Of a stretch of 64,000 nt of DNA, positions 1 through 64,000 are shown piece after piece. Origin of the DNA: Gammaproteobacteria bacterium (lineage in GTDB: Bacteria > Pseudomonadota > Gammaproteobacteria > Steroidobacterales > GCA-2729495); NCBI GenBank assembly GCA_020851975.1, contig JADZBS010000034.1, forward strand, positions 26,165 through 90,164, given 5' to 3'. The position numbers and the translations under genes are program-made. The stretch's first letter is position 1; each line of letters opens with the position of its first letter. Under the pieces are notes generated by a model. It was not told the DNA's origin. It saw only the letters and a list, made by a program, of their open reading frames with translations, and did not search any database.

Positions 1-1108
1 GCTGCAGCGACAGGTCGTGCACGACGGCGTCGCCGAACTCCAGATAGTCGGCTGGCGTCAGCGCATGCAGGTCCTCGACACGCACCTGCACGTCGAGCAG
101 CGCACCATTGCGCGCCACGCCCAGCGCGATCTCCCGCCCGACACTGTCGTCCAGGACAGCTTCCAGCGGCACGAACTCCGTGACCGGTGCGCCTTGCAGT
201 CCGACCAGCACGTCGCCGACACGCAGTCGCCCGTCGGCCACACTGCCCGGTATCACCTGCTCGACGACCAGCATGCCGGTCTGCTCGGGAAACTGCCGGC
301 GTATTCCGGCCGCTGTCGCCTCCGGCAGGCCGAGCCGGCGCAGTTCATCGAAGGGCTTGTGAGCGAATACCGTGGCGAGCGTGCCGCGTGCGACCGGGCG
401 GCCGGCCTGCAGCAGGGCAAGTACGTGCGTCACGCGGTCCAGTGGCAGGAAGAAGCTCGTGGCTGCCTCGTTGCTGCCGCCGGCATTCAGCGCCACGACG
501 CGCCCGTCGATGTCGATCACGGGCGAGCCGGACGATCCACCCGAGGTGCCGGATGCGGCCTGCAGGTAGAAGGTGTTGAAATCGTTGTAGTTGCCGCGTC
601 CGTAATCGGGTGCCGGACGCCGCAGACGCGCGATCGTGCCCGAAAGGATCGACAGCTGTTCGCCGGCATCGTTGCCGACCACGCGGATCTCGCGGCCGAG
701 CTGGGCACGCTTCGGGGCGAGTTCCAGCTCCGCCGGCTTCACGTAGCGCAGGCTCGAGGGGTCGTACCGGAAGAAGCCGAAGTCGTGCACCGGGTCGCGG
801 TACACCGGAGTCAGTTCGACCTCTTCCTGGTTGACGAACAGCGCCTCGGCGCGCACCGGGCCGGGTGAGACGACGTGGCGGTTGGTGAGGATCAGGCCGC
901 GGCGGGCATCGACCACGAAACCCGTGGCCTGCGTCGATTCGTTCCACTCGGTGTCGAACGCACGGGTCGCGTCGACCTTGATCGCCACCACGCCGGAGGC
1001 GATGTGCTGCAACGTGCGCCGCCAGGCGGCGGATGGCGCATCGCCCCCGTCGGCGGCCAGGGCCGGGGCGGCGAGCACGAGCACGGCCGCCGCCGCAATG
1101 CTGCGCAG
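1..1108 (-). CDS. Trypsin-like serine protease with PDZ-like C-terminal region, partial (runs off the window start)
   Basis: Minus-strand reading gives a secretion-signal-like N-terminus (LRSIAAAAVLVLAAPALAADGGD) and motifs LTNRHVV, DPVHDFGFF and GTSGGSSGSPVID (His/Asp/Ser triad), followed by PDZ-like GSVADGRLRVGDVLVGLQG. The frame is open at position 1, so it is missing from the ORF track. Start codon uncertain (no in-frame ATG). Confidence 0.75.
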   Translation of the reverse strand, partial: MRSIAAAAVLVLAAPALAADGGDAPSAAWRRTLQHIASGVVAIKVDATRAFDTEWNESTQATGFVVDARRGLILTNRHVVSPGPVRAEALFVNQEEVELTPVYRDPVHDFGFFRYDPSSLRYVKPAELELAPKRAQLGREIRVVGNDAGEQLSILSGTIARLRRPAPDYGRGNYNDFNTFYLQAASGTSGGSSGSPVIDIDGRVVALNAGGSNEAATSFFLPLDRVTHVLALLQAGRPVARGTLATVFAHKPFDELRRLGLPEATAAGIRRQFPEQTGMLVVEQVIPGSVADGRLRVGDVLVGLQGAPVTEFVPLEAVLDDSVGREIALGVARNGALLDVQVRVEDLHALTPADYLEFGDAVVHDLSLQ

Positions 1109-1136
1109 CGCTATGACCGTCTCCCCGATCGTGAAC

Positions 1137-2075
1137 TCACAGGGGTGGCGCCTGGCCGAAGGCCTTGCGATAGGCGGTCGCGATGGCCGGCGGCGTGAAG
1201 ACGTGGTTCTGCGTGCCCTGGTGGGCGATCTTCAGGGCACCGATCAGGGAGGCAAGCCGTCCAGTCTCCTCCCAGGCGAGCCCATGCATCAATCCGTACA
1301 GCAGGCCGGCGCGATAGGCGTCGCCGCAACCGGTCGGATCGGCGATGCGCTCGGCGCGCACCGGCGGAATGTCGTGGCGGCGACCACCGGCGAAAATGGT
1401 GGAGCCCTGCGCACCGCGCGTCACGATCAGGGCGCGCACCCCGGCGGCGATGCGCTCCTCCGACCAGCCGGTGCGCTCGCAGAGCAGGCGCCCCTCGTAG
1501 TCGTTGACGGTCACCCAGGCGGCCTGCCCGATGAAGTGGCGCAGGTCCTCGCCGTCGAACATCGGCAGGCCCTGGCCGGGGTCGAAGACGAAGGGAATGC
1601 CGAGAGCAGCGAATTGCGCTGCGTGCTCGATCATGCCCTGCCGGCCATCCGGGGAGATCATGCCCAGTGTCACGCCGGCGTCCGCCGGTACGCGGTTGAC
1701 GTGCGCCTGGTCCATCGCGCCGGGGTGGAAGGCCGTGATCTGGTTGTCGTCCAGGTCCGTGGTGATGAAGGCCTGGGCAGTCAGCGCCGCGGGCAGTTCC
1801 GTGATGAAGCGCTCGGCAAGCCCCAGCTCGCGCAGCCGCTCGCGGTAGCGACCGAAATCCCGGCCGACCGTCGCCATGATCAGCGACTCGCCGCCGAGCA
1901 ACCGCAGGTTGTAGGCGATGTTGCCGGCGCAGCCGCCGAGTTCCTGGCGCATGTCCGGCACCAGGAAGGCAACGTTCAGGATGTGGATCTGGTCGGGAAG
2001 GATGTGTTCCTTGAAACGACCACGAAATACCATGATGTTGTCGTAGGCCATGGAGCCGCAGATCAGCGCTGACAC
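1137..2075 (-). CDS. PfkB-family carbohydrate/nucleoside kinase (adenosine-kinase-like)
   Basis: 312-aa ORF with GGCAGNIAYNLRLLGG near the N-terminus and C-terminal signature RIADPTGCGDAYRAGLLYGL. Confidence 0.85.
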   Translation of the reverse strand: MSALICGSMAYDNIMVFRGRFKEHILPDQIHILNVAFLVPDMRQELGGCAGNIAYNLRLLGGESLIMATVGRDFGRYRERLRELGLAERFITELPAALTAQAFITTDLDDNQITAFHPGAMDQAHVNRVPADAGVTLGMISPDGRQGMIEHAAQFAALGIPFVFDPGQGLPMFDGEDLRHFIGQAAWVTVNDYEGRLLCERTGWSEERIAAGVRALIVTRGAQGSTIFAGGRRHDIPPVRAERIADPTGCGDAYRAGLLYGLMHGLAWEETGRLASLIGALKIAHQGTQNHVFTPPAIATAYRKAFGQAPPL

Positions 2076-2095
2076 CCGGTTTCCTCCTCGGTGGT

Positions 2096-3577
2096 TCAGG
2101 ACGCGCCGGCGGGCGACTTGCGCCGCTGCCAGGTGAGGTCGAGATCCCGCGCGGCACGCACGTCGTCGAGGCGGCGCACGGGGGTGGTGAGCGGTGCCGC
2201 CTTGACAGCCGCCGGATCACTGCGAGCCTGGTCGCGTATGGCGACGAGCGCCGCCGCGAAGCCGTCGAGCACCTCGCAGCTCTCGGTCTCCGTCGGCTCG
2301 ATCAGGAGGCACTCGGGCACCAGCAGCGGGAAATAGGTGGTCGGTGCGTGGTAGCCGCGGTCGAGCAGCGCCTTGGCAAAGTCCATCGCGGTGACGCCCG
2401 TATCGCGCGCGATGGCCTTCAGCGAGACGATGAACTCATGGCTCGCGCGTCGCTCGGGGTAGGCCACGTCGAACCCGGCCTGCCGCAGCTTCGTCATCAG
2501 GTAGTTGGCGTTGAGCACCGCGTAGTCCGCCACCCGACGCATGCCCGGCGCCCCGAGCATGCGCATGTAGACGTAGGCGCGCAGCAGGACGCCGGCGTTG
2601 CCCATGAATGCCGACAGCCGGCCGATGCTCTGCGGGCGTTCCCGCTCCGTCAGCCAGACGTAGCGGCCATCGCGCTCGCCGACGATCGGGACCGGCAGGA
2701 AGGGATCGAGCCGCTGGTTCACGGCGACGATGCCGGCACCCGGCCCGCCCCCGCCATGCGGCGTGGAGAAGGTCTTGTGCAGGTTGAGGTGCACGACGTC
2801 GAAGCCCATGGTCGCCGGCCGGGCCCGGCCGAGGATGGCGTTCATGTTGGCGCCGTCGTAGTAGAGCAGTCCCCCGGCCGCGTGCACGATTCCGGCAACC
2901 TCCGCGATGCGCCGCTCGAAGACTCCCAGGGTCGAGGGGTTGGTCAGCATGATGCCGGCGGTGTCGGGCCCCACCGCCTGGCGCAGTGCGTCGAGGTCGA
3001 TGTCACCGCAGGGCCCGGTGGGGACCTCACGCACGTCGTAGCCGCACATCGTGGCGGTGGCCGGGTTGGTACCGTGGGCGGCATCCGGAACGATGATGAC
3101 GCGGCGGGCGTGATCGCCCCGGGCAGCGTGATAGGCGCGGATCATGGCCACGCCGGCGAACTCACCCTGCGCTCCGGCCATCGGCGTCAGCGACACGCCC
3201 TGCATCCCGGTCACGGCCTTGAGCATCTCCTGCAACTCGAAGAGGCACTCGAGGAACCCCTGGCCGTGCCCGACGGCACCGAGCGGGTGGCGCGCGAGGA
3301 AGCCGGGCAGCATCGCCAGGCTGTTCGCCGCGCGCGGGTTGTATTTCATGGTGCAGGAGCCGAGCGGGTAGAAGTGCGTGTCGATCGAGAAATTGAGCTG
3401 CGACAGCCGCGTGAAGTGGCGTACCGCATCGAGCTCTGAAACCTCGGGCAGGAGCGGGGGCGAGCGGCGCAGCAGTTCCTGCGGCAGGCTCGCGGTATCG
3501 GCGCAGTGCGCCGGTGCGTGGGACGGTGCACGCCGGCCCGGCCGGGAGTGCTCGAAGACCACCGGTTCCCGGTTCAT
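2096..3577 (-). CDS. gcvPB: Glycine dehydrogenase (decarboxylating) subunit 2 (P-protein beta)
   Basis: [20 protein letters not shown] start; PLP-lysine region [18 protein letters not shown]; start overlaps the upstream gcvPA stop (ATGA). Confidence 0.93.
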
Positions 3578-4935
3578 GCCCGCCTCCCGGCGAGCGCCTC
3601 GCCGAGCGCCTGCACGTAGCACTCGATGTCCTCAGCCGTGCGCATCTCGGTGGCGCACACGAGCAGGCCAGGCCCGATCTCGGGGTAGTCGGCGGCAAGG
3701 TCGAAACCACCCAGGATCCCGCGTGCCGACAGCGCCTGGAGCAACGGTGCCACGGGCCGGTCGAAGCGCAGCACGGCTTCGTGACAGAACGGTTCGAAGG
3801 CGAGCGACACGCCCGGAAGGCGCGTGAGCGCCGCCACCAGGTCACGCGTGTTGGCATGGCACTGCGCCGCCACCCGTCGCAGGCCCTCGGCACCGAGCAG
3901 CGTCATGAAGATCGTCGCAGCGGTGACCATCAGCCCCTGGTTGGTGCAGATGTTGGAAGTTGCCCGCGAGCGACGGATGTGCTGTTCGCGTGCCTGCAGC
4001 GTAAGCGTGTAGCCGGGGCGCCCGTCGAGGTCGAGCGTGCGTCCGACGATGCGTCCCGGCATCTGCCGCACCAGAGCCTCGCGGCAGGTGAGGTAGCCGA
4101 AATACGGCCCGCCGGAGGCCAGCGGAATGCCGAGCGGCTGGCCCTCGCCGCAGGCGATGTCGGCGCCGGCCTGGCCCCACTCGCCAGGCGGCCGCAGCAA
4201 CGCCAGCCACAACGGGTTGCATACGCCGATCACCAGGAGGTTGCCCGCATGAGCCCAGTCGGTGAGTGCGTCGACGGCCTCCGGCACACCGAGGAACCCC
4301 GGCTGCTGGATCGCGAGGGCGGCGAAATCCTGTCCGGTCATCGCCTGCAGGGCTGCCAGCGAGGTTCGGCCGGCCTCGACGGGCAGTTCGACCAGTTCGA
4401 TTCCCTGGCCGGACAGCATCGTGCGCGCCACCGCCCGATACACGGGGGTGAGCGCGCGCGTGGTGAGGACACGGCGCGAGCGGGACTTGCGGTTGGCCCG
4501 CACCGCCATCAGGCAGGCCTCGGCGAATGCCGTGGCACCGTCGTAGAGCGAAGCGTTGGAAACGTCGAGCCCGGTAAGCCCCGCCATCATCGACTGGAAC
4601 TCGTAGATGATCTGCAGGGTGCCCTGGCTCGCCTCGGCCTGATACGGCGTGTAGGCGCTGTAGAACTCCCCGCGTGTGGCCAGCGCCCAGACCGCAGCCG
4701 GGATGTGGTGTTCGTAGGCGCCGGCGCCGAGGAAGCACAGCGGCCCCCCGTCCTGCCCGGCACGCGCGAGCATCAGCCGCGTGATCTCGGGCTCGGTCAG
4801 GCCCGGCCCGATCGGCAGCGCATCGTCGAGGGCCAGGTCCGCGGGGATCTCGTCGAAGAGTTCGTCGATGCTGCCGGCGCCGATCGTCGCGAGCATGCCG
4901 GCAACGTCCTGCGGTGTGTGCGGGATGAACGGCAC
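3574..4935 (-). CDS. gcvPA: Glycine dehydrogenase (decarboxylating) subunit 1 (P-protein alpha)
   Basis: [32 protein letters not shown]-terminus (GTG start preferred over the longer ORF); [15 protein letters not shown]; typical GcvPA length. Confidence 0.92.
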
Positions 4936-4945
4936 GGAATTGTCC

Positions 4946-5335
4946 TCAGCCAGCGCCGTCCACGAGCCGCTGGTAGGCCGCGGCATCGAGCAGACCGGCC
5001 ACGGCGCCAGAGTCGGGCTGTACCCGGAACAGCCAGCCGGCGCCGTACGGGTCGGTGTTGACCAGCCCTGGCTCGCTGCCGAGCGCTTCGTTGACGGCCA
5101 TCACCGTGCCGGCCACGGGCGCATAGACGTCGGAAGCCGCCTTGACGGACTCGACCACGGCACAGTTTTCGCCGCTGCCGAAGCTGCGTCCTGTCTCCGG
5201 AAGCTCGACGAATACCAGCTCCCCGAGCTGCTGCTGGGCGTGATCCGTGATGCCGACCACGGCCGTGCCGTCGGCTTCGCTGCGCACCCACTCGTGGTCC
5301 TTGGTGTACTTCCTGTCTCCCGGGACCTTGCTCAT
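4946..5335 (-). CDS. gcvH: Glycine cleavage system H protein
   Basis: 129 aa; KYTKDHEWV and lipoyl-lysine region [17 protein letters not shown]. Confidence 0.96.
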
Positions 5336-5362
5336 GTGACTTCTCCTCCGCTCGTACGAGTC

Positions 5363-6463
5363 TCAGCTTGCGTCTGCGATCAGTGCACGCCCCTGCCGGG
5401 CGAAGGGCGGGCGCACCAGCCGTGCCGGTCGCAGCACGCCCCTGATCTCGACCTGGCAGTCGCCCGCCGCATCTGCCGGTACGCGGGCGAACGCCACCGA
5501 ACGGTTCAGGGTCGGCGCGAAACCGCCGCTGGTGATGATGCCCTCGCCGGCGCCGGTGATCACGCGCTGATCGCGCCGCATGACACCACGCTCCTCAAGC
5601 ACCAGGCCGGCGAGGCGTTGCGCGGGCCCTGCGGCGCGTTCGCGCTCGAGCGCCTCGCGGCCGATGAAATCGCGTGCCGCGGGTTCCCAGGCTACCGTCC
5701 AGCCGAGACCCGAGACCAGCGGCGAGTGCTCCTCGTCCATGTCCTGGCCGTAGAGGTTCATGCCGGCCTCGAGCCGCAACGTATCGCGCGCCCCCAGGCC
5801 GCAGGGCGCCACACCGGCAGCCATCAGCCGATCCCACCATGCTGCCGCCTCGCCGGCCGCGACCATGAGTTCGAAGCCGTCCTCACCCGTGTAGCCCGTG
5901 CGGGCGACGAACACGGTGGCATCCTCGATGGCGTGGAACGGTCGCAGGGCGGGTGCCGCTGCGCGCAGCGCAACGGGCAGCAGCGGAGCGGCGAGTTCGA
6001 CCGCCGCCGGGCCCTGGACCGCGAGCATCGCCAGATCATTGCGAGGCTCGAGCGAGACGGCGCGGCCCGTGGCCGCTGTCGCGAACCAGTGCAGATCCTT
6101 GTCCCGGGTGGCTGCATTCACGACCAGGCGGTAGGGGGCTGGTGCATCCACCGGCCGTCGGTACACGATCAGGTCATCGACGACCCCGCCGCGCTCGTTC
6201 AGCATGCAGGTGTACAGCGCCTGGCCCGGTGCCAGCCGCGCGACATCGTTGGCCAGCAGGTGGCGCAGGTAGTCCGTCGCTCCGGCGCCACGGACATCGA
6301 CCACCGCCATGTGGGAAACGTCAAACAGGCCGGCGCGGCGACGCACGGCGTGATGCTCCTCGATCTGCCCACCGTAGTGCAGCGGCATGTCCCAGCCGCC
6401 GAAGGGCACCATGTGGGCGCCGGCAGCCAGATGGCAATCGTAGAGGGGCGTGCGCTGATTCAT
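5363..6463 (-). CDS. gcvT: Glycine cleavage system T protein (aminomethyltransferase)
   Basis: 366 aa; TPLYDCHLAAGAHMVPFGGWDMPLHYG, GLFDVSHM, GYTGEDGFE, LGARDTLRLEAGMNLYGQDMDE. Confidence 0.96.
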   Translation of the reverse strand: MNQRTPLYDCHLAAGAHMVPFGGWDMPLHYGGQIEEHHAVRRRAGLFDVSHMAVVDVRGAGATDYLRHLLANDVARLAPGQALYTCMLNERGGVVDDLIVYRRPVDAPAPYRLVVNAATRDKDLHWFATAATGRAVSLEPRNDLAMLAVQGPAAVELAAPLLPVALRAAAPALRPFHAIEDATVFVARTGYTGEDGFELMVAAGEAAAWWDRLMAAGVAPCGLGARDTLRLEAGMNLYGQDMDEEHSPLVSGLGWTVAWEPAARDFIGREALERERAAGPAQRLAGLVLEERGVMRRDQRVITGAGEGIITSGGFAPTLNRSVAFARVPADAAGDCQVEIRGVLRPARLVRPPFARQGRALIADAS

Positions 6464-6494
6464 GGCGATGAGGGGCTCGTGCGATCAGACAACG

Positions 6495-6524
6495 AAAAAA
6501 GGCGGCAGGACAACGCCTGCCGCC
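6495..6524 (-). terminator. Rho-independent terminator / expression platform of the glycine riboswitch
   Basis: Minus strand reads GGCGGCAGG-cgttgt-CCTGCCGCC-TTTTTT: perfect 9-bp stem followed by a U tract, between the second aptamer and gcvT. Confidence 0.85.
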
Positions 6525-6708
6525 CCTCTGTCCTGAAACCTGAGAGATCGGGTGCAGCGCCACTGGTGCCACACCGCTCCCCTTCGGTGGGCCGGCATGC
6601 CGGCCTCTCTCCAGAGCCAATCCGCGACCGCAGTCCTTCTGCCTGAGCGTTTCCGGGCGGGTTGCGCCTTCGGCGGCCGGTTCGCACCGGCTCTCTCCCG
6701 CGATCGCG
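6525..6708 (-). promoter_or_regulatory. Tandem (two-aptamer) glycine riboswitch
   Basis: Minus strand contains two glycine-aptamer signatures: CGCGATCGCGGGAGAG...GCCGAAGGCGCAA...CGCTCAGGCAGAAGGACTGCGGTCGCG, then CTCTGGAGAG...CACCGAAGGGGAGCG...TCTCAGGTTTCAGGACAGAG. P1 of aptamer 1 (CGCGATCGC/GCGGTCGCG) pairs over 9 bp with one wobble. Immediately upstream of gcvT. Confidence 0.95.
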
Positions 6709-6775
6709 TGTGATCAGGGCGCCTATAGTACGTCAGGAACCCGGCTACGGTCACCGGGTCGCCTGCGTGACCCTC

Positions 6776-7744
6776 TCAGGCGGCCCGCAGCTCCGCCGCT
6801 GTGCCGAAGGATTCGCGCGCACGCTGCACGCGCACGGCGATGTCCGCCTCCTCCGGCAGCGCGAGCGCCCGTTCGGCCCGGTGGCGGAGCCCGGCGCGGT
6901 TGCAGATCTGGATGTTCAGTCCTGGCCGGGCGTTCAGCTCGAGGATGAGCGGGCCGTACTGGCGGTCGAGGACGATGTCGACGCCGACGTAGCCGAGACC
7001 CGTCAGTTCGTAGCAGCGCGCGGCCAGCGTCAGGAGGTAATCCCAGCGGGGAATCGCCAGCCCGGCGATCGGCGTGCCGGTATCCGGGTGCTCGCCGGCG
7101 CTCTCGTTGCCGAGCACGCCGAAGGTGGTGACGCCGGAGGCGATGTCCAATCCGGCCCCGACCGCGCCCTGGTGCAGATTGGCCTTGCCGCGTGAACGGC
7201 GCGTGGGCAGGCGGATCATGGCCATGATCGGGTAGCCACGCAGCACGATGACGCGGATGTCCGGCACGCCCTGGAAGCACAGGTCCGAGAAGATCGGGTC
7301 CACCTTGATGCAGTACTCGAGCAGCGCCACGTCGCGGTGGCCGCCCAGGCTGAACTGCCCGGCGAGGATGTTGGAGAGGTGAAAGCCGATCGCCGCTTCG
7401 TTGACCAGGCTGCCGTCGACCAGCCGGTAGACGTCCGGCGTGCGCGGGCTGCGCCCGGCCACCACCATGATGCCGTCGCCGCCGGAACCGTGGGCGGGCT
7501 TGATGGCAAAGTCCTGCGTGCTGCCGACGAGCGTGGCCAGCTCGCCGATGTCGTGCTCGGTACGGATCACGCCGTAGAGCTGCGGCACGGCGATGCCGGC
7601 GGCGATCGCCAGCTCCTTGGTACGCAGCTTGTCGTCCACCAGCGGGTAAAGACGCCGTGGGTTCAGGCGCATGATGTAGTCGGTGTTGCGCTCGTTCATG
7701 CCGAGCACGCCGCGTTTGCGCAGGGCGCGGATCCAGGTGAGCAT
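6776..7744 (-). CDS. RimK-type alpha-L-glutamate ligase-like ATP-grasp protein
   Basis: MLTWIRALRKRGVLGMNERNTDYIMRLNPRRLYPLVDDKLRTKELA; ATP-grasp motifs (FAIKPAHGSGGDGIMVV, YVGVDIVLDRQYGPLILELNARPGLNIQICN). ATGA overlap with the upstream gene. Confidence 0.88.
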   Translation of the reverse strand: MLTWIRALRKRGVLGMNERNTDYIMRLNPRRLYPLVDDKLRTKELAIAAGIAVPQLYGVIRTEHDIGELATLVGSTQDFAIKPAHGSGGDGIMVVAGRSPRTPDVYRLVDGSLVNEAAIGFHLSNILAGQFSLGGHRDVALLEYCIKVDPIFSDLCFQGVPDIRVIVLRGYPIMAMIRLPTRRSRGKANLHQGAVGAGLDIASGVTTFGVLGNESAGEHPDTGTPIAGLAIPRWDYLLTLAARCYELTGLGYVGVDIVLDRQYGPLILELNARPGLNIQICNRAGLRHRAERALALPEEADIAVRVQRARESFGTAAELRAA

Positions 7745-9267
7745 CAGGCGTCGCCCCGCAATTCGCGAAAGCGCAGGAGTTCGGTCAGCCGGTAGCCGGT
7801 GTAGCGGCCGAGCAGCAGTGTGGCGGCGAGCGCCACCAGCAGCAGTTCGGGAAAGACGAACACCAGGTGTTCGACGAGCGCCAGCCCCATGATCAGGTAG
7901 CAGGTGGCAGCCACCAGCAGGCTGCCCAGGCCCTGCTTGATGGCGTCGCCCGGCCCGCGCTCCTCCCAGACAATCGACATCCGCTCGATGGTCATGGTCA
8001 TGATGACCATCGGGAACAGGCCCACGGACAGCCCGATCTCGAAACCCAGCCGGTGGCTGAGCAGGCTCACCAGGACCATCAGCAACACGACGATCGTCAG
8101 CACCGCGGCCAGGCGCGGCACCAGCAGCAGGCGCAGTTTCTCCATGTAGAAGCGGATCGACAGGCCGATGAAGACCAGCACCGAGAACAGCAGCACGCCC
8201 CACAGCAACTGGGTTTCGCGGAAGGCCAGCGCGATCAGCACCGGCATGAACGTGCCGAAGGTCTGCACACCGATCACGTTGCGCAGGAGCACCACCAGCA
8301 ATGCCCCGACCGGCACCGCCAGCAGCACGCCATAGACCGCCTGGCTTTGTATGGGCAGCGCGAACAGCGAGAACTCCGCTACCCCGTCCTGATGCGCCTC
8401 GGCGCGCCGGCGCGCGACGATGATCGGGTCGGCGACGCTGCTGTGAATGGAGGTCGTGATGTCGACGTCATTGCCACCATCGACCTGGACCACCGGCTCC
8501 TCGCCCCGCCACCAGATCAGGAAATCGGCAGGCAGCCCCTCGTTGCCCGTGACAGGGTCGAAGTACAGCCAGCGCTCGCCGTCGTGGACCTCGAGCCACG
8601 GCTGCATCTCGGCGCTGCGCTCGCGTTCGGCCATGCGCACCCCATGCAGGAGGCGCGCCGGGATGCTCGCTGCGGCAAGCACGGTCATGGCGGTGCGGGC
8701 CCTGTCGACGGCGGCCGGGGCATCGCCGAGGAGCAGCTCGATGTCCTGGTCGCCGCCCGGCCGGGCCAGGCGTTTCAGCAGCTCGGCGGTGAACGAAGCC
8801 GGGTCCGCGGACTGGCCGCGAACGCGCTCGACCAGCATCTCCATCGCGGTATTGAACGGCTCGGCGAGCTTGGGCACCGGCGGGAACGGCGGCGTGGTGT
8901 CACTCTCCTGGCGCACCGGGTCCCGATACACGACCACGCGATAATAGAGTGCCTGCGGGCCCTCGGCATGGCGCACGGCCCACTGCACCTGGCGCCCGCC
9001 GCTCACGTAGGGCGTGGTGAAGCCGAAGCCGCGCGAGACGAAGTTCTCGTCGAGGATGGCGAACCCCGGGGTGAGGCCCGGGATGAAGAGGCTCGCCTTC
9101 ACCGGCCCCGGCGCGGCATCGAAGGCGAGCCTGACCTCCACGGTCCAGATCTGCGCCTGGGCATCCGGCCACACGGGATAGCCGAGGAAGCGCACCTTGT
9201 AGGCGAACAGCCCGAGCCCGAGGGCTGCGAGCACCGCCGCCAACATCACCACCTTGAACCTGGACAT
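7744..9267 (-). CDS. Inactive transglutaminase fused to seven TM helices (UUP1/7TM transglutaminase family)
   Basis: N-terminal TM anchor, periplasmic domain, degenerate transglutaminase core (SIPARLLHGV...MQPWLEVHDGERWLYFDPVTG) and a C-terminal multi-TM region with RNVIGVQTFGTFMPVLIALAFRETQLLWG. Confidence 0.85.
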   Translation of the reverse strand: MSRFKVVMLAAVLAALGLGLFAYKVRFLGYPVWPDAQAQIWTVEVRLAFDAAPGPVKASLFIPGLTPGFAILDENFVSRGFGFTTPYVSGGRQVQWAVRHAEGPQALYYRVVVYRDPVRQESDTTPPFPPVPKLAEPFNTAMEMLVERVRGQSADPASFTAELLKRLARPGGDQDIELLLGDAPAAVDRARTAMTVLAAASIPARLLHGVRMAERERSAEMQPWLEVHDGERWLYFDPVTGNEGLPADFLIWWRGEEPVVQVDGGNDVDITTSIHSSVADPIIVARRRAEAHQDGVAEFSLFALPIQSQAVYGVLLAVPVGALLVVLLRNVIGVQTFGTFMPVLIALAFRETQLLWGVLLFSVLVFIGLSIRFYMEKLRLLLVPRLAAVLTIVVLLMVLVSLLSHRLGFEIGLSVGLFPMVIMTMTIERMSIVWEERGPGDAIKQGLGSLLVAATCYLIMGLALVEHLVFVFPELLLVALAATLLLGRYTGYRLTELLRFRELRGDA

Positions 9268-9312
9268 GCCCCCATAGTCTGCCAGAGAGCGAAGGGGGCC
9301 ACGACCGCCGGA

Positions 9313-10623
9313 TCAGGCGGCGGTACCAACCAGGGCTTCGACTTCGTCGGGATCGCGGGCGAGCGCCTGTGTCAGGACCTCGTGGCCATCGCGCGTGATC
9401 AGTACATCGTCCTCGATGCGCACGCCAATCCCCTGCCAGCGCGCGGGTATCCCCCGGGTCCCCGGCGGTATGTAGATGCCCGGCTCCACGGTGAGCGCCA
9501 TGCCGGGCTCGAGCACCCGCCACTGCTCGCCCACCTTGTAGTCGCCGACGTCGTGCACGTCCATCCCGAGCCAGTGCCCCGTGCGGTGCATGAAGAACTG
9601 GCGGTAGGAACCGCTGCGCCTGATCGCGGCCACGCTGCCCTCGAGCAGCCCGAGGCGGCGCAGCCCGCGGGCAATGACGCCGACGGCCGCCTCGTGCGGC
9701 TCGTCCCAGTGGTTGCCCGGCAGGACGGCGGCGAGCGCAGCGGCATGCGCCTCCAGGACGATCTCGTAGATCGCCCGTTGCGCGGCGCTGAAGCTGCCGC
9801 CCACCGGATAGGTGCGCGTGACGTCGGAGGCATAGAAATCGTGTTCACACCCGGCGTCGACCAGCAGCAGGTCGCCCTCGCGCATCTGCCGCCCGTTGGT
9901 CGTGTAATGCAGTACACAGGCATTCGGGCCGGAGCCGACGATCGGCAGGTACGACGGGCGCATCCCGTGGCGGCGGAACTCGTGGAGGAATTCGGCCTCG
10001 ATCTCGTACTCGTAGAGGCCCGGCCGGCAGAAGGCCATGGCGCGCCGATGCGCACCGACCGCCACGGCAGCCGCCCGGCGCATGGCCGACACCTCGGCCC
10101 GGCTCTTGTACAGCCGCAGGTCGTGCAGCAGGTGATCGAGCGCGATGAATTCGTCCGGCGTGTGGGTTCCCGGGCTGCCACGGTTGCGCAGCGCCGTCAC
10201 CCAGCCGATGAGCCGGGCATCGAACTCCGGATGGGCACCGATCGTGTAGTAGACCCGTTCGGCCTGCTCGATGATGCCGGGCAGGATGTCCTCGACATCG
10301 CCGATCGGGAAGGCATCGTCGGCACCGTAGGCAGTCACGGCCTGCTCCGGCCCTGCGCGTGCACCGTCCCAGGCCTCGCGCTGGGGATCGCGCTCGCGGC
10401 AGAACAGGATGTACTCACCCCCCGGACGGCCCGGTGCCAGCACGGCGATGGCCTCCGGCTCGACGAAGCCCGTGATGTAGTAGAAGTCGCTGTCCTGGCG
10501 GTAGGGGTACTCGATGTCGCGGCTGCGCAGCTTGGCTGGCGAAGCCGGCAATACGCCGACGCCGCCACGCCCGATCATGCGCATCAACTGGCGACGCCGC
10601 TTGCCGAATTCAGCCGGGTTCAC
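9313..10623 (-). CDS. pepP: Xaa-Pro aminopeptidase (aminopeptidase P)
   Basis: VNPAEFGKRRRQLMRMIG start; DSDFYYITGF; metallopeptidase motifs LLVDAGCEHDFYASDVTRTYP, HRTGHWLGMDVHDVG, MALTVEPGIY. Confidence 0.93.
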   Translation of the reverse strand: MNPAEFGKRRRQLMRMIGRGGVGVLPASPAKLRSRDIEYPYRQDSDFYYITGFVEPEAIAVLAPGRPGGEYILFCRERDPQREAWDGARAGPEQAVTAYGADDAFPIGDVEDILPGIIEQAERVYYTIGAHPEFDARLIGWVTALRNRGSPGTHTPDEFIALDHLLHDLRLYKSRAEVSAMRRAAAVAVGAHRRAMAFCRPGLYEYEIEAEFLHEFRRHGMRPSYLPIVGSGPNACVLHYTTNGRQMREGDLLLVDAGCEHDFYASDVTRTYPVGGSFSAAQRAIYEIVLEAHAAALAAVLPGNHWDEPHEAAVGVIARGLRRLGLLEGSVAAIRRSGSYRQFFMHRTGHWLGMDVHDVGDYKVGEQWRVLEPGMALTVEPGIYIPPGTRGIPARWQGIGVRIEDDVLITRDGHEVLTQALARDPDEVEALVGTAA

Positions 10624-10633
10624 GCGCGGCTGA

Positions 10634-11215
10634 TCAGTGCACGCGCCCGGCGGCCAGCGCGCGGCGCAGCTCGTACAACTCGTCGAACAGCAACTGGGCG
10701 CTGACACGCACGAACTCGACGAGTTCGGTGTAGGCAGCCTCGGCCTGTGCATCGCTCTCGTCGGCACCGAGCCGCAGACGGGTGATCTCGGCGAAGTCCG
10801 TCATGATCTCGCGCGGCGTGTCGGCCCCGAGCACCTCGTGGGCCGCCTGCCCGCCGGCGGCTTCCCCGAGGCCATGCATGAAGCCTGCACACCAGCCGGC
10901 CAGTGCCTCGGCCCGGATCGCGAGCGGCTGGTCGTCGGGCGGCAACAGCGGCAGGAAACTCATGTCGCCGGCATCGAGGGCGGCACGGGTGGCCACGGCG
11001 AGTTCGCCGAGCAGTCGCGCATCGGCCGACTCCGGACCCGACCCGGCCGGCGCCGATGCCAGCAGGCCGGCGACCCACACGGTGCCCGCCCGTTCGCCGA
11101 GGATGCACACCAGACCGCAGAAACTGCCGTGAGCCTCCGTCGCGCCGTCACCGGCGCCAAGCTGGCGCAGGGCATGGTCCACGAGTTCGAAGCTGGGCAC
11201 GGGCGCGACGTCCAT
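10634..11215 (-). CDS. UPF0149 (YgfB-like) family protein
   Basis: 193 aa, start FELVDHALRQLGAGDGATEAHGSFCGLVCI; gene lies next to pepP as is typical for YgfB. Confidence 0.85.
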   Translation of the reverse strand: MDVAPVPSFELVDHALRQLGAGDGATEAHGSFCGLVCILGERAGTVWVAGLLASAPAGSGPESADARLLGELAVATRAALDAGDMSFLPLLPPDDQPLAIRAEALAGWCAGFMHGLGEAAGGQAAHEVLGADTPREIMTDFAEITRLRLGADESDAQAEAAYTELVEFVRVSAQLLFDELYELRRALAAGRVH

Positions 11216-11292
11216 GAAACGCGACTATCCTAGCATCCGGTCGCCGCAGCCGTGCAATTGACCATGGCCGGACCGGGAACTATATTCGCCCC

Positions 11293-11523
11293 ATGTCGGA
11301 TGGCAGCGAAAAATCCTTTGGCGACGAGCTCGAGCGGCTCGGCAAACGCCTCGACGACCTCGTCGTCGTCTGCGGCCAGCTGAAGGAGGAGAACCGCTCC
11401 CTGCGCCAGCGCCAGGACGCCCTGATCGCCGAGCGGGCGAACCTGCTGCAGAAAAACGAGCAGGTCCGGGCACGGGTGGAAGCAATGATCGGGCGCCTGA
11501 AGGGCATGGAGCACGGAGCATGA
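11293..11523 (+). CDS. Small coiled-coil protein (TIGR02449-like, upstream of zapA)
   Basis: 76-aa heptad-rich protein (LERLGKRLDDLVVVCGQLKEENRSLRQRQDALIAERANLLQKNEQVRARVEAMIGRL); stop overlaps zapA start (ATGA). Confidence 0.75.
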   Translation: MSDGSEKSFGDELERLGKRLDDLVVVCGQLKEENRSLRQRQDALIAERANLLQKNEQVRARVEAMIGRLKGMEHGA

Positions 11524-11837
11524 GCGAAGCCGCGCGCGTCAACATCCGCATCCTGGAGAAGGAGTACCAGGTCGCCTGCCCCCCGGAGGAACGCGCTGCG
11601 CTGCTCGATTCCGCCGAGTTGCTGAACAACCGGATGCGCGAGATCCGCGATAGCGGGCGGGTCGTGGGGCTGGAGCGTATCGCAGTGATGGCGGCGCTGA
11701 ACATCGCCAACGACCTGATCCGCTCGCGCGATCGTGGCGAGGTGCTGGAAACCAGGGCCAAGGCGAAGGTCCGCGCCATGCGCGAGCGTGTCGAAGGCGT
11801 CCTGCACGCCGGCGCCGGCCAGCAGCTCGAAATCTGA
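11520..11837 (+). CDS. zapA: Cell division protein ZapA
   Basis: 105 aa; VNIRILEKEYQVACPPEERAALLDSAELLNNRMREIR; directly upstream of 6S RNA and the 5-FCL gene. Confidence 0.9.
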   Translation: MSEAARVNIRILEKEYQVACPPEERAALLDSAELLNNRMREIRDSGRVVGLERIAVMAALNIANDLIRSRDRGEVLETRAKAKVRAMRERVEGVLHAGAGQQLEI

Positions 11838-11892
11838 TCTGCCCGGCGCGGCAAAGCACGCCATCGGTCGCATTTTTCCCCGGCCACGGTCG

Positions 11893-11898
11893 TATAAT
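11893..11898 (+). promoter_or_regulatory. Probable -10 box (TATAAT) of the 6S RNA promoter
   Basis: Perfect TATAAT about 8 bp upstream of the predicted 6S RNA 5' end. Confidence 0.55.
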
Positions 11899-11905
11899 CG
11901 ACCGT

Positions 11906-12090
11906 GGCGTCTCCTGCGGTGTTCGAGAAGAGTTGACTGCCTTCGACCCTTAAATGCACTGCAGGGATCAAGGCCTGTCGGCAGCTTTGTGCAATACCGC
12001 CTCGAGCGGGCAGCCTGCTCTGCCACGGCCGATCCCACCTTTCGCTCGGGTCCGAGAGCGACGGCTCGATACGGCACAGGCGGGAGCGCC
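11906..12090 (+). ncRNA. ssrS: 6S RNA
   Basis: 185-nt non-coding stretch between zapA and the 5-FCL gene (conserved 6S location). Closing ends GGCGTCTCCTGC...GCGGGAGCGCC pair; internal blocks such as CGAGAAGAGTTGACTGCCTTCGACCCTTAAA and TCCGAGAGCGACGGC resemble gammaproteobacterial 6S RNA. Confidence 0.85.
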
Positions 12091-12123
12091 ATCCTTGCCG
12101 GCCCACCACCATCCGGTGGACCC

Positions 12124-12693
12124 ATGACGCGGCCCGGCGCCGCCATCCGCAGCCGCCGCGCCGCGCTGCCGGCAGCGGAGATCGCCCGCCGCTCGCTCGC
12201 CATCGCCCGATGCGCCTGGTCCCTGCCGGCGCTGGCGCGGAGCCAGCGCATCGCCTGTTACCTGGCGGTCGGTGGCGAGGTGGATTGCGCGCCGATCATC
12301 GCGTCGGCACTGGCCCGCGGGCGGCGCATCTACCTCCCCATCCTGCATCACGGCCACCTGGTCTTTGCGCCCTGGTCGCCCGGCGAGCCACTGGTCGCCA
12401 ACCGTTTCGGGATCCCCGAACCGCGGGCCGCGCACACCGGGTGGCTGCGCGCCACGCAGCTCGACGTCGTGCTCGCACCGCTGGTCGCCTTCGACGCAGA
12501 AGGCCACCGGCTCGGCATGGGTGGCGGTTACTACGACCGCAGCCTCGCCTTCACGCGCCGGCGCGGGTCATGGCGAAAGCCGCAATTCATCGGCCTCGCC
12601 TACGATTTCCAGCAGGTGCCGGCCGTACCGGTGCGCCACTGGGACGTACCGCTGCACGCCGCCGTGACCGAGAGTCGCACGTTGCACTTCTGA
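12124..12693 (+). CDS. 5-formyltetrahydrofolate cyclo-ligase
   Basis: 190 codons; motifs RRIYLPI, LVAFDAEGHRLGMGGGYYDRSLAF; downstream of 6S RNA. Confidence 0.92.
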   Translation: MTRPGAAIRSRRAALPAAEIARRSLAIARCAWSLPALARSQRIACYLAVGGEVDCAPIIASALARGRRIYLPILHHGHLVFAPWSPGEPLVANRFGIPEPRAAHTGWLRATQLDVVLAPLVAFDAEGHRLGMGGGYYDRSLAFTRRRGSWRKPQFIGLAYDFQQVPAVPVRHWDVPLHAAVTESRTLHF

Positions 12694-12905
12694 CTCCGGA
12701 CATGCGTGCACTGCCGATCCGCGCCGGTCACTCACGCGCGTGAGAAGTCATCCTCGATCACGATGCGACCCGTCGCATCGTGACGACGCGCACTCCCCTC
12801 CGGATGGCGTCGCAGGAAATCTGTGGAGCCCATCACTGTAATCACTGGAATTTTGATTTCGGTTGTATATACTCAACCGCGGTTAACCCCGACATGGAGA
12901 CCATC

Positions 12906-12980
12906 ATGGCTAAGAAGACTGCTTCGAAGAAGAAGGCTACGAAGAAGAAGGCCAAGAAGAAGGCCAAGAAGAAGAAGTAG
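12906..12980 (+). CDS. Lysine-rich 24-aa peptide (MAKKTASKKKATKKKAKKKAKKKK), H1-tail-like
   Basis: Good SD (GGAG, 6-nt spacing) before ATG at 12906; 15 of 24 residues are Lys, rest Ala/Thr/Ser plus Met; TATACT-like -10 at 12868-12873; strong hairpins downstream. Contained in ORF 12780..12980. Confidence 0.6.
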   Translation: MAKKTASKKKATKKKAKKKAKKKK

Positions 12981-12997
12981 CTGGAGACAGCTGGAAC

Positions 12998-13079
12998 GCG
13001 GGAACCGGCAACGGTTCCCGCGGCTTCCTGAAACAGGAAGTGACAGTCGAATGTGCCCGCCTCCGGCGGGCACATTTCT
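12998..13079 (+). terminator. Hairpin cluster ending in a rho-independent-like terminator
   Basis: GCGGGAACCG-gcaa-CGGTTCCCGC (12998-13021), CTTCCTG-aaa-CAGGAAG (13024-13040), ATGTGCCCGCC-tcc-GGCGGGCACAT followed by TTCTAT (13051-13079). Confidence 0.7.
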
Positions 13080-13179
13080 ATCCGGGGTCTGCAACGCTGC
13101 CGGCATCGGGCGAGCCGCGAACCGCACGGACGCTATACTGCAGGGGCCCGACAGGCAGCACGGCGAGACGGAGCGACGC

Positions 13180-13842
13180 ATGGACCAGGCCGAGAAGAAA
13201 CGCCAGGCGGCGAAAGCCGCGGCTGCTTTCGTCGAGCCGGGCATCCGCCTCGGCGTGGGGACCGGCTCCACCGTCAACTGCTTCATCGACGAACTGGTAC
13301 CGTTGCGCGGACGCATCAGTGCCGTCGTGGCCAGTTCGCGCGAGACCGAGCAACGCCTGCGGGCGGCGGGTTTCGAGGTATCCGACCTCGCCGAAACCGG
13401 TGACCTCGACCTCTACGTCGACGGCGCCGACGAAGCCAACAAGCACTTCCACCTGATCAAGGGCGGTGGCGGTGCGCTGACCCGGGAAAAGGTCCTCGCC
13501 GCTGCCTCCCGCCGCTTCGTCTGCATCATCGACGACAGCAAGTGGGTCGCGGTCCTCGGCCGCTTCCCCCTGCCCGTGGAGGTCATCCCGATGGCCCAGT
13601 CCTATGTGTCACGCCAGATGGTGCGTGCCCGCGGCCAGCCCATCCTGCGCAAGGGTTTCGTCACGGACAACGGCAACGCCATCATCGACGTCCACAACCT
13701 GTCGATCACCAACCCGCCGGACGTGGAGTCTCGCTTCAACCAGATCCCCGGCGTGGTGACGGTCGGCATCTTCGCGCAGCGCCCCGCCGACGTGATCCTG
13801 ATCGCCGACGACTCCGGCGTGAAGCGGCTCGACCGGCGCTGA
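13180..13842 (+). CDS. rpiA: Ribose-5-phosphate isomerase A
   Basis: LGVGTGSTVNCFID, DLYVDGADEAN, LIKGGGGALTREK, FVTDNGNAIIDV. Confidence 0.95.
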   Translation: MDQAEKKRQAAKAAAAFVEPGIRLGVGTGSTVNCFIDELVPLRGRISAVVASSRETEQRLRAAGFEVSDLAETGDLDLYVDGADEANKHFHLIKGGGGALTREKVLAAASRRFVCIIDDSKWVAVLGRFPLPVEVIPMAQSYVSRQMVRARGQPILRKGFVTDNGNAIIDVHNLSITNPPDVESRFNQIPGVVTVGIFAQRPADVILIADDSGVKRLDRR

Positions 13843-13847
13843 AACGC

Positions 13848-13873
13848 CGAGGCCCGCCGTGGGGCGGGCCTCG
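13848..13873 (+). terminator. Hairpin terminator after rpiA
   Basis: GAGGCCCGCC-gtgg-GGCGGGCCTC stem-loop just after the stop codon; no long T tract. Confidence 0.5.
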
Positions 13874-13885
13874 CATCGTCGGATC

Positions 13886-13959
13886 TGGCTGGGGGACTAG
13901 GATTCGAACCTAGGTTAACGGAGTCAGAGTCCGCTGTCCTACCACTAGACGATCCCCCA
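13886..13959 (-). tRNA. tRNA-Gln (anticodon CTG), CCA encoded
   Basis: Minus strand TGGGGGATCGTCTAGTGGTAGGACAGCGGACTCTGACTCCGTTAACCTAGGTTCGAATCCTAGTCCCCCAGCCA: acceptor TGGGGGA/TCCCCCA, T-loop GGTTCGAATCC, anticodon loop CTCTGAC. Confidence 0.93.
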
Positions 13960-13997
13960 CTGATCGGTCGTGGACCGCCGGCACCGCCGGCAGCGGA

Positions 13998-14390
13998 TCA
14001 ACGCTTCGAGTACTGTGTGGCGCGGCGGGCCTTGCGCACGCCGACCTTCTTGCGTTCCACCTCGCGGGCATCCCGGGTCACGAACCCGGCCCGGCGCAGG
14101 GGGCTGCGCAGGGTCTCGTCGTAGGCCATCAGCGCCCGGGTCAGGCCGTGGCGGATCGCGCCCGCCTGGCCGGTGGTGCCGCCACCCTCGACCGATACCT
14201 CGACGTCGAAGCGGGTGGTGAGTTCGGTCAGCTCCAGCGGCTGGCGCACGATCATGCGCGCCGTCTTGCGACCGAAGAACTCGTCGAGCGAGCGGTCGTT
14301 GATGGTGATCGTGCCCTTGCCGGGCCGCAGATAGACGCGCGCCGTCGAGCTCTTGCGCCGGCCGGTCCCGTAGTAAGCCTGAGTTGCCAT
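13998..14390 (-). CDS. rpsI: 30S ribosomal protein S9
   Basis: 130 aa; [35 protein letters not shown]-terminal [11 protein letters not shown]. Confidence 0.97.
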
Positions 14391-14413
14391 GTCCGTCTGC
14401 CTGTCGTGTCTGA

Positions 14414-14842
14414 TCAGATGTCCAGCGGCTGCGGCTGCTGGGCGGCGTGGTCGTGCGTGGCACCCGGAAACACCTTGAGCTTGCGCAACATGGCGGCACC
14501 GAGGCTGTTCTTGGGCAGCATCCCCTTGACGGCGATGCGCAGGGCGCGGTCGGGGGCCCGGGCCAGGAGTTTCTCCAGGCTCTCGGTCTTGAGATGGCCG
14601 ACGTACCCGGTATAGCGGTGGTAGGTCTTGTTCTTGAGCTTGTTGCCCGTCACGCGGATGTGCGCGGCATTGACCACGACGATGTAGTCGCCGGTATCCA
14701 CGTGCGGCGTATAGATGGGCTTGTGCTTGCCGCGCAGGCGGCGGGCCAGTTCCGTGGCGAGGCGCCCGAGCGTCTTGCCCTCGGCGTTCACCAGGTACCA
14801 GCCGCGCTTGACCTCGTCGGGCTTGGCAGAAATCGTTCTCAT
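14414..14842 (-). CDS. rplM: 50S ribosomal protein L13
   Basis: [41 protein letters not shown]; upstream of rpsI. Confidence 0.97.
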
Positions 14843-14982
14843 GGGTGCTGCTTTGAGTGTCCGACCCGCGCCGACCGCGGGCACAAGGGCGGCGATTTTA
14901 TAGACCCGCCGGGCCATTTTCAACGCGAATCCAGGTACCTGCCGGCACCTGCCAGGGCCCCGGACGGCACGCCAAGCCCTTG

Positions 14983-15747
14983 TCAGAACTTGTATTCCAG
15001 GGAAATCGAGGTCTGCGTGTCGGTCTTGTCGATTCCGGGCAGGACATCCGTGTTGTGCTTCACGAGGTAGCCCAGCACCAGGCCGATGTTGCCGACCACG
15101 GCCACCTTGAGCTCCGTCAGGGACTCGATGTAGGTGTTGTCCGAGCCCATGCTGGTCGCCAGCGTCTGGCTGAACAACGCCGTCGGGCTGATGTGCCAGT
15201 GATAGTCGCCGCCCGCACGGGCCACCATCTCGTTCACGTCGCGCTCGGAGGAACTCAGCGGCGGATTCGGAGGCTCGGGCTGGCGCAGCTTCGACTGCGT
15301 GGCACCAACGCCGAGTTCCAGGTTCAGTTCCTGCGTGGCCGAGCGGAACACCCGCCAGCCGAGGCCGGCCACCTCGTAGATCTGGTGGTCGTAGGCGCTG
15401 AAGCGGTCCTTGTTGTACTCCGCCAGGCCGAACGTATAGAACTTCTCGGCGAGGTCGTACCTGGTCTTGATCTGGCCCTTGTAGGCCTCCGCGCTGGTTT
15501 CGTCGTCCTGGCTGGCCCCGAGCGCAGTGGCGAGCGCGCTGTGATGCCAGCGGCCCCGATCATGGAAGACTTCGCCCTTGAAATTGGCGTTCGTGCTGTC
15601 GGAGTTGCCGTTGACGGCGACGTAGCCGGCCGCCACGCTCCCCGACCAGCCCGCGGGTGCCGCAGCACCCTTTTCACCATGCGCCAGGACGGCGCCCTGC
15701 CAGACGAGCGCCGCCAGGCCGGCCATCGCCGGCAATACCTTGTTCAT
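14983..15747 (-). CDS. DUF481 family outer-membrane-type protein with signal peptide
   Basis: [27 protein letters not shown] signal; [35 protein letters not shown]... ends SISLEYKF (aromatic C-terminus). Confidence 0.85.
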
Positions 15748-15914
15748 CGATGATCCTCCCCGTCCGGAATGCCTGCCGACGTCCCGGTGTTCGTCCCGGG
15801 ACCGGTTCGAGGCGCGCCACTCTAACCGGACCCCACCGGGCGGGCAAATCCGCACCCGGCACGACTGCGCCGGGTGCCGCCGCTCCCGGGCGGCCGACGC
15901 AGCGCGCGCGGCCC

Positions 15915-15930
15915 TGTGACCTGGCTCACA
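15915..15930. promoter_or_regulatory. Perfect CRP/Vfr-type operator TGTGACCTGGCTCACA
   Basis: Exact TGTGA-N6-TCACA palindrome in the divergent intergenic region upstream of crp; TTGACA lies at 15946-15951. Confidence 0.8.
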
Positions 15931-16088
15931 AATCCACAAACAGACTTGACATACTTCTGCGCCTTGCCCCTTACACTGCAAGGCAATTGAACATATCGCC
16001 CGGTCACGCATCTCGCGGCGAGTGTAGATTCCGGATGTTGTCGAGTTGGGTTGTTCCTGAGTTGTTGTCCCCGAGGGGAGGGTGAACG

Positions 16089-16784
16089 ATGTCTACGAAC
16101 GGAAAAGGGCTGAGCGCGATCCCGGCGATCAGCAGGTTCCTGACCTACTGCCGCGTGCGCACGGTCCCGGGCAAGACGGTGATGGTCCACGCCGGCGACA
16201 CACCCGACACGCTGTATTACATCTGCAGCGGGTCCGTGGAAGTGATGATCGAGGATGAGGACGGCAACGAGATGGTGCTGGCCTACCTCAACCGCGGCCA
16301 GTTCTTCGGCGAAATGGGCCTGTTCAACGAACAGCCGAGCCGCAGCGCCTGGGTCCGCACCCGCGTCTCCTCGGAGATCGCCGAGATGACCTACCAGCGC
16401 TTCCGCCAGATCGCCAGCGAGAGCCCGGGACTGGTCTTCGAGCTGGCCACGCAGATGGCCACGCGTCTGACCCGAACCAACCGCAAGCTCTCCGATCTGG
16501 CCTTCGTGGACGTCACGGGCCGTGTCGCCCATGCGATCCGCGACCTGTGCAACGAGCCCGATGCCATGACCCATCCGCAGGGCATGCAGATCAAGGTCAG
16601 CCGCCAGGAGCTGTCGCGCCTGGTCGGATGCTCCCGCGAGATGGCTGGACGCGTGCTCAAGGTGCTCGAGGACGAGGGCCTGGTGTCGGCCAGCGGCAAG
16701 ACCATCGTCGTATACAACGTCCGGCCCCAGCCGCGCATCCGCGCGGTGCCCGAACCCGCGGCGGCTGCCGCCGGCGGGCAGTAA
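16089..16784 (+). CDS. crp: CRP/Vfr-like cAMP-activated global transcriptional regulator
   Basis: GQFFGEMGLFNEQPSRSAWVRTR cyclic-nucleotide pocket; C-terminal HTH IKVSRQELSRLVGCSREMAGRVLKVLEDEGLVSASGKTIVVY. Confidence 0.92.
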   Translation: MSTNGKGLSAIPAISRFLTYCRVRTVPGKTVMVHAGDTPDTLYYICSGSVEVMIEDEDGNEMVLAYLNRGQFFGEMGLFNEQPSRSAWVRTRVSSEIAEMTYQRFRQIASESPGLVFELATQMATRLTRTNRKLSDLAFVDVTGRVAHAIRDLCNEPDAMTHPQGMQIKVSRQELSRLVGCSREMAGRVLKVLEDEGLVSASGKTIVVYNVRPQPRIRAVPEPAAAAAGGQ

Positions 16785-16793
16785 CCGGGACGA

Positions 16794-17486
16794 TCAGGCG
16801 GTCGCCGCCTGTGCGGCGGCCGCCAGCTCCCGCCTCAGCGCCAGCATGGTGGCCGGGTAGTCGCCGCTGCCGAAGATGGCAGAGCCCGCCACGAACGTAT
16901 CGGCACCGGCTTCGGCGACATCGCGGATGTTGTCCGCCTTGATCCCGCCGTCGACCTCGATGCGCACCTCGCGGCGCAGGGCATCGATGCGCTTGCGGAT
17001 CTGGCGGATCTTGGGCAGCGCGCTCGGGATGAAGGCCTGGCCGCCGAACCCCGGGTTCACCGACATCACCAGCACGAAATCGAGCTTCTCCAGGGTGTAG
17101 TCCAGCCAGCTGATGGGCGTGGCCGGGTTCAGCACCAGGCCGGCCTTGCAGTCGTGACGGCGGATGAGGTCGATGGTGCGATCCACGTGGTCGCTCGCCT
17201 CGGGATGGAAGCTGATCCAGCTCGCCCCGGCCGCGGCGAAATCCTCCACCAGCCGGTCCACGGGCCGGATCATCAGGTGCACGTCGATCGGTGCCTTGAC
17301 GCCGTGGCGTCGAAGCGCCTCGCAGACCAGCGGGCCGACAGTCAGGTTCGGCACGTAATGGTTGTCCATCACGTCGAAATGGATCAGGTCCGCGCCCGCC
17401 GCCAGCACGGCGTCCACCTCGGCACCGAGCCGGGCGAAATCGGCCGACAGGATGGAAGGAGCGATCAGGGCTGGGAGTCGGGCCAC
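16794..17486 (-). CDS. rpe: Ribulose-phosphate 3-epimerase
   Basis: [65 protein letters not shown]. Confidence 0.96.
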
Positions 17487-17529
17487 GTCCGTCGTCCTGT
17501 GATGAAGCCGCCGTGATGGTAGCACGCCG

Positions 17530-18327
17530 CTAGCGCATGCCCCGCGCCTCGCGCACCAGCTCGTAGGCTGCCCGGATCTCGCGCGTGCGCTCGTGCGCGA
17601 TCCCGAGCATGGACTCGGGCAGTCCCCGCGCCGCCTGCTTGTCCGGGTGGTGCTGGTTCATGAGGCGGCGGTAGGCCGTCTTGACCTCACGATCGCTGGC
17701 GCGCGCGTCCACACCGAGCACCTCGTAGGCATCGGCGAGCTTCACCTCGCTGGAAGGCGGGGTGGCTGCGGCGCCGTGAGCACGCCGCGCGCGCAGGATA
17801 GCCTCCAGATGCATGATCACGAGGCGGTTCATCCCGAGCGCGTCGGCGATGCGTCCCAGCAGCTCGCGCTCCGCTGCGCTGACGCTGCCCTTCGCCAGCG
17901 CCAGGTCGACCTCGATCTCCAGGAACAGGCGCAGCAGTTGCGGGTGCCGGCCGCAAGCGCTGCGCAGCCGCCCGACCTGTTCCAGCAGCGGCCAGTCCGC
18001 ACGCTTGCCGGTGTTGAAGAACTCCATGGCGAGGCGGGTCTGCCCCTCGTCGAGGCGCATGCGCTGCATGACTGCACGCGCGGCGTCGATCTCCGCTTCC
18101 GACACCCGGCCGTCGACCTTGGCGAGGTGACCCATCACCATGAAGGTGGTCTCGAAGAATACCCGCTGGCGTTCCACCGCGGAGGTGCCGCCGGGGGCAC
18201 CCGTCCCCGGCCGCACGGCCATGCCGCGGTCGAACTGGTGCCCCAGAATGGCGCCGATTACCGCACCCGGCCAACGCGCCGCCGCATAGCCGAGCACGGC
18301 TCCTGCCACCTTGCCGATCCACGCCAT
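17530..18327 (-). CDS. DjlA-like co-chaperone (TerB-like domain plus J domain)
   Basis: N-terminal glycine-rich membrane segment; TerB-like middle ([20 protein letters not shown]); C-terminal J domain [32 protein letters not shown]. Confidence 0.88.
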
Positions 18328-18406
18328 CGCCCGGGTCTCGCCTGCCTTATCCGGCACCGGGCGCCAGCTTACAATACCGCCCCTTCGCAACCCCGCCACC
18401 AGGACC

Positions 18407-19318
18407 ATGCCGATGAACGCCAGCGGTGCCGATGCCGCCCTCTACGAGTCGCACCTCACGGGCCTGAAGCGGCTCAGCCAGGGCAAGGTGCGCGACATCT
18501 ACGAAGTCGATGCGCGGCACCTGCTCATCGTCACGACCGACCGGCTGTCGGCGTTCGATGTCATCCTGCCGAACCCGATTCCCGGCAAGGGCGAAGTGCT
18601 GACGCAGTTGTCGAACTTCTGGTTCGAGCGCATGCGCCCGATCGTGCCGAATCACCTGACGGACCGGCGTCCCGAGGACGTGGTCGCAAATCCTGCCGAA
18701 GCGGCCATCGTCGCCCGCCGCTCGGTGGTGGCACGCAGGCTCCAGCCGTTGCCCGTGGAGGCCGTCGTACGCGGTTACCTCATCGGCTCCGGCTGGAAGG
18801 ACTACCGCGCCACCGGCGCCGTCTGCGGCATCCCGCTGCCCGCGGGACTGGCGCTCGCCGCGCAGCTGCCGGAACCGATCTTCACGCCCGCCACCAAGGC
18901 GGCGCTCGGCGAGCACGACGAGAACATCAGCTTCGCGCGGATGGAATCGCTGGTCGGCACCGATCTGGCCCGCCGGGTGCGCGACCTGGCGCTGGCGATC
19001 TATGCGCGGGGCGCCGAGCATGCCCGCAGCCGCGGCATCATCATCGCCGACACCAAGTTCGAGTTCGGCCTCGACACCGACGGGGGGCTGTACCTGATCG
19101 ACGAGGTGCTGACGCCCGACTCCTCGCGCTTCTGGCCGGCGAGCGGCTACCGCACCGGGATCAGCCCGCCGAGCTTCGACAAGCAGTACGTGCGCGATTA
19201 CCTCGAGACGCTCGACTGGAACAAGAAGGCTCCGGGCCCCGACCTGCCCGAGGAGGTCGTCAGGCGCACCAGCGAGAAGTACCGCCAGGCGCTGGAGCTG
19301 CTCACGGGAACCGGCTGA
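18407..19318 (+). CDS. purC: Phosphoribosylaminoimidazole-succinocarboxamide synthase
   Basis: [63 protein letters not shown]. Confidence 0.95.
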
Positions 19319-20659
19319 TCAGGCGCCGGCGATGGTCATCTCCCGCACCAGGATCGATCCGGTGCGGATCGCGCCCGCATATTCCACATCGTTGCCCACG
19401 GCGAGGATGCCGCGGTACATGTTGCGCAGGTTGCCGGCAATGGTGATCTCGCTCACCGGGAAACGGATCTCGCCGCGCTCCACCCAGAACCCGGCCGCTC
19501 CACGCGAGTAATCGCCCGTCACCGGGTTCACGCCGCTGCCCATGAGCTCCGTCAGGAGCAGTCCGGTATCGAGCGCCGCGAGCAGGTCGGCCTCGCCCTG
19601 GCCCGTATCGTGCACGACGAGGTTGTGGATGCCGCCGGCGTTGCCGGTGCTGGCCATGCCGAGCTTGCGCGCCGAGTAACTGCCGAGCACGTAGCCCTGC
19701 AGGACACCGGCGCTCACCAGGCGCCGGCCGGTGGTGGCCACGCCCTCGTCGTCGAATGGCGCGCTGGCGAGACCCTTGGCGATGTGCGGCTGCTCGTCGA
19801 TGGTGACGCAGTCGGCCATCACTGCGGTGCCGAGGCTGTCGAGCAGGAAGGAGGACCGTCGGTACAGGGCGCCGCCGCTGACGGCCCCGACCAGGTGCCC
19901 GACGAGCCCCCGGGCGAGGCGCGGCGGGAACAGTACCGGTGCCTGGCGGGTGTCGAGCTTGACGGCGCCGAGGCGGGCTGCGGCGCGTCGTGCCGCCTGG
20001 CGGCCGACGGCCTCGCCGGCATGCAGATCCACCGGATCGCGCGCCTGGGTGTAGTCCATGTCGCGCTCCATCTGTTCGCCCTGGCTGGCGATGACGGCGC
20101 AGGCGAGGCTGTGGTGCGTGTCACGGTAACCTTCGAGGAAGCCGTGGCTGTTGCCGTAGACGCGGCACCCCTCGTGGCTCGAGAGGCTCGCACCTTCGGA
20201 GTTGGTGATGCGCGGATCGCTGTCGAGCGCCGCCGCCTCGCAGCGCGTGGCTGCTTCGATGGCTTCGTCGGCGTCGAGCGACCAGGGATGCCACAGGGCG
20301 AGATCGGGGACCGTACGGGCCAGGCGATCGGCATCCGCGAGTCCGGCACAGGCGTCCTCGGCCGCGTAGCGCGCCAGCGTGCAGGCCTTGCGCACGCTCT
20401 CCCCGATTGCCGCGGCACCGAGATCCGAGGTGCTGGCGCTGCCCTTGCGCCCGCCGAAGTACACCGTGATCCCGAGGCCCTGGTCGCGGTGGAACTCGAG
20501 GGTCTCCACCGCGCGCAGGCGCACGGTGACCGACAGCCCGGTCCCGAAGCTCGCGCTCGCCTCGGCCTGGCTCGCGCCAAGCCCGCGCGCCAGTTCCAGG
20601 GCACGGGCTACCCGCGCCTTGAGGTCGTCGATGGACGGTTCGTGGTGCCCGCGATTCAT
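19319..20659 (-). CDS. pmbA: Metalloprotease PmbA (TldE)
   Basis: 446 aa; VLFPPRLARGLVGHLVGAVSGGALYR, GMASTGNAGGIHNLVV, GVNPVTGDYSRGAAGFWVERGEI. Confidence 0.95.
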   Translation of the reverse strand: MNRGHHEPSIDDLKARVARALELARGLGASQAEASASFGTGLSVTVRLRAVETLEFHRDQGLGITVYFGGRKGSASTSDLGAAAIGESVRKACTLARYAAEDACAGLADADRLARTVPDLALWHPWSLDADEAIEAATRCEAAALDSDPRITNSEGASLSSHEGCRVYGNSHGFLEGYRDTHHSLACAVIASQGEQMERDMDYTQARDPVDLHAGEAVGRQAARRAAARLGAVKLDTRQAPVLFPPRLARGLVGHLVGAVSGGALYRRSSFLLDSLGTAVMADCVTIDEQPHIAKGLASAPFDDEGVATTGRRLVSAGVLQGYVLGSYSARKLGMASTGNAGGIHNLVVHDTGQGEADLLAALDTGLLLTELMGSGVNPVTGDYSRGAAGFWVERGEIRFPVSEITIAGNLRNMYRGILAVGNDVEYAGAIRTGSILVREMTIAGA

Positions 20660-20783
20660 GCCGTGCCTTGGCCTGCGTGAGTCGATCGCGGCATTCTAGC
20701 AGGCCGTCGCACGAGGACCCGGCCGGCACCGGTGCGCACGGATGCTATGATCCGGTCCCGACGACGAGGCGAAGAGAACAGCC

Positions 20784-21275
20784 ATGAAACCACTGGTCGG
20801 CATCCTGATGGGCTCCCGCTCGGACTGGGAACTCATGTCCCACGCCGCGGCCACGCTCGACGCGCTCGGCATCTCCCACGAGGTCAACGCGATCTCGGCG
20901 CACCGTGCGCCGGATCGTCTCGCGCAGTACTGCGAGACGGCTCGTGAGCGCGGCCTGCAGGTGCTGATCGCCGGTGCGGGCCTTGCTGCGGCCCTGCCGG
21001 GGGTCGCTGCCGCCAAGACTTCGCTGCCCGTGCTCGGCGTACCGCTGCCTTCCCCCGCCCTCGGTGGCATGGACGCGCTGCTGTCGATCGTGCAGATGCC
21101 GCCGGGAATCCCCGTTGGCACGCTCGCCATCGGCAAGGCCGGCGCCATCAACGCGGCGCTGCTCGCCGGCGCCATCCTCGCGCTCGGCGACGAGCGCATT
21201 CGCACGGCGCTCGACGAGTACCGCGCACGACAGACCGCCACCGTGCTCGCCAATACCGACCCGCGCGCCTCCTGA
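20784..21275 (+). CDS. purE: 5-(carboxyamino)imidazole ribonucleotide mutase
   Basis: [64 protein letters not shown]. Confidence 0.95.
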
Positions 21276-21288
21276 GAGCGGAACGGTC

Positions 21289-22743
21289 TCAGTCGGTCCC
21301 GGCCGTACCGCCGACGGTCAATCCCTCGATGCGCAGCGTCGGCTGGCCGACGCCCACCGGCACCGACTGGCCGTCCTTGCCGCACGTGCCGACGCCCTCG
21401 TCGAGCCGCAGGTCGTTGCCGACCATCGACACGCGGCGCAGCACCGATGGCCCGTCGCCGATCAGCGTGGCGTCGCGGATGGGCGCGCCGAGCCGGCCTT
21501 TCTCGATCAGGTAGGCCTCGCTTGCCGAGAACACGAACTTGCCGGACGTGATGTCGACCTGGCCGCCGCCGAAATTGCGGGCGTAGATGCCGCGCTCGAC
21601 GGAGCCGATGATTTCCTCCGGCGCGTGCTCGCCCGGCAGCATGTAGGTGTTGGTCATGCGCGGCAGCGGCAGATGCGCGAAGGACTGCCGCCGGCCGTTG
21701 CCGGTCGGCTGCATGCCCATGAGACGCGCGTTGAGCTTGTCCTGCAGGTAGCCGGCGAGCCGTCCGTTCTCGATCAGCACCGTGCGCCGGGTCGGTATGC
21801 CTTCGTCGTCGACGTTGAGCGAGCCGCGGCGCAGGGGGAGCGTGCCGTCGTCGACGATGGTGCAGAGTTCCGAGGCCACGGTCTCGCCGAGCCGACGGCT
21901 GAATGCCGAGGTCCCCTTGCGGTTGAAGTCGCCCTCCAGACCGTGGCCGATCGCCTCGTGCAGCAGCACACCGGGCCAGCCGGGACCGAGCACGACGACC
22001 ATCTCGCCAGCCGGCGCCGGCACGGCCTCCAGCGCCACCAGCGCCTGGCGCACCGCCTCGCGGCCGAAGGCAAAGGCGCGATCGTCCTCGAGGAAATGGC
22101 CGATGCCGAACCGCCCGCCGCCACCCGTATAGCCCTGCTCGCGGCGGTCACCGTCCTCGACGATCACCGACACGTTCATGCGCACCAGCGGACGCACGTC
22201 GGCGGCCAGCACGCCGTCACTGCTGCACACCAGGATCACCTCGTGCACGGCCACCAGGCTCGCCATCACCTGCTTGACGCGCGGATCGAGCGCCCGTGTG
22301 GCGGCGTCCACGCGCTGCAATAGCGCCACCTTGTCGTCATCGGCAAGCGTCGGGATCGGATCGATCGGCTCGTACAGCGCATGCCCCGGCCTGGCCGACC
22401 AGGCCTGGACGGCACCCTGGCGGCCCGAGCGGGCAATGGCGCCGGCGGCACCGGCAGCCTGCAGCAGCGCCGGCACGACGATATCGTCGGCGTAGGCGAA
22501 GCCGGTCTTCTCGCCCGCCAGGGCGCGCACGCCCACGCCCTGTTCGATGCTGTGGCTGCCCTCCTTGACGATGCCGTCTTCGAGCGACCACGCCTCGTGG
22601 CGCGAGACCTCGAAGTACAGATCGGCTGCATCGACCCCACCGCGCAGCAGCGCATGCAGGGCACGCTCGAGATCGCCGTCGCCGAGTCCGGTCGGGGCGA
22701 GCAGCGCGCGGCGGGCGATGTCGACGGTATTCGTGGTGCTCAC
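21289..22743 (-). CDS. tldD: Metalloprotease TldD
   Basis: 484 aa; [33 protein letters not shown] (HExxxH motif); C-terminal [37 protein letters not shown]. Confidence 0.96.
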
Positions 22744-22768
22744 GATGGCGGGACTCCTGTGGATGCGC

Positions 22769-23590
22769 TCAGCCCGTCAGCCGGCGATGGGTCAACGCGG
22801 GAAACTGGTCGCGCAGCCGCTGCAGGTAGGCGCCATCCATCGTCGCGGCCACCACGCCGGGCCCGCCCGCGTTCTCGGCGAGCACCTCACCCCAGGGGCC
22901 GACCACCAGCGAGTGCCCGAACGTGCGCCGTCCGCCCGGATGTTCGCCGGTCTGCGCCGCCGCCACCATGTAGCACAGGTTCTCGATGGCCCGCGCCCGC
23001 AGCAGCGTGTGCCAGTGGGCCTGTCCGGTGCGCTGCGTGAACGCCGCTGGCAGTGTAATCACGTCGACCTCGCGCGCGAGCATGGCGCGGAACAGTTCGG
23101 GGAATCGCAGGTCGTAGCACACGGCGACGCCGAGCCGCCCGAACGGGGTGGCGATCACCAGCGGCTCGCTTCCCGCCGTGGTGCGTCGCGATTCGCGGTA
23201 GGCCTCGGTGCTGTCGGGTACGCGCACGTCGAACAGGTGGATCTTGTCGTAGCGTCCGACGCGCTGGCCCTGCGCGTCCCACACGCAGCAGGCGGCATAC
23301 GGTCGATCGGGATCATCGCTCGACAGTGGAATGGTGCCGCCGACGATCCACAGCCGGCAGTCGCGCGCCGTGCGGGCCAGGAAGTCCTGGATCGGCCCGG
23401 CCCCGTCGGCCTCGGCGATGTGGCCGCGCGCACTCTCCTCGGCCGACATGAAGGCAAAGTTTTCCGGCAGCACGGCAAGCCGGACGCCGCCACGTGCCGC
23501 TTCCTCCAGAAAACGGCGTGCTTCACCGAGGTTGACGCCGACGTCACCCGCCGATGTCATCTGGATTGCTGCCAACCTCGTCCTGCTCAT
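22769..23590 (-). CDS. Carbon-nitrogen hydrolase (nitrilase superfamily)
   Basis: [27 protein letters not shown] (Glu), YDKIHLFDV (Lys), [16 protein letters not shown] (Cys). Confidence 0.9.
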
Positions 23591-23603
23591 GGCCGTTCGT
23601 CCG

Positions 23604-26600
23604 TCACTGTCCGCGTGTGCCGGCCGGGGCCGGGCTTTCAGGGGCAGCCTGTGGCTGCGCGCGCAGCGCCGCCTCGACTTCCTTCTCGCAGTCTTCGAAT
23701 GCCGAGACATCGAGCTCGGCGCGCTCCACGCGCACCACGGCCGGCTGGTCCCACGCGCCGGAAACCCGGTAGTAGGACTCGCCGAGCGTGCTCAGGGGTT
23801 TGCGGAACAGCTGCGAGATCAGAAGCATCGTAACACCGCCCACCGGGCCACCCAAGACGGCACCCCCGACGGTGAGCACGTTGGACACCTGCGGGCGAAC
23901 CACGGCGAACTGATCGTAATCGCGGGCCGCGAAGCCGGTGCGCCCGACGATGCCGATGTCGGCGGCAGGACCCGTCAGGCCGAGATTGCAGGTGTAGGCG
24001 CTGCCCGTGCCGACGCGGAACTGTCCGGCGACGGTATCGAAGCCGAAGCCCTTCATGAACACGTCGCTGAAGTCGAGCGTGAGGCGGCGCGGCAAGGCCG
24101 TGACGCTCAGCAGCCCGAGCAGCCGGCCGCTGCCGGGCTCGATGTCGAGCACCTGGCCGTTCCTGATCTCCACACCGATGCGCCCCTGTGCCTGCTCGAG
24201 GAAGGTCGATCTCGGTCCACCGGGCCACTCCAGTGCCGCGGTCACACTGGCCTGCTCGCCGGACATCACCGGACCGAAACCGAGCTGCTCGAGCGTGCGC
24301 CGGAAATCGGTGGACTGCAGCGTTGCCTCGATCCGCGTGGTGGCCTGCGTCAGGTCACCGCCACCACCGACCTGCCAGGCGGCATTGGCCTTGATTCCGA
24401 AACTGGGTGCAGCGGTCACGATACGCCGGGCCACCAGCCCCTCGGCGGTTTTCTCGACATCGATCTCCAGCCGGCCGAAACGCCAGTCGCCCAGCGCCGC
24501 ATCGGCCACCCTGGCCATCACCGCCGGCAGCCTGCGCGGATCCGTCCGTGCCGGCCCGCCACCGGGAGCATCCTCGACCAGCCACAGGCGTTTCATGTCG
24601 AGGACCAGCGGTCGCGTCGCCAGGTCGAAGGGCACGCTGAGGTGGCCCTCCGTGGCCGGTCCGGCAACCTGCACGTCCCAGGCATCGTTGCCCCGCTTCA
24701 CGGCGGCCTCGACGTCGTGGAAGGCCTGGCCGGCAAACTCCACGCGCTTCGCGCGCAGGTTCATCTGCCGCCAGGTCTTGCGGAAGCTGCCTTCGGCTCC
24801 CTCGCCACCTTCTTCACCGAGACTCAGCCACTCGTCGAGCGGCAGGATCCCGACCTCGCCGTCGAGCGTCATGCCACGACGCTCTGGCAGGTGAACCTCG
24901 CCGGGTCCTGCCCGCACCGCGCCGCGCTCGACGGTCCAGCCGCCCCGGCCATCGACCAGGCGCAGATCGAAGGACGCGGGAAGGGCCAGCTTCCCGGCAA
25001 CCTCGATCGCATCGTCGCCGGCCAGGACCAGATCGAGGTCCATCGGCCAGGCAACGGCCGGCGCCTTGGCGAGCGGCGCCGGCAGTGCACTGCCAACACC
25101 GCGCAGGTCCGAGCGTACCGCCACCCGGATCGGCTCCGATGGCCCGGCGCGGCGCGGCGACACCGTGACAGTCGCATCCCAGGTGAGCCGGCCGTCGAGG
25201 TAACGGCGCAGGGGCAGTTTGAACGTCGCCGCCAGCCGGCCGACGGGTGTCGTGCCGCGCAATCGCGCCAGATGCGTGACCTGGCCGTCGGTAGCGGGCT
25301 CCGCCCGGAGGTCCATCTGGACCGGCTCGCCGAGCATCACGGCCCGCACGCCGGTGGCGTCGAAACGCGTGTTGTGCAACCTGACGCGCCCACGCAGGTC
25401 GCGCAGGTCGAGCGGCAGTCCCTTCCAGCCCAGCCGTGCGCCGCGCGGGTCCAGGAGGACCTGCAGGTCGTAGGCAGCGGGTCGGGTCACCGGCAAGGCG
25501 AGCCGGACGGCCGCATCGACCGGCCCGCCCGCCGTCACCCGATCCAGCGACGGCCCGATGCGGGTCGCGACCGGTGTGGCGCGCAGGAAGCCGAGCAACG
25601 CATCGAGCCCGAAGCGCTGGCGCCCGGAGATGGCCAGGATGCCGCGGCGCAGATCAGGGATGCGCACGTCGAAGTCCTGCACCGAGAGACCACCGAGCCG
25701 GCCGGTGTTGCGACGCGAGTACATGCCCACGCCGTCGAACACGACCTTTGCCTCGATGTCCTCGACCCGGGGCCAGCCGTCGGCGAAGTCGAGCGTGCCA
25801 GCCTGCAGGTCCAGGTCGACGCGGAACACGCCCTCGCCGGCATCGTACGGAAACGCACGCACCGGCCCCCGGAACTCGACCTCGGCCGCCGGAACGCGAC
25901 CGGCGACGACCGCACGCTCCAGCCACTCGACCACCGGTGGCGGAAAGCGGCGTAGCGGCAGATAGCGCAGCACCTCGCGGGCTTCGGTCGCGCTCGCCCT
26001 GGCCTTGAGGTCGATGACCGGTGAGGCCTCCCCGCCCGGAACGACCAGTTCGACGCGTGAGCGGATATCGATGACCGGCGACTCGATCTGCACGTCGTCG
26101 CTGAGAAAACGCAGGCCCTCCGCGCCGCGGCGCCACACCAGCAGCCCGGTCACGGCGCCCGCCTCGAGCGGCTCGCGGAACCACTGCGCCAGGACCACTC
26201 GCACGTCACGGCTCGCGAGTTGCAGGCGCCCGCCGTCCGCGTCGGCGGCGAGCGACCCAGACAGGCCCGCGATCGCCGTCTCGCCCGTTGCGGAGGTGAT
26301 GCCGAGGCCGGCAAATTCGGCCGTGACGGAGAAACGGTCCGGGTCTTCCACCGCGCTCGCCAGTTCGGCCGTCACCCCGCGCAGTTCGCCCGACAGCGCC
26401 TGCGGCAACCGGGCTTCGAGCGCCGTGCCCGCCAGCAGCGCGCGGACGAAGGGAAAGAGGTCGTCGAGCCGCAGGAAGGGCGCAGTGGCCTGCCAGCGCT
26501 CCGGCGTCGCTTTGTCACCCGCCATGAAGCGCAGGTTCAGCGCGGCCGACGGCGAGTCACGGCCCTCGCGCCGCAGGCGCAGATCGCCGAGCTCCGCCAC

Positions 26601-27524
26601 CCAGCCGTGCTCCTGCCTCTGCCACTTCGCCCGGGCGGCTGCGCGTTCGTAGGTCGTCGTCGCCTCCCGAGCAGCGACAGTCACATTCTCGAGGCTGAAC
26701 TCGCCCTCGGCACGATGCAGACGGCCGTCGCGTATCTCGAGGTCGATGACCACATCACCGTCGGCACTGCGCACCGGCCCTGGTGTACCGAGCGCGTAGC
26801 GCCACAGGGGCGCCAGGGCGAGACCGCGTCCGTGCAGCCGCAGCACCCAGTCATGCGGCAAGGCGAGTGGCGACGGCAGCGGTCCGGACACCTCGACCTC
26901 GATGTCCAGCCGCCGCCCGAAGGCCTGCGGCAGAAGGACGACGGCTTCACCGGCCAGGCGATCCGGTGCGATCTCCGCATCGAGTCGGTCGAGCGACAGC
27001 GCGACGGGATTCGGATCGCGGGCCGTGTCGAGGAACGTCAGCGCGATGTCAGTGAGGACAAGGTCGATCTCGGGTGTGCGCTGGCGGGATCGCTCGGGCA
27101 GCAATTCCTCCAGCGGCCGGTCCTGCACGAGCAGGCGGCCGTCGGCGGTGCGTTCGACCTTCAGGCGGACTCCGCCGACCGCAACGCGCCCGACGGCCAG
27201 GCGGCCGTCGCGCACCAGCTGCCAGAGACTCAGTCCGGCGGAGAACTCGCGCGCTGCCAGCACGGCGACCGCCTCGCCAGGCCGCCGCAGCGTGACCTGG
27301 TAGAATGACAGCTGTGGCCCGGACAGCGGCCAGCTCGCACTGATGCCCTCGAAGCGGATCTCGTACCCCGTCGCCTCGCTCGCCCAGGCGCGGATGTCGT
27401 CCTGGTAGTCCGGTGCCAGCGGCAGCAGCAGGCGCAGCGTACCGACGGCGAGCGCCATGAGGACGACGAGCCCGGCTGCGGCGTACAGCAGCCAGCGCAG
27501 CAACGGGCGTGAAGCGGCTTGCAT
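23604..27524 (-). CDS. yhdP: YhdP family AsmA-like giant envelope protein (DUF3971)
   Basis: About 1306 aa with N-terminal TM (LLRWLLYAAAGLVVLMALAVGTLRLLLP); C-terminal AsmA_2-like region (GQVLDIEPGSGRLLGLLSVTALPRRLTLDFSDVFMKGFGFDTVAGQF); directly after rng. Confidence 0.88.
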   Translation of the reverse strand: MQAASRPLLRWLLYAAAGLVVLMALAVGTLRLLLPLAPDYQDDIRAWASEATGYEIRFEGISASWPLSGPQLSFYQVTLRRPGEAVAVLAAREFSAGLSLWQLVRDGRLAVGRVAVGGVRLKVERTADGRLLVQDRPLEELLPERSRQRTPEIDLVLTDIALTFLDTARDPNPVALSLDRLDAEIAPDRLAGEAVVLLPQAFGRRLDIEVEVSGPLPSPLALPHDWVLRLHGRGLALAPLWRYALGTPGPVRSADGDVVIDLEIRDGRLHRAEGEFSLENVTVAAREATTTYERAAARAKWQRQEHGWVAELGDLRLRREGRDSPSAALNLRFMAGDKATPERWQATAPFLRLDDLFPFVRALLAGTALEARLPQALSGELRGVTAELASAVEDPDRFSVTAEFAGLGITSATGETAIAGLSGSLAADADGGRLQLASRDVRVVLAQWFREPLEAGAVTGLLVWRRGAEGLRFLSDDVQIESPVIDIRSRVELVVPGGEASPVIDLKARASATEAREVLRYLPLRRFPPPVVEWLERAVVAGRVPAAEVEFRGPVRAFPYDAGEGVFRVDLDLQAGTLDFADGWPRVEDIEAKVVFDGVGMYSRRNTGRLGGLSVQDFDVRIPDLRRGILAISGRQRFGLDALLGFLRATPVATRIGPSLDRVTAGGPVDAAVRLALPVTRPAAYDLQVLLDPRGARLGWKGLPLDLRDLRGRVRLHNTRFDATGVRAVMLGEPVQMDLRAEPATDGQVTHLARLRGTTPVGRLAATFKLPLRRYLDGRLTWDATVTVSPRRAGPSEPIRVAVRSDLRGVGSALPAPLAKAPAVAWPMDLDLVLAGDDAIEVAGKLALPASFDLRLVDGRGGWTVERGAVRAGPGEVHLPERRGMTLDGEVGILPLDEWLSLGEEGGEGAEGSFRKTWRQMNLRAKRVEFAGQAFHDVEAAVKRGNDAWDVQVAGPATEGHLSVPFDLATRPLVLDMKRLWLVEDAPGGGPARTDPRRLPAVMARVADAALGDWRFGRLEIDVEKTAEGLVARRIVTAAPSFGIKANAAWQVGGGGDLTQATTRIEATLQSTDFRRTLEQLGFGPVMSGEQASVTAALEWPGGPRSTFLEQAQGRIGVEIRNGQVLDIEPGSGRLLGLLSVTALPRRLTLDFSDVFMKGFGFDTVAGQFRVGTGSAYTCNLGLTGPAADIGIVGRTGFAARDYDQFAVVRPQVSNVLTVGGAVLGGPVGGVTMLLISQLFRKPLSTLGESYYRVSGAWDQPAVVRVERAELDVSAFEDCEKEVEAALRAQPQAAPESPAPAGTRGQ

Positions 27525-27529
27525 GGCAG

Positions 27530-28992
<1,463 letters not shown>

Positions 28993-28996
<4 letters not shown>

Positions 28997-29604
28997 GCTG
29001 CCGCCTCGCCGCCGAGCACCCGCACGCCGTGATCGGCCAGCAGCCGGGCGGTCTCGAACAGCGGCAGGCCCATGACACCGGAGTACGAGCCGCTCAGCTT
29101 GCGCACGAAGATGGCGCCGAGCCCCTGGATGGCGTAGCTGCCGGCCTTGTCGGCGGGCTCCCCACTGCGCCAGTACGCTGCAGCTTCCGCCTCGCCGATA
29201 GTCCGGAACACCACCTGGCTCGCCGACACCGCCACGGACTCACCCCTGGCGGAAACCACGGCCACGGCACTGAAGACCTGGTGGGCGCGTCCGGAGAGCA
29301 GTCGGAGCATTCGCAGCGCATCGGCCTCACCCGCAGGCTTGCCGAGCACCTCGTCGCCGACCACCACCGTGGTATCGGCCGCGATCACCGGTGCCGATGC
29401 CGCCGGCGGCAGCTGCCCGTGGGCAACCCTCGCCTTGGCGAGCGCCAGGCGGCGCACGTAGTCGGCTGCCGGTTCGCCCGGGTGGCGGCTTTCGTCGACG
29501 ACGGCAGGGACGAGCACCCAGCGCAGGCCGAGCTGGGCAAGGAGATCGCGCCGCCGCGGCGAAGCCGACGCGAGGTGGACATGCGGATCAAGCGGTGACT
29601 TCAT
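28993..29604 (-). CDS. Maf family nucleoside triphosphate pyrophosphatase
   Basis: VHLASASPRRRDLLAQLGL; VIAADTTVVVGDEVLGKP; AGSYAIQGLGAIFVRKLSGSYSGVMGLPLFET. Confidence 0.94.
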
Positions 29605-29607
29605 GAC

Positions 29608-30078
29608 TCAGTCGCGGTGGTAGGGATGGCCCTGGAGGATGGTCCAGGCGCGATACAGCTGCTCGGCGAGCAGGACCCGCACGAGAGCGTGAGGGAACGT
29701 CAGCCGCGACAACGACCACAGCCGGTTGGCGCGCTCGCGACAGGCCGGCGCCAGTCCGTCGGGGCCCCCGATGAGGATGGCCACATGGGGATGACGGGCG
29801 AGCCAGCCCTCGACCTCGGCGGCGAGCTCGCGCGAGGACCACTGCTGGCCACGCTCGTCGAGGGCGAGCGTGAGCGCCCCGGGCCGCACGTGGCGCAGGA
29901 GGCGCTCGCCCTCCTCATCCATGGCGGCCGCCGCCGGGACGGCTGAGGTGCGCCGGGTGACGGGCACTTCCTCGACCGCGAGGTTCAGGTGCCTGGGCAG
30001 GCGCTGGCGGTAGGCATCAAAGGCGTCGTAAACCCAGGGCTCCAGCCGCGTGCCGACGGCTGCGACGGTGATCTGCAT
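29608..30078 (-). CDS. rlmH: 23S rRNA (pseudouridine1915-N3)-methyltransferase RlmH
   Basis: MQITVAAVGTRLEPWVYDAFDAYRQRLPR; ALDERGQQWSSRELA; IGGPDGL; HALVRVLLAEQLYRAWTILQGHPYHRD. Confidence 0.97.
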   Translation of the reverse strand: MQITVAAVGTRLEPWVYDAFDAYRQRLPRHLNLAVEEVPVTRRTSAVPAAAAMDEEGERLLRHVRPGALTLALDERGQQWSSRELAAEVEGWLARHPHVAILIGGPDGLAPACRERANRLWSLSRLTFPHALVRVLLAEQLYRAWTILQGHPYHRD

Positions 30079-30201
30079 GGAAGGGACCCGAAAGCTTCAT
30101 ATGCCGCCAGCATACCCGCGCTGGCTGGCCTCGGCATCCTGCGCAGCGATGGGGCAAACGGCGTGTCCGCTGACGTGCCGCGGCGCCGGGCGATTGACGG
30201 G

Positions 30202-30391
30202 CGGCGGGCGTGTCGAGCCAGCGAAGAGATCGCGACCGGCGCGTGACGACCTTCGATCAGGCTGTCGCCGGTGGCTCCCCGGCGGGCGTGTCGAGCCAGC
30301 GAGGCAGGATGCCGAGCGCCTGCGAGACCCGAGCGACCGCAGGGCAGGATGCCCGCAGGGAGCGTCCCGCCGGGGAGTCACCGGCGACAGC
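30202..30391. repeat. Direct and inverted repeat cluster between rlmH and rsfS
   Basis: Direct repeat CGGCGGGCGTGTCGAGCCAGCGA at 30202-30224 and 30280-30302. Near-perfect inverted repeat GCTGTCGCCGGTGGCTCCCCGGCGGG (30261-30286) vs CCCGCCGGGGAGTCACCGGCGACAGC (30366-30391), one mismatch. Confidence 0.85.
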
Positions 30392-30415
30392 CGGGCGGTG
30401 AGGTCAAACGAAAGG

Positions 30416-30471
30416 GTCGCGAAGAGGTCGCTCCTGCCTGGCGCTCCTGCCTGGCGCTCCCGCCTGGGGCT
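30416..30471. repeat. REP-like unit plus short tandem GCTCCTGCCTGGC repeats
   Basis: GTCGCGAAGAGGTCGCTCCTGCCTGGCGCTCCTGCCTGGCGCTCCCGCCTGG; resembles the 55.5-kb repeats GTCGCGACTGGCGTCGCTCCTAC. Confidence 0.65.
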
Positions 30472-30472
30472 G

Positions 30473-30820
30473 CTAGGTGGCGGTCTCGGCCGCGGGCGCC
30501 TGCAGCTCCCAGAGGTTCTCGAGCTTGTAGAGGTCGCGCACGCGGGCCAGCATCACGTGCACCACCACGTCCTGCAGGTCCACCAGCACCCACTCGCCCG
30601 CTTCTGCCCCCTCCGTGCCCCGCGGCTTGCAGCCCGCCGCCGTCGAACGCTCGATCACGCGATCGGCCATCGAGCGCACGTGCCGGTCCGACGTACCGCT
30701 GGCGATCACCATGTAGTCCGTGACCGTCGTCAGCTTGCGCACATCGATCACCCGCACATCGCGCGCCTTCGTTTCGTCGAGGACCGCCGCCGCCAGAACC
30801 GCCAGTTTCTTGCTATGCAC
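30473..30820 (-). CDS. rsfS: Ribosome silencing factor RsfS
   Basis: 115 aa; VIDVRKLTTVTDYMVIASGTSDRHVRSMAD; WVLVDLQDVVVHVMLARVRDLYKLENLW. Confidence 0.95.
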   Translation of the reverse strand: MHSKKLAVLAAAVLDETKARDVRVIDVRKLTTVTDYMVIASGTSDRHVRSMADRVIERSTAAGCKPRGTEGAEAGEWVLVDLQDVVVHVMLARVRDLYKLENLWELQAPAAETAT

Positions 30821-31496
30821 GCACCTGAACCTCCGCCTTCTGTCGGTAACAACCTTCCTTCAAGAGCTGGTCGCGGACCGCATCCGGGACCAGGTAGCGC
30901 GGGTCGCCGCCCTCCGCGAGCAGTGCGCGGATCGCCGTGGACGAGATGTCGAGTGGCGTCACCGCCTGCAATCGCACCACGCCTGACGGAGTGCGCCTGA
31001 GATCCTCCACATCCTCGCTGCGGCACGTGGCCAGCATCTGTGCCAGCGCCTCGCCGGGTGCCAGAAAGGCCCCCGGCCGGTGCATGACCACCAGATGAGC
31101 GAGACCGGTGAGATCACGCCAGCGATGCCAGCCCGGCAGGCCGAGAAAGGCGTCCATGCCGATCAGCAGGCAGATCGGCCGCGTGCCGACCTCCTCCCGC
31201 AGCGATGCCAGCGTGTCCACGGTGTAGGAGGGTCCGGTGCGACGCAGCTCACGCTCGTCGACCTGGAACCGGGGCTCCCCGGCACACGCCGCGCACAGGA
31301 GACGAACCCGCGTTTCGGCGCCAGCCACCGGCGGGTGGCGGTGGGGCGGGCGCGCGGCCGGCACGAGACGCACGCTCTCGAGCCCGCAGGCGACCAGCAC
31401 CTCGAAGGCACAACGCAAGTGGCCGTGATGCACCGGATCGAACGTGCCGCCGAGGACGCCAACCGGTGCCGGCAGCCTCTGGCCTGTCGCCGTCAC
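30813..31496 (-). CDS. nadD: Nicotinate-nucleotide adenylyltransferase
   Basis: VGVLGGTFDPVHHGHLRCAFEV; LLIGMDAFLGLPGWHRWRDL; DISSTAIRALLAEG. Confidence 0.95.
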   Translation of the reverse strand: MTATGQRLPAPVGVLGGTFDPVHHGHLRCAFEVLVACGLESVRLVPAARPPHRHPPVAGAETRVRLLCAACAGEPRFQVDERELRRTGPSYTVDTLASLREEVGTRPICLLIGMDAFLGLPGWHRWRDLTGLAHLVVMHRPGAFLAPGEALAQMLATCRSEDVEDLRRTPSGVVRLQAVTPLDISSTAIRALLAEGGDPRYLVPDAVRDQLLKEGCYRQKAEVQVRA

Positions 31497-32524
31497 GCGA
31501 TCTCCGCCAGTCGTGGTCGCGCCCCGGCGATCGCCAGCACGAGTTCCGTCAGGGCCTTCCAGGGCTCACCGCCGGGGCGGGCACCCTTGACCACCTGCTC
31601 GGCACGGGCGGCACTACGCACCAGCCAGGCAGCCTCGCGCGAGGTCCGGCCCTGGGCAGCCCGGCGCATGGCGTCCTGGCGCGTGCGCCAGACTCGCGCG
31701 CCCTCGAGGGCCCTGTCGATGCCCGCACCCTGCTCCACGCGTGCCACCACGTCGGCGAGCGTCAGTACCTCGCGCACCAGGCTCCAGAGCACGAGGACCT
31801 CGGGTTCGCCTTCACGCTGCAGGCCGCCGAGCACGCGCAGCGCTCGCGGCAGGTCGCCGGTGAGTGCGGCATCGGTCAACTGGAAGACGTCGAAGCGAGC
31901 GCCGTCGGCAACCAGCTGGCGCATGGTCTCGGCCGTCACGGTCCCGGCCGGCGCGAGCAGGGCGAGCTTGTCGATCTCCTGCCGTGCCGCAAGCAGGTTG
32001 CCCTCCACCCGGGCCGCCAGCACGTCGAGCGCACCCTCGTCCACCGTAAGTCCCGCCTGGCGGCATCGCCCGGCCAGCCAGGCTGGCAGGTCCTCGCGCC
32101 GCGGCGCGCGCGGCTCCACCCACACCGCGGCCTCGGCGAGTGCGCTCGCCCACTTCGAGCGTGCCGTGGTGCCATCGAGTGCCGGCAGCAGGACCACGAT
32201 CACGTTGCCCGTGTCCGGCTGCGCAGCGAGTTCCGTCAGGAAACGGGCGCCTGCGTCACCGGGCTTGCCCGTCGGCAGGCGCAGTTCCACCAGACGCCGG
32301 CTGGCAAAGAGCGACAGGTGCTGCAATCCGCCGGCAAAGGCGTCCCAGTCGAAGCCGCGTTCGGCGACGTGCGACTCGCGCTCGCAACCGCCGCCCTGAA
32401 GGGCGCTGGAGCGAATCACCGCCAGCGCCTCGTCGACCAGGAGGGGCTCATCGCCGGCCAGCACGTAGAGTGGCGCCAGGCCTCGAGCCACCTGCGCCGC
32501 CAGCTTGTGCGCGGGAAGTTTCAT
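31493..32524 (-). CDS. holA: DNA polymerase III subunit delta
   Basis: MKLPAHKLAAQVARGLAPLYVLAGDEPLLVDEALAVIR; overlaps nadD. Confidence 0.93.
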   Translation of the reverse strand: MKLPAHKLAAQVARGLAPLYVLAGDEPLLVDEALAVIRSSALQGGGCERESHVAERGFDWDAFAGGLQHLSLFASRRLVELRLPTGKPGDAGARFLTELAAQPDTGNVIVVLLPALDGTTARSKWASALAEAAVWVEPRAPRREDLPAWLAGRCRQAGLTVDEGALDVLAARVEGNLLAARQEIDKLALLAPAGTVTAETMRQLVADGARFDVFQLTDAALTGDLPRALRVLGGLQREGEPEVLVLWSLVREVLTLADVVARVEQGAGIDRALEGARVWRTRQDAMRRAAQGRTSREAAWLVRSAARAEQVVKGARPGGEPWKALTELVLAIAGARPRLAEIA

Positions 32525-32570
32525 GCAGGGGGTGCTGCCTGCGAACCGGAACGGCGCGGCGATTGCCGCC

Positions 32571-32828
32571 TCATCCGGACAGCCGCCTCAGGTCGATGCA
32601 TTCGTCCTCGAGCAGGACCGGGATGCCGTCGCGAACCGGGTAGGCCAGTTTGCCGTCACGGGTCACGAGTGCTTCGTCGAGGGCTTCGGCCACCGGCTGA
32701 TTGCCGTGGTTGCGCACCTGCCCGGCAGCGATGGCGTCATTGAGCGAGGACAACCGCCCGGCATCGAGCAGTTCGAGCGGCAGGCGCGTGGCCGGGCAAC
32801 AGATGATGTCGAGGAGTCTCTTGTCCAT
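32571..32828 (-). CDS. Trm112 family protein (YcaR-like)
   Basis: MDKRLLDIICCPATRLPLELLDAG...LVTRDGKLAYPVRDGIPVLLEDECIDL. Confidence 0.9.
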   Translation of the reverse strand: MDKRLLDIICCPATRLPLELLDAGRLSSLNDAIAAGQVRNHGNQPVAEALDEALVTRDGKLAYPVRDGIPVLLEDECIDLRRLSG

Positions 32829-32899
32829 CTCCGCGTGACGGCTCAAGCGGCATCCCGTCCGCACCGGGCGTCACGGCAGGGACTATAGCACACCCGTTT

Positions 32900-33196
32900 C
32901 TACGCGCCGGCGTCCGGCCGCCGCGTGCGCCACCAGGTGAAGTGCTCGGGCACCGGGTCGGCACCACCCGCGCACAGCGGATGACAGCGACCGATCCGGC
33001 ACAGGCCGAGCCAGGTGCCGCGCACCAGGCCGAAGCGGGCGATCGCCTCGTGGGTATAGGCCGAGCAGGTTGGCAGGAAGCGGCAGCGGCTGCCGAGGAA
33101 CGGCGAGATCGCGCGTTGATAGCCCGTGACGAGCGCCATGCCGGCACGCGCCGCCAAGGACGGGCGCCGCGATGGACCTGGTGCTGCCCCTGCCAT
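32900..33196 (-). CDS. yidD: Membrane protein insertion efficiency factor YidD
   Basis: [63 protein letters not shown]. Confidence 0.93.
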
Positions 33197-33197
33197 C

Positions 33198-33620
33198 TCA
33201 GGCGGTGTCGGGAGCCGCCGCAGCCGCCCGGTGAATCGCCTGCAGCATGGCGCGCAGGCCGTTGCTGCGGGTCGGTGAGAGGTGCTCGTCGAGGCCGATC
33301 GCCTTGATGAACGCCGGGGCGGCCGGCGTGATCTCGCTCACCCGCCGGCCGTTGTACACGCGCATCAGCAGCGCGATCAGTCCGGAGACGATCGCCGAAT
33401 CGCTGATCGCCTGGAACTCGAGCCGATCGCCACGCCGGGTCGTCTTCAGCCACACCTGCGACTGGCAGCCGTGCAGGCGATACGGCTCGGTGCGGTACTC
33501 CTCCGGCAGCGGTGGCAACTGGCGGCCGAGGTCGATCAGGTACTGGTAGCGGTCCATCCAGTTGTCGAAGAACCGGAACTCCTCGATCAGCTCGCGCTCG
33601 GCCTGCTCGACTTCGGTCAT
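33198..33620 (-). CDS. sufE: SufE family cysteine desulfuration protein
   Basis: [57 protein letters not shown]. Confidence 0.9.
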
Positions 33621-33636
33621 GACGCCGCGCTCCGCG

Positions 33637-35016
33637 CTAGCCGACGCGCCGCCAGCGCGTACCCTCGGGACCATCCTCGATGGCGATGCCCGCGGCAGTG
33701 AGCTGCGCCCGGATGCGGTCGGCAGTCGCGAAATCGCGGCGCGTGCGTGCCGCGCGCCGCTCGGCCAGCAGCCGCTCGACGTCCTCGGCGGCGAGCGCAG
33801 CCGGCGTCTCGGCCTTGAACCAGGACTCGGGATCGGTGGTGAGCACGCCGAGCAGTTCGGCGCTCGCGCGCAACCGGGCCGCGAGGCGGGTGCGCTCGCC
33901 CGGGTCGGTGGCGCGGTTGGCATCGCGGGCCAGATCGAACAGCACTGCCAGTGCCTTCGGGGTGTTCAGGTCATCATCGAGTGCCGCGACGAAGTCCGGA
34001 TCCGGGTCGGTCGCCTGCCAGGATTCCTGCCAGCCGGCGATGTCACGCAAGGTGCCGTAGAGGCGGTCGAGCTTGCGTCGGGCTTCGGTCAGCACGTCCT
34101 CGGTCCAGTCGAGCGGCTGGCGGTAGTGCGCCGAGAGCAGGGCCAGGCGCACCGCCTCGCCCGGAGCCTGCGCAAGCAGGTCACGCACCAGGACGATATT
34201 GCCGATCGACTTGGACATCTTGGCGTGGTCGACGTTGACGAAACCGTTGTGCAGCCAGTAGCGGCAGAACGGCACGCCCCCGTGCGCGCAGGTACTCTGG
34301 GCGATCTCGTTCTCGTGGTGCGGGAAGATCAGGTCGTTGCCACCGCCGTGGATGTCGAGCGTCTCGCCGAGATGTCGGGCCGACATCGCCGAGCACTCGA
34401 TGTGCCAGCCAGGACGGCCGCGACCCCAGGGGCTGTCCCAGCCGGGGAGATCCGGCGGCGAGGGCTTCCACAGGACGAAATCGCCGGCATCTTCCTTGTA
34501 CGGCGCCACCTCGACCCGTGCTCCGGCGAGCAACTCGCGCTGGTCGCGGCGCGACAGGCTGCCGTAGGCCGGGAATGAACGCACGCGGAACAACACGTGC
34601 CCCTCGGCCACGTAGGCATGACCGGCCTGCAGGAGTCTCCCGATCATCGCGATCATGTCGGCGATGTGCGCCGTGGCACAGGGCTCCACGTCGGGCGGGC
34701 GCACCCCGAGCGCTGCCATGTCGTCACGGTACACGGCAGCAAAACGCGCTGAAATCTCGCTGATCGGCACCCCGGCGTCACGGGCGGCCTTGTTGATCTT
34801 GTCGTCGACGTCCGTGACGTTGCGGGCGTAGACCAGGCGGTAACGGCGGCGCAGCAGGCGCGCCAGCACGTCGAAGACCACCGCCGGCCGCGCGTTGCCG
34901 ATGTGCGGGTGGCTGTACACCGTCGGCCCGCAGACATACATCGTCACGCGCGCCGGGTCGGCGGGCACGAACTCTTCCTTGCGGCGGGTCAGCGTGTTGT
35001 AGAGCTGCAGGGCCAT
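33637..35016 (-). CDS. cysS: Cysteinyl-tRNA synthetase
   Basis: [68 protein letters not shown]. Confidence 0.97.
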
Positions 35017-35102
35017 GGGCGGGAGGCGGCGGAAGCCAGCCGCGTATAATACAGCCGCGACCGGCCAGCGGGCCGCTCGTTCAACGTCGAGGCGAGGTTT
35101 CC

Positions 35103-35594
35103 GTGGACAGCAGCAAGATCTTCGCAGCCCGCCGCAGCATCGAGCAGGTGGAGGAAGGCGCCGAACTCGCGCCCCGGTTCGACGAGCACGGGCTGATCCC
35201 GGCCATCACCACGGACTTCGCCACCGGCGAGCTGCTGATGGTCGGCTACATGAACCGCGAAGCGCTGGCCCGCACCATCGAGACCGGGGAAGCGCACTAC
35301 TTCAGCCGCAGCCGGCAGACCCTCTGGCACAAGGGCGGCACCAGCGGCCTGATCCAGTCGGTGCGCCAGCTGCTGGTCGACGACGACCAGGACTGCGTAT
35401 GGCTGCGGGTCGACACCGCCGGCGGGGCCAACTGCCACGTGGGCTACCGTTCCTGCTTCTACCGCGCGATTCCCGTCGGGCCGGAAGCCGCTGCCGCACC
35501 CGCCGGTCCGCTGCCGCTGCGCTTCACCACCACCGACAAGGTCTTCGACCCGAAAGTCGTCTACGGCGACGCGCCGAATCCCACCAAGCTCTAG
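35103..35594 (+). CDS. hisI: Phosphoribosyl-AMP cyclohydrolase (stand-alone HisI)
   Basis: [70 protein letters not shown]. Confidence 0.93.
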
Positions 35595-35601
35595 GAATCC
35601 G

Positions 35602-36090
35602 CTACTCCACCGAACTCAGGCGCCGGGTCACGAGGCCGACGAGGTCGGCGGCGAGGGCATCGCGCAGGTCGTCGGATTCGGCGGCCTTGCCGAGGACCTG
35701 GCGCTCGTCGTAGCTGTAGTCGCGCGTCAGCGACAGCGTCTGCGCCGGCAGGGCGGTGCGCCCGCCGATCTCCAGCGCGTAGCGGACCACGTAGTAAACC
35801 TGGTACTCGGTCGGCGTGTTGCGCGCCGACACGGACACCACGCGCTGGCCGGTCTCGTCCTGCAGGATGCGCACGACGGCGCCGGCTGCCGTCGCATCGG
35901 CGGTCACCCGCACGCCGCCGTCCCGCAGGGCGGCTCGCAGCTGGCGATGAAAGGGCGTGTAGGAATCGGCCGAAGCGATGTGGGTCACGGCCATGGCAGG
36001 CGGATAGCGCACGTCGCCGCGCAGGTGAAAGCCGCAGCCACCGGCCAGCAGCATGCCGGGCAACACCCAGATCCAGCGGCGAGCGGCCAC
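35602..36090 (-). CDS. lptE: LPS-assembly lipoprotein LptE
   Basis: Lipobox LLAGGCGFHLRG; NTPTEYQVYYVVRYALEI; directly downstream of leuS. Confidence 0.9.
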   Translation of the reverse strand: MAARRWIWVLPGMLLAGGCGFHLRGDVRYPPAMAVTHIASADSYTPFHRQLRAALRDGGVRVTADATAAGAVVRILQDETGQRVVSVSARNTPTEYQVYYVVRYALEIGGRTALPAQTLSLTRDYSYDERQVLGKAAESDDLRDALAADLVGLVTRRLSSVE

Positions 36091-36091
36091 G

Positions 36092-40239
<4,148 letters not shown>

Positions 40240-40252
40240 CGCAGTGCGTGCC

Positions 40253-41110
40253 CTAGCCGGCTGCCGGTGCCGGCTCGCGGGTCACTTCGAGCATGTGCAA
40301 CCGCCGGCGATCGGCCTGCATGACCTTGAAGCGGAAGCCCGCAAAGGCGAGCGTCTCGCCACGCCGGGGCAGGCGTCCGAGCTCGTACATCACCAGGCCA
40401 CCCACCGTGTCGTAGTCCTCGTCGCTCAGTTCGCAGCCGAAGTACTGATTGAAATCCTCCATCCGGGCCAGCGCCAGCACCTGGTAGCGCCGGTCGTCGA
40501 GCGGCTGGATGGGTGCGGCCTCCTGCGCGTCGTACTCGTCGCCGATCTCGCCGACGATCTCCTCGAGGACGTCCTCGATGGTGAGAAGTCCTGCGGTGGC
40601 GCCATACTCGTCGACCACGATCGCGAGGTGATTGCGGGTGATGCGGAACTCCTTGAGCAGCGTGTTGAGGCGCTTGCTCTCGGGAATCACGATCGCCGGC
40701 CGGATGAACCGGCCGAGGTCGAACGGCTCCTCCGGCGCCAGCACGAAGTGCCGCAGCAGGTCCTTGGCGAGCAGCACACCGACGACGTCGTCGCGGTCCT
40801 CGCCGATCACCGGGTAGCGGGAGTGCCCGCTCTCGACGATGGCCCGCAGCGTCTCGGCCGTGGGGGCATCGCGCTCGAGTACCACCATCTGCGAACGCGG
40901 CACCATCACGTCGCGCACCTGCGTCTCGGCCACCTCCAGCACGCCCTGGAGCATGGCGACCTCGTCGGGATCGAGCACGGAGTTCCAGCGGCCCTCGCGC
41001 AGGAAATCGATGATGTCCTGGCGCGTCGCCGGTTCACCTCGCATCAGCCGGCGCAGGCGCCCGTACAGGGTCGGTTCTTCGTCTTCGTGCGCGGTTTCGT
41101 CGTTGTTCAT
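40253..41110 (-). CDS. corC: CorC/HlyC-type CBS-domain transporter accessory protein
   Basis: DVMVPRSQMVVLERDAPTAETLRAIVESGHSRYPVIGEDRDDVVGVLLAKDLL; LAIVVDEYGATAGLLTIEDVLEEIVGEIGDEYD. Confidence 0.93.
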   Translation of the reverse strand: MNNDETAHEDEEPTLYGRLRRLMRGEPATRQDIIDFLREGRWNSVLDPDEVAMLQGVLEVAETQVRDVMVPRSQMVVLERDAPTAETLRAIVESGHSRYPVIGEDRDDVVGVLLAKDLLRHFVLAPEEPFDLGRFIRPAIVIPESKRLNTLLKEFRITRNHLAIVVDEYGATAGLLTIEDVLEEIVGEIGDEYDAQEAAPIQPLDDRRYQVLALARMEDFNQYFGCELSDEDYDTVGGLVMYELGRLPRRGETLAFAGFRFKVMQADRRRLHMLEVTREPAPAAG

Positions 41111-41634
41111 GTCTGCCTGTGCTGTCGTGCCCGGCCTGGCGCCGGGCTGCGGACCCGGTAGGGGTCCGCGATCCCGAGACCCTGCAGTATCCGCACTTCC
41201 GCGGCCTCCATTTTACGGGCTTTTGCCGGCCGATCGTGATCGTGGCCGAGCAGGTGCAGGGTGCCGTGCACGACGAGGTGCGCGAGGTGGTCGTGCAGGC
41301 GCTTGCCCTGCGCGCGCGCCTCGCCTGCCACCACCGGCAGGCAGATGACGAGATCGCCGAGCTCGGGCTCGTCCGCCCCGGACACCGGGCCAGCCGGAAA
41401 GGCGAGCACGTTGGTGGCCGCATCCTTGCCGCGGAAGGCTGCGTTGAGACGCCGGCTCTCGCGGCTGCCGACGAGTCGCACGGTGAGCGCAACCCCCGGC
41501 GGCGCCCCTGCGGCACAGGCCCAGCGCGCGAACAACGCCGGCGCCGGCGCGCGGCCCGTACGGGTCGCGCGCTGCACGCGGATCAGCGGCGTAGCGCTGT
41601 CCTCAGGCGGTGCCCGGCGGGAGTTCCGTGCCAT
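41107..41634 (-). CDS. ybeY: Endoribonuclease YbeY
   Basis: FRGKDAATNVLAFPAG; LGDLVICLPVV; HLVVHGTLHLLGHDHD (HGxLHLxGHDH). Confidence 0.93.
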   Translation of the reverse strand: MARNSRRAPPEDSATPLIRVQRATRTGRAPAPALFARWACAAGAPPGVALTVRLVGSRESRRLNAAFRGKDAATNVLAFPAGPVSGADEPELGDLVICLPVVAGEARAQGKRLHDHLAHLVVHGTLHLLGHDHDRPAKARKMEAAEVRILQGLGIADPYRVRSPAPGRARQHRQT

Positions 41635-42643
41635 TGCCGCCGGCGCCCTCGCCGGCCTCGTCATCGGTGGTGCGCTCGCTCGCCTCGTAGGCCTCGACGA
41701 TGCGCTGTACCAGTGCGTGGCGCACCACGTCGCGCGGCGTGAAGAAGGTGAAGCTCACCCCGGGCACGCCCTGGAGCACCTGCATCACGTGGCGCAACCC
41801 GGACATCTGGCGGCGCGGCAGGTCGACCTGGGTGATGTCGCCGGTAACCACCACCCGCGAGCCGAAGCCCATGCGGGTGAGGAACATCTTCATCTGCTCG
41901 ACGCTGGTGTTCTGCGCCTCGTCGAGAATGATGAAGCTTTCGTTGAGCGAGCGCCCGCGCATGTAGGCAAGCGGCGCCACTTCGATGATGTTGCGTTCCA
42001 CGAGCCGCGCCACCCGGTCGAAGCCGATCATCTCGTAGAGCGCGTCGTACATGGGTCGCAGGTAGGGGTCCACCTTCTGCGCGAGATCGCCCGGCAGGAA
42101 TCCGAGCCGCTCGCCCGCCTCCACCGCCGGACGCACCAGCACGATGCGCCTGACACGCTCCTGCTCCATCGCCTCCACGGCGCTGGCGACCGCCAGGTAG
42201 GTCTTGCCGGTTCCAGCCGGCCCGACGCCGAAGCACAGGTCGTTGTCACGGATGCTGGCGAGGTAGGCACGCTGGTTGGCACCGCGCGGGCGCACGTGGG
42301 CGCGCCGGGTGCGGACGGCGTCGGGTTCGCCCGCTTCGGTGGCATCGTCCGGCCGGACTGACTGTTCGTTCACGGCGGAGTCCTGGAGGTAGACGTGGAT
42401 GCGGTGCGGATCGAGCGGCTCGGTGCCGGCGAGCCTGAACAGCTCGCGCAGCACGCGGGCGGCCGTGCGGGTGGCCTCGGCGGGCCCGATGACGCGAAAG
42501 TGGTTGCCGCGGTTGCTGATCTGGATGCCCAGGCGCTGCTCGATCTGGCGCAGGTGCTCGTCGCGCTGTCCGCAGAGATTGGCGAGCACGCGGTTGTCCG
42601 CGGGCTCGAGCAGCAGGTCCTCGGTTTCGGTCGGATGGGCCAC
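41603..42643 (-). CDS. phoH: PhoH family P-loop ATPase
   Basis: CFGVGPAGTGKTYLAVASAVEAM; FIILDEAQNTSVEQMKMFLTRMGFGSRVVVTGDITQVDLP. Confidence 0.94.
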   Translation of the reverse strand: MAHPTETEDLLLEPADNRVLANLCGQRDEHLRQIEQRLGIQISNRGNHFRVIGPAEATRTAARVLRELFRLAGTEPLDPHRIHVYLQDSAVNEQSVRPDDATEAGEPDAVRTRRAHVRPRGANQRAYLASIRDNDLCFGVGPAGTGKTYLAVASAVEAMEQERVRRIVLVRPAVEAGERLGFLPGDLAQKVDPYLRPMYDALYEMIGFDRVARLVERNIIEVAPLAYMRGRSLNESFIILDEAQNTSVEQMKMFLTRMGFGSRVVVTGDITQVDLPRRQMSGLRHVMQVLQGVPGVSFTFFTPRDVVRHALVQRIVEAYEASERTTDDEAGEGAGGNGTELPPGTA

Positions 42644-42652
42644 CCGGCGGGC

Positions 42653-43990
42653 TCAGGCAGCCGCGGCAGTCGGGCCGCGGCCGCGCAGCGAGTTGGGCAG
42701 CGCCTCGGTGATCAGGATGTCCGCGAAGCGACCGATCAGGCCTGCCTCGCCGTCGAAGTTCACCCAGCGGTTGTTCTCGGTGCGCCCGGCCAGCTGGCGC
42801 GGATCCTTCTTCGAGGGGCCAGCGACCAGCACGCGCTGGGTGGTCCCCACCATGGCGCGGCTGATGGCCTGCGCCTGCGCGTTCACCGCGCGCTGCAGGA
42901 TCTCCAGGCGCCGGTGTTTCACGTCCGCGGGCACCTGGTCCGCGTAGTCGGCGGCCGGCGTGCCCGGGCGGGGGCTGTAGATGAAGCTGAAGGACTGGTC
43001 GAAGCCGACGTCGGCGACGAGTTGCATCGTGGCCGCGAAATCAGCCTCCGTCTCGCCCGGGAAGCCGACGATGAAGTCCGTCGACACGCTGATGCCCGGG
43101 CGCACGGCACGCAGCGCGGCGATCTTCTCGCGGTAGTCCTGCGCCGTGTAGCCGCGGCGCATGCGCGCCAGCACCGTGTCCGAACCGCTTTGCACGGGCA
43201 GGTGCAGGAAGGTGGCGAGTGCGGGCACCTCGGCGTAGGCGCGCACGAGCGCCTCGCCGAAGTTCAGCGGATGCGAGGTGGTGAAGCGGATACGCTCGAT
43301 GCCGGGCACCGCGGCCACGCGGCGGATCAGCGTGGCCAGGTCTGCCTTGCGCCCGTCACTGTCCGGCCCACGGTAGGCGTTGACGTTCTGGCCGAGGAGA
43401 TTCACCTCGAGCACGCCCTGGCCGGCCAGCGCAGTGACTTCGTCGAGCACGTCGGCCACGGGACGGCTGACCTCGCGCCCGCGGGTATAGGGCACCACGC
43501 AGAAGCTGCAGCGGCGGCTGCAGCCCTCCATCACGGAGACGAACGCTGCCGGGCCATCGGCGCGCGGCTCGGGCAGGCAGTCGAACTTCTCGATCTCCGG
43601 AAAGCTCGTGTCGACCTGGGGCAGGCCGCGGTGGCGCAGCTCGTCGAGCATGGCCGGCAAGCGGTGCAGGGTCTGCGGGCCGAACACCAGGTCGACGTAG
43701 GGCGCCCGCTCGAGGATCGCCGCGCCTTCCTGGCTCGCCACGCAGCCGCCGACGCCGATCACGACACCGGGCCGTTCGCGCTTGATCTCACGCCAGACGC
43801 CGAGCTGGGAGAACACCTTCTCCTGCGCCTTCTCGCGCACCGAGCAGGTGTTCAGCAGCAGCACGTCCGCCTCGGCCGGGTCACCGGTGGGCGTCAGGTC
43901 GTGGGTTGAGCGCAGTACGTCCACCAGCCTCGCGGTGTCGTACTCGTTCATCTGGCAACCGAAGGTCCGGATGTAGAGCTTGCCTGGCAT
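42653..43990 (-). CDS. miaB: tRNA-2-methylthio-N6-dimethylallyladenosine synthase
   Basis: [44 protein letters not shown] (radical SAM cysteines). Confidence 0.96.
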
Positions 43991-44037
43991 GCGGGAGGAG
44001 AGCGGTCAGGTCGGAACCGGCGCGCAGCGCTACCCGG

Positions 44038-44490
44038 TCAGAACGGGATGTCGTCGTCGAGCTCGGCTGCCGGCTCGGCGGCCCGGCCCCGCGCCGGCGG
44101 CCGTTCTGCGCCACCGCTGCTGCCCGCCTCGCCGCCGGCAGCCATCCCACCACCGCGCCCGCCGAGCATCTGCATCTGGTCGGCGACGATCTCGGTCGAA
44201 TAACGGTCCTGGCCCTGCTTGTCCTGCCACTTGCGGGTCCGCAGCCGCCCCTCGATATACACCTGCGAACCCTTGCGCAGGTACTCCCCGGCGATCTCCG
44301 CCAGCTTCCCGAACATGGCCACGCTGTGCCACTCGGTGCGCTCCTGCTGCTGGCCGGTTTCGCGGTCCTTGAAGGATTCCGTGGTGGCGATGCGCAGATT
44401 CGTCACCGCCGAACCGCTCGGCATGTACTTGGTGTCCGGATCCTGACCCAGGTTGCCGATCAGGATGACCTTGTTGACGCCTCTCGCCAT
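44038..44490 (-). CDS. ssb: Single-stranded DNA-binding protein
   Basis: [40 protein letters not shown]; acidic tail DDDIPF. Confidence 0.96.
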
Positions 44491-44690
44491 GGGAGAGCCC
44501 TCTTAACTACATGTTTTAATTGGAAAATAAGCGAAACAGCCCGGCCCGCCGTACATCCGGGGCACCTATTCTATGGCCCGGTCCAGGAAAAGACACCTGC
44601 AAATCGGGCGCATCCGTCGCGTTACACCGGCCCCCATGGACGTGGTCGGCGCCGGCCCTATAGTTGGGTGTTTCGCCAGCTCGATTGCCC

Positions 44691-47531
<2,841 letters not shown>

Positions 47532-47554
47532 GCGAAGGCGTCACCCCAAACGAA

Positions 47555-47584
47555 CGGGGCCGGACCCTTGCGGATCCAGCCCCT
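47555..47584. terminator. Hairpin between convergent uvrA and the lipoprotein gene (likely bidirectional terminator)
   Basis: GGGGCCGGACCC-ttgc-GGATCCAGCCCC imperfect stem-loop in the convergent intergenic region. Confidence 0.5.
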
Positions 47585-47652
47585 GTCGTGAACGCACGCA
47601 TCCGGTACGCGACCCCCGGCGGGGGCCGTGCCCGGCCCGGAAACGTTCCGGC

Positions 47653-47988
47653 TTACTGCTGGGCGGGCGCCTGCTCGGCAGGAGCCACTGCACCAGCCGC
47701 CGCATCGGCAGCCGCACCCGCTGCGTCGGCAGCATCGGCAGCAGCACCTGCAGCGGCATCAGCCGCACCGGCAGCCGCATCCGCAGCGGCACCTGCCGCC
47801 TCGGCAGCCGCATCACCAGCCGCCTCGACCGCCTCACCAGCAGACTCCGCCGCCTGGCCGGCAGATTCGGCAGCCTGATCCATGGCTTCGGCAGCCTTCT
47901 CGGCACTCCCCGACTGACCGCCACCACCGCAGCCGACCAGCACGAACAGCGCCGCACCGAAAACCGCCAACAACTTCGACATCCGCAT
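47653..47988 (-). CDS. Alanine/glutamate-rich small lipoprotein
   Basis: MRMSKLLAVFGAALFVLVGC lipobox, then low-complexity AEAAGDAAAEAAGAAADAAAGAADAAAGAAADAADAAGAAADAAAGA. Starts inside the longer track ORF 47653..48249. Confidence 0.75.
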   Translation of the reverse strand: MRMSKLLAVFGAALFVLVGCGGGGQSGSAEKAAEAMDQAAESAGQAAESAGEAVEAAGDAAAEAAGAAADAAAGAADAAAGAAADAADAAGAAADAAAGAVAPAEQAPAQQ

Positions 47989-48100
47989 GACAGCCCCCTG
48001 TTGGGTTGTAAAACCTCGCCAATATAGCGATTTCGCAGCGCGAAATATATTGCTGCGAGCCCGCCGGGCAGGAATTTTTTTCGGACCCCGTTGCGACCGC

Positions 48101-49111
48101 CTAGCCGAGCGGCCGGATCCCGACCGCCCGGCGGATTTCCGCCAGGAACGGCGCGGCCAGTGTCCGGGCCCGTTCGGCGCCCCGCCGCAGCACGGCTTCC
48201 ACATGGTCCGGAGCAGCCACCAGCCGTTCGTACTCGGCGCGCGGGCCACGCAATTGGGCGTCGAGGTACTCGAACAGCTCGTCCTTGAGCGCGCCCCAGC
48301 CGATGCCCGCGGCGAAGCGCTCGCGCATCGCCGTCACCTCGGCCGGAGTGGCAAACGCCCGGTAGATCTCGAACAGCGTCGAGCCTTCCGTGTCCTTCGG
48401 CTGGCCGGGTTCGAGCGAGTTCGTCTTGATGCGCATGATCAGCTTGCGCAGCTGCCTGGCCGGTGCGAACAGCGGGATGGTGTTGTCGTAGCTCTTGCTC
48501 ATCTTGCGGCCGTCGAGGCCGAGCAGCACGGCGGTGGCCTCGCCGATGTCGGCCTCGGGCAGCACGAAGTGCTCGCCGAAATGATGGTTGAAGCGCTGTG
48601 CGATGTCGCGCGCCATCTCGACATGCTGCTTCTGGTCCTGGCCGACCGGCACGCGCTGCGCCTTGAACAGCAGGATGTCGGCAGCCATCAGGATCGGGTA
48701 GCAGAACAGCGCCATGGTGATGCCGCGGTCCGGGTCGGCGGAACCAGCCTCCTCGTTCGCCTGCACCGCCGCCTTGTAGGCGTGGGCGCGGTTCATCAGG
48801 CCCTTGGCGGTCATCGCCGTGAGAATCCAGGTCAGCTCGGGAATTTCCGGGATGTCGGACTGCCGGTAGAACACCGCCCGCTCGGTATCCAGACCGAGCG
48901 CGAGCCAGGTGGCCGCCACCTCGAGGCTGGAGCGGTGCACGGCATCGGGATCCTGGTTCTTGACCAGGGCGTGCAGGTCGGCCAGGAAGTAGTACGACTG
49001 CACGTCGCGGCGCCGGCTAGCCGCCACGGCCGGACGAATGGCGCCCACGTAGTTGCCGAGGTGCGGCGTGCCCGTGGTGGTGATGCCGGTGAGGACGGTT
49101 TCGGGGGTCAT
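48101..49111 (-). CDS. trpS: Tryptophanyl-tRNA synthetase
   Basis: LTGITTTGTPHLGNYVGAIRPAV; YPILMAADILLFKAQRVPVGQDQKQHVEMARDIAQRFN; KMSKSYDN. Confidence 0.96.
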   Translation of the reverse strand: MTPETVLTGITTTGTPHLGNYVGAIRPAVAASRRRDVQSYYFLADLHALVKNQDPDAVHRSSLEVAATWLALGLDTERAVFYRQSDIPEIPELTWILTAMTAKGLMNRAHAYKAAVQANEEAGSADPDRGITMALFCYPILMAADILLFKAQRVPVGQDQKQHVEMARDIAQRFNHHFGEHFVLPEADIGEATAVLLGLDGRKMSKSYDNTIPLFAPARQLRKLIMRIKTNSLEPGQPKDTEGSTLFEIYRAFATPAEVTAMRERFAAGIGWGALKDELFEYLDAQLRGPRAEYERLVAAPDHVEAVLRRGAERARTLAAPFLAEIRRAVGIRPLG

Positions 49112-49193
49112 GGCGGGGTATGATGCCGGGCGATGCCGCGCACTATAAGCATTTCCCCACCCCTGTCGACCGCCTGCAGGCGGCGGCCAGCCG

Positions 49194-50519
49194 GTGACTG
49201 AAGCCGAAGCGCTCTATCCGGCGCACGTCGCGGAGATGACGCGCCGCTACGCCGAGGCTGCCGACCAGGGCGGCTTCGACGCCCTGGTCATCGGCAGCGG
49301 CGTCCCGGAATACCACTTCCAGGACGACCAGGCCGTGCCGTTCGTGGCCAACCCGTTCTTCCGCCAGTGGGTGCCGCTGCTCGAGCACCCGGGCTCGAGC
49401 CTCGTCTTCGAGATCGGGCGCCGGCCGGTGCTCGTGGTGCTGCAGCCGGCCGACTACTGGCACCAGCCGCCGGCACTGCCCGCCGCGGCCATCGCCGGGC
49501 AGTTCGACCTGCGCGTGATCGGCGATGCCGGGGCGATCGATGCCCACCTGCCTGGCCCGGCCCGGCGCACGGCCATTCTCGGCCCGCCGCGGCAGTGGGA
49601 TGGCCTGCTGCCGGCCGCGCCGCGCAACCCCGCTGCCGTCGTCGACCACCTGCACTACACCCGCGCCTGCAAGACGGACTGGGAGGTGGCCTGCATCCGG
49701 GCGGCAGCCGCCATCGCCGCGCCCGGGCACCACGCCGCGCTGGCCGCATTCCGCGCCGGCGCCAGCGAATACGACATCCTCGCCGCGTTTCTCGGCGGCT
49801 GCCGGCAGACCGAAGCCGAATTGCCCTACGGGGCCATCGTGGCGCTGAACGAGCACGCCGCCACCCTTCACTACCAGCACCGCGACCGCAGCGCCCGCCG
49901 GCCACGCGACCTGCACAGCCTGCTCATCGATGCCGGCTGCGCCAGCCGGGGCTATGCCTGCGACATCACGCGCAGCTACGCCTTCCGTGACGACGAGTTC
50001 GCCGCCATGGTGGCCGACATGGACCGGATGCAGCAGGACCTGTGCGCCGCCGTGCGCCCGGGCCTGCCCTTCCCCGACCTGCACCGGCAAACCCACGTCA
50101 TGCTCGCCGGCCTGCTGCAGCGCTGGGGTCTCGTGCGCATGGAACCGGCGGACATGATCGCTGCGGAAATCACCTTCGCCTTCTTCCCGCACGGGCTCGG
50201 GCACCTGCTCGGCCTGCAGGTGCACGACGTCGGCGGGCACCTCGCCGATGCCGCCGGCACGGCGCTGCAACCTCCTGCGGATTTCCCGCGGCTGCGTTTC
50301 CTGCGCAGCCTGGAACCCGGGCAGGTCGTCACCATCGAGCCCGGCATCTATTTCATCGACAGCCTGCTCGAGCGGCTGCGCGCAGACCCTGCCGGTGCGC
50401 AGGTCGACTGGGGCCGGGTCGAGGGGCTGCGCCGCTACGGCGGCATCCGCATCGAGGACGACGTGCTGGTCACGGCCACGGGCGGCGAGAACCTCACCCG
50501 GCCGCTCATCGGCCATTGA
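49194..50519 (+). CDS. pepQ: Xaa-Pro dipeptidase (prolidase, M24B)
   Basis: EYHFQDDQAVPFVANPFFRQWVPL; LIDAGCASRGYACDITRSY; HGLGHLLGLQVHDVGG; TIEPGIYFIDSLL; RIEDDVLVT. Confidence 0.92.
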   Translation: MTEAEALYPAHVAEMTRRYAEAADQGGFDALVIGSGVPEYHFQDDQAVPFVANPFFRQWVPLLEHPGSSLVFEIGRRPVLVVLQPADYWHQPPALPAAAIAGQFDLRVIGDAGAIDAHLPGPARRTAILGPPRQWDGLLPAAPRNPAAVVDHLHYTRACKTDWEVACIRAAAAIAAPGHHAALAAFRAGASEYDILAAFLGGCRQTEAELPYGAIVALNEHAATLHYQHRDRSARRPRDLHSLLIDAGCASRGYACDITRSYAFRDDEFAAMVADMDRMQQDLCAAVRPGLPFPDLHRQTHVMLAGLLQRWGLVRMEPADMIAAEITFAFFPHGLGHLLGLQVHDVGGHLADAAGTALQPPADFPRLRFLRSLEPGQVVTIEPGIYFIDSLLERLRADPAGAQVDWGRVEGLRRYGGIRIEDDVLVTATGGENLTRPLIGH

Positions 50520-50653
50520 ACGGCCCCTGTCGGCCCCTGGATCCCGGGGGCGACGGCCGCGACGCCATGCCGCAGGGGGCGGTCCATTTGCTAGAGTAGC
50601 CTCGAACCCGGCGGTGACCCGCCGTGCGACCCACTTCGACGACCAGCCCAGGA

Positions 50654-51760
50654 ATGCCTGTGCAGAACCCTTTTCCCGCCCGCCGACTCCAGGCCGTGGC
50701 GCTGGCAGCGCTGCTGCCCTTGCTCGCCGCCTGTGGCGGCGGTGAATCCGCGGCCGGGAGCGGCGCCCGGCCCGGCACACCAGGCCCGCCTGGCCCCCCG
50801 GGGGCCCGCGGCGGCGGCAGCGCGGTCACCGTGCTCGCCACCACCGTCGCGCCGCGCGCCTTCGAGGACCGCTTCACGGCACTCGGCACGGCCCGCGCCG
50901 TCGAGTCGATCGAGGTCACCTCCCGGATCGCGAGCGTCGTCAGCCGCATCCGCTTCGCCGAGGGCCAGGACGTGGCCGCCGGCCAGGTGCTCGTGGAACT
51001 CGACAGCAAGGAAATCGCCGCCGAGCTGGCCGTGGCGCAGGCCTCGCTGCAACAGAGCCGCAGCCAGTTCGAGCGCAGCCGCCAGCTCGCCGACACCCGC
51101 GTGATCTCCGCCTCGCAGCTCGAGGAACTCGAAGCGCGAATGCGCATGGACGAGGCCCAGGTGCAGGCAGGAAAAGCCCGACTCGACAACGCCACCATCC
51201 GCGCCCCCTTCGCCGGCGCGCTCGGCCTGCGCCGGGTGAGCCTCGGCGACCTCGTCGGACCGGAGACCGTGATCACCACCCTCGACGACACGCGCAGCAT
51301 CCGCCTGGAGTTCACCGTGCCCGAGGGATTTCTCGGTGAACTGCACAAGGGCATGGCCATCGAGGCGGCGGGCGCCGCCTGGCCCGGGCGCCTGTTCAGC
51401 GGCAGCGTCACCAGCATCGACTCGCGCATCGACCCGACCACGCGCGCCGTCATGGTGGTCGCCACCATCCCGAACCCGGAGCGCCTGCTCAAGCCCGGCA
51501 TGTTCCTCACCGTCGAGATGCAGCGTTCGCGGCGCGAAGTCCTGATGGTGCCCGAGGAGGCGCTCAGCCCCCGCCAGGGAAAGCAGTACGTCTTCCTGGT
51601 GCGCGAAGGGCGCGCCGAGGAGCGCGAGGTCCAGATCGGGTCGCGCGCACCCGGTCTCGTCGAGGTGAGCACCGGCATCGCCGCCGGCGACGTCGTCGTC
51701 ACCGAGGGTGTCCAGCGGCTGCGCGACGGGGTGCCGGTCCAGGTGCTCGCCCCGGGCTGA
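50654..51760 (+). CDS. RND efflux periplasmic adaptor (lipoprotein)
   Basis: Lipobox LLPLLAAC; ARAVESIEVTSRIASVVSRIRFAEGQDVAAGQVLVELDSKEI; LDNATIRAPFAGALGLRRVSLGDLV. Confidence 0.92.
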   Translation: MPVQNPFPARRLQAVALAALLPLLAACGGGESAAGSGARPGTPGPPGPPGARGGGSAVTVLATTVAPRAFEDRFTALGTARAVESIEVTSRIASVVSRIRFAEGQDVAAGQVLVELDSKEIAAELAVAQASLQQSRSQFERSRQLADTRVISASQLEELEARMRMDEAQVQAGKARLDNATIRAPFAGALGLRRVSLGDLVGPETVITTLDDTRSIRLEFTVPEGFLGELHKGMAIEAAGAAWPGRLFSGSVTSIDSRIDPTTRAVMVVATIPNPERLLKPGMFLTVEMQRSRREVLMVPEEALSPRQGKQYVFLVREGRAEEREVQIGSRAPGLVEVSTGIAAGDVVVTEGVQRLRDGVPVQVLAPG

Positions 51761-51770
51761 GCGAAACGCC

Positions 51771-54700
51771 ATGTGGATTTCAGATACCTCCGTCGAACGG
51801 CCCGTCTTCGCGGCAGTGATCAGCCTGCTGCTGGTGATCGTCGGCGTGCTGGCGCTGCAGCGCCTGCCGGTCCGGGAGTATCCGGACGTCGACCCCACCG
51901 TCGTCTCGATCGACACGGACTACCGCGGTGCCTCCGCCGAGGTCGTCGAGCGCAAGATCACGCAGGTGATCGAGGACGAGATCGCCGGCATCTCCGGGGT
52001 GCAGAAGCTCACCTCCAACAGCCAGGAGGAGCGCTCGACCATCACCGTGGAGTTCGCCGTCGACCGCGACCCGGACGGCGCCGCCAACGACGTGCGCGAG
52101 CGGGTCTCGCGCGTGGTTCGCCGCCTGCCCGAAGAAGCCGGCACGCCGCAGATCACCAAGCAGGATTCCAGCATGGAGGCGACGATGTACGTCAACGTCT
52201 CCAGCAGCAACCGCTCGGTGATGGAAATCACCGACTTCGCCCGGCGCACCCTGATCGACCGGCTCTCCGTCATCGACGGCGTGGCCATGGTGCGCCTGTC
52301 CGGCGGGCGCGACTATGCCATGCGCATCTGGCTCGACCGCGAGGGCCTCGCCGCACGCCAGCTCACCGTGCAGGACGTGGAACAGGCGCTGCGTGCCGAG
52401 AACGTCGAGCTGCCGGCGGGGCGCATCGAGTCGTCCCAGCGCGAGTTCACGCTGCGCACCGACACGGGCCTGCGCACCCCCGAGCAGTTCGCCGCGCTCG
52501 TCATCGGCCGCGGCCCGGACAACCAGATGGTGCGGCTCGGCGAGGTGGCCGAGGTACGCATCGGGGCCGCCGACGACCGCTTCGTGTCACGCTCCGACGG
52601 GGTGCCGGGCATCAGCCTCGCCATCGTGCCGCAGTCGAAAGCCAACGTGCTCGCAGTCAACAAGGCCGTGATCGAGGAGGTTGACCGGCTGCAGAGCGTC
52701 CTGCCCAAGGACATCGTGGTGGAGGTCAACGTCGATTTCTCGATCTTCATCCGCGAGGAACTCAAGGAGGTTCTGATCACCCTCGGCGTGGCCCTGACGA
52801 TGGTGCTGGTGGTGATCTTCTCGTTCCTCGGTTCGCTGCGGGCCACGGTCATCCCCGCGGTCACCATCCCGGTGGCGATCATCGCCTCGTTCCTGGTCAT
52901 GGCGGTGTTCGGATACTCGGTCAACACGCTGACACTCCTCGGCATGGTGCTCGCCATCGGCCTGGTGGTCGACGATGCCATCGTGGTGCTCGAGAACATC
53001 GTGCGCCGCATGGAGCTCGGCCAGCCGCCCCTGCTGGCCGCCGTCGAGGGCAGTCGCGAGATCGGCTTTGCCGTGATCGCCACGACCGCCGTGCTGGTGG
53101 CGGTATTCGTGCCGATCTCCTTCATGCCGGGCAATCTCGGCCGGTTGTTCACGGAGTTCGGCATCACGCTCGCGGCGGCGATCGCCTTCTCCGGCCTGGT
53201 GTCGCTGACGCTGGTGCCGATGCTCACCTCGAAGCTCTTCGCCGCCGGTGTGCGTCGCCGTCGGCTGGCGCAGGCCATCGACACGTTCTTCAAGGCGGTC
53301 TCGGCCAGCTACGGCCGACTGCTCGCGCCGGTGGTACGCCGGCCCGGCGTGGCGCTGCTCGCGCTGGCTGGCACAGCCGCGATCGGTGCCGTCATCTTCA
53401 CGCGCCTGCCCTCGGAATACGCCCCGACAGAGGACCGCGGCCTCGTGATCACCATGCTGCGCGGTCCGGAAGGCGCCTCGGCGAGCTACATGGACCGCCA
53501 GCTGCACCTGGTCGAGGACCAGCTGCTGCCCTACCTGGAGCGCGGCTACGCCCGGCGCATCGTCTCGCGCACCGGCATGTGGGGCGCCGGGACCGATGTC
53601 ACCACCGGCTTCATCTATGTGCCGCTGGTGGACTGGGACGACCGCGACCGCAGCTCGCCGGAACTGGCGCAGGAATTCCGCCAGAAGCTCGACGGCATCC
53701 CCGGCACGACGGCGCAGGTCTTCCTGCCACCCAGCCTCGGCATGCGCGGCGGCGGCCAGCCGCTGCAGGTCGTGCTCGGCGGCACGAGCTACGAGGAGCT
53801 CGCCGCCTGGCGCGACAAGGTGCTCGACCGCATCCGGCGCGAGAACCCGCGCATCGTCGGCCTGCGCTCCGACTTCTTCGAGCAGAAGCCGAAGATCATG
53901 GTCGGCGTGGACCGCGACCGTGCCTTCGATCTCGGCATCTCGCTCAACGCCGTGGGCCGCACGCTCGAGACCATGCTCGGCTCGCGCATCGTCACCACCT
54001 TCGTCGAGCGCGGTGAAGAGTACAACGTGGTGGTGCAGGCGCGCCCCGAGGACCGCGCCACGCCGTCGGATCTCGGCAACATCTACGTGCGTTCCGACTC
54101 CTCGCGCCAGCTCATCCCGCTCGCCAGCCTCGTGAGCCTGCAGGAACTCGCCGGCCCGCGCGAACTCAAGCGCTTCAACCAGCTGCGCGCCATCACGCTG
54201 ATCGGCGGCCTCGTGCCCGGCTACTCCCTCGGTGAAGCGCTGGCCTACGTCGAGCAGGTCATCGCCGAGGAACTGCCGGAGGGCGTGCGCATCGACTACG
54301 ACGGCGAGTCACGCGAATTCAAGACCTCCGGCGGCGCCATCTACTTCACCTTCATGCTGGCGCTGGTGATCTGCTTCCTGGTGCTCGCCGCGCAGTTCGA
54401 GAGTTTCCGCCACCCGCTCATCATCATGGGCACCGTGCCACTCGCCGTTGCCGGCGGGCTGCTTGGCCTGTGGCTCATGGGCTCCACCATCAACGTCTAC
54501 AGCCAGATCGGCGCCGTGATGCTCATCGGGCTTGCCGCCAAGAACGGCATCCTCATCGTCGAGTTCGCCAACCAGCTGCGCGACCGGGGCCAGGAACTCG
54601 TCGAGGCGGTCATCTCCGCGGCAACCATCCGGCTGCGACCCGTCGTCATGACCAGCCTCTGCACCGCCTTCGGCGCCCTGCCGCTGATCCTCGCCAGCGG

Positions 54701-54932
54701 CGCCGGCGCGGAATCGCGCCGCACCATCGGTGCCGTGGTCTTCTTCGGCGTGCTGGTCTCCGTGTTCCTGACGCTGTTCCTGATCCCGGCCGTGTATGCG
54801 CTGCTCGCCCGCAACACGCGCTCGCCCGAGCACATCGCGCGGGAGATCGAGGCGCTGAAGCGGTCGGCTGGAGCAGCCAGCGCAGGCCACGTGGGGTCAC
54901 GGGTCGTAACCGGGGAGGAAGGCGCGTCATAG
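51771..54932 (+). CDS. RND efflux pump permease
   Basis: MWISDTSVERPVFAAVISLLLVIVGVLALQRLPVREYPDVDPT; GLVVDDAIVVLENIVRRME; GLAAKNGILIVEFANQLRDRG. Confidence 0.95.
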   Translation: MWISDTSVERPVFAAVISLLLVIVGVLALQRLPVREYPDVDPTVVSIDTDYRGASAEVVERKITQVIEDEIAGISGVQKLTSNSQEERSTITVEFAVDRDPDGAANDVRERVSRVVRRLPEEAGTPQITKQDSSMEATMYVNVSSSNRSVMEITDFARRTLIDRLSVIDGVAMVRLSGGRDYAMRIWLDREGLAARQLTVQDVEQALRAENVELPAGRIESSQREFTLRTDTGLRTPEQFAALVIGRGPDNQMVRLGEVAEVRIGAADDRFVSRSDGVPGISLAIVPQSKANVLAVNKAVIEEVDRLQSVLPKDIVVEVNVDFSIFIREELKEVLITLGVALTMVLVVIFSFLGSLRATVIPAVTIPVAIIASFLVMAVFGYSVNTLTLLGMVLAIGLVVDDAIVVLENIVRRMELGQPPLLAAVEGSREIGFAVIATTAVLVAVFVPISFMPGNLGRLFTEFGITLAAAIAFSGLVSLTLVPMLTSKLFAAGVRRRRLAQAIDTFFKAVSASYGRLLAPVVRRPGVALLALAGTAAIGAVIFTRLPSEYAPTEDRGLVITMLRGPEGASASYMDRQLHLVEDQLLPYLERGYARRIVSRTGMWGAGTDVTTGFIYVPLVDWDDRDRSSPELAQEFRQKLDGIPGTTAQVFLPPSLGMRGGGQPLQVVLGGTSYEELAAWRDKVLDRIRRENPRIVGLRSDFFEQKPKIMVGVDRDRAFDLGISLNAVGRTLETMLGSRIVTTFVERGEEYNVVVQARPEDRATPSDLGNIYVRSDSSRQLIPLASLVSLQELAGPRELKRFNQLRAITLIGGLVPGYSLGEALAYVEQVIAEELPEGVRIDYDGESREFKTSGGAIYFTFMLALVICFLVLAAQFESFRHPLIIMGTVPLAVAGGLLGLWLMGSTINVYSQIGAVMLIGLAAKNGILIVEFANQLRDRGQELVEAVISAATIRLRPVVMTSLCTAFGALPLILASGAGAESRRTIGAVVFFGVLVSVFLTLFLIPAVYALLARNTRSPEHIAREIEALKRSAGAASAGHVGSRVVTGEEGAS

Positions 54933-55007
54933 CAGGTTGTCGGCCGGTCTATAGTCCGGTTCATCGGCTGTCGGGAAGCGAATCCTGATTTCCGCGGAGA
55001 GGTTGAT

Positions 55008-55454
55008 ATGAAACGGAAAACCGCTGTTCTTGCAACCATAACTGTCCTTTTGGTCAATGTTGCCGTGGCAGCCGACTGGAAGAAGGAGCTCGCAGGACCA
55101 CTGGTTCAGTCGACCGGCGGCAAGATGATCTATCAGGAACTGGAACTGTGTTCCATGCCGACGGAAAGCGGGCCAGAACCCACATCGTTTCAGGTCAGGA
55201 CCAGGAGCGAGGCTCCGAAGGACCAGTTCATCAGCCGGGACTACTTTGTCGCAATTACCGCATCGATGATCGTCGAAGTTGTCGAGCAGATGGGAGAACC
55301 CGATTGCAAGACGCTCGATACGGCGATCGGTCATCCTGATATCGAGATCAATATCTACATGGCCGTGGAGGGAATGCAGGTGGAGATTGCCAACACGGGC
55401 ACGGGCGAGAAGAGCAGGAGCACTGTAAGGTGGGAAGACCTGTTTGCTGACTGA
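55008..55454 (+). CDS. Hypothetical secreted protein, no family recognised
   Basis: 148 aa with cleavable-signal-like N-terminus MKRKTAVLATITVLLVNVAVAADWKKEL; SD GGAGAGG upstream; visibly lower-GC codon usage than neighbours; two cysteines after the signal. Confidence 0.7.
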   Translation: MKRKTAVLATITVLLVNVAVAADWKKELAGPLVQSTGGKMIYQELELCSMPTESGPEPTSFQVRTRSEAPKDQFISRDYFVAITASMIVEVVEQMGEPDCKTLDTAIGHPDIEINIYMAVEGMQVEIANTGTGEKSRSTVRWEDLFAD

Positions 55455-55478
55455 ACTCCCCTTTGTGGGCGTGAGGTG

Positions 55479-55530
55479 GACTCTCCATGAACAAGGCCGG
55501 GGTAATGCCCGGCCTTGTTCATGGAGAGTC
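55479..55530. repeat. Perfect 23-bp inverted repeat (hairpin/cruciform)
   Basis: GACTCTCCATGAACAAGGCCGGG - gtaatg - CCCGGCCTTGTTCATGGAGAGTC, no mismatch; downstream of the orphan secreted protein. Confidence 0.95.
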
Positions 55531-55620
55531 GCGACTGGCGTCGCTCCTACGGGGTTCTAGCCGGCGGGGTGCCGGGGATCGGTCGCGGCTGGCGCCGCTC
55601 CTACAGCGTCGCTCCTGCAG
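55528..55620. repeat. REP-like direct repeats GTCGCGRCTGGCGYCGCTCCTAC
   Basis: GTCGCGACTGGCGTCGCTCCTAC (55528-55550) and GTCGCGGCTGGCGCCGCTCCTAC (55582-55604), plus partial AGCGTCGCTCCTGCAG (55605-55620). Confidence 0.85.
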
Positions 55621-55626
55621 GAGAGG

Positions 55627-56007
55627 TCAGGCGGAGGGCTTGGGCTTCTCGGGCTGGTCGAGGAGCATGACGAGCGCCATGGGGGCAGAGTCGCCGGGGC
55701 GGTAGCCCATCTTGAGGATGCGCAGGTAGCCGCCCGGACGCGCCTTGAAGCGGGGGCCGAGCTCGTTGAAGAGCTTGGTCACGCCGTCGCGGTCGCGCAG
55801 GCGGTCGAATGCCAGGCGGCGGCGCGAGGGGCCGTCCTGCTTGGCGAACGTGATCAGCGGCTCGATGACGCGGCGCAGTTCCTTCGCCTTCGGCACCGTG
55901 GTGCGCACGGTCTCGTGGCGGATCAGCGAGGCAGCCATGTTGCGGTACATGGCGGTGCGGTGGCTGCTCTTCCTGCCGAGGATGCGCCCGGCTTTCTTGT
56001 GTCGCAT
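55627..56007 (-). CDS. rplQ: 50S ribosomal protein L17
   Basis: [53 protein letters not shown]. Confidence 0.97.
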
Positions 56008-56042
56008 GGCTCTCTCTTCCTGTTCTTCGCGGGGCGCCGGCC

Positions 56043-57044
56043 TCAGGCCGCCTTGTCGTCGCGCATGAGGCCGGCCGGGGGCCAGCCATCGACGCGCATG
56101 CCGAGCGACAGGCCGTGGCTCTCGAGCACTTCCTTGATCTCGGTGAGCGACTTCTTGCCGAGGTTCGGCGTGCGCAGCAGCTCGACCTCGGTGCGCTGCA
56201 CCAGGTCGCCGATGTAGTTGATGTTCTCCGCCTTGAGGCAGTTGGCGGAGCGCACGGTGAGCTCGAGCTCGTCCACCGGCCGGAGCAGGATCGGGTCGAT
56301 CTGCGTTTCGGCGGTGGTGGCACCGGCCTCGTCCTTGCCGCGCAGGTCGACGAACACCTCGAGCTGGTCGGTGAGGATGTTGCCGGCACGGCGCACGGCT
56401 TCCTCCGCATCGATCGTGCCATTGGTCTCGACGTCCAGGATCAGCTTGTCGAGATCGGTGCGCTGCTCGACTCGCGCGGCCTCGACATTGTAGCTGACGC
56501 GGCGGATCGGGCTGAACGAGGCGTCGAGCTGCAGCCGGCCGATGGGGCCGGTGGTCTGGCCCTCGAAGTTCAGCCGCTGGGTCGCCGGGCGGTAGCCGCG
56601 GCCACGCTCGATGGTGAGCATCATCTTGAGCTCACCCGCGCTGGTCAGGTTGGCGATCACCAGTTCCGGGTTGACGATCTCGACATCGTGGTCGGTGGCG
56701 ATGTCGCCGGCGCGCACGGGACCCGGGCCCTTCTTCGACAGGGCGAGCTCGGCGCGGTCTCGCGCGTGCATGCGGATGGCGAGCAGCTTCAGGTTGAGCA
56801 GGATCTCGACCACGTCTTCCTGCACGCCCTCGATGGCGGTGTACTCGTGCAGCACGCCGTCGAACTCCACTTCCGTGACGGCAGCGCCGGGCATGCTGGA
56901 GAGCAGGATGCGGCGCAGGGCGTTGCCAAGCGTGTGGCCGAAACCGCGCTCGAACGGCTCGATGATGATGCGTGCCCGCGTGGCGCTCTCGGGCTGCACC
57001 CGCACGCTGCGCGGCTTGAGAAACTCGCCGATGATGTCCGCCAT
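56043..57044 (-). CDS. rpoA: DNA-directed RNA polymerase subunit alpha
   Basis: [56 protein letters not shown]; alpha-[30 protein letters not shown]. Confidence 0.98.
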
Positions 57045-57061
57045 GTTCTGAGGCCTCCCGC

Positions 57062-57685
57062 TTACTTGGAATAGAGCTCGACGACGAGGTTCTCGTTGAT
57101 GTCGGGCAGGATGTCTTCGCGCGCGGGCACCTGCTTGAGGATGCCCACCATCTTCTTCTCGTCCACCTGGACCCACTCCGGGAAGCCCACCTGGCTGGCG
57201 ATGGTCAGCGCGTTCTGGATCCGGGTCTGCTGCCTGGCCTTCTCGCGGATCTCGACCGTGTCGCCGGCGGAGACCTGGTAGGAAGGAATGTTGACGATCT
57301 TGTTGTTCACCAGGACCGAGCGGTGCGACACGAGCTGGCGCGCCTCGGCGCGCGTGGTCGCGAAACCCATGCGGTACACGGTGTTGTCGAGCCGCCCTTC
57401 GAGGATCTTCAGCAGGTTCTCGCCCGTGGAACCCTTCATATGGGTGGCCTTGCGGTAGTAGGTGCGGAACTGCCGCTCGAGGATGCCGTACATGCGGCGC
57501 AGCTTCTGCTTCTCGCGCAACTGCAGGCCGTAATCCGACAGCCGGCCCTTGCGCACGCCCTGGGCGGCGCCCGGGGGCGACTCGAGCTTGCACTTCTGGT
57601 CGAGCGGCTTGATGCCGCTCTTCAGGAAGAGGTCGGTACCCTCCCGGCGGGAGAGTTTGCAGCTGGGTCCCAGGTATCTGGCCAT
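57062..57685 (-). CDS. rpsD: 30S ribosomal protein S4
   Basis: [66 protein letters not shown]. Confidence 0.98.
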
Positions 57686-57698
57686 GAGTGAACTACCT

Positions 57699-58097
57699 TT
57701 ACACGCGCCGCTTCTTGGGCGGGCGGCAACCGTTGTGCGGAATCGGCGTGACGTCCTCGATGTTCGAGATCCGGAAGCCGACGGAATTCAGCGAGCGCAC
57801 TGCCGACTCGCGCCCCGGGCCCGGGCCCTGCACGCGAACCTCCAGTGCCTTGACGCCGTGCTCGAGCGCGGCCACCCCGGCCTTCTCGGCCGCCACCTGC
57901 GCGGCGAACGGCGTGCTCTTGCGCGAGCCACGGAAGCCGCAGCCGCCGGCCGAGGCCCAGGACAACACGTTGCCCTGCCGATCCGTGATCGTGACGATGG
58001 TGTTGTTGAAGGAGGCGTGTATGTGGGCGATGCCATCCACCACGTGCTTCTTCACTTTCTTGCGCGCCTTGGGCGTCGCGGGCTGCTGGCTGTTCAT
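57699..58097 (-). CDS. rpsK: 30S ribosomal protein S11
   Basis: [53 protein letters not shown]. Confidence 0.98.
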
Positions 58098-58121
58098 CGG
58101 GTCGGACTCCGCCGTCGGGCG

Positions 58122-58478
58122 TTACTTCTTGATGGCGCGCCGCGGGCCCTTGCGGGTGCGGGCGTTGGTGCGGGTGCGCTGGCCGCGCATGGGCAGGCCC
58201 TTGCGGTGGCGCTGGCCACGGTAGGTACCGAGGTCCATGAGCCGCTTGATGTTCATCGACACCTGCCGTCGCAGGTCACCTTCCACGGCGAAGCGACCCA
58301 CCTCGACGCGCAGCCGTTCGACCTCGGGCTCGGTGAGATCCTTCACCCGGGTGTCGCCGGGAATGCCGGCCACCTCGCACAGGCGAGCCGCACGACTGCG
58401 GCCGACGCCGTAGATGCTGGTCAGGGCGATCACCACGTGCTTGTTCGCCGGAATATTGATGCCCGCAATACGCGCCAT
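58122..58478 (-). CDS. rpsM: 30S ribosomal protein S13
   Basis: [40 protein letters not shown]-terminal [20 protein letters not shown]. Confidence 0.98.
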
Positions 58479-58508
58479 CTATGCCATCTCCACCTGGACC
58501 AGGGCCGC

Positions 58509-58622
58509 TCAGCCCTGGCGCTGCTTGTGCCGCGGATCCGAGCAGATCACCCGGACCTTGCCGTTGCGACGAATGATCTTGCAGTTCCTGCAGATCCGCT
58601 TGACCGAAGGACGTACTTTCAT
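58509..58622 (-). CDS. rpmJ: 50S ribosomal protein L36
   Basis: 37 aa, [37 protein letters not shown]; below the ORF-track size cut-off, between rpsM and secY. Confidence 0.96.
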
Positions 58623-58647
58623 GTCCAGACTCCCTTGATGTCCGCGC

Positions 58648-59991
58648 TCAGCGGACCTGGCCGGCGCGGCCGTAGCCGCGCAGATTGGCCTTCTCGAGCA
58701 GGCCCTTGTACTGGTGCGACATCATGTGAGCCTGCATCTGCGCCATGAAGTCCATGCTGCTTACCACGATGATCAGTAGCGAGGTGCCACCGAAGTAGAA
58801 CGGCACCTTGAGGTAGGTGATCATGAACTGCGGCAGCAGGCACACCGCCATGATGTAGAGGCCGCCCCAGAAGGTCAGCCGCGTGAGCACCTTGTCGATG
58901 TAATCGGCCGTCTGCTGACCCGGACGGATGCCGGGCAGGAATGCCCCGGAGCGCTTGAGGTTGTCCGCGGTCTCGCGCGAATCGAACACCAGCGCCGTGT
59001 AGAAGAAGCAGAAGAACAGGATCAGCACCGCGTAGAGCAGATCGTAGAGCAGCTGCCCCGGAGCGAGTTCCGCTGCCACCGTCTGCAGCCAGCCCATGTT
59101 GGGGTTGGTGCCGAACCAGCTGGCGATCGTCGCCGGAAACAGGATGATGCTCGAGGCGAAGATCGGCGGGATTACGCCCGACATGTTGATCTTGAACGGC
59201 AGGTGGGTCGACTGCCCGGCGTACAGGCGCCGCCCCTGCTGGCGCTTGGCATAGTGCACCGGAATGCGTCGCTGGGCACGCTCCATGAACACCACTGCTG
59301 CCGTGACGCCGAGCACCACGGCGAAGAGGATGATCACCAGGAACACCGACAACTCACCCGTGTTGACGAGTTCCAGCGTACCGCCGATCGCCGAGGGCAG
59401 GCCCGAGACGATGCTCGCCAGGATGATCATCGAGATGCCGTTGCCGATGCCGCGCTCGGTGATCTGCTCGCCGAGCCACATGAGGAACATCGTGCCCGTG
59501 ATCAGCGTCACGGTGGCGGTGAACACGAAGTTGAAGCCTGGCGCGATGGCCAGCCCCTGGTTCTGCAGGGCGATGGCGGCGCCGATCGCCTGGAAGGCGG
59601 CGAGCAGCACGGTGCCGTAGCGCGTCCACTCCATGATCTTGCGACGTCCGGCCTCGCCCTCCTTCTTGATGGCAGCCAGCGAGGGCATGACCGCGGCAGC
59701 CATCTGCAGGATGATCGAGGCGGAGATGTACGGCATGATGCCCAGCGCGAACATGCTCATGCGCTCCAGCGCGCCGCCGGAGAACATGTTGAACATCGAG
59801 AGGATCGTGCCGGCCTGCTGCTGCACGAAGCGCTCGAGTGCCTGCGGGTCGATGCCCGGTACCGGGATGAAGGTGCCGATGCGATAGACGACGAGCGCGC
59901 CCAGCAGGAACAGCAGACGCTGCTTCAGGTCGGCGAATCGGGTCGCTTCCGCGAGCGCCGCCGCCGGGTTGACCAGGCCTCCTTTTGCCAC
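58648..59991 (-). CDS. secY: Preprotein translocase subunit SecY
   Basis: GTG start ([49 protein letters not shown]); [36 protein letters not shown]. Confidence 0.97.
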
Positions 59992-60031
59992 GTCCGTGTT
60001 CCTCGTTGCTCTCGACCGGCGCGCTGCCGGG

Positions 60032-60460
60032 CTAGTCCTGGATGCTGCCGCCGGCAGCCTCGATGGCCTTGCGGGCACCTGCCGTCAGCGCCAGTCCGCG
60101 CACCTTCACGGCACGGGCCAGCGTGCCCGACACGATGACCTTGGCGCGCGTGGCCTGCTGGTGAACGATGCCGGCACGCTTCAGGCTGTCGATATCAATG
60201 ATGTCGTCGCCCGGGATGGCCAGTTCGTGCAGGCGCACCTCGGCGGTCGCGGCGGCTTTTGCGGAGTTGAAGCCGATCTTCGGCAGGCGGCGCTGCAGCG
60301 GCATCTGGCCGCCCTCGAAGCCCACCTTGTGGTAACCGCCGGCGCGCGCCCGCTGGCCCTTGTGGCCGCGGCCGCAGGTCTTGCCCTGGCCGCCGGAACT
60401 GCCGCGACCGAGGCGCTTCGGCGCCTTGCGGCTGCCGGGTTTCAGCGTGTTGAGGCGCAT
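60032..60460 (-). CDS. rplO: 50S ribosomal protein L15
   Basis: [42 protein letters not shown]. Confidence 0.97.
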
Positions 60461-60648
60461 CAGGCTTCCTCCACCTGCAGCATGTAGGCCACCCGTTCGA
60501 TCATGCCGCGGTTCTGCGGCGTGTCGGCGACGATCACGCTCTGGCGGATCTTGCGCAGACCGAGCCCACTCACGCAGGCGCGATGCGCGGCAACGCGCCC
60601 GAACGGGCTCCTCACCAGGGTCACCTTGAATTTCCTGTTGCTCGCCAT
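60460..60648 (-). CDS. rpmD: 50S ribosomal protein L30
   Basis: [55 protein letters not shown]. Confidence 0.96.
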
Positions 60649-60652
60649 GGCG

Positions 60653-61177
60653 TCAGTCCCGGATCTCGCTCACGGACTTGCCGCGCTTGGCCGCGATCAT
60701 CTCGGGCGAGCGGGCATCCTGCAGCGCATTGATGGTGGCCCGCACGACGTTGATCGGGTTGCGCGAACCGTAGATCTTGGCGAGCACGTTGCGAACGCCC
60801 GCGCACTCGAGCACCGCACGCATCGCGCCACCGGCGATGATGCCGGTACCGTCGGCGGCCGGCTGCATGTACACGCGCGTGGCACCGTGCGAACCGGTGA
60901 GGGCGCAATGCAGCGTGTCCCGGTGCAGGTCCACGCGCTTCATGTTCTTGCGCGCCGCCTGCATCGCCTTCTGGATCGCATTGGGCACCTCGCGCGCCTT
61001 GCCGTAGCCGAAGGCTACCTGGCCCTTGCCGTCACCGACGACGGTGAGCGCCGTGAAACCGAACTGCCGGCCGCCCTTGACGACCTTGGCCACCCGGTTC
61101 ACGGTCACCAGCTTCTCCAGGAAATCGTCCTGGGAACCGCCGGCAGTGGAAGACTGTGCCTGATCGACTCGCGCCAT
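60653..61177 (-). CDS. rpsE: 30S ribosomal protein S5
   Basis: [56 protein letters not shown]. Confidence 0.97.
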
Positions 61178-61187
61178 GATGTCTACC

Positions 61188-61541
61188 TCAGAACTCGAGC
61201 CCGTTCTCGCGGGCTGCATCGGCCAGCGCCTTGACGCGGCCGTGGAAACGGAAACCGGAACGGTCGAATGCCACGCGGGTGATGCCCGCGCTCCTGGCGC
61301 GCTCGGCGATGGCCTTGCCGACCGCCGCCGCGGCGGCGATGTTGCCGGTGCTCTTCAGCCCCTCGCAGACGCCCTCCTGCACCGTGGAAGCGGCAACGAC
61401 GACGGTGCCGCCGTCCGGGGCGAACACCTGGGCATAGATGTGGCGCGGCGTGCGGTGTACCGACAACCGGTGCACGGCGAGTTCCCGGATCCGGGACCGC
61501 CCCTTGCGGGCACGGCGCATTCTTGCCTCGTTCTTTCTCAT
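61188..61541 (-). CDS. rplR: 50S ribosomal protein L18
   Basis: [37 protein letters not shown]-terminal [26 protein letters not shown]. Confidence 0.97.
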
Positions 61542-61578
61542 GACATGTTCCGTCCGGTGGAGCCGCCCTTGGGCCGGC

Positions 61579-62112
61579 TCACTTCTTCTTGGCTTCCTTC
61601 AGGACCACCTGCTCGCCGGCGAAGCGCACACCCTTGCCCTTGTAGGGCTCGGGCGCACGATAGCGGCGGATCTCGGCGGCCACCTGACCGACCTTCTGCC
61701 GGTCCGTGCCCTTGATGATGATCTCGGTCTGGCTCGGCGTTTCCACCGTGATGCCCTCGGGCACCGGATAGGCCACCGGGTGCGAAAAACCGAGCGTCAG
61801 GTTCAGCTTGCGGCCCTGGGCCTGCGCGCGGTAGCCGACGCCGACCAGCTCGAGCTTGCGCTCGAAACCTTTGGTCACGCCCGTCACCATGTTGGCGATC
61901 AGGGCGCGGGTGGTGCCGGAGACGACGCGCGCGGTGCGGGCCGTCGAGCGCGTCGCAACCTGGACCTTGCCGTCGGCAACGCTCACCTCGACCTGCGGGT
62001 TCACCGCGAGCGACAACTCGCCCTTCGGACCCTTGACCTTCAAGGCCGCGCCGCTGGCGGTGACTTCCACGCCCTTCGGCAACTCGACCGGTTTTTTTCC
62101 GACTCTAGACAT
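61579..62112 (-). CDS. rplF: 50S ribosomal protein L6
   Basis: [58 protein letters not shown]. Confidence 0.97.
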
Positions 62113-62145
62113 AGCTTGATCCAGTCAGCGCGCGGGGACTCGCCC

Positions 62146-62544
62146 TCACGCCACCACACAGATGACTTCGCCACCGTAGCCCTTCGCCCGGGCGGCACGA
62201 TCGCTCATGACGCCGGCGGGCGTGGAGACGATCGCCACGCCAAGGCCGCCCATCACCTTCGGCAGCTTGTCCTTGCGCCGGTAGCTGCGCAGGCCCGGGC
62301 GGCTCACCCGGCGCAGCTGCTCGATCACCGGCTTGCCGTCGAAGTACTTGAGCTCCACGGTCAGTTCACGCTGGTTGCCGGGCTTGTCCACGGCCTCGAA
62401 GCCGACGATGTAGCCCTCGTCGCGCAGCACCGCGACGATGGCCTCCTTGCGGCTGGACGACGGCATGGACACCGACTTCAGCCCGGCAATCTGGCCGTTG
62501 CGGATCCGGGTCAGCATGTCGGCAATGGGATCGGTCATGCTCAT
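62146..62544 (-). CDS. rpsH: 30S ribosomal protein S8
   Basis: [46 protein letters not shown]. Confidence 0.97.
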
Positions 62545-62565
62545 GGATTCGATGCTCCTCGCCGC

Positions 62566-62871
62566 TTACCAGCTGGCCTTGGTCAGACCCGGAACGTTGC
62601 CCGCCATGGCCTGCTCGCGCAGCTTGTTGCGCGCGAGGCCGAACTTGCGGAAGAAACCCTTCGGCCTGCCCGTGATGGCGCAGCGGTTGCGCAGCCGGAT
62701 GGGGTTGGCGTTGCGCGGCAGCGCCTGCAGCTTCTCCAGCGCCTCGCTCCGCTGCTCGTCGCTGCTCGACGGGCTCTGGATGACCGCCTTCAGCGCGGCG
62801 CGCTTCCTGGCGTAGCGCTGTACCGTGCGAAGCCGCTTCTGCTCGCGCAAGACCATGGATTTCTTTGCCAT
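62566..62871 (-). CDS. rpsN: 30S ribosomal protein S14
   Basis: [64 protein letters not shown]. Confidence 0.97.
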
Positions 62872-62904
62872 TGGCTGGGTGCTCGTGTGGCCGTGTACCG
62901 GCCG

Positions 62905-63444
62905 TTACCTGCGGAACGGGAAATTGAATGCCTCGAGCAGTGCGCGTGCGTGCGCATCGCTCCTGGCGGTGGTGGTGATCGTCACGTCCAGGCCGCGTAC
63001 CGCGTCGATCTGGCTGAAGTCGATCTCCGGGAAGATGATCTGCTCCTGGATGCCGAGGCTGTAGTTGCCCTGGCCGTCAAAGGAGCGCGGGTTCAGCCCG
63101 CGGAAGTCGCGGATGCGGGGGATGGCGACGTTGATCAGGCGGTCGAGGAACTCGTACATGCGCCGGCGGCGCAGCGTGACCTTGCAACCGATCAGCTGGC
63201 CCTGGCGGATCTTGAAGGTCGCCACGGACTTGCGCGCCTTGGTCGACACCGGCTTCTGGCCGCTGATCGCCATGAGATCCGCCATCGCCTTGTCGACGAT
63301 CTTCTTGTCGTTGATGGCCTCGCCCACACCCATGTTGAGGGTGATCTTGGTAATGCGCGGCACCTCGAGAGCGTTACGAAGGCCCAGCTGCTGCTGGAGC
63401 TTCGCCACCACTTCCTTCTCGAAATAAGTCTGCAACCTGGCCAT
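62905..63444 (-). CDS. rplE: 50S ribosomal protein L5
   Basis: [66 protein letters not shown]. Confidence 0.98.
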
Positions 63445-63476
63445 GACCTGTGCCCTGCCCCGTGTCGGATGACGGA

Positions 63477-63791
63477 CTAGATGTCCACCACCTCTTTGTT
63501 GGAACGGAAGATGCGCACGCGGCGGCCATCTTCCAGCGACTTGATGCTCACCCGGTCACCCTTCTGCGACACGGGATTGAACAGCATCACGTTGGAGATG
63601 TGCAGTGACATCTCCTTCTCGACGATACCGCCGGCGACGTTCTTCGCCGGGTTCGGCTTCTGATGCTTCTTGACGACGTTGACGTTCTCGACGACCAGGC
63701 GCTCGCCATCCACGCGCACCACGGTGCCGCGCCGGCCCTTGTCGCGGCCGGTGATGACGATGACCTGGTCACCCTTGCGGATATGCTTCAT
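63477..63791 (-). CDS. rplX: 50S ribosomal protein L24
   Basis: [48 protein letters not shown]. Confidence 0.97.
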
Positions 63792-63813
63792 ATCGACTCC
63801 GTCCGGCCCGGCC

Positions 63814-64000
63814 TCAGAGCACTTCCGGCGCCAGCGAGATGATCTTCATGAAATTCTCGGTGCGCAGCTCGCGGGTCACCGGCCCGAAGATGCGCGTGCC
63901 GATCGGCTCGAGCTTGGTGCTGAGTCGCACCGCGGCATTGTCGTCGAAGCGGATCAGCGAGCCGTCCGCCCGGCGCACGCCCTTGGGGGTGCGCACCACC
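63814..64000 (-). CDS. rplN: 50S ribosomal protein L14, partial (start lies beyond the window)
   Basis: [61 protein letters not shown]. Confidence 0.96.

Follow-up and report, generated by a model that had tools for sequence, protein, structure and literature searches.

The short lysine-rich gene directly upstream of rpiA is, with a probability that we put at about two in three, a monocistronic gene for a minimal member of an order-wide family of orthologous, H1-like, lysine-rich and probably disordered proteins, whose charge suggests nucleic-acid binding. Comparison of the orthologous sequences establishes the orthology, the in-frame change of length, purifying selection on the peptide and the conservation of promoter-like and terminator elements. 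The gene is the short extreme of this family and not an isolated oddity. The H1-like reading of the initial annotation was right in kind; the long orthologues are Lys/Ala-rich proteins of low complexity.

The lysine-rich gene and its locus

The features of the locus are collected in Table 1, with positions counted in the window, which is the whole 64-kb stretch of DNA that was analysed. The ORF starts with the ATG at 12906, ends with the TAG at 12978-12980 and encodes MAKKTASKKKATKKKAKKKAKKKK, where 15 of the 24 residues are lysine and every lysine codon is AAG. Start, length, lysine content and a well-spaced Shine-Dalgarno (SD) sequence had all been given in the initial annotation and were confirmed, the SD being GGAGA. 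No other ORF of the window reaches 40% lysine, with the exception of the 28-aa in-frame extension of the same ORF from an ATG at 12894. This longer start was ruled out because congeners show ACACGG or a gap at the site.

Table 1. Features of the lysine-rich gene and its surroundings in the window
Feature	Position	Strand	Basis
Neighbouring gene fau/ygfA	12124-12693	+	Synteny by tblastn
Promoter-like core, CTGGAATTTT (12845-12854), N8, TTGTATATACT (12863-12873)	12845-12873	+	Order-wide alignment
5' leader with SD GGAGA (12896-12900) and conserved ACCCCGACAYGGAGAC	12874-12905	+	Alignments of nine congeneric loci and of the order
Lysine-rich CDS of 24 aa, H1-like microprotein MAKKTASKKKATKKKAKKKAKKKK	12906-12980	+	Syntenic orthologues, purifying selection
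Hairpin H0, 5 bp, overlapping the stop codon	12979-12992	+	Predicted fold
Hairpin H1, 11 bp, GNRA loop GCAA (GAAA in G008)	12997-13022	+	Alignment, fold
Hairpin H2, 7 bp, variable stem (CTTCCTG/CAGGAAG, CTTCCC/GGGAAG)	13024-13040	+	Alignment, fold
Hairpin H3, 12 bp, followed by TCTATCC, probable intrinsic terminator	13050-13076	+	Order-wide hairpin count
TATACT, possible -10 element of rpiA	13134-13139	+	TATACT, TATAAT or TATCAT at the site in most congeners
Neighbouring gene rpiA	13180-13842	+	Synteny by tblastn

The gene order is zapB-zapA-6S RNA-fau-ORF-rpiA followed by a tRNA, rpsI and rplM on the opposite strand. We take the neighbours to be a 5-formyltetrahydrofolate cyclo-ligase family gene (fau/ygfA) and a ribose-5-phosphate isomerase A family gene (rpiA). 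The 6S RNA (Rfam RF00013) was identified at 11908-12090 with 48.5 bits, slightly above the gathering cut-off of 46.4; as is usual in Gammaproteobacteria, it separates zapA from fau. Directly preceding it, at 11883-11908, is a 10-bp hairpin whose loop contains TATAAT. No publication on the locus of the lysine-rich ORF came up in literature searches.

Conservation and length range in the order

A DNA search with the locus gave matches in 87 of 99 relatives, some of them merely lysine-rich coding sequence elsewhere. Within the order, rpiA was located in 124 of 137 genomes and the upstream DNA was read in a sample of them. Conservation upstream of rpiA, which the initial annotation had proposed to check by tblastn and synteny, was found in 89 genomes of this sample, where a lysine-rich ORF lies directly upstream of rpiA, usually in the arrangement zapB-zapA-6S-fau-X-rpiA. 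Outside the order, 40 genomes representing other families of the class were examined, and none has such an ORF upstream of rpiA. The lysine-rich gene is truly absent in family f13, the small-genome family f14, genus g26 and genomes G125 and G152, whereas in the remaining blanks the contig ends or a run of N intervenes. At four loci (L091, L092 and L095 of genus g26, and L079) no H1-like gene is present, and the slot next to rpiA holds a gene that was recognised by eye as a candidate EVE-domain gene.

All members of the family begin with an MA-K-rich N-terminus. Their length ranges from 15 to 209 aa across the 89 loci (20-195 aa in the first set read) and 32 loci encode 30 aa or fewer, so that the 24-aa peptide, whose small size as a stand-alone product had been regarded as unusual, is one of these 32. 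Three taxonomic groups have short forms: the genus of the window (20-24 aa in eight of nine genomes, the exception being G005 with 57 aa), genus g8 (22-35 aa in 6/6 genomes) and family f11 (15-26 aa in 19/19 genomes). The other families of the order mostly contain members of 75-209 aa. Between relatives, insertions and deletions preserve the frame, and the motifs at both termini are retained along with the stop and the terminator.

A tree of Fau proteins places six changes between short and long forms, one of them involving G015 (L056). In this genome a 104-codon H1-like gene is interrupted by an in-frame TAG after 37 codons, either a nonsense mutation or a sequencing error, and 66 more lysine-rich codons follow. 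Because Fau is a weak marker and the G015 gene is cut by this TAG, the claim is limited to the occurrence of short forms in the three groups, with a probable origin on more than one occasion. Collapse of AAG repeats during assembly was ruled out as the source of the short forms because these were also identified in single-contig genomes: G006 (20 aa), G007 (24 aa) and G084 (22 aa). A run of N lies inside the lysine-rich gene of L066 (G119); repeats of the family may therefore break or be masked in assemblies, and some long members may be misassembled. A search for a longer paralogue within the same genome, run without a positive control, found none.

Selection on the short peptides

A comparison of 12 sister pairs of short genes gave 27 synonymous changes against 5 nonsynonymous ones. 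Under neutrality, about 23% of the changes in these codons should be synonymous (p = 4e-13; p = 4e-9 with a rate of 1/3). All pairs are of equal ORF length, which introduces some bias toward conserved pairs, the excess being large nonetheless. Peptides of 16-17 aa are identical across genomes despite synonymous codon changes; in family f11 the 16-aa peptide MAKAKKKAKKKAAKKK is the same in five genomes, although their codons for it show up to seven synonymous differences. Given this excess and the identical f11 peptide, it is very probable that the short peptides are made and serve the cell, in agreement with the translation proposed for the 24-aa ORF.

The same data bear on the reading of the gene as what is left of a long H1-like gene in decay, or as a chance ORF riding on a conserved promoter. 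The fast change of length in the family and the TAG that cuts the G015 gene at codon 37 would fit such decay, but the 27:5 synonymous excess, the in-frame indels, the identical peptides of 16-17 aa and the conserved stop and C-terminus make it extremely improbable. A frame-disrupted remnant, which the initial annotation had named as one outcome that would count against it, was ruled out by the retained frame, end motifs, stop and terminator.

Comparison with known H1-like proteins

The comparison profiles were Pfam HC2 (PF07382) and NCBIfam NF038052 and NF038053. The 24-aa peptide matched neither the Pfam HC2 and NCBIfam Hc2 profiles nor the Burkholderia H1-like ones. HC2 was matched at E<=0.01 by 2 of 17 members of the family, both of them long (best 9e-8), and, where bit scores are known, below the curated cut-off: the long member G040 scores 37.4 bits with HC2 (cut-off 40) and 20.1 bits with NF038053 (cut-off 80). 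No Pfam domain other than HC2 was found in family members. The similarity to the HC2 profile rests on composition, and only their composition links the long members to bacterial histone H1-like proteins (Hc2, the AlgP tail). The family has the broad H1-like features, namely low-complexity, Lys/Ala-rich sequence without a folded domain.

Hc2 of Chlamydia (hctB), the Hc2-like proteins of Burkholderia and Ralstonia and BpH1 of Bordetella share with this family the Lys/Ala low-complexity repeats and the change of size in frame. Gain and loss of in-frame repeats gives 165-237 aa in Hc2 and 182-206 aa in BpH1 (PMC2848022), ranges within about 1.5-fold, whereas here a polymorphism of repeat number with the frame kept covers 14-fold (15-209 aa) among orthologues that share their syntenic slot, promoter and terminator. 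The family differs also in its KKKA/KKKV units, those of Hc2 being pentamers, and, relative to both Hc2 and BpH1, in its own locus and promoter and in shrinking to 15-24 aa, far under the range reported for them.

The tails of AlgP (AlgR3) and PhaF of Pseudomonas are likewise made of Lys/Ala repeats, and members in family f12 even carry KKPAA units. The repeat number of algP also differs between isolates (PMC9239181). In AlgP a helical N-terminal domain of 124 aa precedes the tail, whereas the present family consists of the tail only: no folded or phasin-like N-terminal domain was identified and the ORFs are basic from residue 2-3. The C-terminal tail of eukaryotic histone H1 and protamine-like basic peptides are similar in composition and charge, with no claim of homology, and the globular domain of eukaryotic H1 is lacking in this family.

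Peptides of 15-24 residues under clear purifying selection make the smallest functional H1-like unit testable with natural variants. ORFs this short are probably too small for the size cut-offs that automatic annotation applies, and databases may therefore lack the short branch of the family.

Proposed function

Nucleic-acid binding is the likeliest activity on the basis of charge. In the genus of the window the repeat-rich coding region is at its short extreme of 20-24 aa, while the promoter, the leader, the N-terminal MAKK..SKKK, the C-terminal KKK[KR] and the terminator have been kept. By analogy with bacterial H1-like tails, a peptide with 15 lysines would bind DNA and/or RNA by charge, and DNA binding has been described for C-terminal fragments of AlgP, its H1-like tail and KPAA peptides (PMC9239181). 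The bound peptide could then pack or shield the nucleic acid, and in the short form many small, weakly bound molecules would replace condensation by one long chain. A polycation of 20-24 aa may be too weak a binder to organise the nucleoid; RNA, ribosomes or polyphosphate may be its targets instead.

A protein of polyphosphate or PHA granules, like AlgP and PhaF, is an improbable alternative. AlgP acts on polyP granules (PMC9239181) and ppk is present in most genomes with the lysine-rich gene, but the PPK1 search gave no match in five gene-bearing genomes (G029, G044, G048, G062 and G116) and a PhaC_N match is absent in many, including G002, G003, G005, G006 and G008. Because of these genomes, a strict polyP or PHA granule role is unlikely to be what members of the family have in common.

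Promoter-like region and leader

The minimal H1-like gene is preceded by a region that was correctly described as AT-rich: the 43 nt upstream of the ORF have 35% GC against 69% in the whole window, and only 0.03% of 43-nt stretches are equally low. The TATACT at 12868-12873 is probably the -10 element of the gene, as the same hexamer is located 36-52 nt 5' of the ATG in 84 of the 89 orthologous loci. The combination TTGCTGGAATTTT-N8-TTGTATATACTC is common to nearly all family members. The consensus of the order is TTGCTGG[AT]ATTTT-N8-TTGTATATACTC and is followed by a conserved leader that ends in the SD. Among 274 genomes spread over the class, the pattern of promoter and leader was matched in two, both from the order of the window.

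A regulon based on the promoter motif was considered and dropped, the genome holding one further exact TTGTATATACT, which is too little. This sole second copy (L132:1501-1511) lies 5' of a gene that probably encodes an exopolysaccharide sugar transferase. A perfect 12-bp inverted repeat, TCACGATGCGAC/GTCGCATCGTGA, with a gap of 2 nt, is located between fau and the promoter (12758-12783); it is not followed by T and is absent in the nearest relative, G004.

Hairpins downstream of the stop codon

Three hairpins of 10, 7 and 11 bp had been reported after the ORF. Hairpins are indeed present there, with number and size set too low: four were identified, of 5, 11, 7 and 12 bp. Only eight distinct perfect hairpins with stems of 10 bp or more and loops of 3-8 occur in the window, two of them 3' of the lysine-rich ORF, and the predicted fold of the 3' region has -67 kcal/mol against -36 in shuffles (z = -8.7). 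In the genus alignment H1 and H3 hardly vary. H1 is near-invariant in eight of the nine congeners and missing in G005, the sole congener with a longer ORF, and H0 is kept as a hairpin while its sequence differs, with pairing in a shifted register.

Across the order, 79 of 89 loci have a hairpin with a perfect stem of 8 bp or longer behind the stop, whereas shuffles, which preserved base composition but not dinucleotides, would give about one. Most of these hairpins are GTGCCCGC/GCGGGCAC, their outer pairs change on both sides and a T run often comes next; stem variants are AAGTGCCCGC, AATATGCCCGC, AAAAGAGCCCGC and GACTGTGCCCGC. This conserved hairpin is a probable intrinsic terminator with H3 as its local version; a terminator scan missed H3 because it requires 5 T in 8. 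The post-stop hairpins would probably end and stabilise a short mRNA. Together with the promoter-like region, the terminator-like hairpin supports the self-contained transcription unit suggested at first.

Within the genus, sequence conservation is higher in the 3' hairpins than in the ORF, and the minimal H1-like account covers these hairpins only as terminator and stabiliser. They could also mean that short-form transcripts act mainly or additionally as a small or protein-binding RNA, the peptide being a partner or a relic. The strong 3' structure, the near-invariant H1 of eight congeners with GNRA loops and the unrelated extra hairpins that g8 and several f11 genomes have directly behind the stop point in this direction; against it are the purifying selection on the peptide, f11 short forms almost without 3' structure and the lack of an Rfam match, as a search of 9000-18000 returned only the 6S RNA and a tRNA and no RNA family at the lysine-rich ORF. 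A rule by which short ORFs carry an extra 3' hairpin was dropped: the test, with shuffles that matched base composition only, not dinucleotides, gave p = 2e-5 counting genomes and p = 0.33 counting genera. With this genus-level value, the dual-function RNA is therefore kept as a minority reading, unlikely but with some weight. Also unlikely is a combination in which the short-form lineages have both a minimal H1-like peptide and a conserved structured 3' RNA; hairpins of unrelated sequence would have been acquired separately in the genus of the window, g8 and parts of f11, and shrinkage of the protein would accompany a takeover of function by the RNA.

Finally, the lysine-rich ORF is short and shares its strand with rpiA, from which it is separated by hairpins and a terminator; this arrangement would fit an attenuation leader peptide, in which ribosome stalling on lysine codons selects between termination and read-through into rpiA. 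This is very improbable, as orthologues reach 209 aa and the ORF is not conserved as short, the hairpins are local, with no competing anti-terminator in the predicted fold, and rpiA is not a lysine gene; the locus thus has neither the anti-terminator nor the matching pathway of such leaders. A candidate -10-like element of rpiA's own also speaks against it. The evidence for this element, the TATACT upstream of rpiA as a possible -10 of its own promoter, is weak. Elsewhere in the window, a perfect 23-bp hairpin, GACTCTCCATGAACAAGGCCGGG/CCCGGCCTTGTTCATGGAGAGTC, was identified at 55479-55530 and is by far the longest perfect one.
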